Shown here piece after piece: positions 1-33,292 of a stretch of 33,292 nucleotides of DNA. Source of the stretch: a virus. Numbering within the stretch: the stretch's first letter is position 1; every line of letters starts with the position of its first letter. The stretch covers positions 1 through 33,292 of IMG/VR virus record IMGVR_UViG_3300045417_000647; one strand, written 5' to 3'. Under the pieces are notes generated by a model, which had not been told where the DNA came from, searched no databases, and saw only the letters and a list, made by a program, of their open reading frames with translations. The position numbers and the translations under genes are program-made.

Positions 1-1197
1 GTGGCGCGGACCACGAGCAGATTGACCAGCAAGGGCGCTCTCGCCCTCAAGGAGCCAGGCCTCTACGCCGATGGCGACGGCCTCTATCTGCGCATCGACC
101 AGACCGGCGCCCGCCGATGGGTCTGGATCTTCCATCTGCACAAGAAGCGGCGGGAGATGGGTTTGGGGAGCCTGGACCGCGTCGGCCTCGCTGATGCCCG
201 AAAGGCGGCTGAGGCCGCGCGGCGGATGCTGGCGGACGGGCTGGATCCGATTGAGCAACGGCGGCTGTCGCTCATTCCACCTGCCTCTCGCACTTTCTCT
301 GCGGTCGCCAACGACCTGATGGATTCGCTCGAGCCCAGCTGGCGATCCCCCAAGCAGAGAGGCCAGTGGGAGGCGTCCCTGACCCAGCACGCGCCCAGGA
401 TTTGGAAAGCGGACGTGTCGTCGGTCGACACGGAAATGGTTCTCGAGGCGCTGAAGCCGATCTGGTCATCCAAGGCTGAGACGGCGACGAGGGTCCGGTC
501 TCGGATAGAGCGGGTGCTTGACGCGGCCAAGGTCCGCGGATTGCGCGAAGGTGAGAACCCGGCCCGATGGAAAGGGCATCTGTCTGCTCTTCTGCCCCGC
601 GCCGAGCGGAACAAGGATCACTTCGCGGCCATGCACTATACCGACGTGCCGGCCCTCGTCTCTTTGCTGGCCACCCGGTCGAGCGGGTCGGCCCGGGCCC
701 TGCGTTTTCTGATCCTGACAGCCAAGCGATCCGGCGAGGTGAGGGGGGCGGATTGGAGCGAGATCAGGGGTGATCTCTGGGTTATCCCCGCAGAGCGCAT
801 GAAGGGGGGCAGGGACCATTACGAACCGCTCTCTGGCGCCGCGCTCGCGCTGCTGAACGAGACCCCAGCGAGCGTGCGGTCTGGACTGATCTTTCCTGGC
901 TGGAACGGGCCCATGAGCGACATGACCCTGTCGAAGGTGCTGAAAGCCAACAAGATCGAGGGTGCCACAGTTCACGGGTTCCGGTCCTCCTTCCGAGATT
1001 GGGCGGGCGACTGCACGAGTTTCGCGCGGGAGACGATGGAAGAGGCGCTCGCCCATCTCGTCGGCGACAAGGCGGAGCAGGCCTATCGACGGAGCAGTGC
1101 CCTAGCCAAGCGTCGGATGCTCATGGAAGCATGGGCCGATCATTGCACCGGCGTCACGCCAGCCACGAACGTTCACCCCCTCAGAGCCCGCTCATGA
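1..1197 (+). CDS. int: Tyrosine recombinase (P4-type phage integrase)
   Basis: Site-specific recombinase for integration and excision of the phage. Residues 1-85 form the DUF4102-type N-terminal arm-binding domain (KEPGLYADGDGLYL, REMGLGSL). Residues 100-185 are the core-binding domain, and 215-385 the catalytic domain. The catalytic set is visible: R243 in TAKRSGEVRG, K268, H325 and R328 in VHGFRSSFRDW, H352 in AHLVGD, and the nucleophile Y362 in AYRRSS. At 398 aa it has normal family length. The GTG at base 1 is taken as the true start because the family's usual N-terminus (MARxTxRLT) begins there, but an upstream start outside the window cannot be excluded. Its stop overlaps the next start (ATGA), so at least one more gene is co-translated. 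The promoter and attachment site would lie left of the window. Confidence 0.95.
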   Translation: MARTTSRLTSKGALALKEPGLYADGDGLYLRIDQTGARRWVWIFHLHKKRREMGLGSLDRVGLADARKAAEAARRMLADGLDPIEQRRLSLIPPASRTFSAVANDLMDSLEPSWRSPKQRGQWEASLTQHAPRIWKADVSSVDTEMVLEALKPIWSSKAETATRVRSRIERVLDAAKVRGLREGENPARWKGHLSALLPRAERNKDHFAAMHYTDVPALVSLLATRSSGSARALRFLILTAKRSGEVRGADWSEIRGDLWVIPAERMKGGRDHYEPLSGAALALLNETPASVRSGLIFPGWNGPMSDMTLSKVLKANKIEGATVHGFRSSFRDWAGDCTSFARETMEEALAHLVGDKAEQAYRRSSALAKRRMLMEAWADHCTGVTPATNVHPLRARS

Positions 1198-1391
1198 CCG
1201 ATCCCCTGCCGCTCTCTGAGCGCCTTCGGCTGATCGCCGAACTGGACACGCGCACCGGCTGCCCGCCGCCGCATCCGGATTTGCCGCCGACGCCGGCGCC
1301 GGGATCGAACGTGGTCTATCTGCACCCGGCCGAGAACGCCCGCCTGATCGCCGACGCCGCCAGGCTGGGTCTGCTGTCGCCGGCGACGTGA
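1194..1391 (+). CDS. Small unknown protein coupled to integrase
   Basis: A 65-aa reading frame that I do not recognise. It starts at the ATG sharing ATGA with the integrase stop and ends in a GTGA overlap with the next gene, so the three form one translationally coupled unit. The middle is proline-rich (about residues 22-38), followed by VVYLHPAENARLIADAARLG, a short amphipathic helix. There are no cysteines apart from one, and no membrane segment. The tight coupling on both sides is the main reason for calling it real. Genes in this position of temperate phages may be excisionase-like, but nothing in this sequence shows a DNA-binding motif. Confidence 0.6.
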   Translation: MTDPLPLSERLRLIAELDTRTGCPPPHPDLPPTPAPGSNVVYLHPAENARLIADAARLGLLSPAT

Positions 1392-1726
1392 TCCCGCGAT
1401 GCACCGTCGGCGAGCTGATCGATGAGGGAATCCGGACCACGCGCCACTGTGAGTGCTGCGGCGACTTCGCCGACGTCGATCTGCAGCGCATCGCCGCCGT
1501 CAAAGGCCGCGACTTCTCCCTGGTCGATCGCCTGCCGTTCTGCACCAACGGCGACTGTCTGGGCATGATCCGGTTTCAGATCCACCGGGGCCTTCGCGCC
1601 CAATGGCTGCTGACCCCGGCCGGGGTCGCGCGGTTTCAGGCGCACAGCGACTGGCTGTTCACCTATCGACAGGTCCAAAGCCGCCGCGCGGCCCAGAGAG
1701 CGGCGCGACGGACTCCACAAACCTGA
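1388..1726 (+). CDS. Small protein with a possible zinc ribbon
   Basis: A 112-aa protein starting with GTG inside a GTGA overlap with the preceding gene. The N-terminal part contains HCECCGDF (about residues 20-27) and later CTNGDCLG (about 52-59). Together these give two CxxC/CxxxxC-like pairs about 28 residues apart, as in a small zinc-binding domain. The basic C-terminus (RRAAQRAARR) would suit nucleic-acid contact. The family is not recognised and a zinc-ribbon role is inference from cysteine spacing only. It belongs to the integrase transcription unit. Confidence 0.65.
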   Translation: MIPRCTVGELIDEGIRTTRHCECCGDFADVDLQRIAAVKGRDFSLVDRLPFCTNGDCLGMIRFQIHRGLRAQWLLTPAGVARFQAHSDWLFTYRQVQSRRAAQRAARRTPQT

Positions 1727-1748
1727 CGCGCCGTGTCAGCGTTCGCCC

Positions 1749-1943
1749 ATGTGCAACCTCTATCGCCAGCGCACCGGCCCCCAGGCCATCATGGACATGG
1801 CGAAAGCCATGACGTCCTCGGTCGGCAACCTGGCGCGGGACGCCAAGGCCGATCCCGACTTTCCGGACGGGACGCAGGGCGACTGCCTCGACTATCTTTC
1901 CCAGCCCCGCTTCAGCGCGGGGCGCCTGGGCAAGCGATGGTAG
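1749..1943 (+). pseudogene. N-terminal fragment of an SRAP (YedK/HMCES-like) protein
   Basis: The 64-aa frame opens with MCNLYRQRTG, the hallmark start of alphaproteobacterial SRAP-domain proteins. In these, Cys2, after removal of Met1, crosslinks to abasic sites in single-stranded DNA. A further weak match is SVGNLARDAKADPDFP, where intact homologues have the G-N-x and P-x-Y/F-P segment. The frame stops after 64 codons, whereas SRAP proteins are about 200-250 aa, so the other active-site residues (Asn, Glu, His) are missing. I read it as a truncated remnant. A shortened but expressed peptide cannot be excluded. Confidence 0.5.
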
Positions 1944-2249
1944 CCTGTATGGCCTAGCTACTAGGCTCCACTTCAGTTGCGAGGCCGGGCGCTACTCCGG
2001 CTGGCTGAGAGGGCAATGGAGCCTCAGCCTACCCCTCCCGCCCGGTTGCATGCCCACAGAGCCGGAAAATGGGAGCGCAATGTAGCGTGTCTGCTCTCCA
2101 CGCCGCTCGCAGACGAATCATGAGTCAGTGACCGGCGATCCGCAAGGCTGAAACGTCGGCGCCGAAAATGCAGGATTCTCCCGCAATTACGTCTCAAGGC
2201 CCCGCCTTTGTTGGTTTCTGGGTCGGCGCCGAACATGATAGATTCCTGT
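1944..2249. other. Non-coding gap with inverted and direct repeats
   Basis: No convincing gene on either strand. Three structures are visible. The first is an inverted repeat GCCTAG-CTA-CTAGGC at 1952-1966, just after the SRAP fragment. The second is GGCTGAG / CTCAGCC at 2003-2009 and 2023-2029. The third is an imperfect 24-bp direct repeat at 2155-2178 and 2222-2245 (20 of 24 identical) starting GTCGGCGCCGAA. The second repeat copy ends five bases before the start of the next gene, so it may carry a promoter or operator. No T-run follows the hairpins. Confidence 0.5.
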
Positions 2250-2552
2250 ATGGCTGAGATCATCCCGTTCCCCGCATCGAAACCTATTGAGGCTGCCATT
2301 CAGTACGTCAGCCTGGAGGAGATGTTCTCCGTGCTGACGAAGCGGAAAACGCTCGCTCAAATCGGCGCAGAGCGCATTCACGCCGCAGTGCTTGATTGCC
2401 TCCGCCAGTTCGACGTTCCGAAGCTACGGCACTTCTGGGACAACGTGAGCGACATCGATAGTTACTACAATGGCCCCGAAGGTAGCTTCGACTGCGCTGA
2501 CATCCACCGCATTCTCAATGAGAAGGGTGACGGCCACTACTGCGCCGTCTAA
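2250..2552 (+). CDS. Unknown 100-aa protein
   Basis: The protein begins MAEIIPFPASKP and has a mixed, acidic composition ending in GDGHYCAV. It shows no signal peptide, membrane segment or recognisable motif. The ATG at 2250 is chosen over the in-frame ATG at 2235 because MAEIIPFP is a common start for small alphaproteobacterial proteins. Neither has a strong ribosome-binding site. It lies alone on the + strand, converging on the end of the late operon, which is a frequent place for genes expressed from the prophage. Function not known. Confidence 0.6.
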   Translation: MAEIIPFPASKPIEAAIQYVSLEEMFSVLTKRKTLAQIGAERIHAAVLDCLRQFDVPKLRHFWDNVSDIDSYYNGPEGSFDCADIHRILNEKGDGHYCAV

Positions 2553-2561
2553 ACGCAAGAA

Positions 2562-2589
2562 AGGCCGCCCCGGTCTCCCGGAGCGGCCT
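2562..2589 (-). terminator. Rho-independent terminator of the late operon
   Basis: GC-rich hairpin with arms AGGCCGCCCCGG and CCGGAGCGGCCT (one mismatch). On the - strand the stem is followed by TTTCTT, so it should stop leftward transcription coming out of Rz1. On the + strand no T-run follows. Position between convergent genes supports this. Confidence 0.75.
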
Positions 2590-2663
2590 CGATAGCGGAG
2601 CCGAAGCTCGACGCGCGGTCCGAAGGTTTGAACTCTAAACCCCCGGAGTAGGTCCGAAGGTTT

Positions 2664-2981
2664 CTAGCCCGGCTTCGGCGGAATCTGCGGTGGCGGCTCA
2701 CAGCCTTCCGCCGCGACAGCCGCCCGCGCCCAGCCCTCACGCCCCCAGGCCCGCGCCTCGGCGTCGCTGGTCAGGTGATCGCGGGTGGCGTCCGCCTCGG
2801 CGGCCGTCACCGGCTGGACGATCGAACCTTCCACCGGCGGCTCCGCCTTCAGGGGGGCGCACAGGCGCGGGTCCATCGCCTTCGCCGCCGGCGGAACGAT
2901 CGGCTCAGTCGGCAGGCTGGAGCGCCCGCCGCAGCTCGCCAGGATCAACGAGGCTGCGCACAGGACAACGGGTCTCATCAT
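2664..2981 (-). CDS. Rz1-like outer-membrane spanin lipoprotein
   Basis: Outer-membrane subunit of the spanin complex that fuses inner and outer membranes at the end of lysis. The N-terminus MMRPVVLCAASLILASC is a lipoprotein signal with lipobox LASC. The mature part is proline-rich (PTEPIVPPAAK, PPPQIPPKPG), as expected for Rz1. The start is placed at 2981 because AAGGAG lies seven bases upstream. A second ATG at 2978 is equally possible. The gene overlaps the 3' end of the Rz gene by about 77 bp in another reading frame, the classic Rz/Rz1 arrangement. It is the last late gene before the terminator. Confidence 0.85.
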   Translation of the reverse strand: MMRPVVLCAASLILASCGGRSSLPTEPIVPPAAKAMDPRLCAPLKAEPPVEGSIVQPVTAAEADATRDHLTSDAEARAWGREGWARAAVAAEGCEPPPQIPPKPG

Positions 2982-3315
2982 AGGTCGGCTCCTTGGTGAC
3001 GATGCGTTCGATGACGCGGGCGGATCGGCGGGCCTGGGCCACGCGGGCGTCGCATTGCGCGACCAGCTGTTCGGTCGCCATGCGGCTGTCGGCCCGCTCA
3101 TCCCGGCGGATGGCCTCGGCGGCGTGGAAGCTGGCCATCCAGCCGCGCGCGTGGGCCTCCCACGCCTTGGCGGCGGCGGCCTTGGCGTCGCGGTCGGCCT
3201 CCAGGCGGGCGTAGCGGGCGGCCGGGCCGATGAGCGGCGTCCAGGTCCACAGCAGGGCGCCCACCACGGCGGCGAGCGCCCAGGGGGCGACGGCGGTGAG
3301 AGCCGCGCGGATCAT
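2905..3315 (-). CDS. Rz-like inner-membrane spanin
   Basis: Inner-membrane subunit of the spanin. Residues 8-30 (PWALAAVVGALLWTWTPLIG) form a single N-terminal membrane anchor. Residues 37-100 are a long charged helix rich in Ala, Arg and Glu that would cross the periplasm. The end CPVRSLVDPGELRRALQ resembles Rz C-termini. Its ATG overlaps the endolysin stop (ATGA, 3312-3315), so the two are translationally coupled. Rz1 starts within its 3' part in a different frame. At 136 aa it is of normal length. Confidence 0.85.
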   Translation of the reverse strand: MIRAALTAVAPWALAAVVGALLWTWTPLIGPAARYARLEADRDAKAAAAKAWEAHARGWMASFHAAEAIRRDERADSRMATEQLVAQCDARVAQARRSARVIERIVTKEPTYDETRCPVRSLVDPGELRRALQPAD

Positions 3316-3791
3316 CGGACCAACTCGAAGTGCGGACCATCGGTCTCGCCCTTCTCTCCGATCACGCCGTCCTCATCCCAATCGCGGCCCCAGCGGACGC
3401 GGACCTTCTCGATCCGAGCGGCCTCCATGAAGGCGTCGTACATCAGCCGCCATCCCGGCCCCTCTTTCCAGTCATAGGGAGCGATCAGACAGTCCACGGC
3501 ATGGCCGTAACCGTCCTTCTGGACGGCATGTTTGGAGCTGAACGGGTCGGCCAGCCACGTCACCTTTGCGACCGACGGCCGGGCGTACTTGGCCGGGATG
3601 CCCTTCGCCGCCAGCTGGGCGGCCGTGCGGCCCTTGCCGTAGTTCTCCATCATCCGCTCTCGAGATCGGACGCCCTCGATCACCTTGAAGTCGATCTTCG
3701 AGATCGAGATGGCGCGCTCCACGACCCGCACCAGGTCGGGGTGGACCCCCTTCAGATTGGCGCGCGAGGCCGCGCCCAGCACATACGGCAT
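3312..3791 (-). CDS. Endolysin, M15-family L-Ala-D-Glu-type peptidase
   Basis: Peptidoglycan hydrolase for host lysis. The zinc-site pattern of M15C-type phage endolysins is clear: SSKHAVQKDGYGHAVD (His and Asp ligands, around residues 84-99) and the C-terminal DGPHFELVR (third ligand His). The early segment GVRSRERMMENYGKGRT is the usual substrate-side segment. Relatives cleave the bond between L-alanine and D-glutamate in the stem peptide. There is no signal peptide, so export depends on the holin gene upstream. Start at 3791 has GGAG nearby. At 159 aa it is full length. Downstream Rz overlaps by four bases. Confidence 0.9.
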   Translation of the reverse strand: MPYVLGAASRANLKGVHPDLVRVVERAISISKIDFKVIEGVRSRERMMENYGKGRTAAQLAAKGIPAKYARPSVAKVTWLADPFSSKHAVQKDGYGHAVDCLIAPYDWKEGPGWRLMYDAFMEAARIEKVRVRWGRDWDEDGVIGEKGETDGPHFELVR

Positions 3792-3850
3792 GGTCAGTCT
3801 CCAGATTGTAGGGATTGATGCGAACGGCGTTCGCGTGTCAGCCTGTCGGC

Positions 3851-3946
3851 ATGAACCGGCGCGACAGGACGGATTGGGTGCTTTGCATCGGCTTGGTGGT
3901 CGTTCTTCTGACCGGCGCCGCCTTGACCGTTGCGAGCTGGTTCTAG
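3851..3946 (+). CDS. 31-aa single-span membrane peptide on the opposite strand
   Basis: An ATG-to-TAG frame of 31 codons reads MNRRDRTDWVLCIGLVVVLL and continues hydrophobic to ...TVASWF. It has a positively charged N-terminus followed by one membrane helix. It occupies a 177-bp gap of the late operon but points the other way. A 10-bp perfect inverted repeat (GCGAACGGCG at 3820-3829, CGCCGTTCGC at 3947-3956) brackets it. The ribosome-binding site is weak. The shape fits small toxins or lysis regulators, but no homology is claimed, and a chance hydrophobic frame remains possible. Confidence 0.4.
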   Translation: MNRRDRTDWVLCIGLVVVLLTGAALTVASWF

Positions 3947-3968
3947 CGCCGTTCGCGAACCGGGTTCG

Positions 3969-4346
3969 TCAGTCGCCCGTCTCGACCGTCAGCCCGGCCG
4001 GACCGGCCTTGGCCTCGACCCGCTTCAGCCCGCCGGACGCCAAGCGAAACACCACCACGCCCAGGATGGCGACCAGAGCCCCGGCGATCCAGGCCAGGGC
4101 CTGAACCCGGACGGCGGCGACCTCATCGGGCCATTCGGGCAGGCCCAGCCAACGCCAGGCCGGGGCCGACGCCAGGGCCGCCACGATCGACATGATCATG
4201 ACCGACAGGGCCGGCCCGGCCCAGGCCAGCATCTTGACCGCCGCTTCCAGCGGCCGGGCGACGACCGAGGCGGCCTCGGGCGTGTCGGCCCCCTTGGTCG
4301 CGGCGGCGACGGCCTCCATGGCCTTGGCGGCTTCCGGGTCGGTCAT
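3969..4346 (-). CDS. Probable holin (two membrane spans)
   Basis: A 125-aa protein with two hydrophobic stretches: about residues 38-62 (KMLAWAGPALSVMIMSIVAA) and about 85-103 (LAWIAGALVAILGVVVFRLA), separated by a short Trp/Pro-containing loop. Size, topology and place immediately before the endolysin fit a holin, which would permeabilise the inner membrane and release the endolysin. Start at 4346 has AGGAG upstream and overlaps the preceding stop (ATGA). No specific holin family is recognised; the assignment rests on topology and position. Confidence 0.7.
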   Translation of the reverse strand: MTDPEAAKAMEAVAAATKGADTPEAASVVARPLEAAVKMLAWAGPALSVMIMSIVAALASAPAWRWLGLPEWPDEVAAVRVQALAWIAGALVAILGVVVFRLASGGLKRVEAKAGPAGLTVETGD

Positions 4347-4732
4347 GGCTTTCTCCTGCGGCGGGGCGGGACGACGGAGGCGGTCCCGGCGGCTGGGTCT
4401 ATGGCGGTGAAGGCGCCCGGCTGCGTCGCGTCCGACAGGTCGTAGCCGTTCTTGCGGAGAATGCTCTCCAGGCTCAGGGACCGTTGCTGCTCCTGGCGCA
4501 GTTCGCCCTCCAGCCGCTGGATCTCCTGGCGCAGGCCGTCCACCTCTTCGCGCAGGCCCGCGACGGTGTTCTCCGCCGCCTTGTTCAGCGCCTCCTGAAG
4601 CTGGGCCGCCGCGCCCAGGATGGCGGCCTGGCCCGGCCGGCGACCGTTCAGCCAGGCCCAGAAGCCGGTGATCCCGGCGCCGCCGCCGGCCGCGACCAAC
4701 AGTTCCACGATATCGCGGGCGCGTTCGGGCAT
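4343..4732 (-). CDS. Membrane-anchored coiled-coil protein of the lysis cassette
   Basis: A 129-aa protein. Residues 8-28 (VELLVAAGGGAGITGFWAWL) look like one membrane segment. Residues 40-95 are a heptad-rich coiled coil (ALNKAAENTVAGLREEVDGL, QRLEGELRQEQQRSL). The C-terminus ends in a basic tail (PPRRRRKP). The start at 4732 has GGAGG six bases upstream; earlier in-frame starts lie inside DUF1353. The build resembles a spanin or a holin-associated protein, but a proper Rz/Rz1 pair lies downstream. A second holin subunit or holin regulator is therefore a reasonable guess, no more. Confidence 0.65.
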   Translation of the reverse strand: MPERARDIVELLVAAGGGAGITGFWAWLNGRRPGQAAILGAAAQLQEALNKAAENTVAGLREEVDGLRQEIQRLEGELRQEQQRSLSLESILRKNGYDLSDATQPGAFTAIDPAAGTASVVPPRRRRKP

Positions 4733-4746
4733 CTTGCCTCCAGGGT

Positions 4747-5136
4747 TCAATATCGGCTGAAGTTCAGGGCCACGGCGAAGAGGCAGATCAGCCGCCAGCC
4801 CAGTGGGACCCGATCGACGCCCAAGGCTTCGAAGAAGACGTAATCGCCCAGCAGTTTCGGCCATCGCCGGTCGGTCCGCATCCGATCATGGACGACGGCG
4901 GATCTGGCGATCTGATCCGACAGCCTCATCCCGGCCGCCGTGCGCGCGAACCAGACGGGCAGGCTGGCCAGGTCCGTACAGAACCCCTCCGGGGCGGTGA
5001 TCGTCCATCCCGATCCCAGGAAGCCGATTTCATAAGCCAGCGGCGAGGTGAGGAAGTAGACCGGGCGGGCGTTCTTGATCTCGCCGGTTCGCTCCCAGGT
5101 CGCCTCGGTGAAGCGGCTCACGACGGTTCTGGCCAT
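4747..5136 (-). CDS. DUF1353 family phage protein
   Basis: A 129-aa protein with the DUF1353 pattern. A beta-rich start is followed by APEGFCTDLASLPVWFA, then AVVHDRMRTDRRW with the conserved His-Asp, and a C-terminal hydrophobic helix (LGWRLICLFAVAL). The family is common next to lysis genes of tailed phages; its biochemical role is not established. The ATG overlaps the end of the preceding gene by 19 bases. The terminal hydrophobic stretch may touch the membrane. Confidence 0.8.
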   Translation of the reverse strand: MARTVVSRFTEATWERTGEIKNARPVYFLTSPLAYEIGFLGSGWTITAPEGFCTDLASLPVWFARTAAGMRLSDQIARSAVVHDRMRTDRRWPKLLGDYVFFEALGVDRVPLGWRLICLFAVALNFSRY

Positions 5137-5741
5137 CCCGCCAGGATGTCGACTGATGCCGGGTCTTCCGCCGCTCGGATGGCGCTCTTCAGTGCGCCGC
5201 CGTGGAACAGCAACGCCGCGCCATATGCCGTCATGGTCGCCAATACCTGCAACACCTGCGCCGCATTCGTCTGGATATTCCAGTTGTCCTCAGCCCTAAT
5301 GGGCAGGATTGTTTCAGGCGCGCCGCCGACCACTGCCGTCAACGCCGCGCCTTGCAAGGTTTGCCAGTTTGAACGGTCCAGGGGGCTCATCTGGAGACGG
5401 CGCTCGCCGGCTTGGATCTCGCCTCCGCTGTCATCGACCGCTTGCGTCTCTCCGAAGTCATAGGTGAAGTCCAAGGCGAGACGGCGATCACGCTCGGCAT
5501 CAACGGCCGTGCACAGGCGCGCCACCACCTCTTCCGGCGCCTGGGGTTCCGGCGGCGTCAGAGTGGACGCCATGGTGCCGGAGAAGCGCAGCGCCCGGTC
5601 GATGTGCGACGGCAGGCCCTCGGGATAGAGCGCCGCGTTGGTCTTGGCGGAGCCCAGGATGGCGGCGATGTCGGCGAAACGGCTTCGCACGGCCGATTCA
5701 GTCGCTGCCCGCGTGGGGTAGGTCGTCGAGGTTTCGGTCAT
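5118..5741 (-). CDS. DUF4376-like tail-associated protein
   Basis: A 207-aa protein with the pattern of DUF4376 proteins, which accompany tail fibre genes. It contains DRSNWQTLQG, followed by AEDNWNIQTNAAQVLQVLAT and a helical C-terminus ALKSAIRAAEDP. The start at 5741 is supported by AAAGGAG eight bases upstream; longer in-frame extensions lie within the tail-tip gene. It follows the tail-tip gene and precedes the lysis cassette, where fibre-assembly or fibre-tip proteins usually sit. No chaperone or adhesin function can be read directly. Confidence 0.65.
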   Translation of the reverse strand: MTETSTTYPTRAATESAVRSRFADIAAILGSAKTNAALYPEGLPSHIDRALRFSGTMASTLTPPEPQAPEEVVARLCTAVDAERDRRLALDFTYDFGETQAVDDSGGEIQAGERRLQMSPLDRSNWQTLQGAALTAVVGGAPETILPIRAEDNWNIQTNAAQVLQVLATMTAYGAALLFHGGALKSAIRAAEDPASVDILAGWPEPS

Positions 5742-5761
5742 ATACCGCTCCTTTGTCTGGA

Positions 5762-8700
5762 TCAGGAATAGTAGGTGGCCTTCAGCGTGCCCCTGACGGA
5801 GCCGACCTGCTCGGTGCTGGGGCCGTTGCCGTTCGCCTTCAGCACGAAGGACACCGGGCCGGCGAAGCCGTGAGCGACTTCGAGGTTCAAGGCGCTGAGA
5901 TCGCACGCCTGCTCACCGTCCGCGGCCGTGACCGAGACTGACCCAATCTGGGTCTCGGTCCCGTTCTTCGAGATGTAGAGCCTCAGCAAACCGCTTGCCT
6001 CGCCGGGGCTGGACGTGAACCCATTGGTGACCTCGACAATGAACTGCCCGGTCGAGGGGACCGTTATGGCCGCCGTGGCGCCCGCCGTATTGAGCGCAGT
6101 CGAGCGACCAATATTTCCCGAAAAACTGGTGATCTTGGATTGGTTGGGCGACGAACTCGCCAGGACATTGTCGAACACATATGGCGTGGTCGTCATGCGT
6201 CCGTTCAGGCCGTTCGCCGTGGTCATGGAGCCGATCGCGATGCTGGATGGTCCCCACCATTCCAGCAAGTTCTCGCTCGCGCCGAATGGAGCGCCGAAGG
6301 CGAGTACGCGGATGTTGGGACCAACAGTCGTCTGAAGCGTGTCGGTCGCGTCGTCGAAGACGGTGTTGTCGCCCCAGAAGATGAACGGCGCATCTAAGGC
6401 GACAAAGCTGCCCAACGAGGACGAAGTGAGGCCTATCCGCGCGGGCTTTCCGCCCGATGCATTGGCGACGACCTCCCAGCGGGCCAAGGCCTGCTGGGTC
6501 TCCAGATCAATGAAGGCGAGGGAGTGCTCTGTGACCGAGGCGGCAAGCGCGGTCTGCGCAGCTTCCGCCGAATAAGTGGTTGCTGGCAGGCTGCCGAACT
6601 CAAGCTTGCCTTGACGCACTGACCAATAGTTTATCGTGCTTACCGGGTCCGCAACCACGCCCTTGATGACAATACGGTCACAGTTTGAGGGTGTTTCGAA
6701 TGAGATCGCATACGCCTGCCGGCGTGCATCGCTTGCATCGAAATCATGCGTGCCGATCAGTTTGCCCTGCACGGTCAGAGCGATTGCGCCGAGCGGCGTG
6801 GCTCCATTGAAGCCGTCCACAGCGAAGAACGATTGAACCGGCTCTGCGCCATCCGCCATGAATAGCGCCATGTCGCCAGAGAAGGTGTAGGCTCTGCCCG
6901 GCAAGACAGATACCGAAGGCCACGCCATCACCTGCGTGCCAGGGCCTCCGGGAATGAACCGCACGCTGCGGCCCCAGACATCGTCTACGACGACCGAGGA
7001 GCCACCCCAACCGATGCCGGCAGTTCCGTTCTCAAATCCACCGTTGATCTGGATGTTGGGGCGCGCCGCCAACTTCGCCGTCACCTGCTGGATCGCCTGA
7101 GCCCGAGCGCCCGTCTCGGTCGCTAGGGCGTTCTCCAGATCAATGATGTCGGCTTCGGTGTTCTCCGTGCGCGCCGTGAGATTTGTTATCGACGTCCCAA
7201 GGGCAGTATCGCCGTCGATGCGGAGCTGGTTGAGTTGGGACAGACGTGCCGAGAGGTTGCCCTGATCACCACGCGCCGCCGCGATCTCGGCCCCTTGGGC
7301 GTCGATGTCCGTGCGCGCCTGACTGACGAGGGCGGACACGTCGAAAATGTCGCCGAAGGCCGCAGTGATGTCGGCGTTAATCGCTTGGATGGTCGGAGCG
7401 TTAGGTGACGGGTCCAGAAGCGGCGCCGTGTAGGGACCGTAGACGTAGCGCTCCGAGTAATTCTGGTTCCGCTGGTACTGGATGGCGACATAGTAGGTCG
7501 CGCCGGGCTGGAGCCCTTCGATCGGTATGTTCGTGACCGTGGGCGGGCCTTGATAGGCTTGAGTCCATGGGCCGGTCGCAGTGGAGCCATACTCGACGAT
7601 GATGGCCGTCGCGGTGTCGTTTGAGACAACGCCGGTAAGGTCGAAGCTGGGGAGGCCGCCACCGCCCGGCGCCGGCGGGCGCGGGGTGATGGTCCAGTCG
7701 CCGGCCTCAGGTGGGCTGACGTAGCGTGGATCGACCGGCGTCAAAACCTGCGGCGTCGGCGGCGTTGGATCCTGACCCAGGGCGAACGGATACTTCCCAT
7801 CCGTCTCGCTGACGAACGACACCCGCACCACGCCCGTCGCCGGATCATAGTCGGTATTCAGGCACAGGCATTTCAGCCCGTTCAGGACAAAGCCCGGTTC
7901 CGTGATGGTGAAGGCGTCGCCCGGCCGGATGCGTTGCAGGTGCGGCTTCAGCGGGATCACGCCCGCGATGCCCTCGCGCGTATTGGCGATCTGGAGCGCC
8001 GCCAGCTGGGCGGCCTGGACCGCGTTCGAGACATAGGGGTAGTCGATCCCCCGCGACCGAACCGCGCCGTCTTCCTCGCGATAGCTCTCTGCCGTGACCT
8101 CGCCGTCCAGCGCGGTCATCTGCCAACGGTGCGCCGGGCTCCAGAAGCGGGGCCGCAGGGTGTTGATGCGGTCGATCCGGCTGGCGGCGGCGTCGATCTC
8201 CAGAGGCCCGGCCGTGTCGGCGGCCGAGATGGTGACGATGCTGGTCCGTGGCGCGGCGCGGCTGATGCAACTGATCTTGCCCGCGCGCTGCGAATAGATC
8301 GCTCCCCCGGCTTGGAGGAAGGACTGGAGCACCTGGTGCTTGTCGTCGTCCGTGTTCGGATAGGCCGATACGGTCCAGCCGTTGGCCTTAGCGACGTTCG
8401 ACGCGGCGACGAAGGCCGGAACGTCGATGCCCGACAGCTTCGCCCCAATGCCGCCGACCTGATAGTCCGTCGTGCTGCCGTGCGCCGGCGCCCCCTTCAG
8501 CGTCGGGCCTTCCCACAGGCCCAGCGCCCACTTCAGCGCCCACAGGATGGGGCAGGTCAGCGTGACCCAGGTGCTGGAGTCGTGCAGGCGACAAGGGCCG
8601 GACCCGCCCGGATAGGTGCTGTCCAGGGTCGGGTCCCAGCCCTTCAGCCCCATCATCTGGACCAGCGGCTTGATCTCGCCGGTCGGAAACGCCGAACCCT

Positions 8701-9274
8701 TCGAGTTCTCCGCCATGAAGATGACGCCGGCCGCCTTGCCGGACAGCTTGTGCGCCGAGGTCCAGCCCGGCAGGGTCGCGCCGTTCTTGAAGCCGGAGGG
8801 CGTCGTCAGGGCGACCGGCGCGGGCTGATGCCCCAGGACGTAACGGAAGAACAACTCCTGCCGATAGGGCTCGGTCGTCGCGCCGCCGTTGGCGTCGAAC
8901 GACATGAAGTAGTCATCGGCCTTGAACGACTCGATGGCCGTGATCGGCCCCGCGCCCGACAGGACAAACACGATGCCGTAATACATCAGGTCCGGCCCGA
9001 AGGTGTCCCGATGGATGACCGACCCGGACACGCCGACCCGCCCGGCCGCGAACGGGATCGGCCCATCGGGGTCGATCACGAACTCGAACGTCCGGCCCGA
9101 CTGCCCCACCTGGGGCTGAAACACGGACAGGGCCGAGCTGATCGCCAGATTGGTCAGGGCGTTGAAGGCGACGGACTTCAACGTCGTCATCAGCGTGGCC
9201 TTGGCGGCCGTGGCGGCGGCCGCCGGTGCGGCGGCAGCGACAGCGCTGGCGGCGGCTGGCAGGAGATGCGGCAC
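5762..9274 (-). CDS. Tail-tip / host-specificity protein (J-like)
   Basis: At 1170 aa this is the largest gene here. It has an alanine-rich hydrophobic N-terminus (1-60), a baseplate-hub-like region (about 60-500), a fibronectin III-like domain (about 560-625, ATYYVAIQYQRN), a coiled coil (about 650-730), a jelly-roll carbohydrate-binding-like domain (about 740-870, beginning NIQINGGFENG), and a C-terminal beta-rich receptor-binding region. This domain order matches lambda J-type central tail fibre proteins that recognise the host surface. The start is GTG directly after the previous stop (TGAGTG), with GGAGG six bases before it. Which surface structure it binds cannot be read. Confidence 0.85.
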   Translation of the reverse strand: MPHLLPAAASAVAAAAPAAAATAAKATLMTTLKSVAFNALTNLAISSALSVFQPQVGQSGRTFEFVIDPDGPIPFAAGRVGVSGSVIHRDTFGPDLMYYGIVFVLSGAGPITAIESFKADDYFMSFDANGGATTEPYRQELFFRYVLGHQPAPVALTTPSGFKNGATLPGWTSAHKLSGKAAGVIFMAENSKGSAFPTGEIKPLVQMMGLKGWDPTLDSTYPGGSGPCRLHDSSTWVTLTCPILWALKWALGLWEGPTLKGAPAHGSTTDYQVGGIGAKLSGIDVPAFVAASNVAKANGWTVSAYPNTDDDKHQVLQSFLQAGGAIYSQRAGKISCISRAAPRTSIVTISAADTAGPLEIDAAASRIDRINTLRPRFWSPAHRWQMTALDGEVTAESYREEDGAVRSRGIDYPYVSNAVQAAQLAALQIANTREGIAGVIPLKPHLQRIRPGDAFTITEPGFVLNGLKCLCLNTDYDPATGVVRVSFVSETDGKYPFALGQDPTPPTPQVLTPVDPRYVSPPEAGDWTITPRPPAPGGGGLPSFDLTGVVSNDTATAIIVEYGSTATGPWTQAYQGPPTVTNIPIEGLQPGATYYVAIQYQRNQNYSERYVYGPYTAPLLDPSPNAPTIQAINADITAAFGDIFDVSALVSQARTDIDAQGAEIAAARGDQGNLSARLSQLNQLRIDGDTALGTSITNLTARTENTEADIIDLENALATETGARAQAIQQVTAKLAARPNIQINGGFENGTAGIGWGGSSVVVDDVWGRSVRFIPGGPGTQVMAWPSVSVLPGRAYTFSGDMALFMADGAEPVQSFFAVDGFNGATPLGAIALTVQGKLIGTHDFDASDARRQAYAISFETPSNCDRIVIKGVVADPVSTINYWSVRQGKLEFGSLPATTYSAEAAQTALAASVTEHSLAFIDLETQQALARWEVVANASGGKPARIGLTSSSLGSFVALDAPFIFWGDNTVFDDATDTLQTTVGPNIRVLAFGAPFGASENLLEWWGPSSIAIGSMTTANGLNGRMTTTPYVFDNVLASSSPNQSKITSFSGNIGRSTALNTAGATAAITVPSTGQFIVEVTNGFTSSPGEASGLLRLYISKNGTETQIGSVSVTAADGEQACDLSALNLEVAHGFAGPVSFVLKANGNGPSTEQVGSVRGTLKATYYS

Positions 9275-9700
9275 TCAGACCCTCCAGGCGCAGATGAAGA
9301 GGTGGGGGATCATCGGCTCGATCTGGTTGGTCGCTGGGTTCAGACCGAGTACACGGCCGTTATCCAGCGCGACTGTCAGAGAGCAGCCGAAACCGTTGGC
9401 GTCATCGGTCGGCATGGCGATGATGTCGCCGGGCAGGGCGGCTGCGGGCGGAATCCGCTCCAGACCCATCATGTCCATCAGTGTGACCAGATCGCCGGCG
9501 CCCATCTTCCTCAGGTAGCGCAGCGCGGCGGCCCAGCTTTTGTGGCGGGAGGCGGTCAGCAGCTTGGCGGATCGACCTTGTTTGTGCAGCGCGTGCGCCG
9601 CCAATTTTCCGCAGTCGCGCACGCCCGGCTCGACGGGCTTATAGGCGAACCGGTCCATACAAGCCTGCGTCGCCGCAGCCCGTTTCAGCATCGTGGTCAT
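9275..9700 (-). CDS. Tail protein of the DUF6950 / NlpC-P60-like type
   Basis: A 141-aa protein with RDCGKLAAHALHKQG (Cys30 at the start of a helix, as in NlpC/P60-like folds) and the later ALPGDIIAMP, the usual P-G-D turn. The terminal FICAWRV fits the DUF6950 pattern. Lambda K-like proteins in this position carry peptidase domains that open peptidoglycan during DNA entry. The expected histidine after the P-G-D strand is not obvious (CSLTVALDNGR), so enzymatic activity is uncertain. It lies between the tail hub and the J-like gene, as lambda K does. Confidence 0.7.
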   Translation of the reverse strand: MTTMLKRAAATQACMDRFAYKPVEPGVRDCGKLAAHALHKQGRSAKLLTASRHKSWAAALRYLRKMGAGDLVTLMDMMGLERIPPAAALPGDIIAMPTDDANGFGCSLTVALDNGRVLGLNPATNQIEPMIPHLFICAWRV

Positions 9701-9710
9701 GGATCAGTCC

Positions 9711-10349
9711 CTAGTCGGGCAGGAAGAGCACGAAGGACTTCAGCAGGCGCTTGAACACGCCGGGGTTTTCCGGACGGCTCCGCCATTCCTTCTTGCGGGT
9801 CACACCGTCCACGAACGAGAGGCCCAACTCGCCGGGCCAGATCAGCTGATGGAAGGCGTTGTTCAGTCGCCAGTCCGCGTTCGGTTCCAGCTGGCGCTCC
9901 GCCTGGGTGCCGCACTCCAGCGTCAGGGCCCAACCCTCAGCGTCCACGGACAGGCGCGGCTTGTCGATCTCGCCGTCGAACTTCAGTTCAGGAGCACCGA
10001 TCAGCAGGCCCGTGACCGGATCGATCACGCCTTCCCACCACTGAAACCGACCGCCCTGCACATTGGGCGAGCCGAGAGCCGCCGCCGCCAGATCGGACGC
10101 AGGCAGGATTTCGACATCCACGCGCGGTGTGCCGCTGTCGGCCCCGTCCTTGGCGTTCCCGACCCGGCTCAACACGCCATAGGTCGGATGCCGCCCCAGA
10201 TAGGTTTCGACACCCTCGCCCTCGCCGGCGTCGAACAGGGCGAACCCGCCGTCCGTCAGGCACAGCGCCTCGCCCGGCAGTTCGAACCGAACCAGAGTGC
10301 ATTTGATCGGCGCGGGCTGCTGAAACGCCGCGACAAGAGCCGCGTCCAT
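9711..10349 (-). CDS. Tail-tip hub component (DUF2163-like)
   Basis: A 212-aa beta-rich protein starting MDAALVAAFQQPAPIKCTLV. In the middle it has RFQWWEGVIDPVTGLL and GWALTLECGTQAERQLEPN, a pattern of tail hub proteins related to gene-transfer-agent gp13/DUF2163. It sits between the distal-tail-like and peptidase-like genes, matching lambda L. The assignment to a named family is tentative; the structural role is inferred mostly from synteny. Confidence 0.65.
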   Translation of the reverse strand: MDAALVAAFQQPAPIKCTLVRFELPGEALCLTDGGFALFDAGEGEGVETYLGRHPTYGVLSRVGNAKDGADSGTPRVDVEILPASDLAAAALGSPNVQGGRFQWWEGVIDPVTGLLIGAPELKFDGEIDKPRLSVDAEGWALTLECGTQAERQLEPNADWRLNNAFHQLIWPGELGLSFVDGVTRKKEWRSRPENPGVFKRLLKSFVLFLPD

Positions 10350-10350
10350 C

Positions 10351-10938
10351 TCAGTCCCGCTCCTCGATCGTGAACTTCAGGCCCAGCGCCGACAGGGTGG
10401 ACAGCGACGCCGATTGATTGGCGGGAACCAAACCCTCGACCATCGGCGTCGCTAGTTCGACCGTAGCGCCGTCGATCGTGGGCCTGCGGAGAAGCGTCGT
10501 GATCGGCACTTGGGCCTTGCCCGCGCCGTCCGCCACCACATCGGCCGCGACCAAATAGAGATAGCGCTGACCCGCCAGGACCAGCGACATCCACTTGCCC
10601 TTGGCGATCGGCACGGCCGGAGTCAGCCCCCGCACCGGAACCACAGATCCGGCCGCAACGCCGTCCATGACGGGCGAGCCGTAGGGGCGGCTGGGGATGC
10701 GGTCGGGCACGGGCATGACCACCGGCTCGCGCTTTCCACGGGTCAGGTCGGCGAAGAGGCCCATGCCGCAGGCGCGGGCGTCCAGGGCCGGGATAGTCAC
10801 GTCCCACGCCCAGTGATCGCCCTTCCGCGCTAGGGGTTGAAGCGGTCCCCCGAACGCGGGACGCAGCACATTTCCCGCAGCGACTTCCCGAAACTCGTAG
10901 GTGGTGGTCTCAGGCAGAGCCTGGAGCTGGATCGTCAT
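10351..10938 (-). CDS. Distal tail protein-like
   Basis: A 195-aa predominantly beta protein immediately after the tape measure (ATGA overlap at 10935-10938). It contains LARKGDHWAWDVTIPALDA and an end segment LSALGLKFTIEERD. Its position right after the tape measure is that of lambda M / GTA gp12-type distal tail proteins, which cap the tail tube end. I do not recognise a defined domain, so the name is from synteny. Confidence 0.6.
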   Translation of the reverse strand: MTIQLQALPETTTYEFREVAAGNVLRPAFGGPLQPLARKGDHWAWDVTIPALDARACGMGLFADLTRGKREPVVMPVPDRIPSRPYGSPVMDGVAAGSVVPVRGLTPAVPIAKGKWMSLVLAGQRYLYLVAADVVADGAGKAQVPITTLLRRPTIDGATVELATPMVEGLVPANQSASLSTLSALGLKFTIEERD

Positions 10939-13448
10939 TTCAGGCGATACCTCCGGGCCGCGTTGGCCTGAGATTGGTCCAGGCGAGATTGAGCGACGGC
11001 CTGTTCAGCACCGCGCCGCGCCGCCGCCTCCGCAATGGCCGCCACGGCGGCGTCACCGTTGGCGCCGGACACATCCACCGTGATTGCGATCGCACCGCCG
11101 CCGCCTCGGCCGACGCCCGTCTGAAGGCCACGCATCTGACCATTGGTCAGGATCGAGCCGTTCATGCCGGGCACGAACCACTCGCTCTGAGGGTTGTTGT
11201 GGTTGACCTTGTAGGCGCGGCCGGCCGTGACAGGACCACCGGTCGCACGGGCGCCGCCGCTGAAGAAGGAGCCTATGCCGGAGGCGATGGTGTTGAGGAG
11301 GCCGCCCTTCTTGTCGCCGCCGACGTTCGATATCAGGTCAAAAAGATCATCTGCCAGATTGTCCAGCATCCGGTTCGTGAAGCGGTCCGCCAGGCCCTCG
11401 AAGAACCCGCCGACATCGCCATCAATGGCGGCCCGGATGCCGTCGCTGAACGCAGTGCGAAACTCGTCGCGCATCCGGCCGGAGCGGTCGGCGGCGTCGA
11501 GAGCGTCAAACTCCTGTCCCGCTTTGGCGCGCGCCTCCTGTTCGGTCATCGAGAGACGCAGGGCCATCAGCTCGTTCGTCCGCTGCTCGACGTACAGCCT
11601 GCGCTCGGCGTCGCGGATTGCGCCTTCCTCTCCTCGGAGTCCCGCCAATTGAGCCTCGATCTGAAGTGCATCCAGCAGTTGGTCGTTCAGAAGGCGTTGA
11701 TAGTCTGCCTCGCGCTCAAGCTGGCGCTGTCGCCCCTCAAGGATCTTATCGACATCCTCTTCGGCCTTTGCCCGCTCCTGAATCAACGCCTCGGCCTGAT
11801 TGAGCAGGGACAGATGCTCCAGCGCCCTGGCGTTGGCGTCCGCATAGCCGGCATCCAGATAATCGGCCGTCAGCTGAGCAAGCGTTTGGCGCTCCTCGGC
11901 GGCCTTGATGGACGCTTCGTCGCCCGCAGCACGGGCTTGGACGATTGCGAGTTCCTGCGCGAGTGCGGCCCGCCTTTCGGCCTGGCGCTCGGCAGCAGCG
12001 GCGCCGGATCTGCCCGAGCCGCCACCGGGCGCGCCGGGGCGGCGCTGGGCGTCGGAAAGTCCGAAGTCGCCAAGCTGACTAAGTGCCGCCCGCGACGCGG
12101 CGTCCGCCTCGCCAAGCGCCTTGTCCTGCTCGGCCTTCGCCGCCGCAGCATCGCGCGCCTGTATCTGCTGCTGGAGCGCTGCGACGCGCTGATTAGCGGC
12201 GGCAAGCCCTTGCCGCTGCTGCTGAACTACACGTGACGATTTCAGGAAGGTGTCGTTGGCGAGGGCCTGCGCCTGGTCACGATTTTTGACCGCTTGTTCA
12301 AGTTGCCTCTGAAGATCGTCGCCACGGTAGGGCGCAGGAGCAAAGCTTCCGGTCCCGACGAGAAGACCGGCGCCCAGGGCCGCCGTCCCGAGAACGCCGC
12401 GGCCGGCTATGCCGCCGACGCCACCACCGCCTCGGCCACCTCCGGCTCCAGGGGTCGAGCCCAAGGCAGCCAGCGCCGCGCGGGCCGCTACTGCAGCCGC
12501 GATCAAAGACCGAATGCCCGTGATCGCAGCCCCAACCGGGCCAGAGGCGGCCACGAAAGCCAACAGAGCTAAGCCCGCGGTCTGCGTACCTTCTGGCAAC
12601 TTGTTGAAAGCATCGAGAGCGTTCGACGCCCAAACCAGCACGTCCTTCGCAACGGGGAGAAACTTGCGGCCGAAATCCTCCGCCGCCTTCGTGAACTCGG
12701 CGCGCGTCCGCTTTTCCTGCTCGGCCAACTGGTCGCTTTCGCGTGCGACTTGCCCGTGCATGTCGGCGCTCTGCCGCATGATGATGTTGGCGCGGGCGAT
12801 AGCCTTGGCGCCTTCGGACGCCTGCTCTGCGTTGCCCTTGAACCCCAGCCGGAGCAGCTCGGCCTTCGTAGCAGTCTCGTTGACCACGATGCCGAAGCGC
12901 TTGAGGGGTTCAGTTTCGCCAGTAAGCCCCGAAATCACAGCGCGGAAGGCTTCGGCATCCTCCACGTTTGCGAACGCGCCGATATCCAGAGATCGGCGTT
13001 GCAGCTGATCGACAATCTTCAGAGACTGCTCGGCATCCACCCCCAACGCAGTTAGAACGCCCCTCATCCGAGTGAAGTTGTCCTTCACATCGGTTTCTAG
13101 GCGCCCAAACTCTTCGCTGATCTTCAACACCGCAGCCTGGGCTTCCTTCGGCATGTCGCGGAAGACCTGCTGGAATGCGCCGTCAACGGCCTCTGCGCGC
13201 TTCGCGGCGTTCAGAGAAAAGCCGACGATGGCGCCGAGCGCGACGGTCGATGCAAGCTGTATTGGACGATAGAAGTCGTTTGCGACGTCGCGGCCAGCGT
13301 CCTTCCAGTCCTTCTTGATCGCGTTAAGCGTCTTGCGCGTCTCGGCCTGCGAGCCGTACAGCGCCTTGTTCATCTTCTTGATCTGGCGCTCAAACTGTTC
13401 CGCGTTGGCTTCAACGCGGACCAGAAGTCTCTCGATCTCGTCGGCCAT
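10935..13448 (-). CDS. Tail tape measure protein
   Basis: An 837-aa protein that sets tail length and is ejected with the DNA. Residues 1-60 are a charged helix (ERQIKKMNKALYGSQAETRK). Residues 66-80 and roughly 295-325 are hydrophobic, and 330-370 is Gly/Ala-rich (GAGGGRGGGGVGG). Residues 385-640 are a long Ala/Gln/Arg/Glu-rich coiled coil. The C-terminal part has FFEGLADRFTNRMLDNLADD and the conserved-looking SEWFVPGMNGSI. At the usual 0.15 nm per residue the tail would be about 125 nm (inference). The start codon follows AAGGAGGCTTC, a strong ribosome-binding site that can be masked by an upstream hairpin (see 13451-13477). Confidence 0.9.
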   Translation of the reverse strand: MADEIERLLVRVEANAEQFERQIKKMNKALYGSQAETRKTLNAIKKDWKDAGRDVANDFYRPIQLASTVALGAIVGFSLNAAKRAEAVDGAFQQVFRDMPKEAQAAVLKISEEFGRLETDVKDNFTRMRGVLTALGVDAEQSLKIVDQLQRRSLDIGAFANVEDAEAFRAVISGLTGETEPLKRFGIVVNETATKAELLRLGFKGNAEQASEGAKAIARANIIMRQSADMHGQVARESDQLAEQEKRTRAEFTKAAEDFGRKFLPVAKDVLVWASNALDAFNKLPEGTQTAGLALLAFVAASGPVGAAITGIRSLIAAAVAARAALAALGSTPGAGGGRGGGGVGGIAGRGVLGTAALGAGLLVGTGSFAPAPYRGDDLQRQLEQAVKNRDQAQALANDTFLKSSRVVQQQRQGLAAANQRVAALQQQIQARDAAAAKAEQDKALGEADAASRAALSQLGDFGLSDAQRRPGAPGGGSGRSGAAAAERQAERRAALAQELAIVQARAAGDEASIKAAEERQTLAQLTADYLDAGYADANARALEHLSLLNQAEALIQERAKAEEDVDKILEGRQRQLEREADYQRLLNDQLLDALQIEAQLAGLRGEEGAIRDAERRLYVEQRTNELMALRLSMTEQEARAKAGQEFDALDAADRSGRMRDEFRTAFSDGIRAAIDGDVGGFFEGLADRFTNRMLDNLADDLFDLISNVGGDKKGGLLNTIASGIGSFFSGGARATGGPVTAGRAYKVNHNNPQSEWFVPGMNGSILTNGQMRGLQTGVGRGGGGAIAITVDVSGANGDAAVAAIAEAAARRGAEQAVAQSRLDQSQANAARRYRLK

Positions 13449-13450
13449 GA

Positions 13451-13477
13451 AGCCTCCTTGTGGAGGCTGTAGCCTCC
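13451..13477 (-). promoter_or_regulatory. Hairpin competing with the tape-measure ribosome-binding site
   Basis: On the - strand three 7-mers follow each other: GGAGGCT (13477-13471), AGCCTCC (13468-13462), and GGAGGCT (13457-13451), the last being the Shine-Dalgarno of the tape measure. The middle arm can pair with either neighbour, so the ribosome site may be alternately exposed or sequestered. The first arm touches the stop codon of the upstream gene, so translation of that gene could decide which pairing forms. Confidence 0.5.
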
Positions 13478-13818
13478 TACGGTAGGTCGCGCCCCGCCCA
13501 GTTGTTGCCCAGTTTCTCCCGACACCATCCGTCCAACGCCGCGCTCATCACCGGTCGGCCGTCGTCAACGATCAGGGTCTTGCTGTCTTCGCGGTAGACA
13601 AGATCGGCGCCCGCTCGTCTGGCGCACACCGCTCGTTCGCGGATGCCTTCGACAATCACCGCGTCGGTTAGGGAGGAACCCGCTGCTGCGCGAGCCGCCG
13701 CAAAGAGGTCAGCGTCGTGGTCGAGGGGCGCCGATGAGCGGAAGTATTGATTGTAGGCGCAGGGAGCGACGACGAAGAGCAGAAGCGCAGCAAGCGCGAT
13801 ATTGCGAAGGGTCTTCAT
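13477..13818 (-). CDS. Small exported or membrane-anchored protein between chaperone and tape measure
   Basis: A 113-aa protein with a signal sequence (MKTLRNIALAALLLFVVAPC) followed by a soluble domain holding two further cysteines (AVCARRAG, GWCREKLG) that could form a disulphide. No lipobox is clear. The ribosome site AGGAGG lies upstream of the ATG. Its position is unusual, because the tail assembly chaperone is normally followed directly by the tape measure. It may be a later insertion ('moron'), for instance for superinfection exclusion; this is inference. Family not recognised. Confidence 0.75.
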   Translation of the reverse strand: MKTLRNIALAALLLFVVAPCAYNQYFRSSAPLDHDADLFAAARAAAGSSLTDAVIVEGIRERAVCARRAGADLVYREDSKTLIVDDGRPVMSAALDGWCREKLGNNWAGRDLP

Positions 13819-13835
13819 GGCTCGTCCTCCTGAGC

Positions 13836-14395
13836 CTAAGACCTAGCCGCTTTCACCGCTCGTTCAAATGCCTCTATGGACGGGGCGCCGGCCTTCTCCT
13901 CGACACCCTGCGCCTTGCGCCAGCCCCGATGCGCCTCGCTTAGCTGCCAGAGACTGCTTTCGCGGACCTCTTTCGGGGAGAGTCCGATTTGCGCACCAGC
14001 GGCGTAGAGTCCTGCGAAGCGGATTTTTCGGCGGGGGAGGGGTCTTTCGCCCCCGCTTGTTGCTCCCCCGACGGGGTGTCCTCGTCGGGAGCGCCGACCA
14101 GGGCCGCGGCGAGGATGCCGAGGACGAGCGGCTTCAGCGAAGCCAGATAGCCCTCCGCAGCATATCGGGCCTGCATAGCCAAAGCGCGCATCGGGTCCAT
14201 ACCGCCACGGATCAAGCCGATGCGAATGGGCTCCCTTAGGTCGGCGATGCGCCAGTTGCCGTTTGAGACCCGGTGATAAAGCTCTTCGGGTCCGGCGTCG
14301 GTCTTCTCCTGCAACTCCTCCAGACCGCCGATGTCGAGGACGAAATCGTAGACTCCGTCCCCGAACGGAGCCCGGTACTTGGCGCTGCGGCTCAT
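13836..14395 (-). CDS. Tail assembly chaperone, -1 frameshift product (GT-like)
   Basis: A second reading frame covers the 3' part of the chaperone gene and ends at 13836, beyond the 0-frame stop at 13940. Its distinct domain starts IRFAGLYAAGAQIGLSPKEV and continues LWQLSEAHRGW, typical of the second half of tail assembly chaperones. It lies in the -1 frame and, from about 14200 downwards, I find no ATG, GTG or TTG that could start it, so it should be made by frameshifting. Candidate slip sites are C GAA AAA (14030-14024) and G GGG GCG (14054-14048). A slip at the AAA codon (14026-14024) gives a fusion of about 186 aa. In lambda, the equivalent G-T protein recruits tail tube subunits to the tape measure. 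Confidence 0.7.
13940..14395 (-). CDS. Tail assembly chaperone, 0-frame product (GTA gp10 / TAC_11-like)
   Basis: A 151-aa protein. Residues 1-100 match the gene-transfer-agent tail chaperone family: GDGVYDFVLDIGGLEELQEK, then LREPIRIGLIRGGM and AMQARYAAEGYL. The last 45 residues are a hydrophilic Ser/Lys-rich linker, within which the -1 shift would occur. It would coat the tape measure during tail assembly and is absent from the finished virion, by analogy with lambda G. It starts in a TGATG overlap with the tail tube gene, giving coupled translation. Confidence 0.8.
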   Translation of the reverse strand: MSRSAKYRAPFGDGVYDFVLDIGGLEELQEKTDAGPEELYHRVSNGNWRIADLREPIRIGLIRGGMDPMRALAMQARYAAEGYLASLKPLVLGILAAALVGAPDEDTPSGEQQAGAKDPSPAEKSASQDSTPLVRKSDSPRKRSAKAVSGS

Positions 14396-14829
14396 CAGGC
14401 GCCGGCCGTGATGGTCGGCTCGTCGGCCTGGACCAGAGTGACCGAGGCCGTGGCGTATTCACGGGCATTTCCGGTGATCGAGAACTCGGTCAGGATGTAG
14501 GGGCCGGCGATCTGGAAGGAGCCGGCCTTGCGGACGCGGCAGTTGATCGTTTGACCTACGCGGTTCAACCAGGCCAGCACCGACGCGGAATGCAGGAGGC
14601 CTTCGCCGCTGATCGTGCTGTCGGTCGAGTCCGTGCGCCGCATGGTCTTGGGCGGCTTGGACGGATCGGTGCAGTTGGGGATCTGCTGATCGGTCGTGGT
14701 CGCCGTGCGGTTGAACCCGCGCGAGCCGTTGATCATGCAGTCATGGGCGAAGACCTCGGGGTCCGCACCGTCGCCGAGCTGGACGAGGATTTCCTCGCCC
14801 GAGACGACGCTCACGAAAACGTCCGACAT
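14395..14829 (-). CDS. Major tail tube protein
   Basis: A 144-aa protein starting MSDVFVSVVSGEEILVQLGD. It contains FAHDCMINGSRGFNRTATTT and ends with the strand-rich GNAREYATASVTLVQADEP, the pattern of phage major tail proteins of the GTA/lambda V type. It would form the tail tube by stacking hexameric rings. It is preceded by a hairpin plus T-stretch at 14850-14867, which could separate its expression from upstream connector genes. Size and position between DUF3168 and the chaperone fit. Confidence 0.8.
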   Translation of the reverse strand: MSDVFVSVVSGEEILVQLGDGADPEVFAHDCMINGSRGFNRTATTTDQQIPNCTDPSKPPKTMRRTDSTDSTISGEGLLHSASVLAWLNRVGQTINCRVRKAGSFQIAGPYILTEFSITGNAREYATASVTLVQADEPTITAGA

Positions 14830-14849
14830 TCGGATGCCTTTCTCTGTCG

Positions 14850-14867
14850 AAGAAACCCCCGAGGGGG
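14850..14867 (-). terminator. Weak terminator or attenuator before the tail tube gene
   Basis: On the - strand, CCCCCTCGGGGG is followed by TTTCTT. The loop is very tight, so the stem is about four base pairs. A second small hairpin (GCGGG-ATGG-CCCGC, 14868-14881) precedes it. Partial termination or mRNA 3'-end protection is plausible. Confidence 0.4.
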
Positions 14868-14889
14868 CGGGATGGCCCGCAGGGCGGGA

Positions 14890-15312
14890 TCAGGCGGCCT
14901 TCTTCAGGCCGTAGCGCAGGCGAAGGAGGGCGCGGCTGGTGAGGCCGTCCTGCTCGCGCTGATAGGACAGGCGCTCGACCCGGTGCGTCACCACCTCGAA
15001 GCCTGCGACGGCGAGTTTGGTGTTCAGCAGGGCCGCAGCGCGAGCGCCGATGCGCTTCACCTCCGGATAGCCGACCTCTCGGGACCACCCGTTCAGGTCG
15101 ATAAAGCAGTCAGAGGGGCCGACGCAGGCCGTACCTTCATCGGTCGTATCGGCTGAGCCGAAACTCAGGTACGGAAACGGCCCTTGCGGAATGCCGTCCA
15201 CATTGACCGGAACGCGGTCGAAGATGCGACCGGCGATCAGGGTGTCTAGCTCTGCGTCGGCCTTGACCGCCGCGACGATGGCGGCCTGAAGCGGAAGCTG
15301 CGGGTCGATCAT
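14890..15312 (-). CDS. Tail completion protein (DUF3168-like)
   Basis: A 140-aa protein. The helix LPLQAAIVAAVKADAELDTL is followed by GRIFDRVP and PYLSFGSAD, then ERLSYQREQDGLTSRALLRL, the order seen in DUF3168 tail-terminator proteins. These cap the top of the tail tube and join it to the head. The ATG overlaps the previous stop (ATGA 15309-15312). Both neighbours are head-tail joining genes. Confidence 0.8.
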   Translation of the reverse strand: MIDPQLPLQAAIVAAVKADAELDTLIAGRIFDRVPVNVDGIPQGPFPYLSFGSADTTDEGTACVGPSDCFIDLNGWSREVGYPEVKRIGARAAALLNTKLAVAGFEVVTHRVERLSYQREQDGLTSRALLRLRYGLKKAA

Positions 15313-15728
15313 CGGGCGGCCTCCGCCTTGATGGCGCGGCGCATGGCGTTGGCGATCCGGCGCTTCACCTTGCGCTGATTTGCCCGAACCACTGGATAGA
15401 ACGAAGGGCTGGCCTCGACGTGTCGGCCGTTGGCGGCAAGGTGTCCAAGCTCGACACGCGGCGCCTTCGGGCGGCCCTTCGCATCCTTCGCGTCGCTGAT
15501 CACGACATAAGACACTTCGCCAAGGCGGCCCTCTTCGACGTGGATATGGTCGCGGACCTGTTCTCCGTTGTTCGGATCGTCATCCCGAGGTGCGATCCGG
15601 CGCATCTGGGCCGCCATCTCCTCTGCTTGAAGAAAGGCCTCCTGGCCCGCCGCCTTGCGGACGGCTGGGGTCATGGCCGACAGCTTGCGGGTCAGACGTT
15701 CGACGCCTTCAAGGCCGCCCTTAGCCAT
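15309..15728 (-). CDS. HK97 gp10-like neck/tail-completion protein
   Basis: A 139-aa basic protein starting MAKGGLEGVERLTRKLSAMT. It contains AQMRRIAPRDDDPNNGEQVR, a segment where HK97 gp10-like proteins have 'A P x x T G x L', then VELGHLAANGRHVEASPSFY (the E-x-G ... A-x-P-F segment) and a basic C-terminal helix. It takes part in head-tail joining. It overlaps its upstream neighbour by eight bases. Confidence 0.8.
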   Translation of the reverse strand: MAKGGLEGVERLTRKLSAMTPAVRKAAGQEAFLQAEEMAAQMRRIAPRDDDPNNGEQVRDHIHVEEGRLGEVSYVVISDAKDAKGRPKAPRVELGHLAANGRHVEASPSFYPVVRANQRKVKRRIANAMRRAIKAEAAR

Positions 15729-16080
15729 CGGCGCCTCCTGACACGGCCTGAATCAGCAACCACGTTCGGTCGCCGTCCATGTCGCCGATGAACCCGATAT
15801 TGAAGGTGCGCGAGGTGTCCCGCTGGTCCACCATTCGGTCGCCGGTCTGGAGCGAGCGGGTGCCGCTGTCTGACCTGACCCAGCAATCCCACTGCACACG
15901 CCCCGAGAGGCGGTCGGATTGCACCGCCTCGCTGCCCCGCGTGGGAAGCAGGCTCGCCGCGCGGCTGATCCCCAAGGGCTCCCAGCCCTGGACCGGGTTT
16001 CCGTAGGCATCCGACCCCTCGGCCCGACGCTCGAAATAGACCCGCTGGCGCAGATCGCCCGCACCCTTAGGCTTCGGCAT
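15721..16080 (-). CDS. Head-closure / head-tail adaptor protein
   Basis: A 119-aa protein beginning MPKPKGAGDLRQRVYFERR. It has GNPVQGWEPL and the C-terminal strand TFNIGFIGDMDGDRTWLLIQ, the layout of SPP1 gp16/HK97 head-closure proteins (a small beta barrel that plugs the connector). The start is set at 16080, because residues upstream in the same frame have no resemblance to the family and overlap the preceding gene. It overlaps that gene by 14 bases. Confidence 0.75.
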   Translation of the reverse strand: MPKPKGAGDLRQRVYFERRAEGSDAYGNPVQGWEPLGISRAASLLPTRGSEAVQSDRLSGRVQWDCWVRSDSGTRSLQTGDRMVDQRDTSRTFNIGFIGDMDGDRTWLLIQAVSGGADG

Positions 16081-16312
16081 CGGTATGCTTCGCCTTCGGG
16101 AGTGAGCCGCCCTTTCGTCCGTCCTGGTCATGGTCCAGCGGGTCGGAGGCCACCTCCTCGCCAGCGCCAGCCTGGACCGCCGCCTCACCACACTCGCGCT
16201 TGACGGTGTAGATGCCGTCCTTGTTTGCGCCACCGGCAGCGCGATAGGCGATCAGCACGCGCGGCTCTTCGGACGGAATGTAGTCGAACGATTCAGTGAA
16301 GCGGACGCGCAT
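16067..16312 (-). CDS. Small unknown protein in the connector cluster
   Basis: An 81-aa protein. The beginning MRVRFTESFDYIPSEEPRVL and following strand (VLIAYRAAGG) are beta-rich; the C-terminal half is charged and probably disordered (DHDQDGRKGGSLPKAKHTDA). Short proteins with this FDY(I)PSE-like start occur among connector genes of alphaproteobacterial phages, but I know no assigned function. It overlaps head closure by 14 bases. Confidence 0.65.
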   Translation of the reverse strand: MRVRFTESFDYIPSEEPRVLIAYRAAGGANKDGIYTVKRECGEAAVQAGAGEEVASDPLDHDQDGRKGGSLPKAKHTDAEA

Positions 16313-16322
16313 GGCGATCTCC

Positions 16323-16622
16323 TCAGACCCGAAGCCAGCGGTACGGGTCGATCAGGTTTCGGATCGGCGATCCATCAGACAGCACCGGCTCGCGATTCGC
16401 GTAGAGATCGCCGAGCGCCAGCAGCGCGGCGGCCTTGAAGGCCGCGACAGCGGCGCCGCCAGGCACAAGCGCGAGGTTGCAGTATTGCAGCACACGGCTG
16501 ACTGCGGCATCCGCGTAAGTGCTGATCAAGGCGTCGTCGTCACTATGATCGACGCGCAGATGTTCCTTGGCCTCTTCGAGGGTGAACAGCGGGCCGGTCT
16601 CGGTGACGACGACGTTGAGCAT
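16323..16622 (-). CDS. Head-tail connector (HK97 gp6-like)
   Basis: A 99-aa, mostly helical protein with the clear gp6 pattern: LFTLEEAKEHLRVDHSDDDA, LISTYADAAVSRVLQYC, then ALLALGDLYANREPV and the Trp-Arg end PYRWLRV. HK97 gp6-type proteins form a ring under the portal as the adaptor of the neck. Complete and of normal length. Confidence 0.9.
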   Translation of the reverse strand: MLNVVVTETGPLFTLEEAKEHLRVDHSDDDALISTYADAAVSRVLQYCNLALVPGGAAVAAFKAAALLALGDLYANREPVLSDGSPIRNLIDPYRWLRV

Positions 16623-16625
16623 GGG

Positions 16626-16943
16626 TCAGTCCTTCGTGGCTTCGGTCTTGCCGTAGACCGACATATCCAGTCCCTGGCCGGCAAAGCCATCTTCCGAGGG
16701 ATGGCGGCGAACCGGATCATTGAAATCGCCGCCGTTCTGCACGGCCGAGGTGCCCGCGCGCGGGTTGTTCTCGACCGAAGGGTGTTCGACCGGTATCGCT
16801 GCCTTGATCTCCGGCTCGATGAACGCACCCGAGGCCGAGTCCATCTCGGTCGCCGGATCCGGGTTCTCGACCGCCATGGTCTCGGGCAAGCGGCCCTCGG
16901 ATTTGGCGGGTTCGGCCGCAGGGGCCTTCTCAATCTTGGCCAT
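16626..16943 (-). CDS. Acidic, low-complexity protein after the capsid gene
   Basis: A 105-aa protein rich in Ala, Glu, Pro and Asp (MAKIEKAPAAEPAKSEGR, PDPATEMDSASGAF), probably disordered, with a more ordered end (DFNDPVRRH ... LDMSVYGKTE). The start is decided by AAGGAGG seven bases before the ATG at 16943. Its place between capsid and connector would suit a decoration or scaffold-like protein, but nothing in the sequence proves this. Confidence 0.7.
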   Translation of the reverse strand: MAKIEKAPAAEPAKSEGRLPETMAVENPDPATEMDSASGAFIEPEIKAAIPVEHPSVENNPRAGTSAVQNGGDFNDPVRRHPSEDGFAGQGLDMSVYGKTEATKD

Positions 16944-17013
16944 AACGGCCTCCTTTTTCAGATGGATGGTCCCCGGCTTGCCAGGAAGGACGGCGCGCAT
17001 CCGCCCTGGAAAG

Positions 17014-17039
17014 CCGGGCCGGGATCTAACCCGGCCCGG
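17014..17039 (-). terminator. Strong GC hairpin after the capsid gene
   Basis: A perfect 10-bp stem CCGGGCCGGG / CCCGGCCCGG with a six-base loop. On the - strand it is followed by CTTTCC, a short T-stretch. It probably terminates part of the transcripts or stabilises the capsid mRNA 3' end. It lies 17 bases downstream of the capsid stop. Confidence 0.6.
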
Positions 17040-17046
17040 TGACCTC

Positions 17047-17073
17047 AGATGGCCGCTTAGGAAGCGGCCATCT
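17047..17073 (-). other. Hairpin enclosing the capsid stop codon
   Basis: A perfect 12-bp inverted repeat AGATGGCCGCTT / AAGCGGCCATCT with a three-base loop. The TAA stop of the capsid gene (17059-17057) lies at the loop. Together with the next hairpin it forms a tandem structure at the end of the most highly expressed phage gene. Confidence 0.6.
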
Positions 17074-18274
17074 TCAGGGCCTTAATGGCCTCCGGGTTCT
17101 GTACGCCGCCGCCAACGCGCTTCGTGGTGTAAAACATCACGTAGGGCTTATTGGAGTACGGGTCGCGAAGGACGCGGACGCCAGTGCGATCGACGATCAG
17201 ATAGCCCCGGCGGAAATCGCCGAAAGCGATCGGTACGGCGCCGGCCGCCATGTTCGGCATCGCCGCCATTTCCGTCACCGGATAGCCCAGGAGTTGGGCC
17301 GGCTGGCCCGCCTGCAGCGAGGGCTGCCAGATGTAGTTGCCGTCGCCGTCCTTCAGCTTCCGAACCTTCGACAGGCTGTTGCGGTTGGTGACGAAACGCG
17401 CGTTCTGCGCGAGCACACCCGGCAGGCTGTAGACCAGGTCTATCAGCTCGTCGGTCGTAACCGCCGCAGCAGCGGCGGCCGTGGTGACCTGGATCGCGCC
17501 CAGGGGATTGTCGGCGGCGTTGGCGGCGCCGGTGACGTAGGTCAGGAAGCCCTTGGGCTTGTTTGTGCCGTTGCCGGACACGAAGGCCAGGCCCTCCTGG
17601 TAGGCGAACTCGGTCTCGACCTCGTTGGCCAGCCAGGCCTCCAGGTTGACCTCCGCGTCGTCCAGCAGTTGCTGGGTCGCTGCGGGGTTCGCGTACAACT
17701 CGCCCGGGACGAAGGTCTGCGCGCCGAACTCCGGAGTCGCAGTCTCCGGACGGGCGGCAGTTTCACCGACCCAGCCGGAACCGGTACCGTGCAGATTGTA
17801 CAGCTTCTTGAAGCCGGCGCTCGACACGGTCTGCACGGTCGCGATCTGGCGCATGGGCGAGACCTCGATCAGCTTGTCGGTGATCGTGCGGTCCCACTCG
17901 ATGGGGGCCAGATAGCCGCCCTCATCGTCGGCGCCCTTGTTCAGGGACGCCTCGACGGAGCCTTTGCGGAAGTGCGCCTGAAAGGCCGAGGTGTACTCGG
18001 CGTCACGCGGTGCGTCCTTGTTGGCGGCGCCGGCCGCGATCTTGGCGTTCAGATCGTCGATCGTCGCCTGGAAACCGTCGATAGCGGCGTCGAGGCGCTG
18101 GACCTTCTCGTCCAGGATCACGTCCGCCTTGGCCTTCAGCTTCTCGTCGTTCGTTTTCTTGAACTCTTCGAAGGCGGCCTGCAGTTGGCCGATCATAGTC
18201 TTAGGGTCGGTGACGTCGGCGCGCACGCCGCCGCACAGGGCGCGCGGAGCTGCGCCCAGCAGATGGGTCTTCAT
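17057..18274 (-). CDS. Major capsid protein (HK97 fold)
   Basis: A 405-aa protein. Residues 25-85 form a coiled-coil delta (scaffold) domain (QLQAAFEEFKKTNDEKLKAK, LDAAIDGFQATIDDLNAKI), which the upstream protease should remove. The capsid domain follows with GADDEGGYLAPIEWDRTI, then GWVGETAARPETATPEFG, LANEVETEFAYQEGLAFVSG and TNKPKGFLTY. The end GDFRRGYLIVDRTGVRVLRD is the typical HK97-type signature. The start has AGGAG eight bases upstream. Length matches phages with a fused scaffold. Confidence 0.95.
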   Translation of the reverse strand: MKTHLLGAAPRALCGGVRADVTDPKTMIGQLQAAFEEFKKTNDEKLKAKADVILDEKVQRLDAAIDGFQATIDDLNAKIAAGAANKDAPRDAEYTSAFQAHFRKGSVEASLNKGADDEGGYLAPIEWDRTITDKLIEVSPMRQIATVQTVSSAGFKKLYNLHGTGSGWVGETAARPETATPEFGAQTFVPGELYANPAATQQLLDDAEVNLEAWLANEVETEFAYQEGLAFVSGNGTNKPKGFLTYVTGAANAADNPLGAIQVTTAAAAAAVTTDELIDLVYSLPGVLAQNARFVTNRNSLSKVRKLKDGDGNYIWQPSLQAGQPAQLLGYPVTEMAAMPNMAAGAVPIAFGDFRRGYLIVDRTGVRVLRDPYSNKPYVMFYTTKRVGGGVQNPEAIKALKMAAS

Positions 18275-18295
18275 GATGATATCTCCTGACGCGCC

Positions 18296-19180
18296 TTAGG
18301 CGCGGATGGTGGCAAGCAAGTCGGCCATGGAAGCCGACAGTTCGTGGTCGCCAGCGCCCGGCGTGGCGTCGTCATCAGGGGCAGCGCCAGGCGTGCCCTT
18401 GATCTTGCTGATGCGGTCGCGCGCCTGGGTGCGCGTCATGCCCGCACGGACGAGGTCAAGCTCCGCGGCGCGGAGCTCGTTGACCCGGCGATCTTCCGCC
18501 TTGGCTTTCTCGTCGGTTGTGGTCTTGTCGGCTGGCAGCAGAGCGTCGGCGAACCCGCGCTCGATCGCCTGCGAGCCTGACATGAAGGTCTCGGCGTCCA
18601 TCCAGGCCGCGATCTGGTCCGCCTTCTGTCCCGAACGGGCGGCATAGACTTCGACCATGGCAGCGTCGAACGGGTCAAGGAACTCAGCGGTCTCGCGCAT
18701 GTCGTGCCGGTTCCCCATCGCGAGAACCCAGCAGTTGTGGATCATCAGGAAGGAAGCCGCCCCGATCTCGATCTTGTCGCCGGCCATGGCGATAATCGAG
18801 GCGGCGGAGGCGGCCATCCCCATGACCTTGACCGTGATCTCCTGCGGGTGCTCGCGCAGGACATTGTAGATCGCGATCCCCTCGAACATGTCGCCGCCCG
18901 GCGAGTTGATCTGGACCTCGACGGGCCGGTCTCCGATGGCGCGAAGCTGCTGCGAAACCTTCTTCGCCGTGATCCCGCCGCCGGACCAGAAGTCCTCGCC
19001 GATCACATCGAACATGGTGACGACGTTGTCGCCCCGCTCCAGGGCGCGCACGCCCGCCGCGTCTTCCGACCATTTGTCGAAGACCTGGGGCTTCGTGAAT
19101 GCCGCCACGTCACGGCGCGCGGGGAGGGGCATGGCCCCCGGACGCGCCTTGGCAAAAACCCGCAGATTACGCTGGCGCAT
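18296..19180 (-). CDS. ClpP-like prohead maturation protease
   Basis: A 294-aa S14-family serine protease that removes the capsid delta domain and then itself. It contains VQINSPGGDMFEGIAIYNVL (ClpP-like motif, residues 89-108), then GMAASAASIIAMAG with nucleophile Ser125, and FLMIHNCW with His148. The C-terminal 80 residues are charged (EDRRVNELRAAELDLVRAGM) and probably act as a scaffold. It overlaps the portal gene by 14 bases and lies between portal and capsid genes, as in HK97. Confidence 0.95.
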   Translation of the reverse strand: MRQRNLRVFAKARPGAMPLPARRDVAAFTKPQVFDKWSEDAAGVRALERGDNVVTMFDVIGEDFWSGGGITAKKVSQQLRAIGDRPVEVQINSPGGDMFEGIAIYNVLREHPQEITVKVMGMAASAASIIAMAGDKIEIGAASFLMIHNCWVLAMGNRHDMRETAEFLDPFDAAMVEVYAARSGQKADQIAAWMDAETFMSGSQAIERGFADALLPADKTTTDEKAKAEDRRVNELRAAELDLVRAGMTRTQARDRISKIKGTPGAAPDDDATPGAGDHELSASMADLLATIRA

Positions 19181-20453
19181 CGCCGCCTCCGTTTTCTTCG
19201 GGCGAGGGCGAGCCGCCCTGATTGCCCTTGCTGATCGCGTTGCTGGCCGGATCGGTGTCGTCCGGCATGTCGTTGAGGCGACGCACCTCGTTCGGGCTCA
19301 TCCATCCCGGCTGACCACCGGCACCCAAGGCCTTCGCGAAGAAGTCGCCCTGATCTTTCGTCGAGCCGCGAAGCAGAGCCCCAGGATTGAACTTGACAGC
19401 GTACCGATCCTTCTCCGCCCCGGTTAGGAGTGACCGCTCGGCGGCCTGCTGCCAGGCCTCAAACCAGGGGTTCAGGGCGTACTGGACGAAAAACTGGCCC
19501 AGCGCCTGGATGCCTGAGCCCCAGCTGGTCTCATCGACCATCAGGAGCGGGCGCGGCACACCGGTCACGCGGGCGATTTCCTCGACCTGCATCTTCCGCA
19601 GCTCGGTCAGCTGCGAATCCCGCGCGTTCTGCGACAGGGCGATGTAATCCATGCCCTCTTCGAGAATCAGGTTCTTGCCGGCGTTCTCCGCGCCCTCCTT
19701 GTCGGCGAGCGAGCTCTTCAGACGTTCGAAGGCTGGATCCGACAACTTGCCGGGATGCTTCAGGGCGCCGCCGACAAACGAGCCGTTCTTGAACAGTCTA
19801 CCGGCCGCCAGTTCGGCACTAAGCGCCAAACCGATCGCATCACGCGCCTGCTTGACCAGCGACATGCCACAGATGCCGTCGAGCGACAGGCCGCGCAGAT
19901 GGAAAACCTCCTCCGGCCGCAGTGTGCGTAGGGCGCCGTTCTTCGGCTGGTATCGGTAGCTGACGCTCCAGTCGTCGTTCTGGACCGGCGTCACCAGATC
20001 GGGGTCGAGAGGCACGAGCCGGATAATCTCGTCGCGACCGGTTCGGATCTGTCGCGACCGGATAATCAGCGCATAGGCATTGCCCTTCACCAGGGCCCGC
20101 AGCTGCATCAGCGATCGGAAGTCGAACGCCGTTTGCCAGTTGTTCGGCTCCCGATGCAGAATGCGGAACAGCGGGTGATCCGCCTTCTCCTTCGTCTCGT
20201 CGTCGATGACGTGAAGCGGCAGCATGCCAATCGCGTAGGAGATCAGGCTGACCGCCCGGAACATGGCCGGGTTGCGCAGCGCGGTCTGCGTGCTGACCCG
20301 GGCGCCCGAGGCGGCCTCGTAGCCGTCGCGCATGAACTCCAGCAAAAACGGGTCGTTCAGCGAGTAGGCCATGAAGGCGTCGCCGTGAGGCTGGCGCGCC
20401 GTCATGGCGGACTCTGGCTTTGCGCCAAAACCTAGCAGGCGGGCAAAGTTCAT
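19167..20453 (-). CDS. Portal protein (HK97 family)
   Basis: A 428-aa protein forming the 12-subunit DNA entry ring. It has RNPAMFRAVSLISYAIGMLP, then MQLRALVKGNAYALI and the conserved FHLRGLSLDGICGMSLVKQA. The C-terminal segment VTGVPRPLLMVDETSWGSGI followed by FFVQYALNPWFEAWQQA is the family signature. The end is a glycine-rich disordered tail. Full family length. Confidence 0.95.
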   Translation of the reverse strand: MNFARLLGFGAKPESAMTARQPHGDAFMAYSLNDPFLLEFMRDGYEAASGARVSTQTALRNPAMFRAVSLISYAIGMLPLHVIDDETKEKADHPLFRILHREPNNWQTAFDFRSLMQLRALVKGNAYALIIRSRQIRTGRDEIIRLVPLDPDLVTPVQNDDWSVSYRYQPKNGALRTLRPEEVFHLRGLSLDGICGMSLVKQARDAIGLALSAELAAGRLFKNGSFVGGALKHPGKLSDPAFERLKSSLADKEGAENAGKNLILEEGMDYIALSQNARDSQLTELRKMQVEEIARVTGVPRPLLMVDETSWGSGIQALGQFFVQYALNPWFEAWQQAAERSLLTGAEKDRYAVKFNPGALLRGSTKDQGDFFAKALGAGGQPGWMSPNEVRRLNDMPDDTDPASNAISKGNQGGSPSPEENGGGDAPA

Positions 20454-20463
20454 TCCGCCTCCC

Positions 20464-22143
20464 TCAGACCATCAGAAGGCCCCGCGCCTCGTAGACGCTC
20501 GGCCCCGTCGCCATGGGCTTGCGCGCCATCAGCATCATCGCGTTGAACGCCGCCACGAGCGGGTCGATCTTTGCCCGGCCGGCCGACTGTTTGGTGATGA
20601 TCACCGCGCCGCCTCGGACCTCGACCTTCGCGTTGCCGACACACCAGGCCATCATCCGCTGACCGCCATGCTTCAGCGATCCGTTCTTCAGCTTGATCTC
20701 CGCGCCCCAGGAGGCCGGCGAGAGCGCAAATCCCTGTCGAATCGCGACCTGCTGTCCCGGCGCGATTCCGCGCGCCTCCAGCTCATCGACGAGCGCGGCG
20801 ACGCCGATTGGGTCGATCCCCACGCCCTCAGACTCGGGCAGCAGGGAAGCCTCCTTGACCCGTTCGATGTAGGCCGCAGCCTCCATGATTGGGGCCATCG
20901 GATCTTCGCTGATCGTCAGGTCGCCATCGCCTTCGAAGTCCTTCAGCCGGCTTGCGATGTCCGCGCGGCGCTTAAGCACGTCGTCGTGCGCCCAGGCATG
21001 GGTCCAGAGCAGCCACTTCTGCGTTTCCCTGCACCGGCCCAGCACCGCCAGACCGAACAAGTCGTCCAGGCCGCCGCCGTCGATGCCAATCGTGCAGACC
21101 TCCGAACGCGCCAGGACCTCTTCGAGGGTCAGGCTCTTGTCTGTCGCCGCTTCCCAATAGTCGGCGCCGGCCCAGCGGTTGTTCGCCAGCTTCAACCCGA
21201 TCTCGACGTTCAGGTGCTTGGCGAGGAAAACCTGCCTTTCGCCCCCGGTCGCGTTCTCGACCTTGCGAAGCTCAGCCTCCAGCCACTCCTGATCGACCGA
21301 CCGGCCCAGATTCGGGTTGGTGATGTAGAAGTTTTCCGGCCGCAGGAAGGCCTCGGCCTCCACCATCTGCTCTGGAAACTCATAGATGACGGGAAGGGAG
21401 CGCTGATCCGCGATCTTACCGTCCCGAACGTCGCGGAAATAGTCGAGCTTGGTCTTGAAAACCCCCGCCGGCTCTTCGTCCGACTGCGTGCTGGCCCAGA
21501 TGATGAAGCCCTCGGGCCTAGAGACCGTGCCGCCCGTGGCCTCTCGAAGCATCGCGTCAGCCTTGGCGCGTTTTCCGAAGACCCACAGCTCGTCGATGAA
21601 GATGTGGCCGGCCTTCTTGCCGGACACCGTGTCCGTGTCGGCCGCCACGACCTTCAGCATGGCGCCGTTGTCGCGGTGCGTGATCGTCCTGATATGATCC
21701 TGGACGTGGAAGAGGTCTTCCAACTCCTCGTCCGCCTTCACCATGTCCCGCGCGGGCTTGTAGGCGTTCTGGGCGACCTCGATTGTCGGCGCTAGGATCA
21801 GCAGCTCCGCCGAATGGCGCCAGTTCCGGATGAGCGCCGTGAGCATGATGCCCGCCGCAATGGTGGACTTCGAGTTCTTCTTGCTGATGAGCAGGAAGAA
21901 CTCCTTGATCAGACGCCGGCCGCTTACTGCGTCATAGGCGCCGAAGATGGCCGATACGAAATCGAACACCCACTGCTCACAGGCCTCGCCGAAAGTCGGT
22001 TGACGCGGCGCATCCACGATGCGGAGCGACTTGAAGACCTCCAGCGCCTCTCGCGCTTCGTCCCTGAACAGCGGCGACGGGATAAGGGACCGCTTGGCGA
22101 CGATCCGGTCTCTCCAGTCGACGCAGGCTGTCGACCACTCCAC
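20464..22143 (-). CDS. Terminase large subunit
   Basis: A 559-aa packaging motor and nuclease. The Walker A-like segment is [10 protein letters not shown] (residues 85-94), Walker B is HIFIDELW (180-187), and the coupling motif is probably IIWASTQS (214-221). The nuclease domain begins at about 345 with [12 protein letters not shown] (catalytic Asp355 and a further Asp at 360/361). The sequence is of the HK97-type Terminase_1 class, which usually cuts at cos sites. The gene starts three bases after the small-subunit stop. Confidence 0.95.
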
Positions 22144-22146
22144 CGG

Positions 22147-22719
22147 TTACTGCACCAGCCGAATAGGCGGCGGGGGCGAAGCGAAGCGGCTGCTGCTTTT
22201 TGCGACCCGCTGTCCGGCCTCCTGGCGCTGTTTCTTGACGCCCTGGGGGGCTCCCGCTTCCGCCAACGTCTTTGCCGCCGTCGCCAGCGCCTTAAGAACA
22301 TCGGATCTGGTCTTCAGCGACACCGCCTGCATCAGGGCGGCGCGCTGCCCGCTGGCGTCGGCCTCGTCGGTTGACGAAACGATCAGTGACTCTAGCTCGC
22401 CTTGTCGGCTCGTGGTGGCGTCCAGCTCGTCCATCATCCGCATGACGAGGTTCCGACCTCGACCGACGATTGCCTCGGGCGTCGTGTTCTCAGGGGTCAG
22501 GACAGTGCCGATGTAAACTTTCTCGGGCTCCGGGTGCGCGGCCTCAGCCTGCGCACCATCCTGCGAACTCGGGCGCTCCCATCCGTCCTTCTTGGCGCGC
22601 TTTCGGATCGCCGCTTCTGTGATCCCGTACCAGCGGGCAATCTCGCGCACAGACATCTTGCTCGTGCGGTAGTCGCGCTCGATCTCAGCCCAATCGACGG
22701 GCTTTTTTTCATCCGCCAT
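22147..22719 (-). CDS. Terminase small subunit
   Basis: A 190-aa protein. The N-terminal helix-turn-helix (MSVREIARWYGITEAAIRKR, about residues 22-41) binds the packaging site. The rest is helical, with a probable oligomerisation region (about 85-160), and it ends in a basic Pro/Ser-rich tail. The start at 22719 is supported by AGGAG five bases upstream; the in-frame upstream ATG lacks one. It is immediately followed by the large subunit. Confidence 0.85.
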   Translation of the reverse strand: MADEKKPVDWAEIERDYRTSKMSVREIARWYGITEAAIRKRAKKDGWERPSSQDGAQAEAAHPEPEKVYIGTVLTPENTTPEAIVGRGRNLVMRMMDELDATTSRQGELESLIVSSTDEADASGQRAALMQAVSLKTRSDVLKALATAAKTLAEAGAPQGVKKQRQEAGQRVAKSSSRFASPPPPIRLVQ

Positions 22720-22738
22720 GAGGGCTCCTGCCGGCCCG

Positions 22739-22754
22739 GTTCGCACCCGCGAAC
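22739..22754 (-). other. Short hairpin upstream of the small terminase
   Basis: GTTCGC-ACCC-GCGAAC forms a perfect 6-bp stem with a four-base loop in the gap between HNH and terminase genes, about 20 bases before the terminase start. It may affect terminase translation or belong to the packaging site region. The same hexamer pair recurs in other gaps. Confidence 0.4.
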
Positions 22755-22842
22755 TTCCCAGCCGGGATTTAATCTGTCCGTGAGTAGGCGGCCGGTCTGT
22801 GAGCGACGGACCTTCGGAAGTTTCGATGCCCCCCTGGGGCTG

Positions 22843-23223
22843 TCAGCTCCAGTCGCCCCGTTGGTGGAGGCTGGACTGCTCTTCGGCCTGGATAGCGCTG
22901 TCGTGGACGGCCTTGCTGACCGTCTCGACGTTGGCTGGGTCCCAGAAAAGGGCGGGGTCGCCACGGTGCGGACGCTTATGGTTGGCTACCGGGCTGTCAG
23001 GCGCGGGATATGTCCCGCCACAGAGTTGGCCCGTCCGCTGGCAGGTGTAGTTGTCCCGGATGTGGACCTCAGCCTTGAGGTCACGCCATCGTTTCGTCTT
23101 GTACCAGGCCTTCCATGGCTGGCTATGCTGTGCAGGCGCGGGGCCTCTGGATGCATCCGAAGCAAAGGCCCGGCGATCGCACGCGTAGTTGACGCGACTG
23201 GACAGGTGCGACAGTCGGGCCAT
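22843..23223 (-). CDS. HNH endonuclease next to terminase
   Basis: A 126-aa protein of the HNH type that accompanies HK97-like terminases and helps in genome cleavage at packaging. The core KAWYKTKRWRDLKAEVHIRD is followed by CQRTGQLC (Cys61, Cys68) and NHKRPHRGDPALFWDPANVE with His82, His86 and Asn98. The final VSKAVHDSAIQ carries His107. The two cysteines usual in that last segment are replaced by Ser103 and Val106. AGGAG six bases before the ATG supports the start. It is the first gene of the late operon. Confidence 0.88.
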   Translation of the reverse strand: MARLSHLSSRVNYACDRRAFASDASRGPAPAQHSQPWKAWYKTKRWRDLKAEVHIRDNYTCQRTGQLCGGTYPAPDSPVANHKRPHRGDPALFWDPANVETVSKAVHDSAIQAEEQSSLHQRGDWS

Positions 23224-23595
23224 CGCGAGCTCCTGATCTATCCGGGAATGACCGCCATGCCAGCAATGGGAACGGCTATGCCGTGCCGCGCCGCTGGGTT
23301 GACGCTATGGACGCCTGGCTATCCCGAGCCATCGTCAGCGCTGGTCGGTCGAGATGAACGTCCCTTGTCCCGGTGCTGGACGACGTGGAACTGGCGCGGG
23401 GTATCTTGTCGGACTGCTCAGGGCGAGTTTCGCCTTACCGACGATGCAGTCCCCTATCGAGGTCGCTGATCGTCCGGACCGAGGCCTGCCCGCTGGGCTG
23501 TTTTACCAAGGGGCTGCATTGCCCGTGAGCTGTGTCCGCACCATCTGCCTGCCATGATTTGCGCCGAGGTGCAAGCCCCGGCGCAACATCTTGTG
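23224..23595. other. 372-bp structured gap between the NusG-like and HNH genes
   Basis: No convincing gene. Two overlapping short - strand frames exist (23503-23589, 28 codons, starting MLRRGLHLGANHG; and 23454-23555, 33 codons, starting MAGRWCGHSSRAM), neither with a good ribosome site. An inverted repeat with a nested hairpin lies at 23411-23452. The region is at the border of early and late transcription and next to the terminase, so the late promoter, an antitermination site or cos may lie here. None can be assigned from the sequence. Confidence 0.55.
23411..23452 (-). ncRNA. Nested RNA hairpin candidate (antitermination-site-like)
   Basis: On the - strand, GGACTGC pairs perfectly with GCAGTCC 28 bases later. 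Between them lies a second stem, GGCG-AAACT-CGCC, separated by an 11-base bulge on one side and 4 bases on the other. The element is just downstream of the NusG-domain gene in the direction of late transcription. It resembles in position, not in sequence, RNA or DNA sites that modify RNA polymerase in lambdoid phages. No T-run follows, so it is not a standard terminator. Confidence 0.4.
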
Positions 23596-24090
23596 TCAGG
23601 CAGCCGCCTCCCACTCTTCATCCTCGCCGTCCAGCTCTCCAGACAGCACCAGATCCAGGCGCCCGTTGGGATCGGTCTTCAACAGCTTGCCGAGGGCGGT
23701 CAGTCCGTTCCCGACCAGCCGATTCATCGAACCGACCATGGGCTTCGGCGGCAAATATCGGTGCGACGTGGTCTGGTCAAACTCGCCGGCGCACTGGCGG
23801 GCCATCAGCTGATAGACCAGAGACGCCAACCGTTCGCTGCTAAGCCGGGTCTCGACGATCCGCGTCAGCCCGTCGATGTCGTACAGCTGGTCATAGTCAT
23901 TCCAGGGGCCCAGGCCGACGAACAGATAGCCGGGGAACAGGGGCCGCTCCACCTCCTCGCGACCGCCCTTCGGAACAGACTTGTACGTCCGTTCGATCGG
24001 GCAATAGACCGTGAAGCGGTGCTCTCGCAGAGCGATCGCCGCCCGGCGGCCGGCTTGGGTCACTTGGGCGATGTGCCAGGTCAAGGTCAT
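23596..24090 (-). CDS. NusG-domain (NGN) protein, probable late-transcription antiterminator
   Basis: A 164-aa protein. Residues 3-90 match the NusG N-terminal domain: WHIAQVTQAGRRAAIALREH, then FTVYCP and RPLFPGYLFVGL (residues 49-60), and GLTRIVE. This domain clamps RNA polymerase. The C-terminal region (about 118-150, LVGNGLTALGKLL ... GRLDLVLSG) may be a degenerate KOW domain; an acidic tail follows. It is the last gene of the leftward early operon (ATGA overlap upstream) and directly precedes the late genes, where lambdoid phages keep Q. A role in turning on late genes is inferred from fold plus position. Confidence 0.8.
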   Translation of the reverse strand: MTLTWHIAQVTQAGRRAAIALREHRFTVYCPIERTYKSVPKGGREEVERPLFPGYLFVGLGPWNDYDQLYDIDGLTRIVETRLSSERLASLVYQLMARQCAGEFDQTTSHRYLPPKPMVGSMNRLVGNGLTALGKLLKTDPNGRLDLVLSGELDGEDEEWEAAA

Positions 24091-24851
24091 GCGGCGGCTC
24101 CGTCGTGGTCTTGCGGTTTGGGGGCGATGGTTCCGGCGCGCTCGAGCATGGCGCGCATTTCGGCGCTCATGGCGCTGCCGGGCGGCAGGGGCGCGGCTGG
24201 CGTGGGCTTGCGGGCGGCCTGCCGGGCGGCGAGGGCCTTGGCGGTCGGCGTCTGAGACAAGGCCTCCAGGGTCTGGGCCAACATGGCCTTGACCTCTTCG
24301 GGCGAGTGCCGGACCACCGGCGCCTCAATCATGACTTCCGCCGCGCGGGCTTGAACCACCGCCGCGCGGGCGCGGTTATGAGCTCGGGTCCAGCGGCCGG
24401 GCGTCGTCGATTGCCGGGCCAGATCCGCCAGACGGCCGGGCTTGGGCAGAAACTCCGACTTCGGGTCGGCGACATGGGCCTTCATGCCCGCTTCGATCTG
24501 CGCCGGCGTCAGTCCGTCCAGGGCGTCGAAATAGTCGGCCCAGAACGCCGCCGTCTCGCCTGTGTCCCGTTCCGGCTGGGGATAGGTCGCGAACCGGCTC
24601 CCGATGATGTCGCGGACCTCCGATTCAGAGGCCGGACGCAGGGCCGCCGCGCGCAGGGCCGGCATCGCCATCGCCGCCTCAGACCGCAACATCTCGCTCT
24701 TGGCGATGACGTCGACGGCCTTGGCGTCAGTAGGCTCGTCGAGCAGCCACGAGGCCAGCGGCTTGCTCAGCACCGGCGTAGTGACGGTCGAGGTTTGCGC
24801 GTTTTGCGGACAGCTTAGCGCTCGGGCGGTGTTCATCGGCTGGGCTTGCAT
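24087..24851 (-). CDS. Replication protein, probable helicase-loader partner (P-like)
   Basis: A 254-aa helical protein. The central part GSRFATYPQPERDTGETAAF, then FDALDGLTPAQIEAGMKAHV and FLPKPGRLADLAR resembles lambda P-type or primosomal loader proteins: an aromatic/Trp helix, a 'L-T-P-x-Q-I-x-x-G' turn, and a 'P-x-P-G-x-x' end. Flanks are Ala/Pro-rich. It starts within the end of the O-like gene (125-bp overlap). ATGs at 24851 or 24836 are possible; the first has GGAAG upstream, and a later start near 24692 cannot be excluded. Position after the O-like gene is the main argument for its role. Confidence 0.65.
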   Translation of the reverse strand: MQAQPMNTARALSCPQNAQTSTVTTPVLSKPLASWLLDEPTDAKAVDVIAKSEMLRSEAAMAMPALRAAALRPASESEVRDIIGSRFATYPQPERDTGETAAFWADYFDALDGLTPAQIEAGMKAHVADPKSEFLPKPGRLADLARQSTTPGRWTRAHNRARAAVVQARAAEVMIEAPVVRHSPEEVKAMLAQTLEALSQTPTAKALAARQAARKPTPAAPLPPGSAMSAEMRAMLERAGTIAPKPQDHDGAAA

Positions 24852-25647
24852 GGGGGCGGGCTTCCGGGATCGAGAGGGCGGCGCGGTTGTCGGCGATGGA
24901 TTGAGCGATGGCGGGTGCGAAGAACTTCCAGGTGGCGATTGGGCGGCGGGCCTTCTGGGCCAGGGCCGTGACCACCGGCACGACGTCGTATCGCCACGAC
25001 GCCCCGTCCCGCTTCCAGGCGACCAACTGGCCCAGCGTCGTCGCGAGGCCCGGCTGACGGGCGGGGTCCAGCATCACGGTCCCGGCCTCGCCGACCAGTT
25101 CCGCCGACCAGGCACGGGCGTCGCCCTCTGGCCAGTCGTCCTCGACCAGCGCCTCGGCTATCACCTGCACCATCGGCGCCGTCGCGATTTCCGCGCCTCG
25201 CGCGTCAACAACAGCAAGTGATGGTTCTAGTGACGGTTCGAACGTAGTGAGGCCTGCATCTGGTGCAGTCTGTACCGGCACCTCGTGCAGTCTGTCGGCG
25301 TCACAGGCGGCATCTGGTGCAGTCTGTTCATTCCGGCATTTCGTGCCGCCTGCACGTCGTGCAGTCTGGTTATGACCACCGTTGGGGAAAAGCGTGAACA
25401 GATCCGACGTCTGCGTCCCGTTCTTCCGCCGCCGCGTGGCCTTCTCGATGGCCCTGACGGCGATCAGAGACTGGATCGCGTTCCGCACGGCCCGGTCGCT
25501 CAGGCCCGTCTCCGCCACGATCTTCTTGACCGGCGGGAAACACTGCGCGTTCTCGTCCGCATAGTTGGCGAGGGCCAGCAGAACCAGCTTTGTCGTTGGG
25601 CTGGGGGCGTCGAACGCGAACGCCATGGCGATGCACTGAACGCTCAT
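24727..25647 (-). CDS. Replication initiator with winged helix-turn-helix (lambda O-like)
   Basis: A 306-aa protein. Residues 10-75 are a winged helix typical of phage initiators: AFDAPSPTTKLVLLALANYA, then CFPPVKKIVAETGLSDRAVR and NAIQSLIAVRAI. A low-complexity linker (about 88-150) contains the repeated QTAPDA and is encoded by iteron-like DNA repeats. The C-terminal part (about 150-306) is helical and Ala-rich. This is the lambda O plan: origin-binding domain, iterons inside the gene, and a C-terminal partner-binding domain. The start at 25647 overlaps the preceding stop (ATGA). Confidence 0.8.
   Translation of the reverse strand: MSVQCIAMAFAFDAPSPTTKLVLLALANYADENAQCFPPVKKIVAETGLSDRAVRNAIQSLIAVRAIEKATRRRKNGTQTSDLFTLFPNGGHNQTARRAGGTKCRNEQTAPDAACDADRLHEVPVQTAPDAGLTTFEPSLEPSLAVVDARGAEIATAPMVQVIAEALVEDDWPEGDARAWSAELVGEAGTVMLDPARQPGLATTLGQLVAWKRDGASWRYDVVPVVTALAQKARRPIATWKFFAPAIAQSIADNRAALSIPEARPHASPADEHRPSAKLSAKRANLDRHYAGAEQAAGLVAARRAY
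25256..25369. repeat. Iteron-like repeats inside the initiator gene (putative origin)
   Basis: Five copies of a repeat with core GTGCAGTCTG: cores at 25263-25272, 25285-25294, 25317-25326 and 25359-25368 are exact. A diverged copy GTGCCGCCTG lies at 25343-25352. Several copies share the wider form GGCAYCTSGTGCAGTCTGT. Spacing is 22, 32, 26 and 16 bp. All lie in the linker-coding part of the O-like gene, as the iterons of lambda do. They are the best candidate for the phage origin. Confidence 0.65.
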
Positions 25648-26129
25648 CGGACACCGCCTGCGGCGATCAGTAGTTCGCCCCACAGCACCCGCGCATGGTG
25701 GCGCTCAATGCCCTCCATCACGGTCGTATGGTGCATCCCGCCGAAGATCGCTCCTATCCTGGGAAGGCTGAGCCCAAACCGGGCCTGTACCTCGGCCATA
25801 GCCTGATGCCGGGCATAGGCCCGGTGACGCTTGTTGCACTTCTCGAGAACTTCGCGGGCAGACAGGCCGTATCGCCGCGCCACACTCTCCACCGTCGCAA
25901 TCACCGCATCATGCGGCGTCGTCGGGTGTCGCGTGGGCTCCCTGGGCGGAAGCGACTTCACTGGCTGACAGAAACGAGGCCCCGGCACATAGGACGGCCT
26001 GGATGGCCGAGAGACGGGCAGGGCGGCGACCGAGATCGAAGAAACGCCCGCCATTGCTGCGGCGGCCTGCACAGGCACGCCCGACCGCATCAGGTCCATA
26101 GCCATGCTGTAATGGGCTGAGGTCGTCAT
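25644..26129 (-). CDS. Protein with C-terminal DnaA domain IV
   Basis: A 161-aa protein. The first half is a short helix followed by a Pro/Ser-rich linker. Residues about 75-145 match DnaA domain IV, the part that binds DnaA boxes: TVESVARRYGLSAREVLEKC, then RAYARHQAMAEVQARFG and PRIGAIFGGMHHTTVMEGIE. The signature GGxxHTTV is kept, with His in place of the usual Asp before the conserved His-Thr-Thr. The AAA+ ATPase domain is absent. It may read DnaA boxes for phage replication or block host initiation; both are inference. The start at 26129 overlaps the previous stop (ATGA). Confidence 0.8.
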   Translation of the reverse strand: MTTSAHYSMAMDLMRSGVPVQAAAAMAGVSSISVAALPVSRPSRPSYVPGPRFCQPVKSLPPREPTRHPTTPHDAVIATVESVARRYGLSAREVLEKCNKRHRAYARHQAMAEVQARFGLSLPRIGAIFGGMHHTTVMEGIERHHARVLWGELLIAAGGVR

Positions 26130-26587
26130 GCGGCTTCGCCCCTGTGCCGCCCTATCCAACGGCAAAGGCTCGCCTTGTCCCGCTGAAAGATCGCCTGTTG
26201 GTCGATCAGCGTCAGATCGGGAAAGGCTTCACGCACGGCCTTGATCGACGCGATCAAGGCGCGGGCCGCAGGGCTGGGATAGCGGATCTTCGTGGCGGCG
26301 CAGGCCTTCAGGTCGGCAACCTGTACGCCGTGCGCGGCGCAGACCTCGCGGATGACCGACTGGTGGGGCCCATCGCAGCCGCCCAAGGGCCAGGGCTCGC
26401 GGGCACGGGGCATTCCCTCCACGTCTCCGCCGCCTAGAATCGCCCGAACGTCGGCCTCGCACCGGCCCAGCACCTTTGCGATCTGGGCCGGCGTGGCGCG
26501 GGCGCCCAGCTTCTGCCGGGCGTCATTGACCTCGGACTGAAGAACACCGCCACGCCGCGCGGTCGCAAATGATCCCGCGCTGCTCAT
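26126..26587 (-). CDS. Second DnaA domain IV-like DNA-binding protein
   Basis: A 153-aa protein. Residues 30-52 (ATPAQIAKVLGRCEADVRAI) look like a helix-turn-helix. Residues 75-148 have a layout like DnaA domain IV: SVIREVCAAHGVQVADLKAC, a basic helix, then FPDLTLIDQQAIFQRDKASL and CRWIGRH, where DnaA has its GGRDHTTV loop. The binding loop is strongly altered (QRDKASL), so specificity would differ from the next gene. Starts and stops overlap neighbours by four bases on both sides. The relation to DnaA is by pattern only. Confidence 0.6.
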   Translation of the reverse strand: MSSAGSFATARRGGVLQSEVNDARQKLGARATPAQIAKVLGRCEADVRAILGGGDVEGMPRAREPWPLGGCDGPHQSVIREVCAAHGVQVADLKACAATKIRYPSPAARALIASIKAVREAFPDLTLIDQQAIFQRDKASLCRWIGRHRGEAA

Positions 26588-26745
26588 CGGGCGCGCTCCG
26601 CCTTCTGGCCTACGATCACCACCGCGTCGCCCTCGTTCAAAGGTTCTTCGCAGAGAAGGGGGAGGGGGTGGTCTTTGACATAGACGCGGGTCTTGCCGTC
26701 CCGGCCGGTGTAGGCGGAGACCACCGTGTAGCTCTTGCGGGTCAT
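26584..26745 (-). CDS. Small unknown 53-aa protein
   Basis: A short frame with ATGA overlaps at both ends: its start is inside the stop of the winged-helix gene and its stop inside the start of the DnaA-like gene. The protein reads MTRKSYTVVSAYTGRDGKTR and continues with VYVKD, PLPLLCEEPLNEGDAVVIVG. It has short strands ending in a D-A-V-V-I-V segment, like a small beta-barrel. The double coupling makes it almost certainly translated. No function known. Confidence 0.75.
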   Translation of the reverse strand: MTRKSYTVVSAYTGRDGKTRVYVKDHPLPLLCEEPLNEGDAVVIVGQKAERAR

Positions 26746-27074
26746 GCGGCCTCCATGATCAAGCGATCGAGGACCACCGAACGGCCTGGCTCAGGCAGGG
26801 CATAGGACAGGCCCTCTTTCCGACCACCGCCGACGACCAGCCCGCCGAGGCCGACGTCCTCCAGGCTCTGGCGGAGGAGGCAGACGCGGGTTTTCACCAC
26901 TCCGGCGCTCGCCTCTTCAGCGTGCATTTTCCAGGGCCTGGCGCTGGCCAACTGACGCCAGTTCATCAGGGCGCCCTTGGCGTCTATCAGGGCGCACAGC
27001 GTGGCAGCCTGAGCGCGGGAGCCCAGCAGGGTGTAGGCGGATACCTCAAGGCCGAGGCGTTCAAGGCGGGTCAT
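26742..27074 (-). CDS. Winged-helix regulator-like protein
   Basis: A 110-aa protein resembling the C-terminal DNA-binding domain of OmpR/CtrA-type response regulators without a receiver domain. It has ATLCALIDAKGALMNWRQLA (helix 1), VVKTRVCLLRQSLEDVGLGG (recognition helix) and the hairpin wing GGGRKEGLSYALP. It could act as a phage transcription regulator or replication accessory protein. Start and stop overlap neighbours by four bases. Assignment is from pattern only. Confidence 0.65.
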   Translation of the reverse strand: MTRLERLGLEVSAYTLLGSRAQAATLCALIDAKGALMNWRQLASARPWKMHAEEASAGVVKTRVCLLRQSLEDVGLGGLVVGGGRKEGLSYALPEPGRSVVLDRLIMEAA

Positions 27075-27157
27075 CGCCCCACCTTCAGCGCTTCATGCGT
27101 CACCGGACAGGCGGGCATCCGCCCACCGTCGACGCTGGTGTTCGAATGCCCTCCCAT
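27071..27157 (-). CDS. Possible 28-aa peptide between DUF2303 and the winged-helix gene
   Basis: The ATG lies two bases after the DUF2303 stop and the TGA overlaps the next start (ATGA). The product begins MGGHSNTSVDGGRMPACPVT and ends EALKVGR. Exact packing between neighbours argues for translation, at least as a coupling bridge. No clear own ribosome site and no motif apart from one cysteine. Confidence 0.45.
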   Translation of the reverse strand: MGGHSNTSVDGGRMPACPVTHEALKVGR

Positions 27158-27159
27158 GG

Positions 27160-27978
27160 TCAGCCCGCCGTCCCGAAGACCACCGGCCGCTCAGTGCGCT
27201 CGCCGGCTTCGATGACGATCTGCTTGAATACGGCCTGGCGGACGTGCTCGGCACGGTGAAGGGCGATGCCGAGCGACAGGTCGCCCTCCGTCAGCTTCCA
27301 GCGCAGGAAGGCGAAAAGGGCGACCGACTCGCCGCCGAAATAGACTGGCAGGCGCAGTTCGAACTTCGTCGGCACCTCGACGCCGCCGTTCTTCGTGCGC
27401 GCCTCGGTCTCGTCCGTGTATTCGAAGTTCTCGTTGTCGCTGCTGGTCCGAACCGCCTTGCGGAAGTCCACCTTGCGAACGGCCTGCAGATCGCGGCACG
27501 TCTCCAAGAGGTCGGCCCCTGTCGGCGCCACCACGTCCACGGCGTTCTCTTCCAGGAAGCGCGCGAACTCCAGCTGGCTCATCAGCCGGCCGTCGATCGC
27601 GGTCCAGGTCTTCCATTCTTGCGAGAACGGCAGGGACAGGTTGGCCTTGTGGTCGACGTGGGCCGGCGCGGTCGGACCATGATAGTCGATCAGAGCCGCG
27701 ATCCTTGAGCCGGCGATGTCGGCAAACAGGATCGTGTGTTCGGTCTTGAAGATATTCACGTAATCGACCAGCGAGTCGACCGTCTGCAGGGTTACCGCCT
27801 GACGGATGCGAATCGGATCGGCCTGGGTCAGACCGTGCGGATCGGTGACTTCCGCCGCGTGGACGCCGGTCTGGGTGACCAGCCATGTCCGGCCGGCCGA
27901 GGTGACGACTTCGGCGCGGGGTGCGGCCTTCTGGGCCAGGCCGGCGATAAAGCCGGCTTCGGTGCTGGGATTGTCCAT
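27160..27978 (-). CDS. DUF2303 (YfdQ-like) phage protein
   Basis: A 272-aa protein with the DUF2303 pattern. Early it has QTVDSLVDYVNIFKTEHTIL and the middle ALIDYHGPTAPAHVDHKANL. It continues with LSQ-like SQLEFARFLEENAVDVVAPT, and the C-terminal FELRLPVYFGGESVALFAFL. The family is encoded in the early region of many prophages (E. coli yfdQ among them) and its activity is not established. The ATG overlaps the previous stop (TAATG). Confidence 0.85.
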   Translation of the reverse strand: MDNPSTEAGFIAGLAQKAAPRAEVVTSAGRTWLVTQTGVHAAEVTDPHGLTQADPIRIRQAVTLQTVDSLVDYVNIFKTEHTILFADIAGSRIAALIDYHGPTAPAHVDHKANLSLPFSQEWKTWTAIDGRLMSQLEFARFLEENAVDVVAPTGADLLETCRDLQAVRKVDFRKAVRTSSDNENFEYTDETEARTKNGGVEVPTKFELRLPVYFGGESVALFAFLRWKLTEGDLSLGIALHRAEHVRQAVFKQIVIEAGERTERPVVFGTAG

Positions 27979-28313
27979 TAGGCGGGCCTCCGGGCGTCGA
28001 CGACCTTGTCGCCGAGGTTAGCGTCACGGAACATTTCCGGTTGACGCGGGTCGTTGCGGTGCAGATCGCCGTCCATGTCGGCGAAGAAGATGGCCTCGGG
28101 CATGTCGGCCGTCGGCGAGGATGCGGTGACCTTCGAACTGATCACGACCTGTTCGCTGTCGCCCTTCTGGGGCTTCACGGTCAGCTTGAGGGTCAGCGAA
28201 CCGGGCTTGCCGGTCGCGGTGACGGCGCGGACGACGTTGGCCAGCTCTTCGCCGGCCGCTTCCGCCACCATCCCCTTGCGGATATCCCGCAAGACGTCTG
28301 TAATAGGCTTCAT
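27978..28313 (-). CDS. Conserved-type small partner of DUF2303
   Basis: A 111-aa protein. It has a helical start (ITDVLRDIRKGMVAEAAGEE), the beta strands GSLTLKLTVKPQKGDSEQVV, and the end IFFADMDGDLHRNDPRQPEM. Proteins of this layout regularly precede DUF2303 genes in phages; the function is unknown. It is directly coupled to DUF2303 by TAATG. No strong ribosome site is visible before the ATG. Confidence 0.75.
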   Translation of the reverse strand: MKPITDVLRDIRKGMVAEAAGEELANVVRAVTATGKPGSLTLKLTVKPQKGDSEQVVISSKVTASSPTADMPEAIFFADMDGDLHRNDPRQPEMFRDANLGDKVVDARRPA

Positions 28314-28324
28314 TGTTTGTGCTT

Positions 28325-28594
28325 TCAGTGGTTGTGCGGCTGGGTGGTGAGAGACCCGGCCGACGCCGCGTCCAGCGGCCGGGGAACAGGTTTCAGGGCC
28401 TCGGTCGCAAAGACCTTCATCGCCTCTTGGAGGTGATTGATTGCCCGCGTGTCGCGCCGCCGTTCGGCGCGGGCGATCAGGTCGCGCGCCAAGCTGCGAA
28501 CCGGATCCATGGGATCGGCGGCCTTGCGCTCACGGAGCGCCCGGGTCGCGGCCCGAAAGCCACGGCGCGCGGCGTCGAGGGCGTAACCGATCAT
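28325..28594 (-). CDS. Small basic unknown protein
   Basis: An 89-aa Arg/Ala-rich helical protein (RRGFRAATRALRERKAADPM, then LARDLIARAERRRDTRAINH) ending in a flexible His-containing tail. It overlaps the HTH gene upstream by ATGA. No domain is recognised. Its basic character may indicate nucleic-acid binding, but there is no motif. Confidence 0.65.
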   Translation of the reverse strand: MIGYALDAARRGFRAATRALRERKAADPMDPVRSLARDLIARAERRRDTRAINHLQEAMKVFATEALKPVPRPLDAASAGSLTTQPHNH

Positions 28595-29004
28595 CCGACC
28601 CTCCCCACGCTCTTCAGCACGTCGTGCATCTGGGCCTTGGCTTCCAGCGCGGCCTGACGGATGGGGCGAGCCTCGGCCTCTGTAATCTGTCCGTCGCGGG
28701 CGGCGAGGCGGACCATGCTCTGGACCCGTGCGGCAGCCTCGGTCGCCTCTGCCGCCTCGTCCAGAATGTCCTCGACGGCGCCTTCATCCGGCGACGCGAA
28801 GAGAGCGACCACCGCTCGGCGCTCGTCCGCCGTCAGGCTCATGTCGACCAGACGGCCCAGCGGAATCGTCGTCTCGGGCTTGTCGGCGTTCTCGTAGCCG
28901 CTCCAGACGCCAGGGCTGACGCCGGCGGCAGCGGCCGCAGCCTCGGTCGAGCCGTAGCGAAGCCGGATGCGTTTCGTGATGGCCTTGATGACGGGAATGC
29001 TCAT
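28591..29004 (-). CDS. Helix-turn-helix protein of the early operon
   Basis: A 137-aa protein. Residues 8-55 form an XRE-like helix-turn-helix: RIRLRYGSTEAAAAAAGVSP, then GVWSGYENADKPETTIPLGR. The remainder is helical (AVEDILDEAAEATEAAARVQ, ITEAEARPIRQAALEAKAQM). Its place, third in the leftward early operon behind a structured gap, recalls lambda CII, a second regulator of the lysis-lysogeny choice. This is only positional. The stop overlaps the next start by four bases. Confidence 0.7.
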   Translation of the reverse strand: MSIPVIKAITKRIRLRYGSTEAAAAAAGVSPGVWSGYENADKPETTIPLGRLVDMSLTADERRAVVALFASPDEGAVEDILDEAAEATEAAARVQSMVRLAARDGQITEAEARPIRQAALEAKAQMHDVLKSVGRVG

Positions 29005-29122
29005 GCCTGTCGTTCCTCGAAGGTTCTGGTTTGTCGTTTTGCTGACGGCCTAGGGGAAACCCCGTACCGTCCAGCCTGTGAGTGGCGTTTGGGAGTAGGC
29101 GTATGGGTTACGAAGAGGGGGG

Positions 29123-29176
29123 GCTCCGGCGGGGGCGGAGGGGGAGGGCGACCCCCGCCGGAGCGTTCGCGAACGC
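29123..29176. other. Large inverted repeat followed by a 14-bp palindrome
   Basis: GCTCCGGCGGGGG (29123-29135) and CCCCCGCCGGAGC (29152-29164) are a perfect 13-bp inverted repeat with a 16-base loop. It shares bases with GCGTTCGCGAACGC (29163-29176), a perfect palindrome. It lies in the 209-bp gap between the second and third genes of the leftward operon. There is no T-run after the stem, so attenuation or a protein-binding site is as likely as termination. Confidence 0.6.
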
Positions 29177-29213
29177 CGTGAGGGCGGGCCGGCGGCGCGA
29201 AACGGACGAAGCC

Positions 29214-29510
29214 TCAGGCCACCTCCTTCGCAGGAAGGGGGTTCGGATCTTCGATGGTGTTCTTGGTCGCCAGCCAGGCCGTCAGGTCGCGGCGCTGGAC
29301 CTTGCGGAAGTGCTCCGCCGGAAGCCCGCACAGCGGGTCCACAGGCCAGTTGTCCAGCTCAATCCAGAAGCCGCCGCACACTGTTTCTCCAACAGCGGTA
29401 ACGATGCCGACGTGCCCGATCTCTGGATCAGGCGTTCTCGACAAGGGGTGCGGCCCAGCCGGGCCCATCCTGTAGCGCACCACCTCATCGCCCGGTTTCA
29501 AGTCGCACAT
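29214..29510 (-). CDS. Small SH3-like early protein
   Basis: A 98-aa protein, MCDLKPGDEVVRYRMGP, with GHVGIVTAVGETVCGGFWIE, and the end FRKVQRRDLTAWLATKNTIE. Short beta-barrel proteins of this pattern (K-P-G-D-E-V-V ... I-V-T ... F-R-K-V) are common early genes in alphaproteobacterial phages. I know no function. It is coupled to the Cro-like gene by TGATG. Confidence 0.7.
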   Translation of the reverse strand: MCDLKPGDEVVRYRMGPAGPHPLSRTPDPEIGHVGIVTAVGETVCGGFWIELDNWPVDPLCGLPAEHFRKVQRRDLTAWLATKNTIEDPNPLPAKEVA

Positions 29511-29761
29511 CAGGCGGCCTCCCCTTGGGGGGCGGTGTTGGCGGCGCGACGGGCGACCACCGTCTCGGGTGCGGCAATGCGGCGATCGAGAGCATGAGCG
29601 ACCTCGCGCAAAGTGCTGAGGCGCGGCTCAACTCCGCCTTTACGCCACCTCCACCATGTGGACTGCGCTACGCCGACTTCCGCCAGGATAGACGCCATGG
29701 TCAGGCCCGCACCCTTCGCGCGCTGCTCAACTTCGATCACTTCGGGGGCGACGTTCTGCAT
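29510..29761 (-). CDS. Cro-like repressor
   Basis: An 83-aa DNA-binding protein. The helix-turn-helix is GLTMASILAEVGVAQSTWWR followed by WRKGGVEPRLSTLREVAHAL (residues about 19-58). It is the first gene of the leftward early operon, divergent from the repressor gene. The promoter -10 lies only about eight bases before the ATG, so the message should be nearly leaderless. By analogy with lambda Cro it should bind the shared operators and shut down repressor synthesis. Confidence 0.8.
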   Translation of the reverse strand: MQNVAPEVIEVEQRAKGAGLTMASILAEVGVAQSTWWRWRKGGVEPRLSTLREVAHALDRRIAAPETVVARRAANTAPQGEAA

Positions 29762-29768
29762 GACCTGC

Positions 29769-29797
29769 AGAATGTGCAGGAATGCACGCTAAGTCAA
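29769..29797 (-). promoter_or_regulatory. Leftward early promoter (cro promoter)
   Basis: On the - strand TTGACT (29797-29792), a 17-bp spacer and CATTCT (29774-29769) form a good sigma-70-type promoter. The predicted start is near 29762, one base before the cro ATG. Operator site 1 (29774-29787) sits in the spacer, so repressor binding would exclude RNA polymerase. Confidence 0.65.
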
Positions 29798-29836
29798 TGC
29801 CGAAATGCACAGTGTCTTGACGTTGCACATGTGCAC
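29774..29836. promoter_or_regulatory. Three operator-like sites between cI and cro
   Basis: Sites of the form GTGCA-N4-TGCAC: 29774-29787 (GTGCAGGAATGCAC, perfect), 29797-29810 (ATGCCGAAATGCAC, half conserved) and 29823-29836 (TTGCACATGTGCAC, one mismatch). Spacing is 23 and 26 bp. The first lies in the cro promoter, the last next to the repressor start. They are the presumed targets of CI and Cro. Confidence 0.65.
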
Positions 29837-29845
29837 AATCGCGCA

Positions 29846-30529
29846 ATGGCAAACACCACCGAAGACGCTAGGGCTTTCCTCACCAAGGCGCTTGAGGCAT
29901 CCGGCCTAAAGCCCTTTGCGCTTGCCAAGAAGGCAGGAATCGCACCGACGACAATTACGCGGCCTCTAAACGACCCTGAGTTCAAATTTACACCGAAACC
30001 CGCAACCCTACGAAAGATCGCCGAGGCGGCCGGCTTGGAGCTGCCTGCAGGGCTGCTGGTAGCGCCGGCGGCGCCTGCCGCGGTGGATGAGCTGCCTCTT
30101 ATTGGCCCGATACAGGCGGGCAAGTGGGCCGAGATCGACGAGACCATTCAGGACGAGCCGCTGTTCTTCTCGGTTGTGGCTGATCGGCGCTACCCGCATG
30201 CCAGGCAGTGGCTTCGCGAGATCCGAGGCGATAGCATGAATGCGCGTGGAATTATGCCAGGCCAGCTCGCCCACATCGTCGATATCGCGGAAGCGGGCGT
30301 GAACCTAAACACTGGCATGATCGTTGAGGTCACGCGCTGCAGAGACGGCGGGGCGCTTCGCGAGATCACGCTGAAAGAGGTCGAGATCAGCGCAGACGGA
30401 ATGAAGCTTTGGCCGCGATCGACAAACCCACGATGGTCGGAGCCGATCAGCTTGGACGACGGGACGACCGGGGATATCGAGGTCCAAATCACGGGCTTGC
30501 TGCTGCAGGCGGTGCAGAGGTTCCTCTGA
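29846..30529 (+). CDS. cI: CI-like repressor with LexA-type self-cleavage domain
   Basis: A 227-aa lysogeny repressor. The N-terminal helix-turn-helix includes LKPFALAKKAGIAPTTITRP (residues 21-40). The C-terminal S24 peptidase domain has the cleavage site PIQAGKW (Ala91-Gly92), GDSM with the nucleophile Ser130, and the base Lys177 in REITLKEVE. All three elements are intact, so RecA-stimulated self-cleavage and SOS induction are expected. No ribosome site precedes the ATG, which fits a leaderless message. It diverges from cro across three operator-like sites. Confidence 0.9.
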   Translation: MANTTEDARAFLTKALEASGLKPFALAKKAGIAPTTITRPLNDPEFKFTPKPATLRKIAEAAGLELPAGLLVAPAAPAAVDELPLIGPIQAGKWAEIDETIQDEPLFFSVVADRRYPHARQWLREIRGDSMNARGIMPGQLAHIVDIAEAGVNLNTGMIVEVTRCRDGGALREITLKEVEISADGMKLWPRSTNPRWSEPISLDDGTTGDIEVQITGLLLQAVQRFL

Positions 30530-30536
30530 AAAGACA

Positions 30537-30563
30537 GAGGGCGGCACGCGCGGCGCCGCCCTC
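30537..30563 (-). terminator. Terminator between cI and the lipoprotein gene
   Basis: A perfect 9-bp stem GAGGGCGGC / GCCGCCCTC. On the - strand the stem is followed by TGTCTTTTC, giving termination of the lipoprotein transcript. It may also end the cI message, although no T-run follows on that strand. Confidence 0.65.
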
Positions 30564-30569
30564 GTTAGC

Positions 30570-30965
30570 TTAGTGCTGACCGGCGCCGACCACTTGGCCG
30601 ATCCACTGGCCCGCGCGATCCCAAAGGTTCGCCGTGGCTACAGGGCAGCTCTTCGCGCGCTGCGCCTCCTCGATTCCGGCAATCCGAGAGCGGATGGCGC
30701 GGTCGGCGTCAGACTTCGCCATGGCGTTGCCGATCCCATAGTCGCCTAGGAAACCTGCGACTGAGCGCCAGTCGAAATCGGCAGTTTCCGCGATCTGAGT
30801 CTGGATTTGCTTTGCGCGGACCATTTCCAGACGCAGCATGTCGCAGTTCATGGCATCCGCTTCAGCGGGCGACCACTGTGTTGCGATTGGGTAGCGCTTC
30901 GTCGCGCAGGCCGACACGGTGAACGCCACGGCGCACAGAGCCGCGACGGTTGCAATCTTCTTCAT
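30570..30965 (-). CDS. Small lipoprotein, possible lysogenic-conversion gene
   Basis: A 131-aa protein. Signal sequence MKKIATVAALCAVAFTVSAC with lipobox VSAC gives lipidation at Cys20. The mature part is charged and helical (CDMLRLEMVRAKQIQTQIAE, KSDADRAIRSRIAGIEEAQR) and has further Cys residues. GGGAGG seven bases before the ATG fixes the start. It lies between cI and the right operon, on the strand opposite cI, and has its own terminator, so it could be expressed in the lysogen. Lipoproteins in such places often block superinfection; that is inference. Confidence 0.75.
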   Translation of the reverse strand: MKKIATVAALCAVAFTVSACATKRYPIATQWSPAEADAMNCDMLRLEMVRAKQIQTQIAETADFDWRSVAGFLGDYGIGNAMAKSDADRAIRSRIAGIEEAQRAKSCPVATANLWDRAGQWIGQVVGAGQH

Positions 30966-31164
30966 TGATTTCCCTCCCAGGAATAAAACCACAACCCCCG
31001 TTGCGGCTTCTCTCCGCTCTAGCACAGCGTCAGCGCGAGTAAAGTTCTCCTGAAATCAAAGGTGGCGGCTCGGCTCCAGAAGGATTCAAGCGGGGAGCAC
31101 CGAGCCGCCTTGTTCCATTGGGGGAACGCGCTCAGAGGTAGCATAACCAGCAACCACATAAACT

Positions 31165-31203
31165 GTGCATTTATGCATTGACATGCAATGTGCAGGAATG
31201 CAC
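31165..31203 (+). promoter_or_regulatory. Two operator-like sites with a -35 element before the right operon
   Basis: GTGCATTTATGCAT (31165-31178) and GTGCAGGAATGCAC (31190-31203) match the cI-cro operator consensus. The second shares 17 identical bases with the first cI-cro site. TTGACA (31178-31183) lies between them. A clear -10 is not visible at 17 bp (CACAGT), so the exact promoter is uncertain. The arrangement predicts repression of the right operon by CI or Cro. Confidence 0.6.
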
Positions 31204-31229
31204 AGTCTCCGCATTAACGGAGACGCACC

Positions 31230-31475
31230 ATGCAGACCCAAGCCGCCACCGGCGTCGTGATCCCCTTCCGCCGCCCGGCCCATGCCCAGGGCCTTGTCAA
31301 ACACACCGCCCGCCTGTCCTGGCTGGATCGGGAAGGGCGCCAGCATGTCGAGCGGTTCGCCGCCTGGACCCTGTCTGAGGCGACGCGCCAGGGCTGGGTC
31401 CGGGCCCGATCACTGCGGCTGTCGGGCGAAGCCTCCACCTATCGCATCCAGCACACCGAACAGGTCTACGTCTGA
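31230..31475 (+). CDS. Unknown 81-aa protein, first gene of the right operon
   Basis: The protein starts MQTQAATGVVIPFRRPAHAQ and continues ARLSWLDREGRQHVERFAAW, ending VYV. It is a small, basic, beta-containing protein. GGAG lies before the ATG. Its stop overlaps the next start (TGATG). Homologues are not recognised. As the first early gene behind the operator cluster, an early takeover or counter-defence role is possible but unproven. Confidence 0.65.
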   Translation: MQTQAATGVVIPFRRPAHAQGLVKHTARLSWLDREGRQHVERFAAWTLSEATRQGWVRARSLRLSGEASTYRIQHTEQVYV

Positions 31476-32041
31476 TGGGCCTGTTCACCGTCACCACCGT
31501 CGCGACGCCGAAACGGGATGTGGACCTGTTCGGCACTACCACCGTCCGCATTGACCGGCGCCGCAGCGACGAAATCGCGGGCGTTCCCGTCCTCTACCTG
31601 TCCGCCTATGTCGCCGACGATCCCGACTTCGTTCAGAAGGTCGGCGCGGCTCTGGCTTGGGTCACAGACGGTTCCTTTTCTGCAGCCAGGGCCGGGGACG
31701 CGCCGAATAAGCCGTCCCCGGAAGCTGCCGTCGCCGCCGCCGTGCCCGCCGTCGACGAGACGCCGGAGCCCAGCCTCTATTTCATGCCCGACTTTGTCGA
31801 GGACGTGGACTATGGCGATCCGCTGTTCCTGCCTGACGACTTTCAGCAGGCGGACTGGAAGGCCTGGGCCGCCGCCATGCTTCGCCGGATCCAGCTGGCG
31901 AACACCGCGCGACAACTGGCCGAACTGACCACCGCCAACGCCGTCGGCATGAAGTGGTGTCCCTGGAAGCCCCGCGCCGAGATCGGCCGGGCCCTGACCG
32001 ACGCCTATCTCATCACGGCTGATCAGGCGGCTGCCGCATGA
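31475..32041 (+). CDS. Unknown 188-aa protein of the right operon
   Basis: An acidic protein beginning MGLFTVTTVATPKRDVDLFG. The middle is an Ala/Pro-rich linker (SPEAAVAAAVPAVDETPEPS), followed by SLYFMPDFVEDVDYGDPLFL and a helical end (AAMLRRIQLANTARQLAELT). I recognise no domain. It is coupled to both neighbours by overlaps (TGATG and ATGA). Confidence 0.65.
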   Translation: MGLFTVTTVATPKRDVDLFGTTTVRIDRRRSDEIAGVPVLYLSAYVADDPDFVQKVGAALAWVTDGSFSAARAGDAPNKPSPEAAVAAAVPAVDETPEPSLYFMPDFVEDVDYGDPLFLPDDFQQADWKAWAAAMLRRIQLANTARQLAELTTANAVGMKWCPWKPRAEIGRALTDAYLITADQAAAA

Positions 32042-32469
32042 CCGGCGCTCTTCCTGCATTCTCCGATTTCGAGGCCGCTGAGAGACCGGCCTCGGAACAG
32101 CCCGCGTCCGATGGTTTCCCCCAGCCGCATACGGACGCGGGCGAGCCTTTCCAACGCCGCGACCTGACGCCCGAACAGGCCCAGGTTCTGGCGTCTCTGA
32201 ACCATAACCGATCGCTCCAGCGGATGGCCTTCGCCGGTCAGCCGTTCCGCGTCACCTTCGACAACCCCGAGCCCGGCAAGGACCGACCGGACTTCCCCGA
32301 GCATCTGATCCTCGAAATGATCGAGGCCGGCCTCCTCTACGCCACCAACGCCGCCGCCGCCTGGCCGGCCCGGAACGTCCCCGTCCGGCCTTGGTGCGTC
32401 CGCCTGACCAAGGACGGAGACGGCGAACGCCGGCGCCTGGGCAAGACCACCGTCACGAGGGCCGCCTGA
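32038..32469 (+). CDS. Unknown 143-aa protein of the right operon
   Basis: The N-terminal 40 residues are acidic and probably disordered (FSDFEAAERPASEQPASDG). The rest has LTPEQAQVLASLNHNRSLQR, then PDFPEHLILEMIEAGLLYAT and a basic C-terminus. Start and stop overlap neighbouring genes. There is no known family. The acidic start is compatible with a protein-protein interaction role. Confidence 0.65.
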   Translation: MTGALPAFSDFEAAERPASEQPASDGFPQPHTDAGEPFQRRDLTPEQAQVLASLNHNRSLQRMAFAGQPFRVTFDNPEPGKDRPDFPEHLILEMIEAGLLYATNAAAAWPARNVPVRPWCVRLTKDGDGERRRLGKTTVTRAA

Positions 32470-32900
32470 TGGTCACCGCCCAGGAACGCGCCATCCTCCG
32501 CAAGGCCGCAGAGATCAAACGGGCGAAGAACCGGGAGCGGCGGATGAAGATCGCCGCCGCGCGCAAGCCGGGCGGCAAGGCCAGCCGGGGCAGGGAGCGC
32601 GACACCGGTTATCTGGCCTTCCTCCGTCGTCTTCCCTGTGTCTGCGGTTGCGGACGGCCGGGGCCCAGCGACGCGGCGCACATCCGCATGGCCAGCTCGG
32701 AGCGCGGCAAGCGGTCAACCGGGATGCAGGTCAAGCCGTCCGATCGGTTCGCCGTCCCGCTGAACCGCCTCTGTCACGAACGCCAGCACGGCATGGCCGA
32801 ACACCGCTTCTGGTCCGAGCTCGGCCTCGACCCCTTCGAGATCGCCGACCGGCTCTACGCCGAATACCGCACCCCTCAATCAGAAGGCTCTGAGAAATGA
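32469..32900 (+). CDS. Ref/DUF968-type HNH nuclease
   Basis: A 143-aa protein. A basic N-terminal helix (AEIKRAKNRERRMKIAAARK) is followed by a zinc-finger HNH core: LPCVCGCGRPGPSDAAHIRM (Cys57/59/61, Asp68, His71), DRFAVPLNRLCHERQH (Cys102, His103, His107), and the family end FWSELGLDPFEIADRLYAEY. Ref of phage P1, a RecA-dependent nuclease, and DUF968 proteins share this pattern. It may act in recombination or DNA cleavage during infection. Start lies in a TGATG overlap, with the downstream gene in ATGA overlap. Confidence 0.8.
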   Translation: MVTAQERAILRKAAEIKRAKNRERRMKIAAARKPGGKASRGRERDTGYLAFLRRLPCVCGCGRPGPSDAAHIRMASSERGKRSTGMQVKPSDRFAVPLNRLCHERQHGMAEHRFWSELGLDPFEIADRLYAEYRTPQSEGSEK

Positions 32901-33292
32901 CCGAAGTCACCATTCCGTTTGAAGTCAAAAACCGCTGGAGCGGTGAGATTCAGTTTACCGCGCAGATCACTTGCGCACCGGATGCGACCCCCGCCGTGAG
33001 GCTCGGGCTTGCCGTCCGATGGGCAGTGAAGGTCGGAGCCAATCTCGCCGACGCCAATCTCACCGACGCCAATCTCGCCGGAGCCAATCTCGCCAGGGCC
33101 TATCTCGCCGACGCCAATCTCGCCGGAGCCAATCTCGCCGGAGCCAATCTCACCAGGGCCAATCTCACCGACGCCAATCTCGCCGGAGCCAATCTCACCG
33201 ACGCCAATCTCACCGGAGCCAATCTCGCCAGGGCCTATCTCGCCGACGCCAATCTCACCGACGCCAATCTCACCGGAGCCAATCTCGCCAGG
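32897..33292 (+). CDS. Pentapeptide-repeat protein (cut by the window end)
   Basis: The ATG overlaps the nuclease stop (ATGA). About 47 residues with a normal composition ([34 protein letters not shown]) are followed by at least 17 uninterrupted pentapeptides A(N/Y)L(A/T)(D/G/R), running to the last base of the window. Such A(D/N)LXX repeats fold into a right-handed square beta-helix; some members (MfpA, Qnr) mimic DNA and bind gyrase. The function here is open; being a phage early gene, DNA mimicry or anti-restriction is a reasonable idea. The 3' end is not in the window. Confidence 0.85.
33038..33292 (+). repeat. 15-bp tandem repeats, 17 units, coding for pentapeptides
   Basis: Unit GCCAATCTCRCCGRM, with few variants: AGG for the last codon, TAT for AAT in two units. 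The near identity of synonymous positions points to recent expansion by slippage or recombination. Copy number may be unreliable in assembly. Longer blocks (for example the order R-Y-D) recur within the array. Confidence 0.85.

Follow-up and report, generated by a model that had tools for sequence, protein, structure and literature searches.

How phages control their late genes is well understood for Q proteins of the lambda kind and less well understood in other phages. The lambda Q protein acts with the late promoter pR′, while RfaH reads a DNA element, ops, in a paused complex. LoaP, a NusG paralog of Bacillus velezensis, needs a hairpin in the dfn leader and is reported to serve antibiotic operons whose leader contains an intrinsic terminator (PMC12691694). 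The put RNA of phage HK022 is reported to work in cis on early transcription independently of any protein (PMC9378689). The locus described here appears, judging from its sequence, to control a late operon and to hold two structured RNA elements, modules A and B, which match no Rfam family at its gathering score, and a cos site is disfavoured. A literature search covering titles and abstract openings, with most subscription journals outside its coverage, returned no description of these elements.

Gene order and content of the gap

The window is the whole 33,292-base IMG/VR virus record IMGVR_UViG_3300045417_000647 (positions 1-33,292). Its minus strand carries replication genes, then an open reading frame at 24087-24851 and a NusG-like gene; beyond a 372-bp gap come an HNH gene, both terminase subunit genes and the portal gene. 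The gap to which the initial annotation had drawn attention (23224-23595) is real and lies between the nusG-like gene and the HNH gene. The features discussed below are as follows.

23596-24090, minus strand: NusG-like gene (164 aa; PF02357, phrog_6386), the final gene before the gap
23557-23586, minus strand: candidate late promoter, TTGCGC (23586-23581), 18 nt, GCAAAT (23562-23557)
~23476-23562, minus strand: module A, hairpins found with nusG-like genes
23558-23540, minus strand: weak 5′ hairpin of module A
23537-23534 with 23479-23476, minus strand: outer helix of module A
23524-23511 and 23498-23488, minus strand: inner hairpins of module A
23411-23452, strand unassigned: 7-bp inverted repeat of the initial annotation, between modules A and B, at chance level
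23238-23374, minus strand: module B (form B1), helix P2 and inner hairpins, closing with P1
23373-23368 with 23247-23242, minus strand: closing helix P1 of module B
23230-23234, minus strand: Shine-Dalgarno AGGAG of the HNH gene as read from the sequence, directly after P1
22843-23223, minus strand: HNH gene, the first late gene in the window (phrog_589, E 2.6e-21; no Pfam match)
22147-22746, minus strand: terminase small subunit gene (PHROG match; phrog_1206 and phrog_9 for the small and large pair)
20464-22143, minus strand: terminase large subunit gene (PF03354, PF20441; PHROG match)

A protein-coding gap was rejected, stops being present in all three sense frames; an antisense frame (22402-23469, plus strand) extends into the gap. 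No tRNA was found in the gap. In Rfam 15 no family reaches its gathering score for module A or B in the window, which at E up to 10 gave two chance-level matches only, and eight related loci searched at E up to 1 yielded nothing but a microRNA match below threshold in L004 and a tRNA in L029. The tRNA-like sequence of L029 (2126-2205) lies in or near the late leader, and by eye L017, L169 and L175 also hold tRNA-like sequences upstream of module B or the HNH gene. A consensus scan found no terminator within 22800-24200, so the window shows no clear antitermination target. When a 2,001-base region was compared with public phage records, one match was obtained, inside the HNH gene; with the gap alone as query, phage records returned a single match of 27 nt, of the kind expected by chance, and plasmids returned none. 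Farther away, in the replication region, 25644-26165 encodes a small protein with a DnaA C-terminal-like domain (PF08299).

The initial annotation had singled out a perfect 7-bp inverted repeat (23411-23417 / 23446-23452) enclosing a second hairpin. The repeat is exact but not unusual for the gap, which holds three perfect 7-bp repeats with loops of 3-40 nt, two of which read the stem at 23559-23586 in overlapping frames. Shuffled sequences contain 1.0 on average, and 11% of 500 shuffles reach three. A short inner stem inside it, GGCGA/TCGCC on the minus strand, is visible by eye, and 23405-23460 folded alone is somewhat more stable than its shuffles (z -2.5; 1.5% as low). In a blastn comparison of the gap with related loci (L numbers), the repeat was covered only by the near-identical contig 3300045004 (100%) and by L003, where the first 251 nt of the gap agree fully with the window; the blastn matches of L004, L006, L013 and L027 stop short of it. 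The repeat was thus rejected as the key feature, being at chance level and conserved only among near-identical relatives, whereas the gap as a whole is real and richer than had been reported.

Module B and its neighbours

The same comparison revealed a block of ~157 bp common to the window, L003, L004, L013 and L027, and a DNA pattern taken from it led to L160 before that locus had entered any model (100 bits with model R2). These six loci form the B1 set. In the predicted fold, the two segments of the block with the highest conservation are base-paired to one another, and the end of module B adjoins the Shine-Dalgarno sequence of the first late gene. On an alignment fitted to R2, which was itself built from five of the six members, paired bases fill 94.3% of 264 pair cells, against 28-46% with slid partners. 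The covariation score there, 0.191 against 0.120, is matched by none of 500 shuffles; only five pairs are changed on both sides, a count that 43 of the 500 reach, and further pair types are not raised (213/500). An unfitted MAFFT alignment gave -45.8 kcal/mol with alifold against a shuffled mean of -27.7 (0/200 as low, z -5.4) and -31.2 kcal/mol on the antisense strand, and the strands also differ in 37 G-U cells versus 3 A-C cells among the 264. Single-sequence energies are mixed (z -2.9 to +0.9 for B and B2), and L003 and L027 folded alone do not reach the consensus. Comparison between the loci shows B1 as a conserved predicted RNA structure of the sense strand, tied to no single terminase type. 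A B1 remnant, the 3′ end only, precedes an HNH-like gene in L005 (5183-5210).

A shorter element with the layout of B1, termed B2, was recognised in L022, L025, L028, L029, L144 and L145, where HNH, terS or small frames follow it. A profile from four B2 loci found L032 (E 4.2e-7) and L006 (E 1.7e-4) with nhmmer, both before terS and neither yet in the model. At E up to 0.01, model R3, built from seven B2 loci, matched 4 of 398 genomes belonging to the same order as a Caulobacterales MAG. Two, L170 and L171, correspond to the training loci L145 and L144; L169 reads by eye as a near copy of the leader in L022 and precedes another HNH type; the fourth, L172, scored 42 bits before entering the model. 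L175, reached via its nusG-like gene, carries B2 at 52 bits (E 1.6e-11, R3). Overall, B2 is present in 11 loci. The model gave no match below E 0.29 in 80 HNH loci and, at E up to 0.01, none in 3 genomes nor in 216 and 199 genomes of two other orders, a search that included no positive genome and shows little.

An alignment of ten B2 matches (nine distinct rows, L175 excluded), fitted to the model, has both partners changed in 16 of 30 pairs, and none of 500 shuffles attains the observed value in any of the five measures. With a hand-drawn structure on a plain alignment of seven, 73.4% of 207 cells are paired and 11 double changes occur, a number reached by 6 of 500 shuffles; alifold gave no support to this plain alignment (z +0.3), nor to the plain alignments A10 and A9. 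Comparison on the fitted alignment shows predicted pairing in B2 like that in B1. The two forms likely belong to one family, to judge from their layout, their position and two weak cross-matches. Among the seven B2 loci searched, a set outside which L032 lies, R2 marks the place of B2 in L029 and L145 only, and not in L006, L022, L025, L028 or L144; R3, applied to B1, did not recover the window and gave L004 13.9 bits (E 1.2). An R2 match in L159 (25.6 bits), inside a gene reading as alcohol dehydrogenase, and minus-strand R2 matches in L029 and L049 were set aside as presumed false positives. By eye, L006 (2153-2219), L032 (3950-3995) and L175 (2506-2574) share a motif between B and terS, possibly a small hairpin.

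Seventeen loci carry B1 (6) or B2 (11), leaving out the near-identical contig L002 and the L005 remnant; they are not all independent events, as L022, L025 and L169 are near copies and L028 and L029 are close. A nusG-like gene stands upstream in 8 of the 17 (window, L003, L004, L006, L028, L144, L145 and L175), an unrelated gene, here called gene X, in three (L013, L160 and L032), and other or undetermined genes in six. Within the B1 set, the upstream gene is nusG-like in the window, L003 and L004 and gene X in L013 and L160, while the L027 contig apparently starts inside its upstream gene. Downstream of B1, the window, L013 and L027 have an HNH gene and a PF03354/PF20441 terminase, the TerL of L013 and L027 being ~90% identical to that of the window. 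L003 has another HNH-like gene (by eye) and a distant TerL, ~24% identical and of the same Pfam families as the window's. L004 has a Nu1-like protein (phrog_57) with a GpA terminase, and L160 has Terminase_2 and Terminase_3; neither has an HNH frame between B and terS. The DNA before the Nu1-like gene of L004 was also likened to the left end of lambda, but the alignment was unconvincing and nothing rests on it. Module B therefore precedes large terminases of three Pfam types (PF03354/PF20441, GpA and Terminase_3), and it follows neither terminase type nor one regulator.

Gene X (L013 3122-3706; L160 1995-2567, minus strand; L032 2329-2922; L026 2678-3343) occupies the place that nusG-like genes hold in other phages and is a candidate alternative late regulator. 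It has no PHROG match (L013, L026) and no Pfam match (L013), and its model is mostly helical, with a best PDB match at E 0.28. By eye, some loci lacking a nusG-like gene show a terminator-like hairpin and a T run ahead of B (L013 ~3780-3820; L160 ~2100-2150, reverse strand; L169 ~1150-1180), an arrangement that would be compatible with one shared plan of late leaders in which regulators can be exchanged. A short frame like the start of another HNH type, also seen by eye, extends up to the HNH gene from ~3173 in L028 and ~3168 in L029 and is possibly the scar of a cassette swap.

Module A, the NusG-like protein and a candidate promoter

The NusG-like protein matches PF02357 (E 6.1e-6) and phrog_6386, annotated as 'transcription antiterminator' (E 1.5e-10). 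Its AlphaFold model has low overall confidence (mean pLDDT 56; residues 104-164 below 50), and with the C-terminal part unmodelled RfaH was the top Foldseek match (E 2.5e-6). With tblastn, the protein had no match in phage records and no relative among genome contigs.

A profile of module A was built from six nusG-like loci (window, L004, L005, L006, L144 and L145). Below E 1.6 it matches only nusG-like loci, namely same-contig records and L003 besides the training set, a result that is circular for presence; the profile is silent in gene X loci. It misses the nusG-like loci L017, L028, L146 and L158 and the weaker NusG loci L147-L157, and among nine further nusG-like loci eight gave no match and L179 a weak one (E 0.54) with a readable copy. 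The six sequences reach -9.2 with alifold against -1.6 when shuffled (0/200 column shuffles as low). In the outer and last helices, drawn by eye in five sequences with L179 added, 87.2% of 39 cells are paired, covariation is 0.450 against 0.210 (0/500 shuffles) and five of eight pairs are changed on both sides (1/500), while further pair types are not raised (294/500). The remaining helices were left out of this count, as the alignment shifts register there. Folded alone, the module A of the window is no stabler than its shuffles (z +1.0), the copies ranging from -1.8 to +1.0. In L006, modules A and B stand apart in one record with open frames between them. By comparison, module A occurs with nusG-like genes, and two of its predicted helices covary. 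The earlier proposal of a recruitment site for the NusG-like protein fits module A insofar as the profile finds only nusG-like loci below E 1.6, but many such loci are missed.

The candidate late promoter lies just past the stop codon of the nusG-like gene. A TTGNG motif falls within -10 to +15 nt of the end of this codon in 10 of 20 loci, with 7% expected for each; this range was set post hoc with the pattern already seen, and relatives are among the ten, the window and L003 being nearly identical. At a distance of 17 nt, the hexamer reads CACTAT in L144 and L145, CACTAG in L028 and CTATAA in L179, and by eye L178 has TTGACG, 16 nt and CACTAT. The -10 of the window is poor, and a sigma-70 consensus scan found nothing. 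In addition, the 5′ arm of the first module A hairpin overlaps the candidate -10 of the window; as drawn, both cannot hold.

Alternative readings and known systems

The gap is best explained as the region that controls the late operon and supplies its 5′ leader, comprising a promoter, module A recruiting the NusG-like protein and module B as a general leader. We give this reading a probability of about 0.65, and no more because of the overlap between the first module A hairpin and the candidate -10. We infer the promoter, the recruitment of the NusG-like protein, antitermination and any effect of module B. The late promoter would start a minus-strand transcript just past the nusG-like stop codon, and the nascent RNA would fold the hairpins of module A. 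By analogy with LoaP and RfaH, module A may then load the NusG-like protein onto RNA polymerase, which would become resistant to pausing or termination. The transcript would next fold module B, a structured leader ending beside the Shine-Dalgarno sequence of the first late gene, which could act in cis on late transcription or on translation of that gene. A bolder version, which we consider unlikely, takes B to be a new family of RNAs that act in cis on late genes, as antiterminator or switch, without a phage protein dedicated to the task. It would be a standard part of late operons in Caulobacterales phages, working with any upstream regulator (a NusG-like protein with module A, or gene X) and any downstream terminase.

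Module B may instead act on the translation or stability of the first late mRNA, through ribosome access or protection from RNases, and have nothing to do with antitermination. This is a tentative but real possibility, whose odds are not exclusive of the preferred reading, as it overlaps the second half of it. A start codon with AGGAG lies past the end of B by ~15 nt in the window, ~15 nt in L004 and ~23 nt in L160, a Shine-Dalgarno-like start follows B at ~19-48 nt in six more loci, and B is common to phages with differing upstream genes; however, no such start was found by script in 8 of the 17 loci. That the region is functionless and its hairpins arose by chance is scarcely credible: the first-noticed repeat is at chance level and single-sequence energies are mixed, but the conservation and covariation of both modules already contradict a remnant. 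Cassette exchange between phages could also have made B alike as a recombination linker, since it stands at the border of early genes and differing terminase cassettes and the short frame of L028 and L029 (by eye) resembles the start of another HNH type. Exchange, however, preserves sequence and not base pairs, and the B2 pairs that change on both sides still pair on the fitted alignment, which makes a mere linker highly improbable.

The region before HNH and terminase genes is a common location of cos, and the initial annotation had offered the cos region as one possibility. Module B would then be a cos or packaging site, cut by terminase with the help of the HNH protein, and in the window, L013 and L027 the HNH and terminase genes do follow it immediately. 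This reading is nevertheless very improbable. A single element precedes PF03354/PF20441, GpA and Terminase_3 TerL, in L004 and L160 without an HNH frame before terS, and the B of the window is 88% identical to that of L004 (GpA) and 78% to that of L013, although the TerL of L013 is 90% identical to the window's. The pair formed by the window and L003, whose TerL share Pfam families, is weak evidence against cos by itself. Changes in the stems also keep pairing on the sense RNA strand. As B does not track terminase, cos was rejected. The position of B before three TerL types and after differing upstream genes argues both against cos and for a late-operon leader RNA, a suggestion of the initial annotation that is well supported, for module B above all.

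If A and B do as their positions suggest, the late switch would consist of a NusG paralog and two leader RNAs. As its RNA part is kept across terminase types, it could mark the starts of late operons in unannotated Caulobacterales prophages. Structures kept where the neighbouring genes differ hint at a little-known control of late phage genes.

Among known systems, the arrangement resembles lambda Q and pR′ in that a regulator gene, a candidate late promoter and a leader follow in a row before the late genes. It differs in that the gene before the gap matches NusG families and not the Q family, and in having conserved RNA stems instead of a DNA site. With RfaH, whose chains lead the Foldseek matches, the protein shares a NusG-type N-terminal domain; the target of RfaH is a DNA element. 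The put RNA of HK022 is likewise a structured nascent phage RNA acting in cis, but it is reported to affect early transcription (PMC9378689), whereas module B precedes late genes. Features of a LoaP/RfaH-type system found here are a regulator with a NusG N-terminal domain (in a low-confidence model) and a conserved leader hairpin (module A, the window copy being weak alone); a consensus scan of 22800-24200 found no leader terminator to be read through. This locus differs from the LoaP system in that the operon is a late phage operon, in that no terminator turned up in the gap of the window and in that a second, larger structured RNA follows. The LoaP hairpin is described as being of the UNCG type, which the first module A hairpin of the window is not, while L144 has C(UACG)G and L145 C(UUCG)G by eye. 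Both systems nonetheless appear to pair a specialised NusG paralog with a long operon whose 5′ leader forms a small RNA hairpin (PMC12691694), and by analogy LoaP would be the nearest working model for this locus.

Follow-up and report, generated by a model that had tools for sequence, protein, structure and literature searches.

In phage lambda, two operator clusters, OL and OR, flank cI and rexAB. The cI and cro genes are divergent, the operators overlap the -35 and -10 elements of the promoters, OR2 is positioned some 42 bp ahead of the PRM start, and CI is a cleavable repressor of the S24 type. Rhizobium phage 16-3 has two sites in each of its clusters, oL1, oL2, oR1 and oR2 (PMC12429752). 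In phiLM21-like Sinorhizobium prophages, the same study, published in 2025, detected neither lambda nor 16-3 operators. Two further systems bear on the locus described here. Ahead of the T4 genes I-TevI, e and soc, a hairpin hides the Shine-Dalgarno (SD) sequence only on read-through RNA, since the proper promoter starts inside the hairpin (PMC2988022). Phage lipoproteins that exclude other phages are described under the name mEpimmI, and their genes lie in the structural cluster (PMC11893012).

We analyzed a stretch of viral DNA of 33,292 nucleotides (IMG/VR record IMGVR_UViG_3300045417_000647), referred to below as the window. At a probability of roughly 0.9, we read the region listed in Table 1 as the immunity region of a Caulobacteraceae temperate phage, in which CI and Cro would act on two operator clusters in a lambda-like switch. 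Three sites lie between cro and cI, and two lie ahead of the right operon; a weight-matrix scan returned no third right-hand, OL3-like site. As in lambda, the two clusters surround cI and accessory genes, cI and cro are divergent, the middle site precedes the predicted PRM start by about 42 bp, the operators overlap -35 and -10 elements, and CI is of the cleavable S24 type. Unlike lambda, the window has another operator sequence, three plus two sites instead of three plus three, enclosed genes that encode lipoproteins and are mostly convergent with cI, a cro gene predicted to be leaderless, and a hairpin between promoter discriminator and SD at the right operon. The first-pass annotation had also counted the mere presence of a gene between the clusters as a difference from lambda, but lambda likewise encloses rexAB. 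With 16-3 the locus shares an alphaproteobacterial temperate phage as its carrier and the presence of oL and oR clusters, whereas the operators of 16-3 are reported as distinct (PMC12429752). Three sites per cluster is not a defining feature, 16-3 having two and two. The operator system is thus a new member of the lambda/16-3 kind.

Table 1. Predicted features of the immunity region, in window coordinates.
Feature	Position	Strand	Details
cro-like HTH repressor, 83 aa	29510..29761	-	PHROG_4 7.6e-6; predicted leaderless
cro promoter -10 CATTCT	29769..29774	-	7 nt ahead of ATG
Operator A (OR1-like)	29774..29787	.	GTGCAGGAATGCAC; inside 17-mer 29771-29787; near-invariant in 11 phages
cro promoter -35 TTGACT	29792..29797	-	TTGAC in 11/11 phages
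Operator B (OR2-like)	29797..29810	.	ATGCCGAAATGCAC; abuts cro -35; two mismatches
Operator C (OR3-like, weak)	29823..29836	.	TTGCACATGTGCAC; overlaps PRM -10; one mismatch
PRM -10 CACAAT	29834..29839	+	6 nt ahead of cI ATG; -35 weak; from alignment and inference
cI, HTH + S24 peptidase repressor, 227 aa	29846..30529	+	Pfam PF00717, PHROG_4; predicted leaderless
Terminator-like hairpin of leftward lipoprotein transcript	30537..30563	-	
Lipoprotein gene, 131 aa, lipobox VSAC	30570..30965	-	PHROG_10370 lipoprotein 5e-15; between clusters
Operator B' (OL2-like)	31165..31178	.	GTGCATTTATGCAT; B inverted; abuts right -35; one mismatch
Right promoter -35 TTGACA	31178..31183	+	
Operator A' (OL1-like)	31190..31203	.	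GTGCAGGAATGCAC; inside 17-mer 31187-31203; overlaps right spacer/-10
Right promoter -10 CACAGT, 17-bp spacer	31201..31206	+	predicted +1 = A31213
Hairpin 5' arm GTCTCCG	31205..31211	+	upstream of predicted +1
Hairpin 3' arm CGGAGAC	31218..31224	+	contains Shine-Dalgarno GGAG (31219-31222)
Right operon first gene, 81 aa, no family	31230..31475	+	unrelated genes in its place in relatives

All five sites stand where the first-pass annotation had placed them, but its description of them as being of the form GTGCA-N4-TGCAC is loose: only A and A' match exactly, C and B' carry one mismatch each and B carries two. The 17-bp sequence that it had seen in both clusters, AATGTGCAGGAATGCAC, is indeed common to them; allowing up to three mismatches, it occurs twice in the window, against 0.05 occurrences expected, far more than chance would give. 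A second resemblance, absent from that annotation, links the clusters: positions 29793-29813 are an inverted copy of 31162-31182 (19/21 match). Therefore both early promoters have the same layout, in which one site abuts the -35 element TTGACW and the other covers the spacer and -10, as operator A does at cro. Read in their own sense, the cro promoter is GTGCATTTCGGCA-TTGACT-TAGC-GTGCATTCCTGCAC and the right promoter is GTGCATTTATGCA-TTGACA-TGCAAT-GTGCAGGAATGCAC. The bare pattern with up to two mismatches occurs in the window no more often than expected (14 sites against 15.5), and this loose count was dropped as evidence. The operator signal rests instead on exactness, clustering and conservation.

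A search with CI matched several viral contigs and a prophage of Brevundimonas viscosa, the closest named relative of the window phage. The sites keep their register in 11 distinct phages: relative to the cI start, A, B and C stand at -72, -49 and -23, and B' is separated from A' by 25 bp, while the A-A' distance ranges between 1213 and 2186 bp. Using a weight matrix built from the 10 other phages only, with the window left out, the window's five sites score 17.2-27.6 and the next best position in the 33 kb reaches 9.8; one of 20 random order-2 sequences of window length has a position above 12. In the 3.0-Mb genome of the related lysogen B. viscosa, one GTGCAN4TGCAY is found outside the prophage. 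The first-pass annotation had proposed such a scan and had named many equally good sites elsewhere as evidence against its operators; given the margin in matrix scores and the single extra-prophage site, its claim withstands this comparison. Furthermore, the two-site promoter pattern, searched as DNA only in 2.9 million viral contigs, retrieved 13 stretches on 11 contigs, every one of which encodes both CI (66-100% identity to that of the window) and Cro (58% or more). Site C is a putative OR3-like site, weak and non-universal because several relatives (P17716, P08450, P21576) retain only half of it, which coincides with the PRM -10.

Natural exchanges of the CI HTH provide a further comparison. 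The CI of locus L008 has a C-terminal domain 77% identical to that of the window, as within the GTGCA group, but an HTH only 25% identical; its locus has no GTGCA sites and carries CTGTTG..CAACAG palindromes in both clusters instead. In loci L039 and L009, which have another HTH, both clusters carry palindromes of the GGGGAA..TTCCCC type. With a Rhizobium phage CI as query we collected 55 loci, to which the annotated phages phi3LM21, RHph_TM3_3_3, phiAX1 and Mae-JY35 were added. About 30 further phages in this set keep the order cro operon, cI, enclosed genes and right operon but have other operators, with a palindrome around TTGAC common to both clusters. One of them, phi3LM21, is another prophage of Sinorhizobium strain LM21 and carries TTGGATTTA-type sites in both clusters. 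Operator identity tracks the CI HTH, and no other observation argues more strongly that CI reads the sites. Since HTH-swapped CI relatives carry other palindromes in both clusters, the five sites are almost certainly CI/Cro operators. It is very improbable that they are host-regulator sites or chance palindromes, as the flat count of the loose pattern might suggest, because GTGCA sites are confined to the two clusters, near-absent from the 3-Mb lysogen genome, conserved in register and exchanged when the CI HTH is exchanged. The earlier proposal of a mirror of lambda OR/OL with a different operator is borne out by the geometry fixed in 11 phages, the retrieval of CI/Cro loci by pattern only and the joint swaps of HTH and operator.

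The two repressors are recognizable from their sequences. CI scores 27.4 bits against PF00717 (cut-off 23.3) and 1.4e-11 against PHROG_4, and its cleavage motif A91-G92, S130 (the GDSM serine) and K177 are invariant in the alignment. No solved structure was matched by sequence to its S24 domain at E<0.03. In the AF2 model of CI the C-terminal half is poor, and a fold search with this model was dropped for that reason. Cro is modeled as a compact five-helix HTH protein (pLDDT 78.5) whose fold matches, all weak (E>0.05), include HipB, P22 c2 and 434 Cro. The cro gene, divergent from cI, heads an early operon of replication/CII-like genes, among them one for a CII-like regulator downstream of cro (28591-29004; phrog_101, 3e-8); lambda cII likewise follows cro. 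A scan with the sigma-70 consensus found no promoters, and the -10 hexamers score weakly against the E. coli consensus; promoters were assigned by conservation across phages. The gap between the cro promoter and the ATG is 7 nt in 11/11 phages, and cro is predicted to be leaderless.

Sites, spacing, conservation, promoter overlap and the joint swaps of HTH and operator are visible in the sequences; from them we infer binding by CI and Cro, cooperativity, looping, PRM activation and SOS induction, in a switch that would work as follows. Cleavable CI and Cro would bind the near-GTGCA-N4-TGCAC palindromes in two clusters separated by about 1.4 kb. The leftward cro/replication promoter would be shut by CI at A and B, and the rightward early promoter by CI at B' and A'. 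When bound to B, CI would probably activate cI; such autoactivation is likely because the PRM -10 lies 6 nt before the ATG and the centre of B 42.5 bp upstream of it, a placement like that of OR2 in lambda. Surplus CI or Cro on C, over the PRM -10, would turn cI off. Upon DNA damage, RecA-stimulated cleavage of CI at A91-G92 would relieve repression; this RecA-dependent induction is likely because CI has an HTH, an S24 domain, the serine, the lysine and the A-G motif.

The slot from cI to the right cluster, where lambda has rexAB, contains at least one lipoprotein gene in 10 of the 11 phages (the window, L018, L003, L006, L016, L017, L019, L025, L026 and L027); these genes come from five sequence families. 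The eleventh has a HIRAN-domain gene in this slot (L004:5522-6004, Pfam 4e-10), and a similar-looking gene occupies the same slot in L039. Searches with the enclosed lipoprotein genes yielded no functional assignment other than PHROG lipoprotein or unknown families. A role in superinfection exclusion may reasonably be guessed, because phage lipoproteins exclude other phages in coliphages (PMC11893012). Like the mEpimmI products, the window's protein is a phage lipoprotein, but its gene lies between the operator clusters and not in the structural cluster. Profile searches against Pfam and PHROG recognized no N-like gene at the start of the right operon. Further along this operon, a pentapeptide-repeat protein gene with 15-bp tandem repeats (32897-33292) runs off the end of the window.

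Directly after A', an inverted repeat, GTCTCCG-CATTAA-CGGAGAC (31205-31224), can form a hairpin of 7 bp (folding z -3.2). Its 3' arm contains the SD of the first gene of the right operon, and its 5' arm is formed by the last bases of the -10 together with the 6-nt discriminator between the -10 and the predicted +1. In other phages the arms differ and still pair: GTCACTCC/GGAGTGAC, CCTCCATC/GATGGAGG, CTCATC/GATGAG, TCCATC/GATGGA, TTCCTC/GAGGAA, GCTCTC/GAGAGC, CCAACT/AGTTGG and ACCTCAT/ATGAGGT. Rhizobial promoters were chosen by common operator words and not by the hairpin. An alignment of the leaders with MAFFT followed by pair counting was abandoned; because MAFFT misplaces the 3' arms of short leaders, we used instead a permutation test on pairing energies, comparing native with cross-paired discriminators and SDs. 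Over 23 deduplicated leaders, with arm windows picked after inspection, native pairs average -9.31 kcal/mol versus -6.81 for cross-paired ones (z -6.2, p 2e-5). The result is stable from n=33 to n=11 (p 2e-4 at n=11 under strict deduplication) and when each gene-1 family is represented by a single phage (z -6.6). The signal weakens when the 5' window is shifted upstream, and control gene starts with an SD from the same loci give z 0.25+/-1.0, with a minimum of -2.5 in 200 draws. The hairpin is retained though gene 1 has been exchanged for unrelated genes in most phages, and for this reason the element is best assigned to the promoter rather than to a particular gene.

These observations can be read as a gate set by the transcription start site, a proposal to which we give about even chances. 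RNA entering from cI or the enclosed genes would fold, hide the SD and leave gene 1 of the right operon untranslated, whereas RNA begun at the right promoter would lack the 5' arm and be translated. The promoter geometry fits a start inside the hairpin. With the -10 fixed and an A located 7 nt downstream of it in 14/23 leaders, the 5' arm would lie upstream of the +1, although start sites are predicted. In folding models of the window, the SD is unpaired at 0.66 in promoter-started and 0.00 in read-through RNA; means over the leaders are 0.39 and 0.15. Co-variation of the arms across phages with different operators also argues for the gate, as does the constant cro promoter-to-ATG gap: a leaderless cro may protect the left side in like manner. 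On the other side, SD accessibility compared with swapped discriminators is only suggestive (p=0.065), the idea of the gate was derived in part from the same data, and four leaders have no SD hairpin: P08450 (L027), P21576 (L025), L011 and L047.

These four right leaders are different and longer, with gene 1 far downstream. Those of P08450, L011 and L047 have in common a GTCTGGTCGTCCGCA-CGG-CGAGCG-like segment, and the hairpin-less leaders possibly represent a distinct RNA element.

Were the start further upstream, the repeat would form a hairpin in the native mRNA, for constitutive or RNA-binding-protein control of gene 1 or as a nut-like antitermination site. Its position right after an early promoter, like lambda nutL, and the frequent ATCAAC in the loop are in line with this. 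We nevertheless consider it unlikely: the fixed -10 and the A that follows place the arm upstream of the +1, no further copy was seen on the left transcript, the arm sequences vary freely, unlike a protein-recognized boxB, and Rfam gave for the leader nothing above threshold and one sub-threshold chance match. Still less probable is a DNA site of another dimeric regulator, since, although the inverted repeat adjoins the operators, its arms differ between phages while complementarity is retained, and a G-U pair in L009 and a bulge or mismatch in the P17671 arm are what would be expected of RNA.

The proposed start-site gate would follow the same logic as T4 I-TevI, with a hairpin that covers the ribosome site. 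Unlike the T4 case, it would belong to an early promoter under repression in temperate phages, and the discriminator would serve as the 5' arm. A literature search of partial coverage found no report of a discriminator-SD gate in temperate phages, and at a temperate early promoter such a gate appears undescribed as far as this partial literature shows. In its general form the proposal is slightly more tentative, at a little under even odds: in at least 20 divergent alphaproteobacterial temperate phages, the right discriminator may have co-evolved with the SD of gene 1 into a gate that limits translation to RNA of the repressor-controlled promoter, with the leaderless cro as its counterpart.

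The sites listed here predict the operators of a large group of temperate phages from Alphaproteobacteria, Sinorhizobium phi3LM21 among them, and are useful because no operators had been found in phiLM21-like prophages (PMC12429752). The natural swaps of HTH and operator offer a ready set for tests of repressor specificity. The gate, if true, would give the prophage a second lock against leakiness, at the level of RNA, one that outlasts the replacement of the gene it guards.
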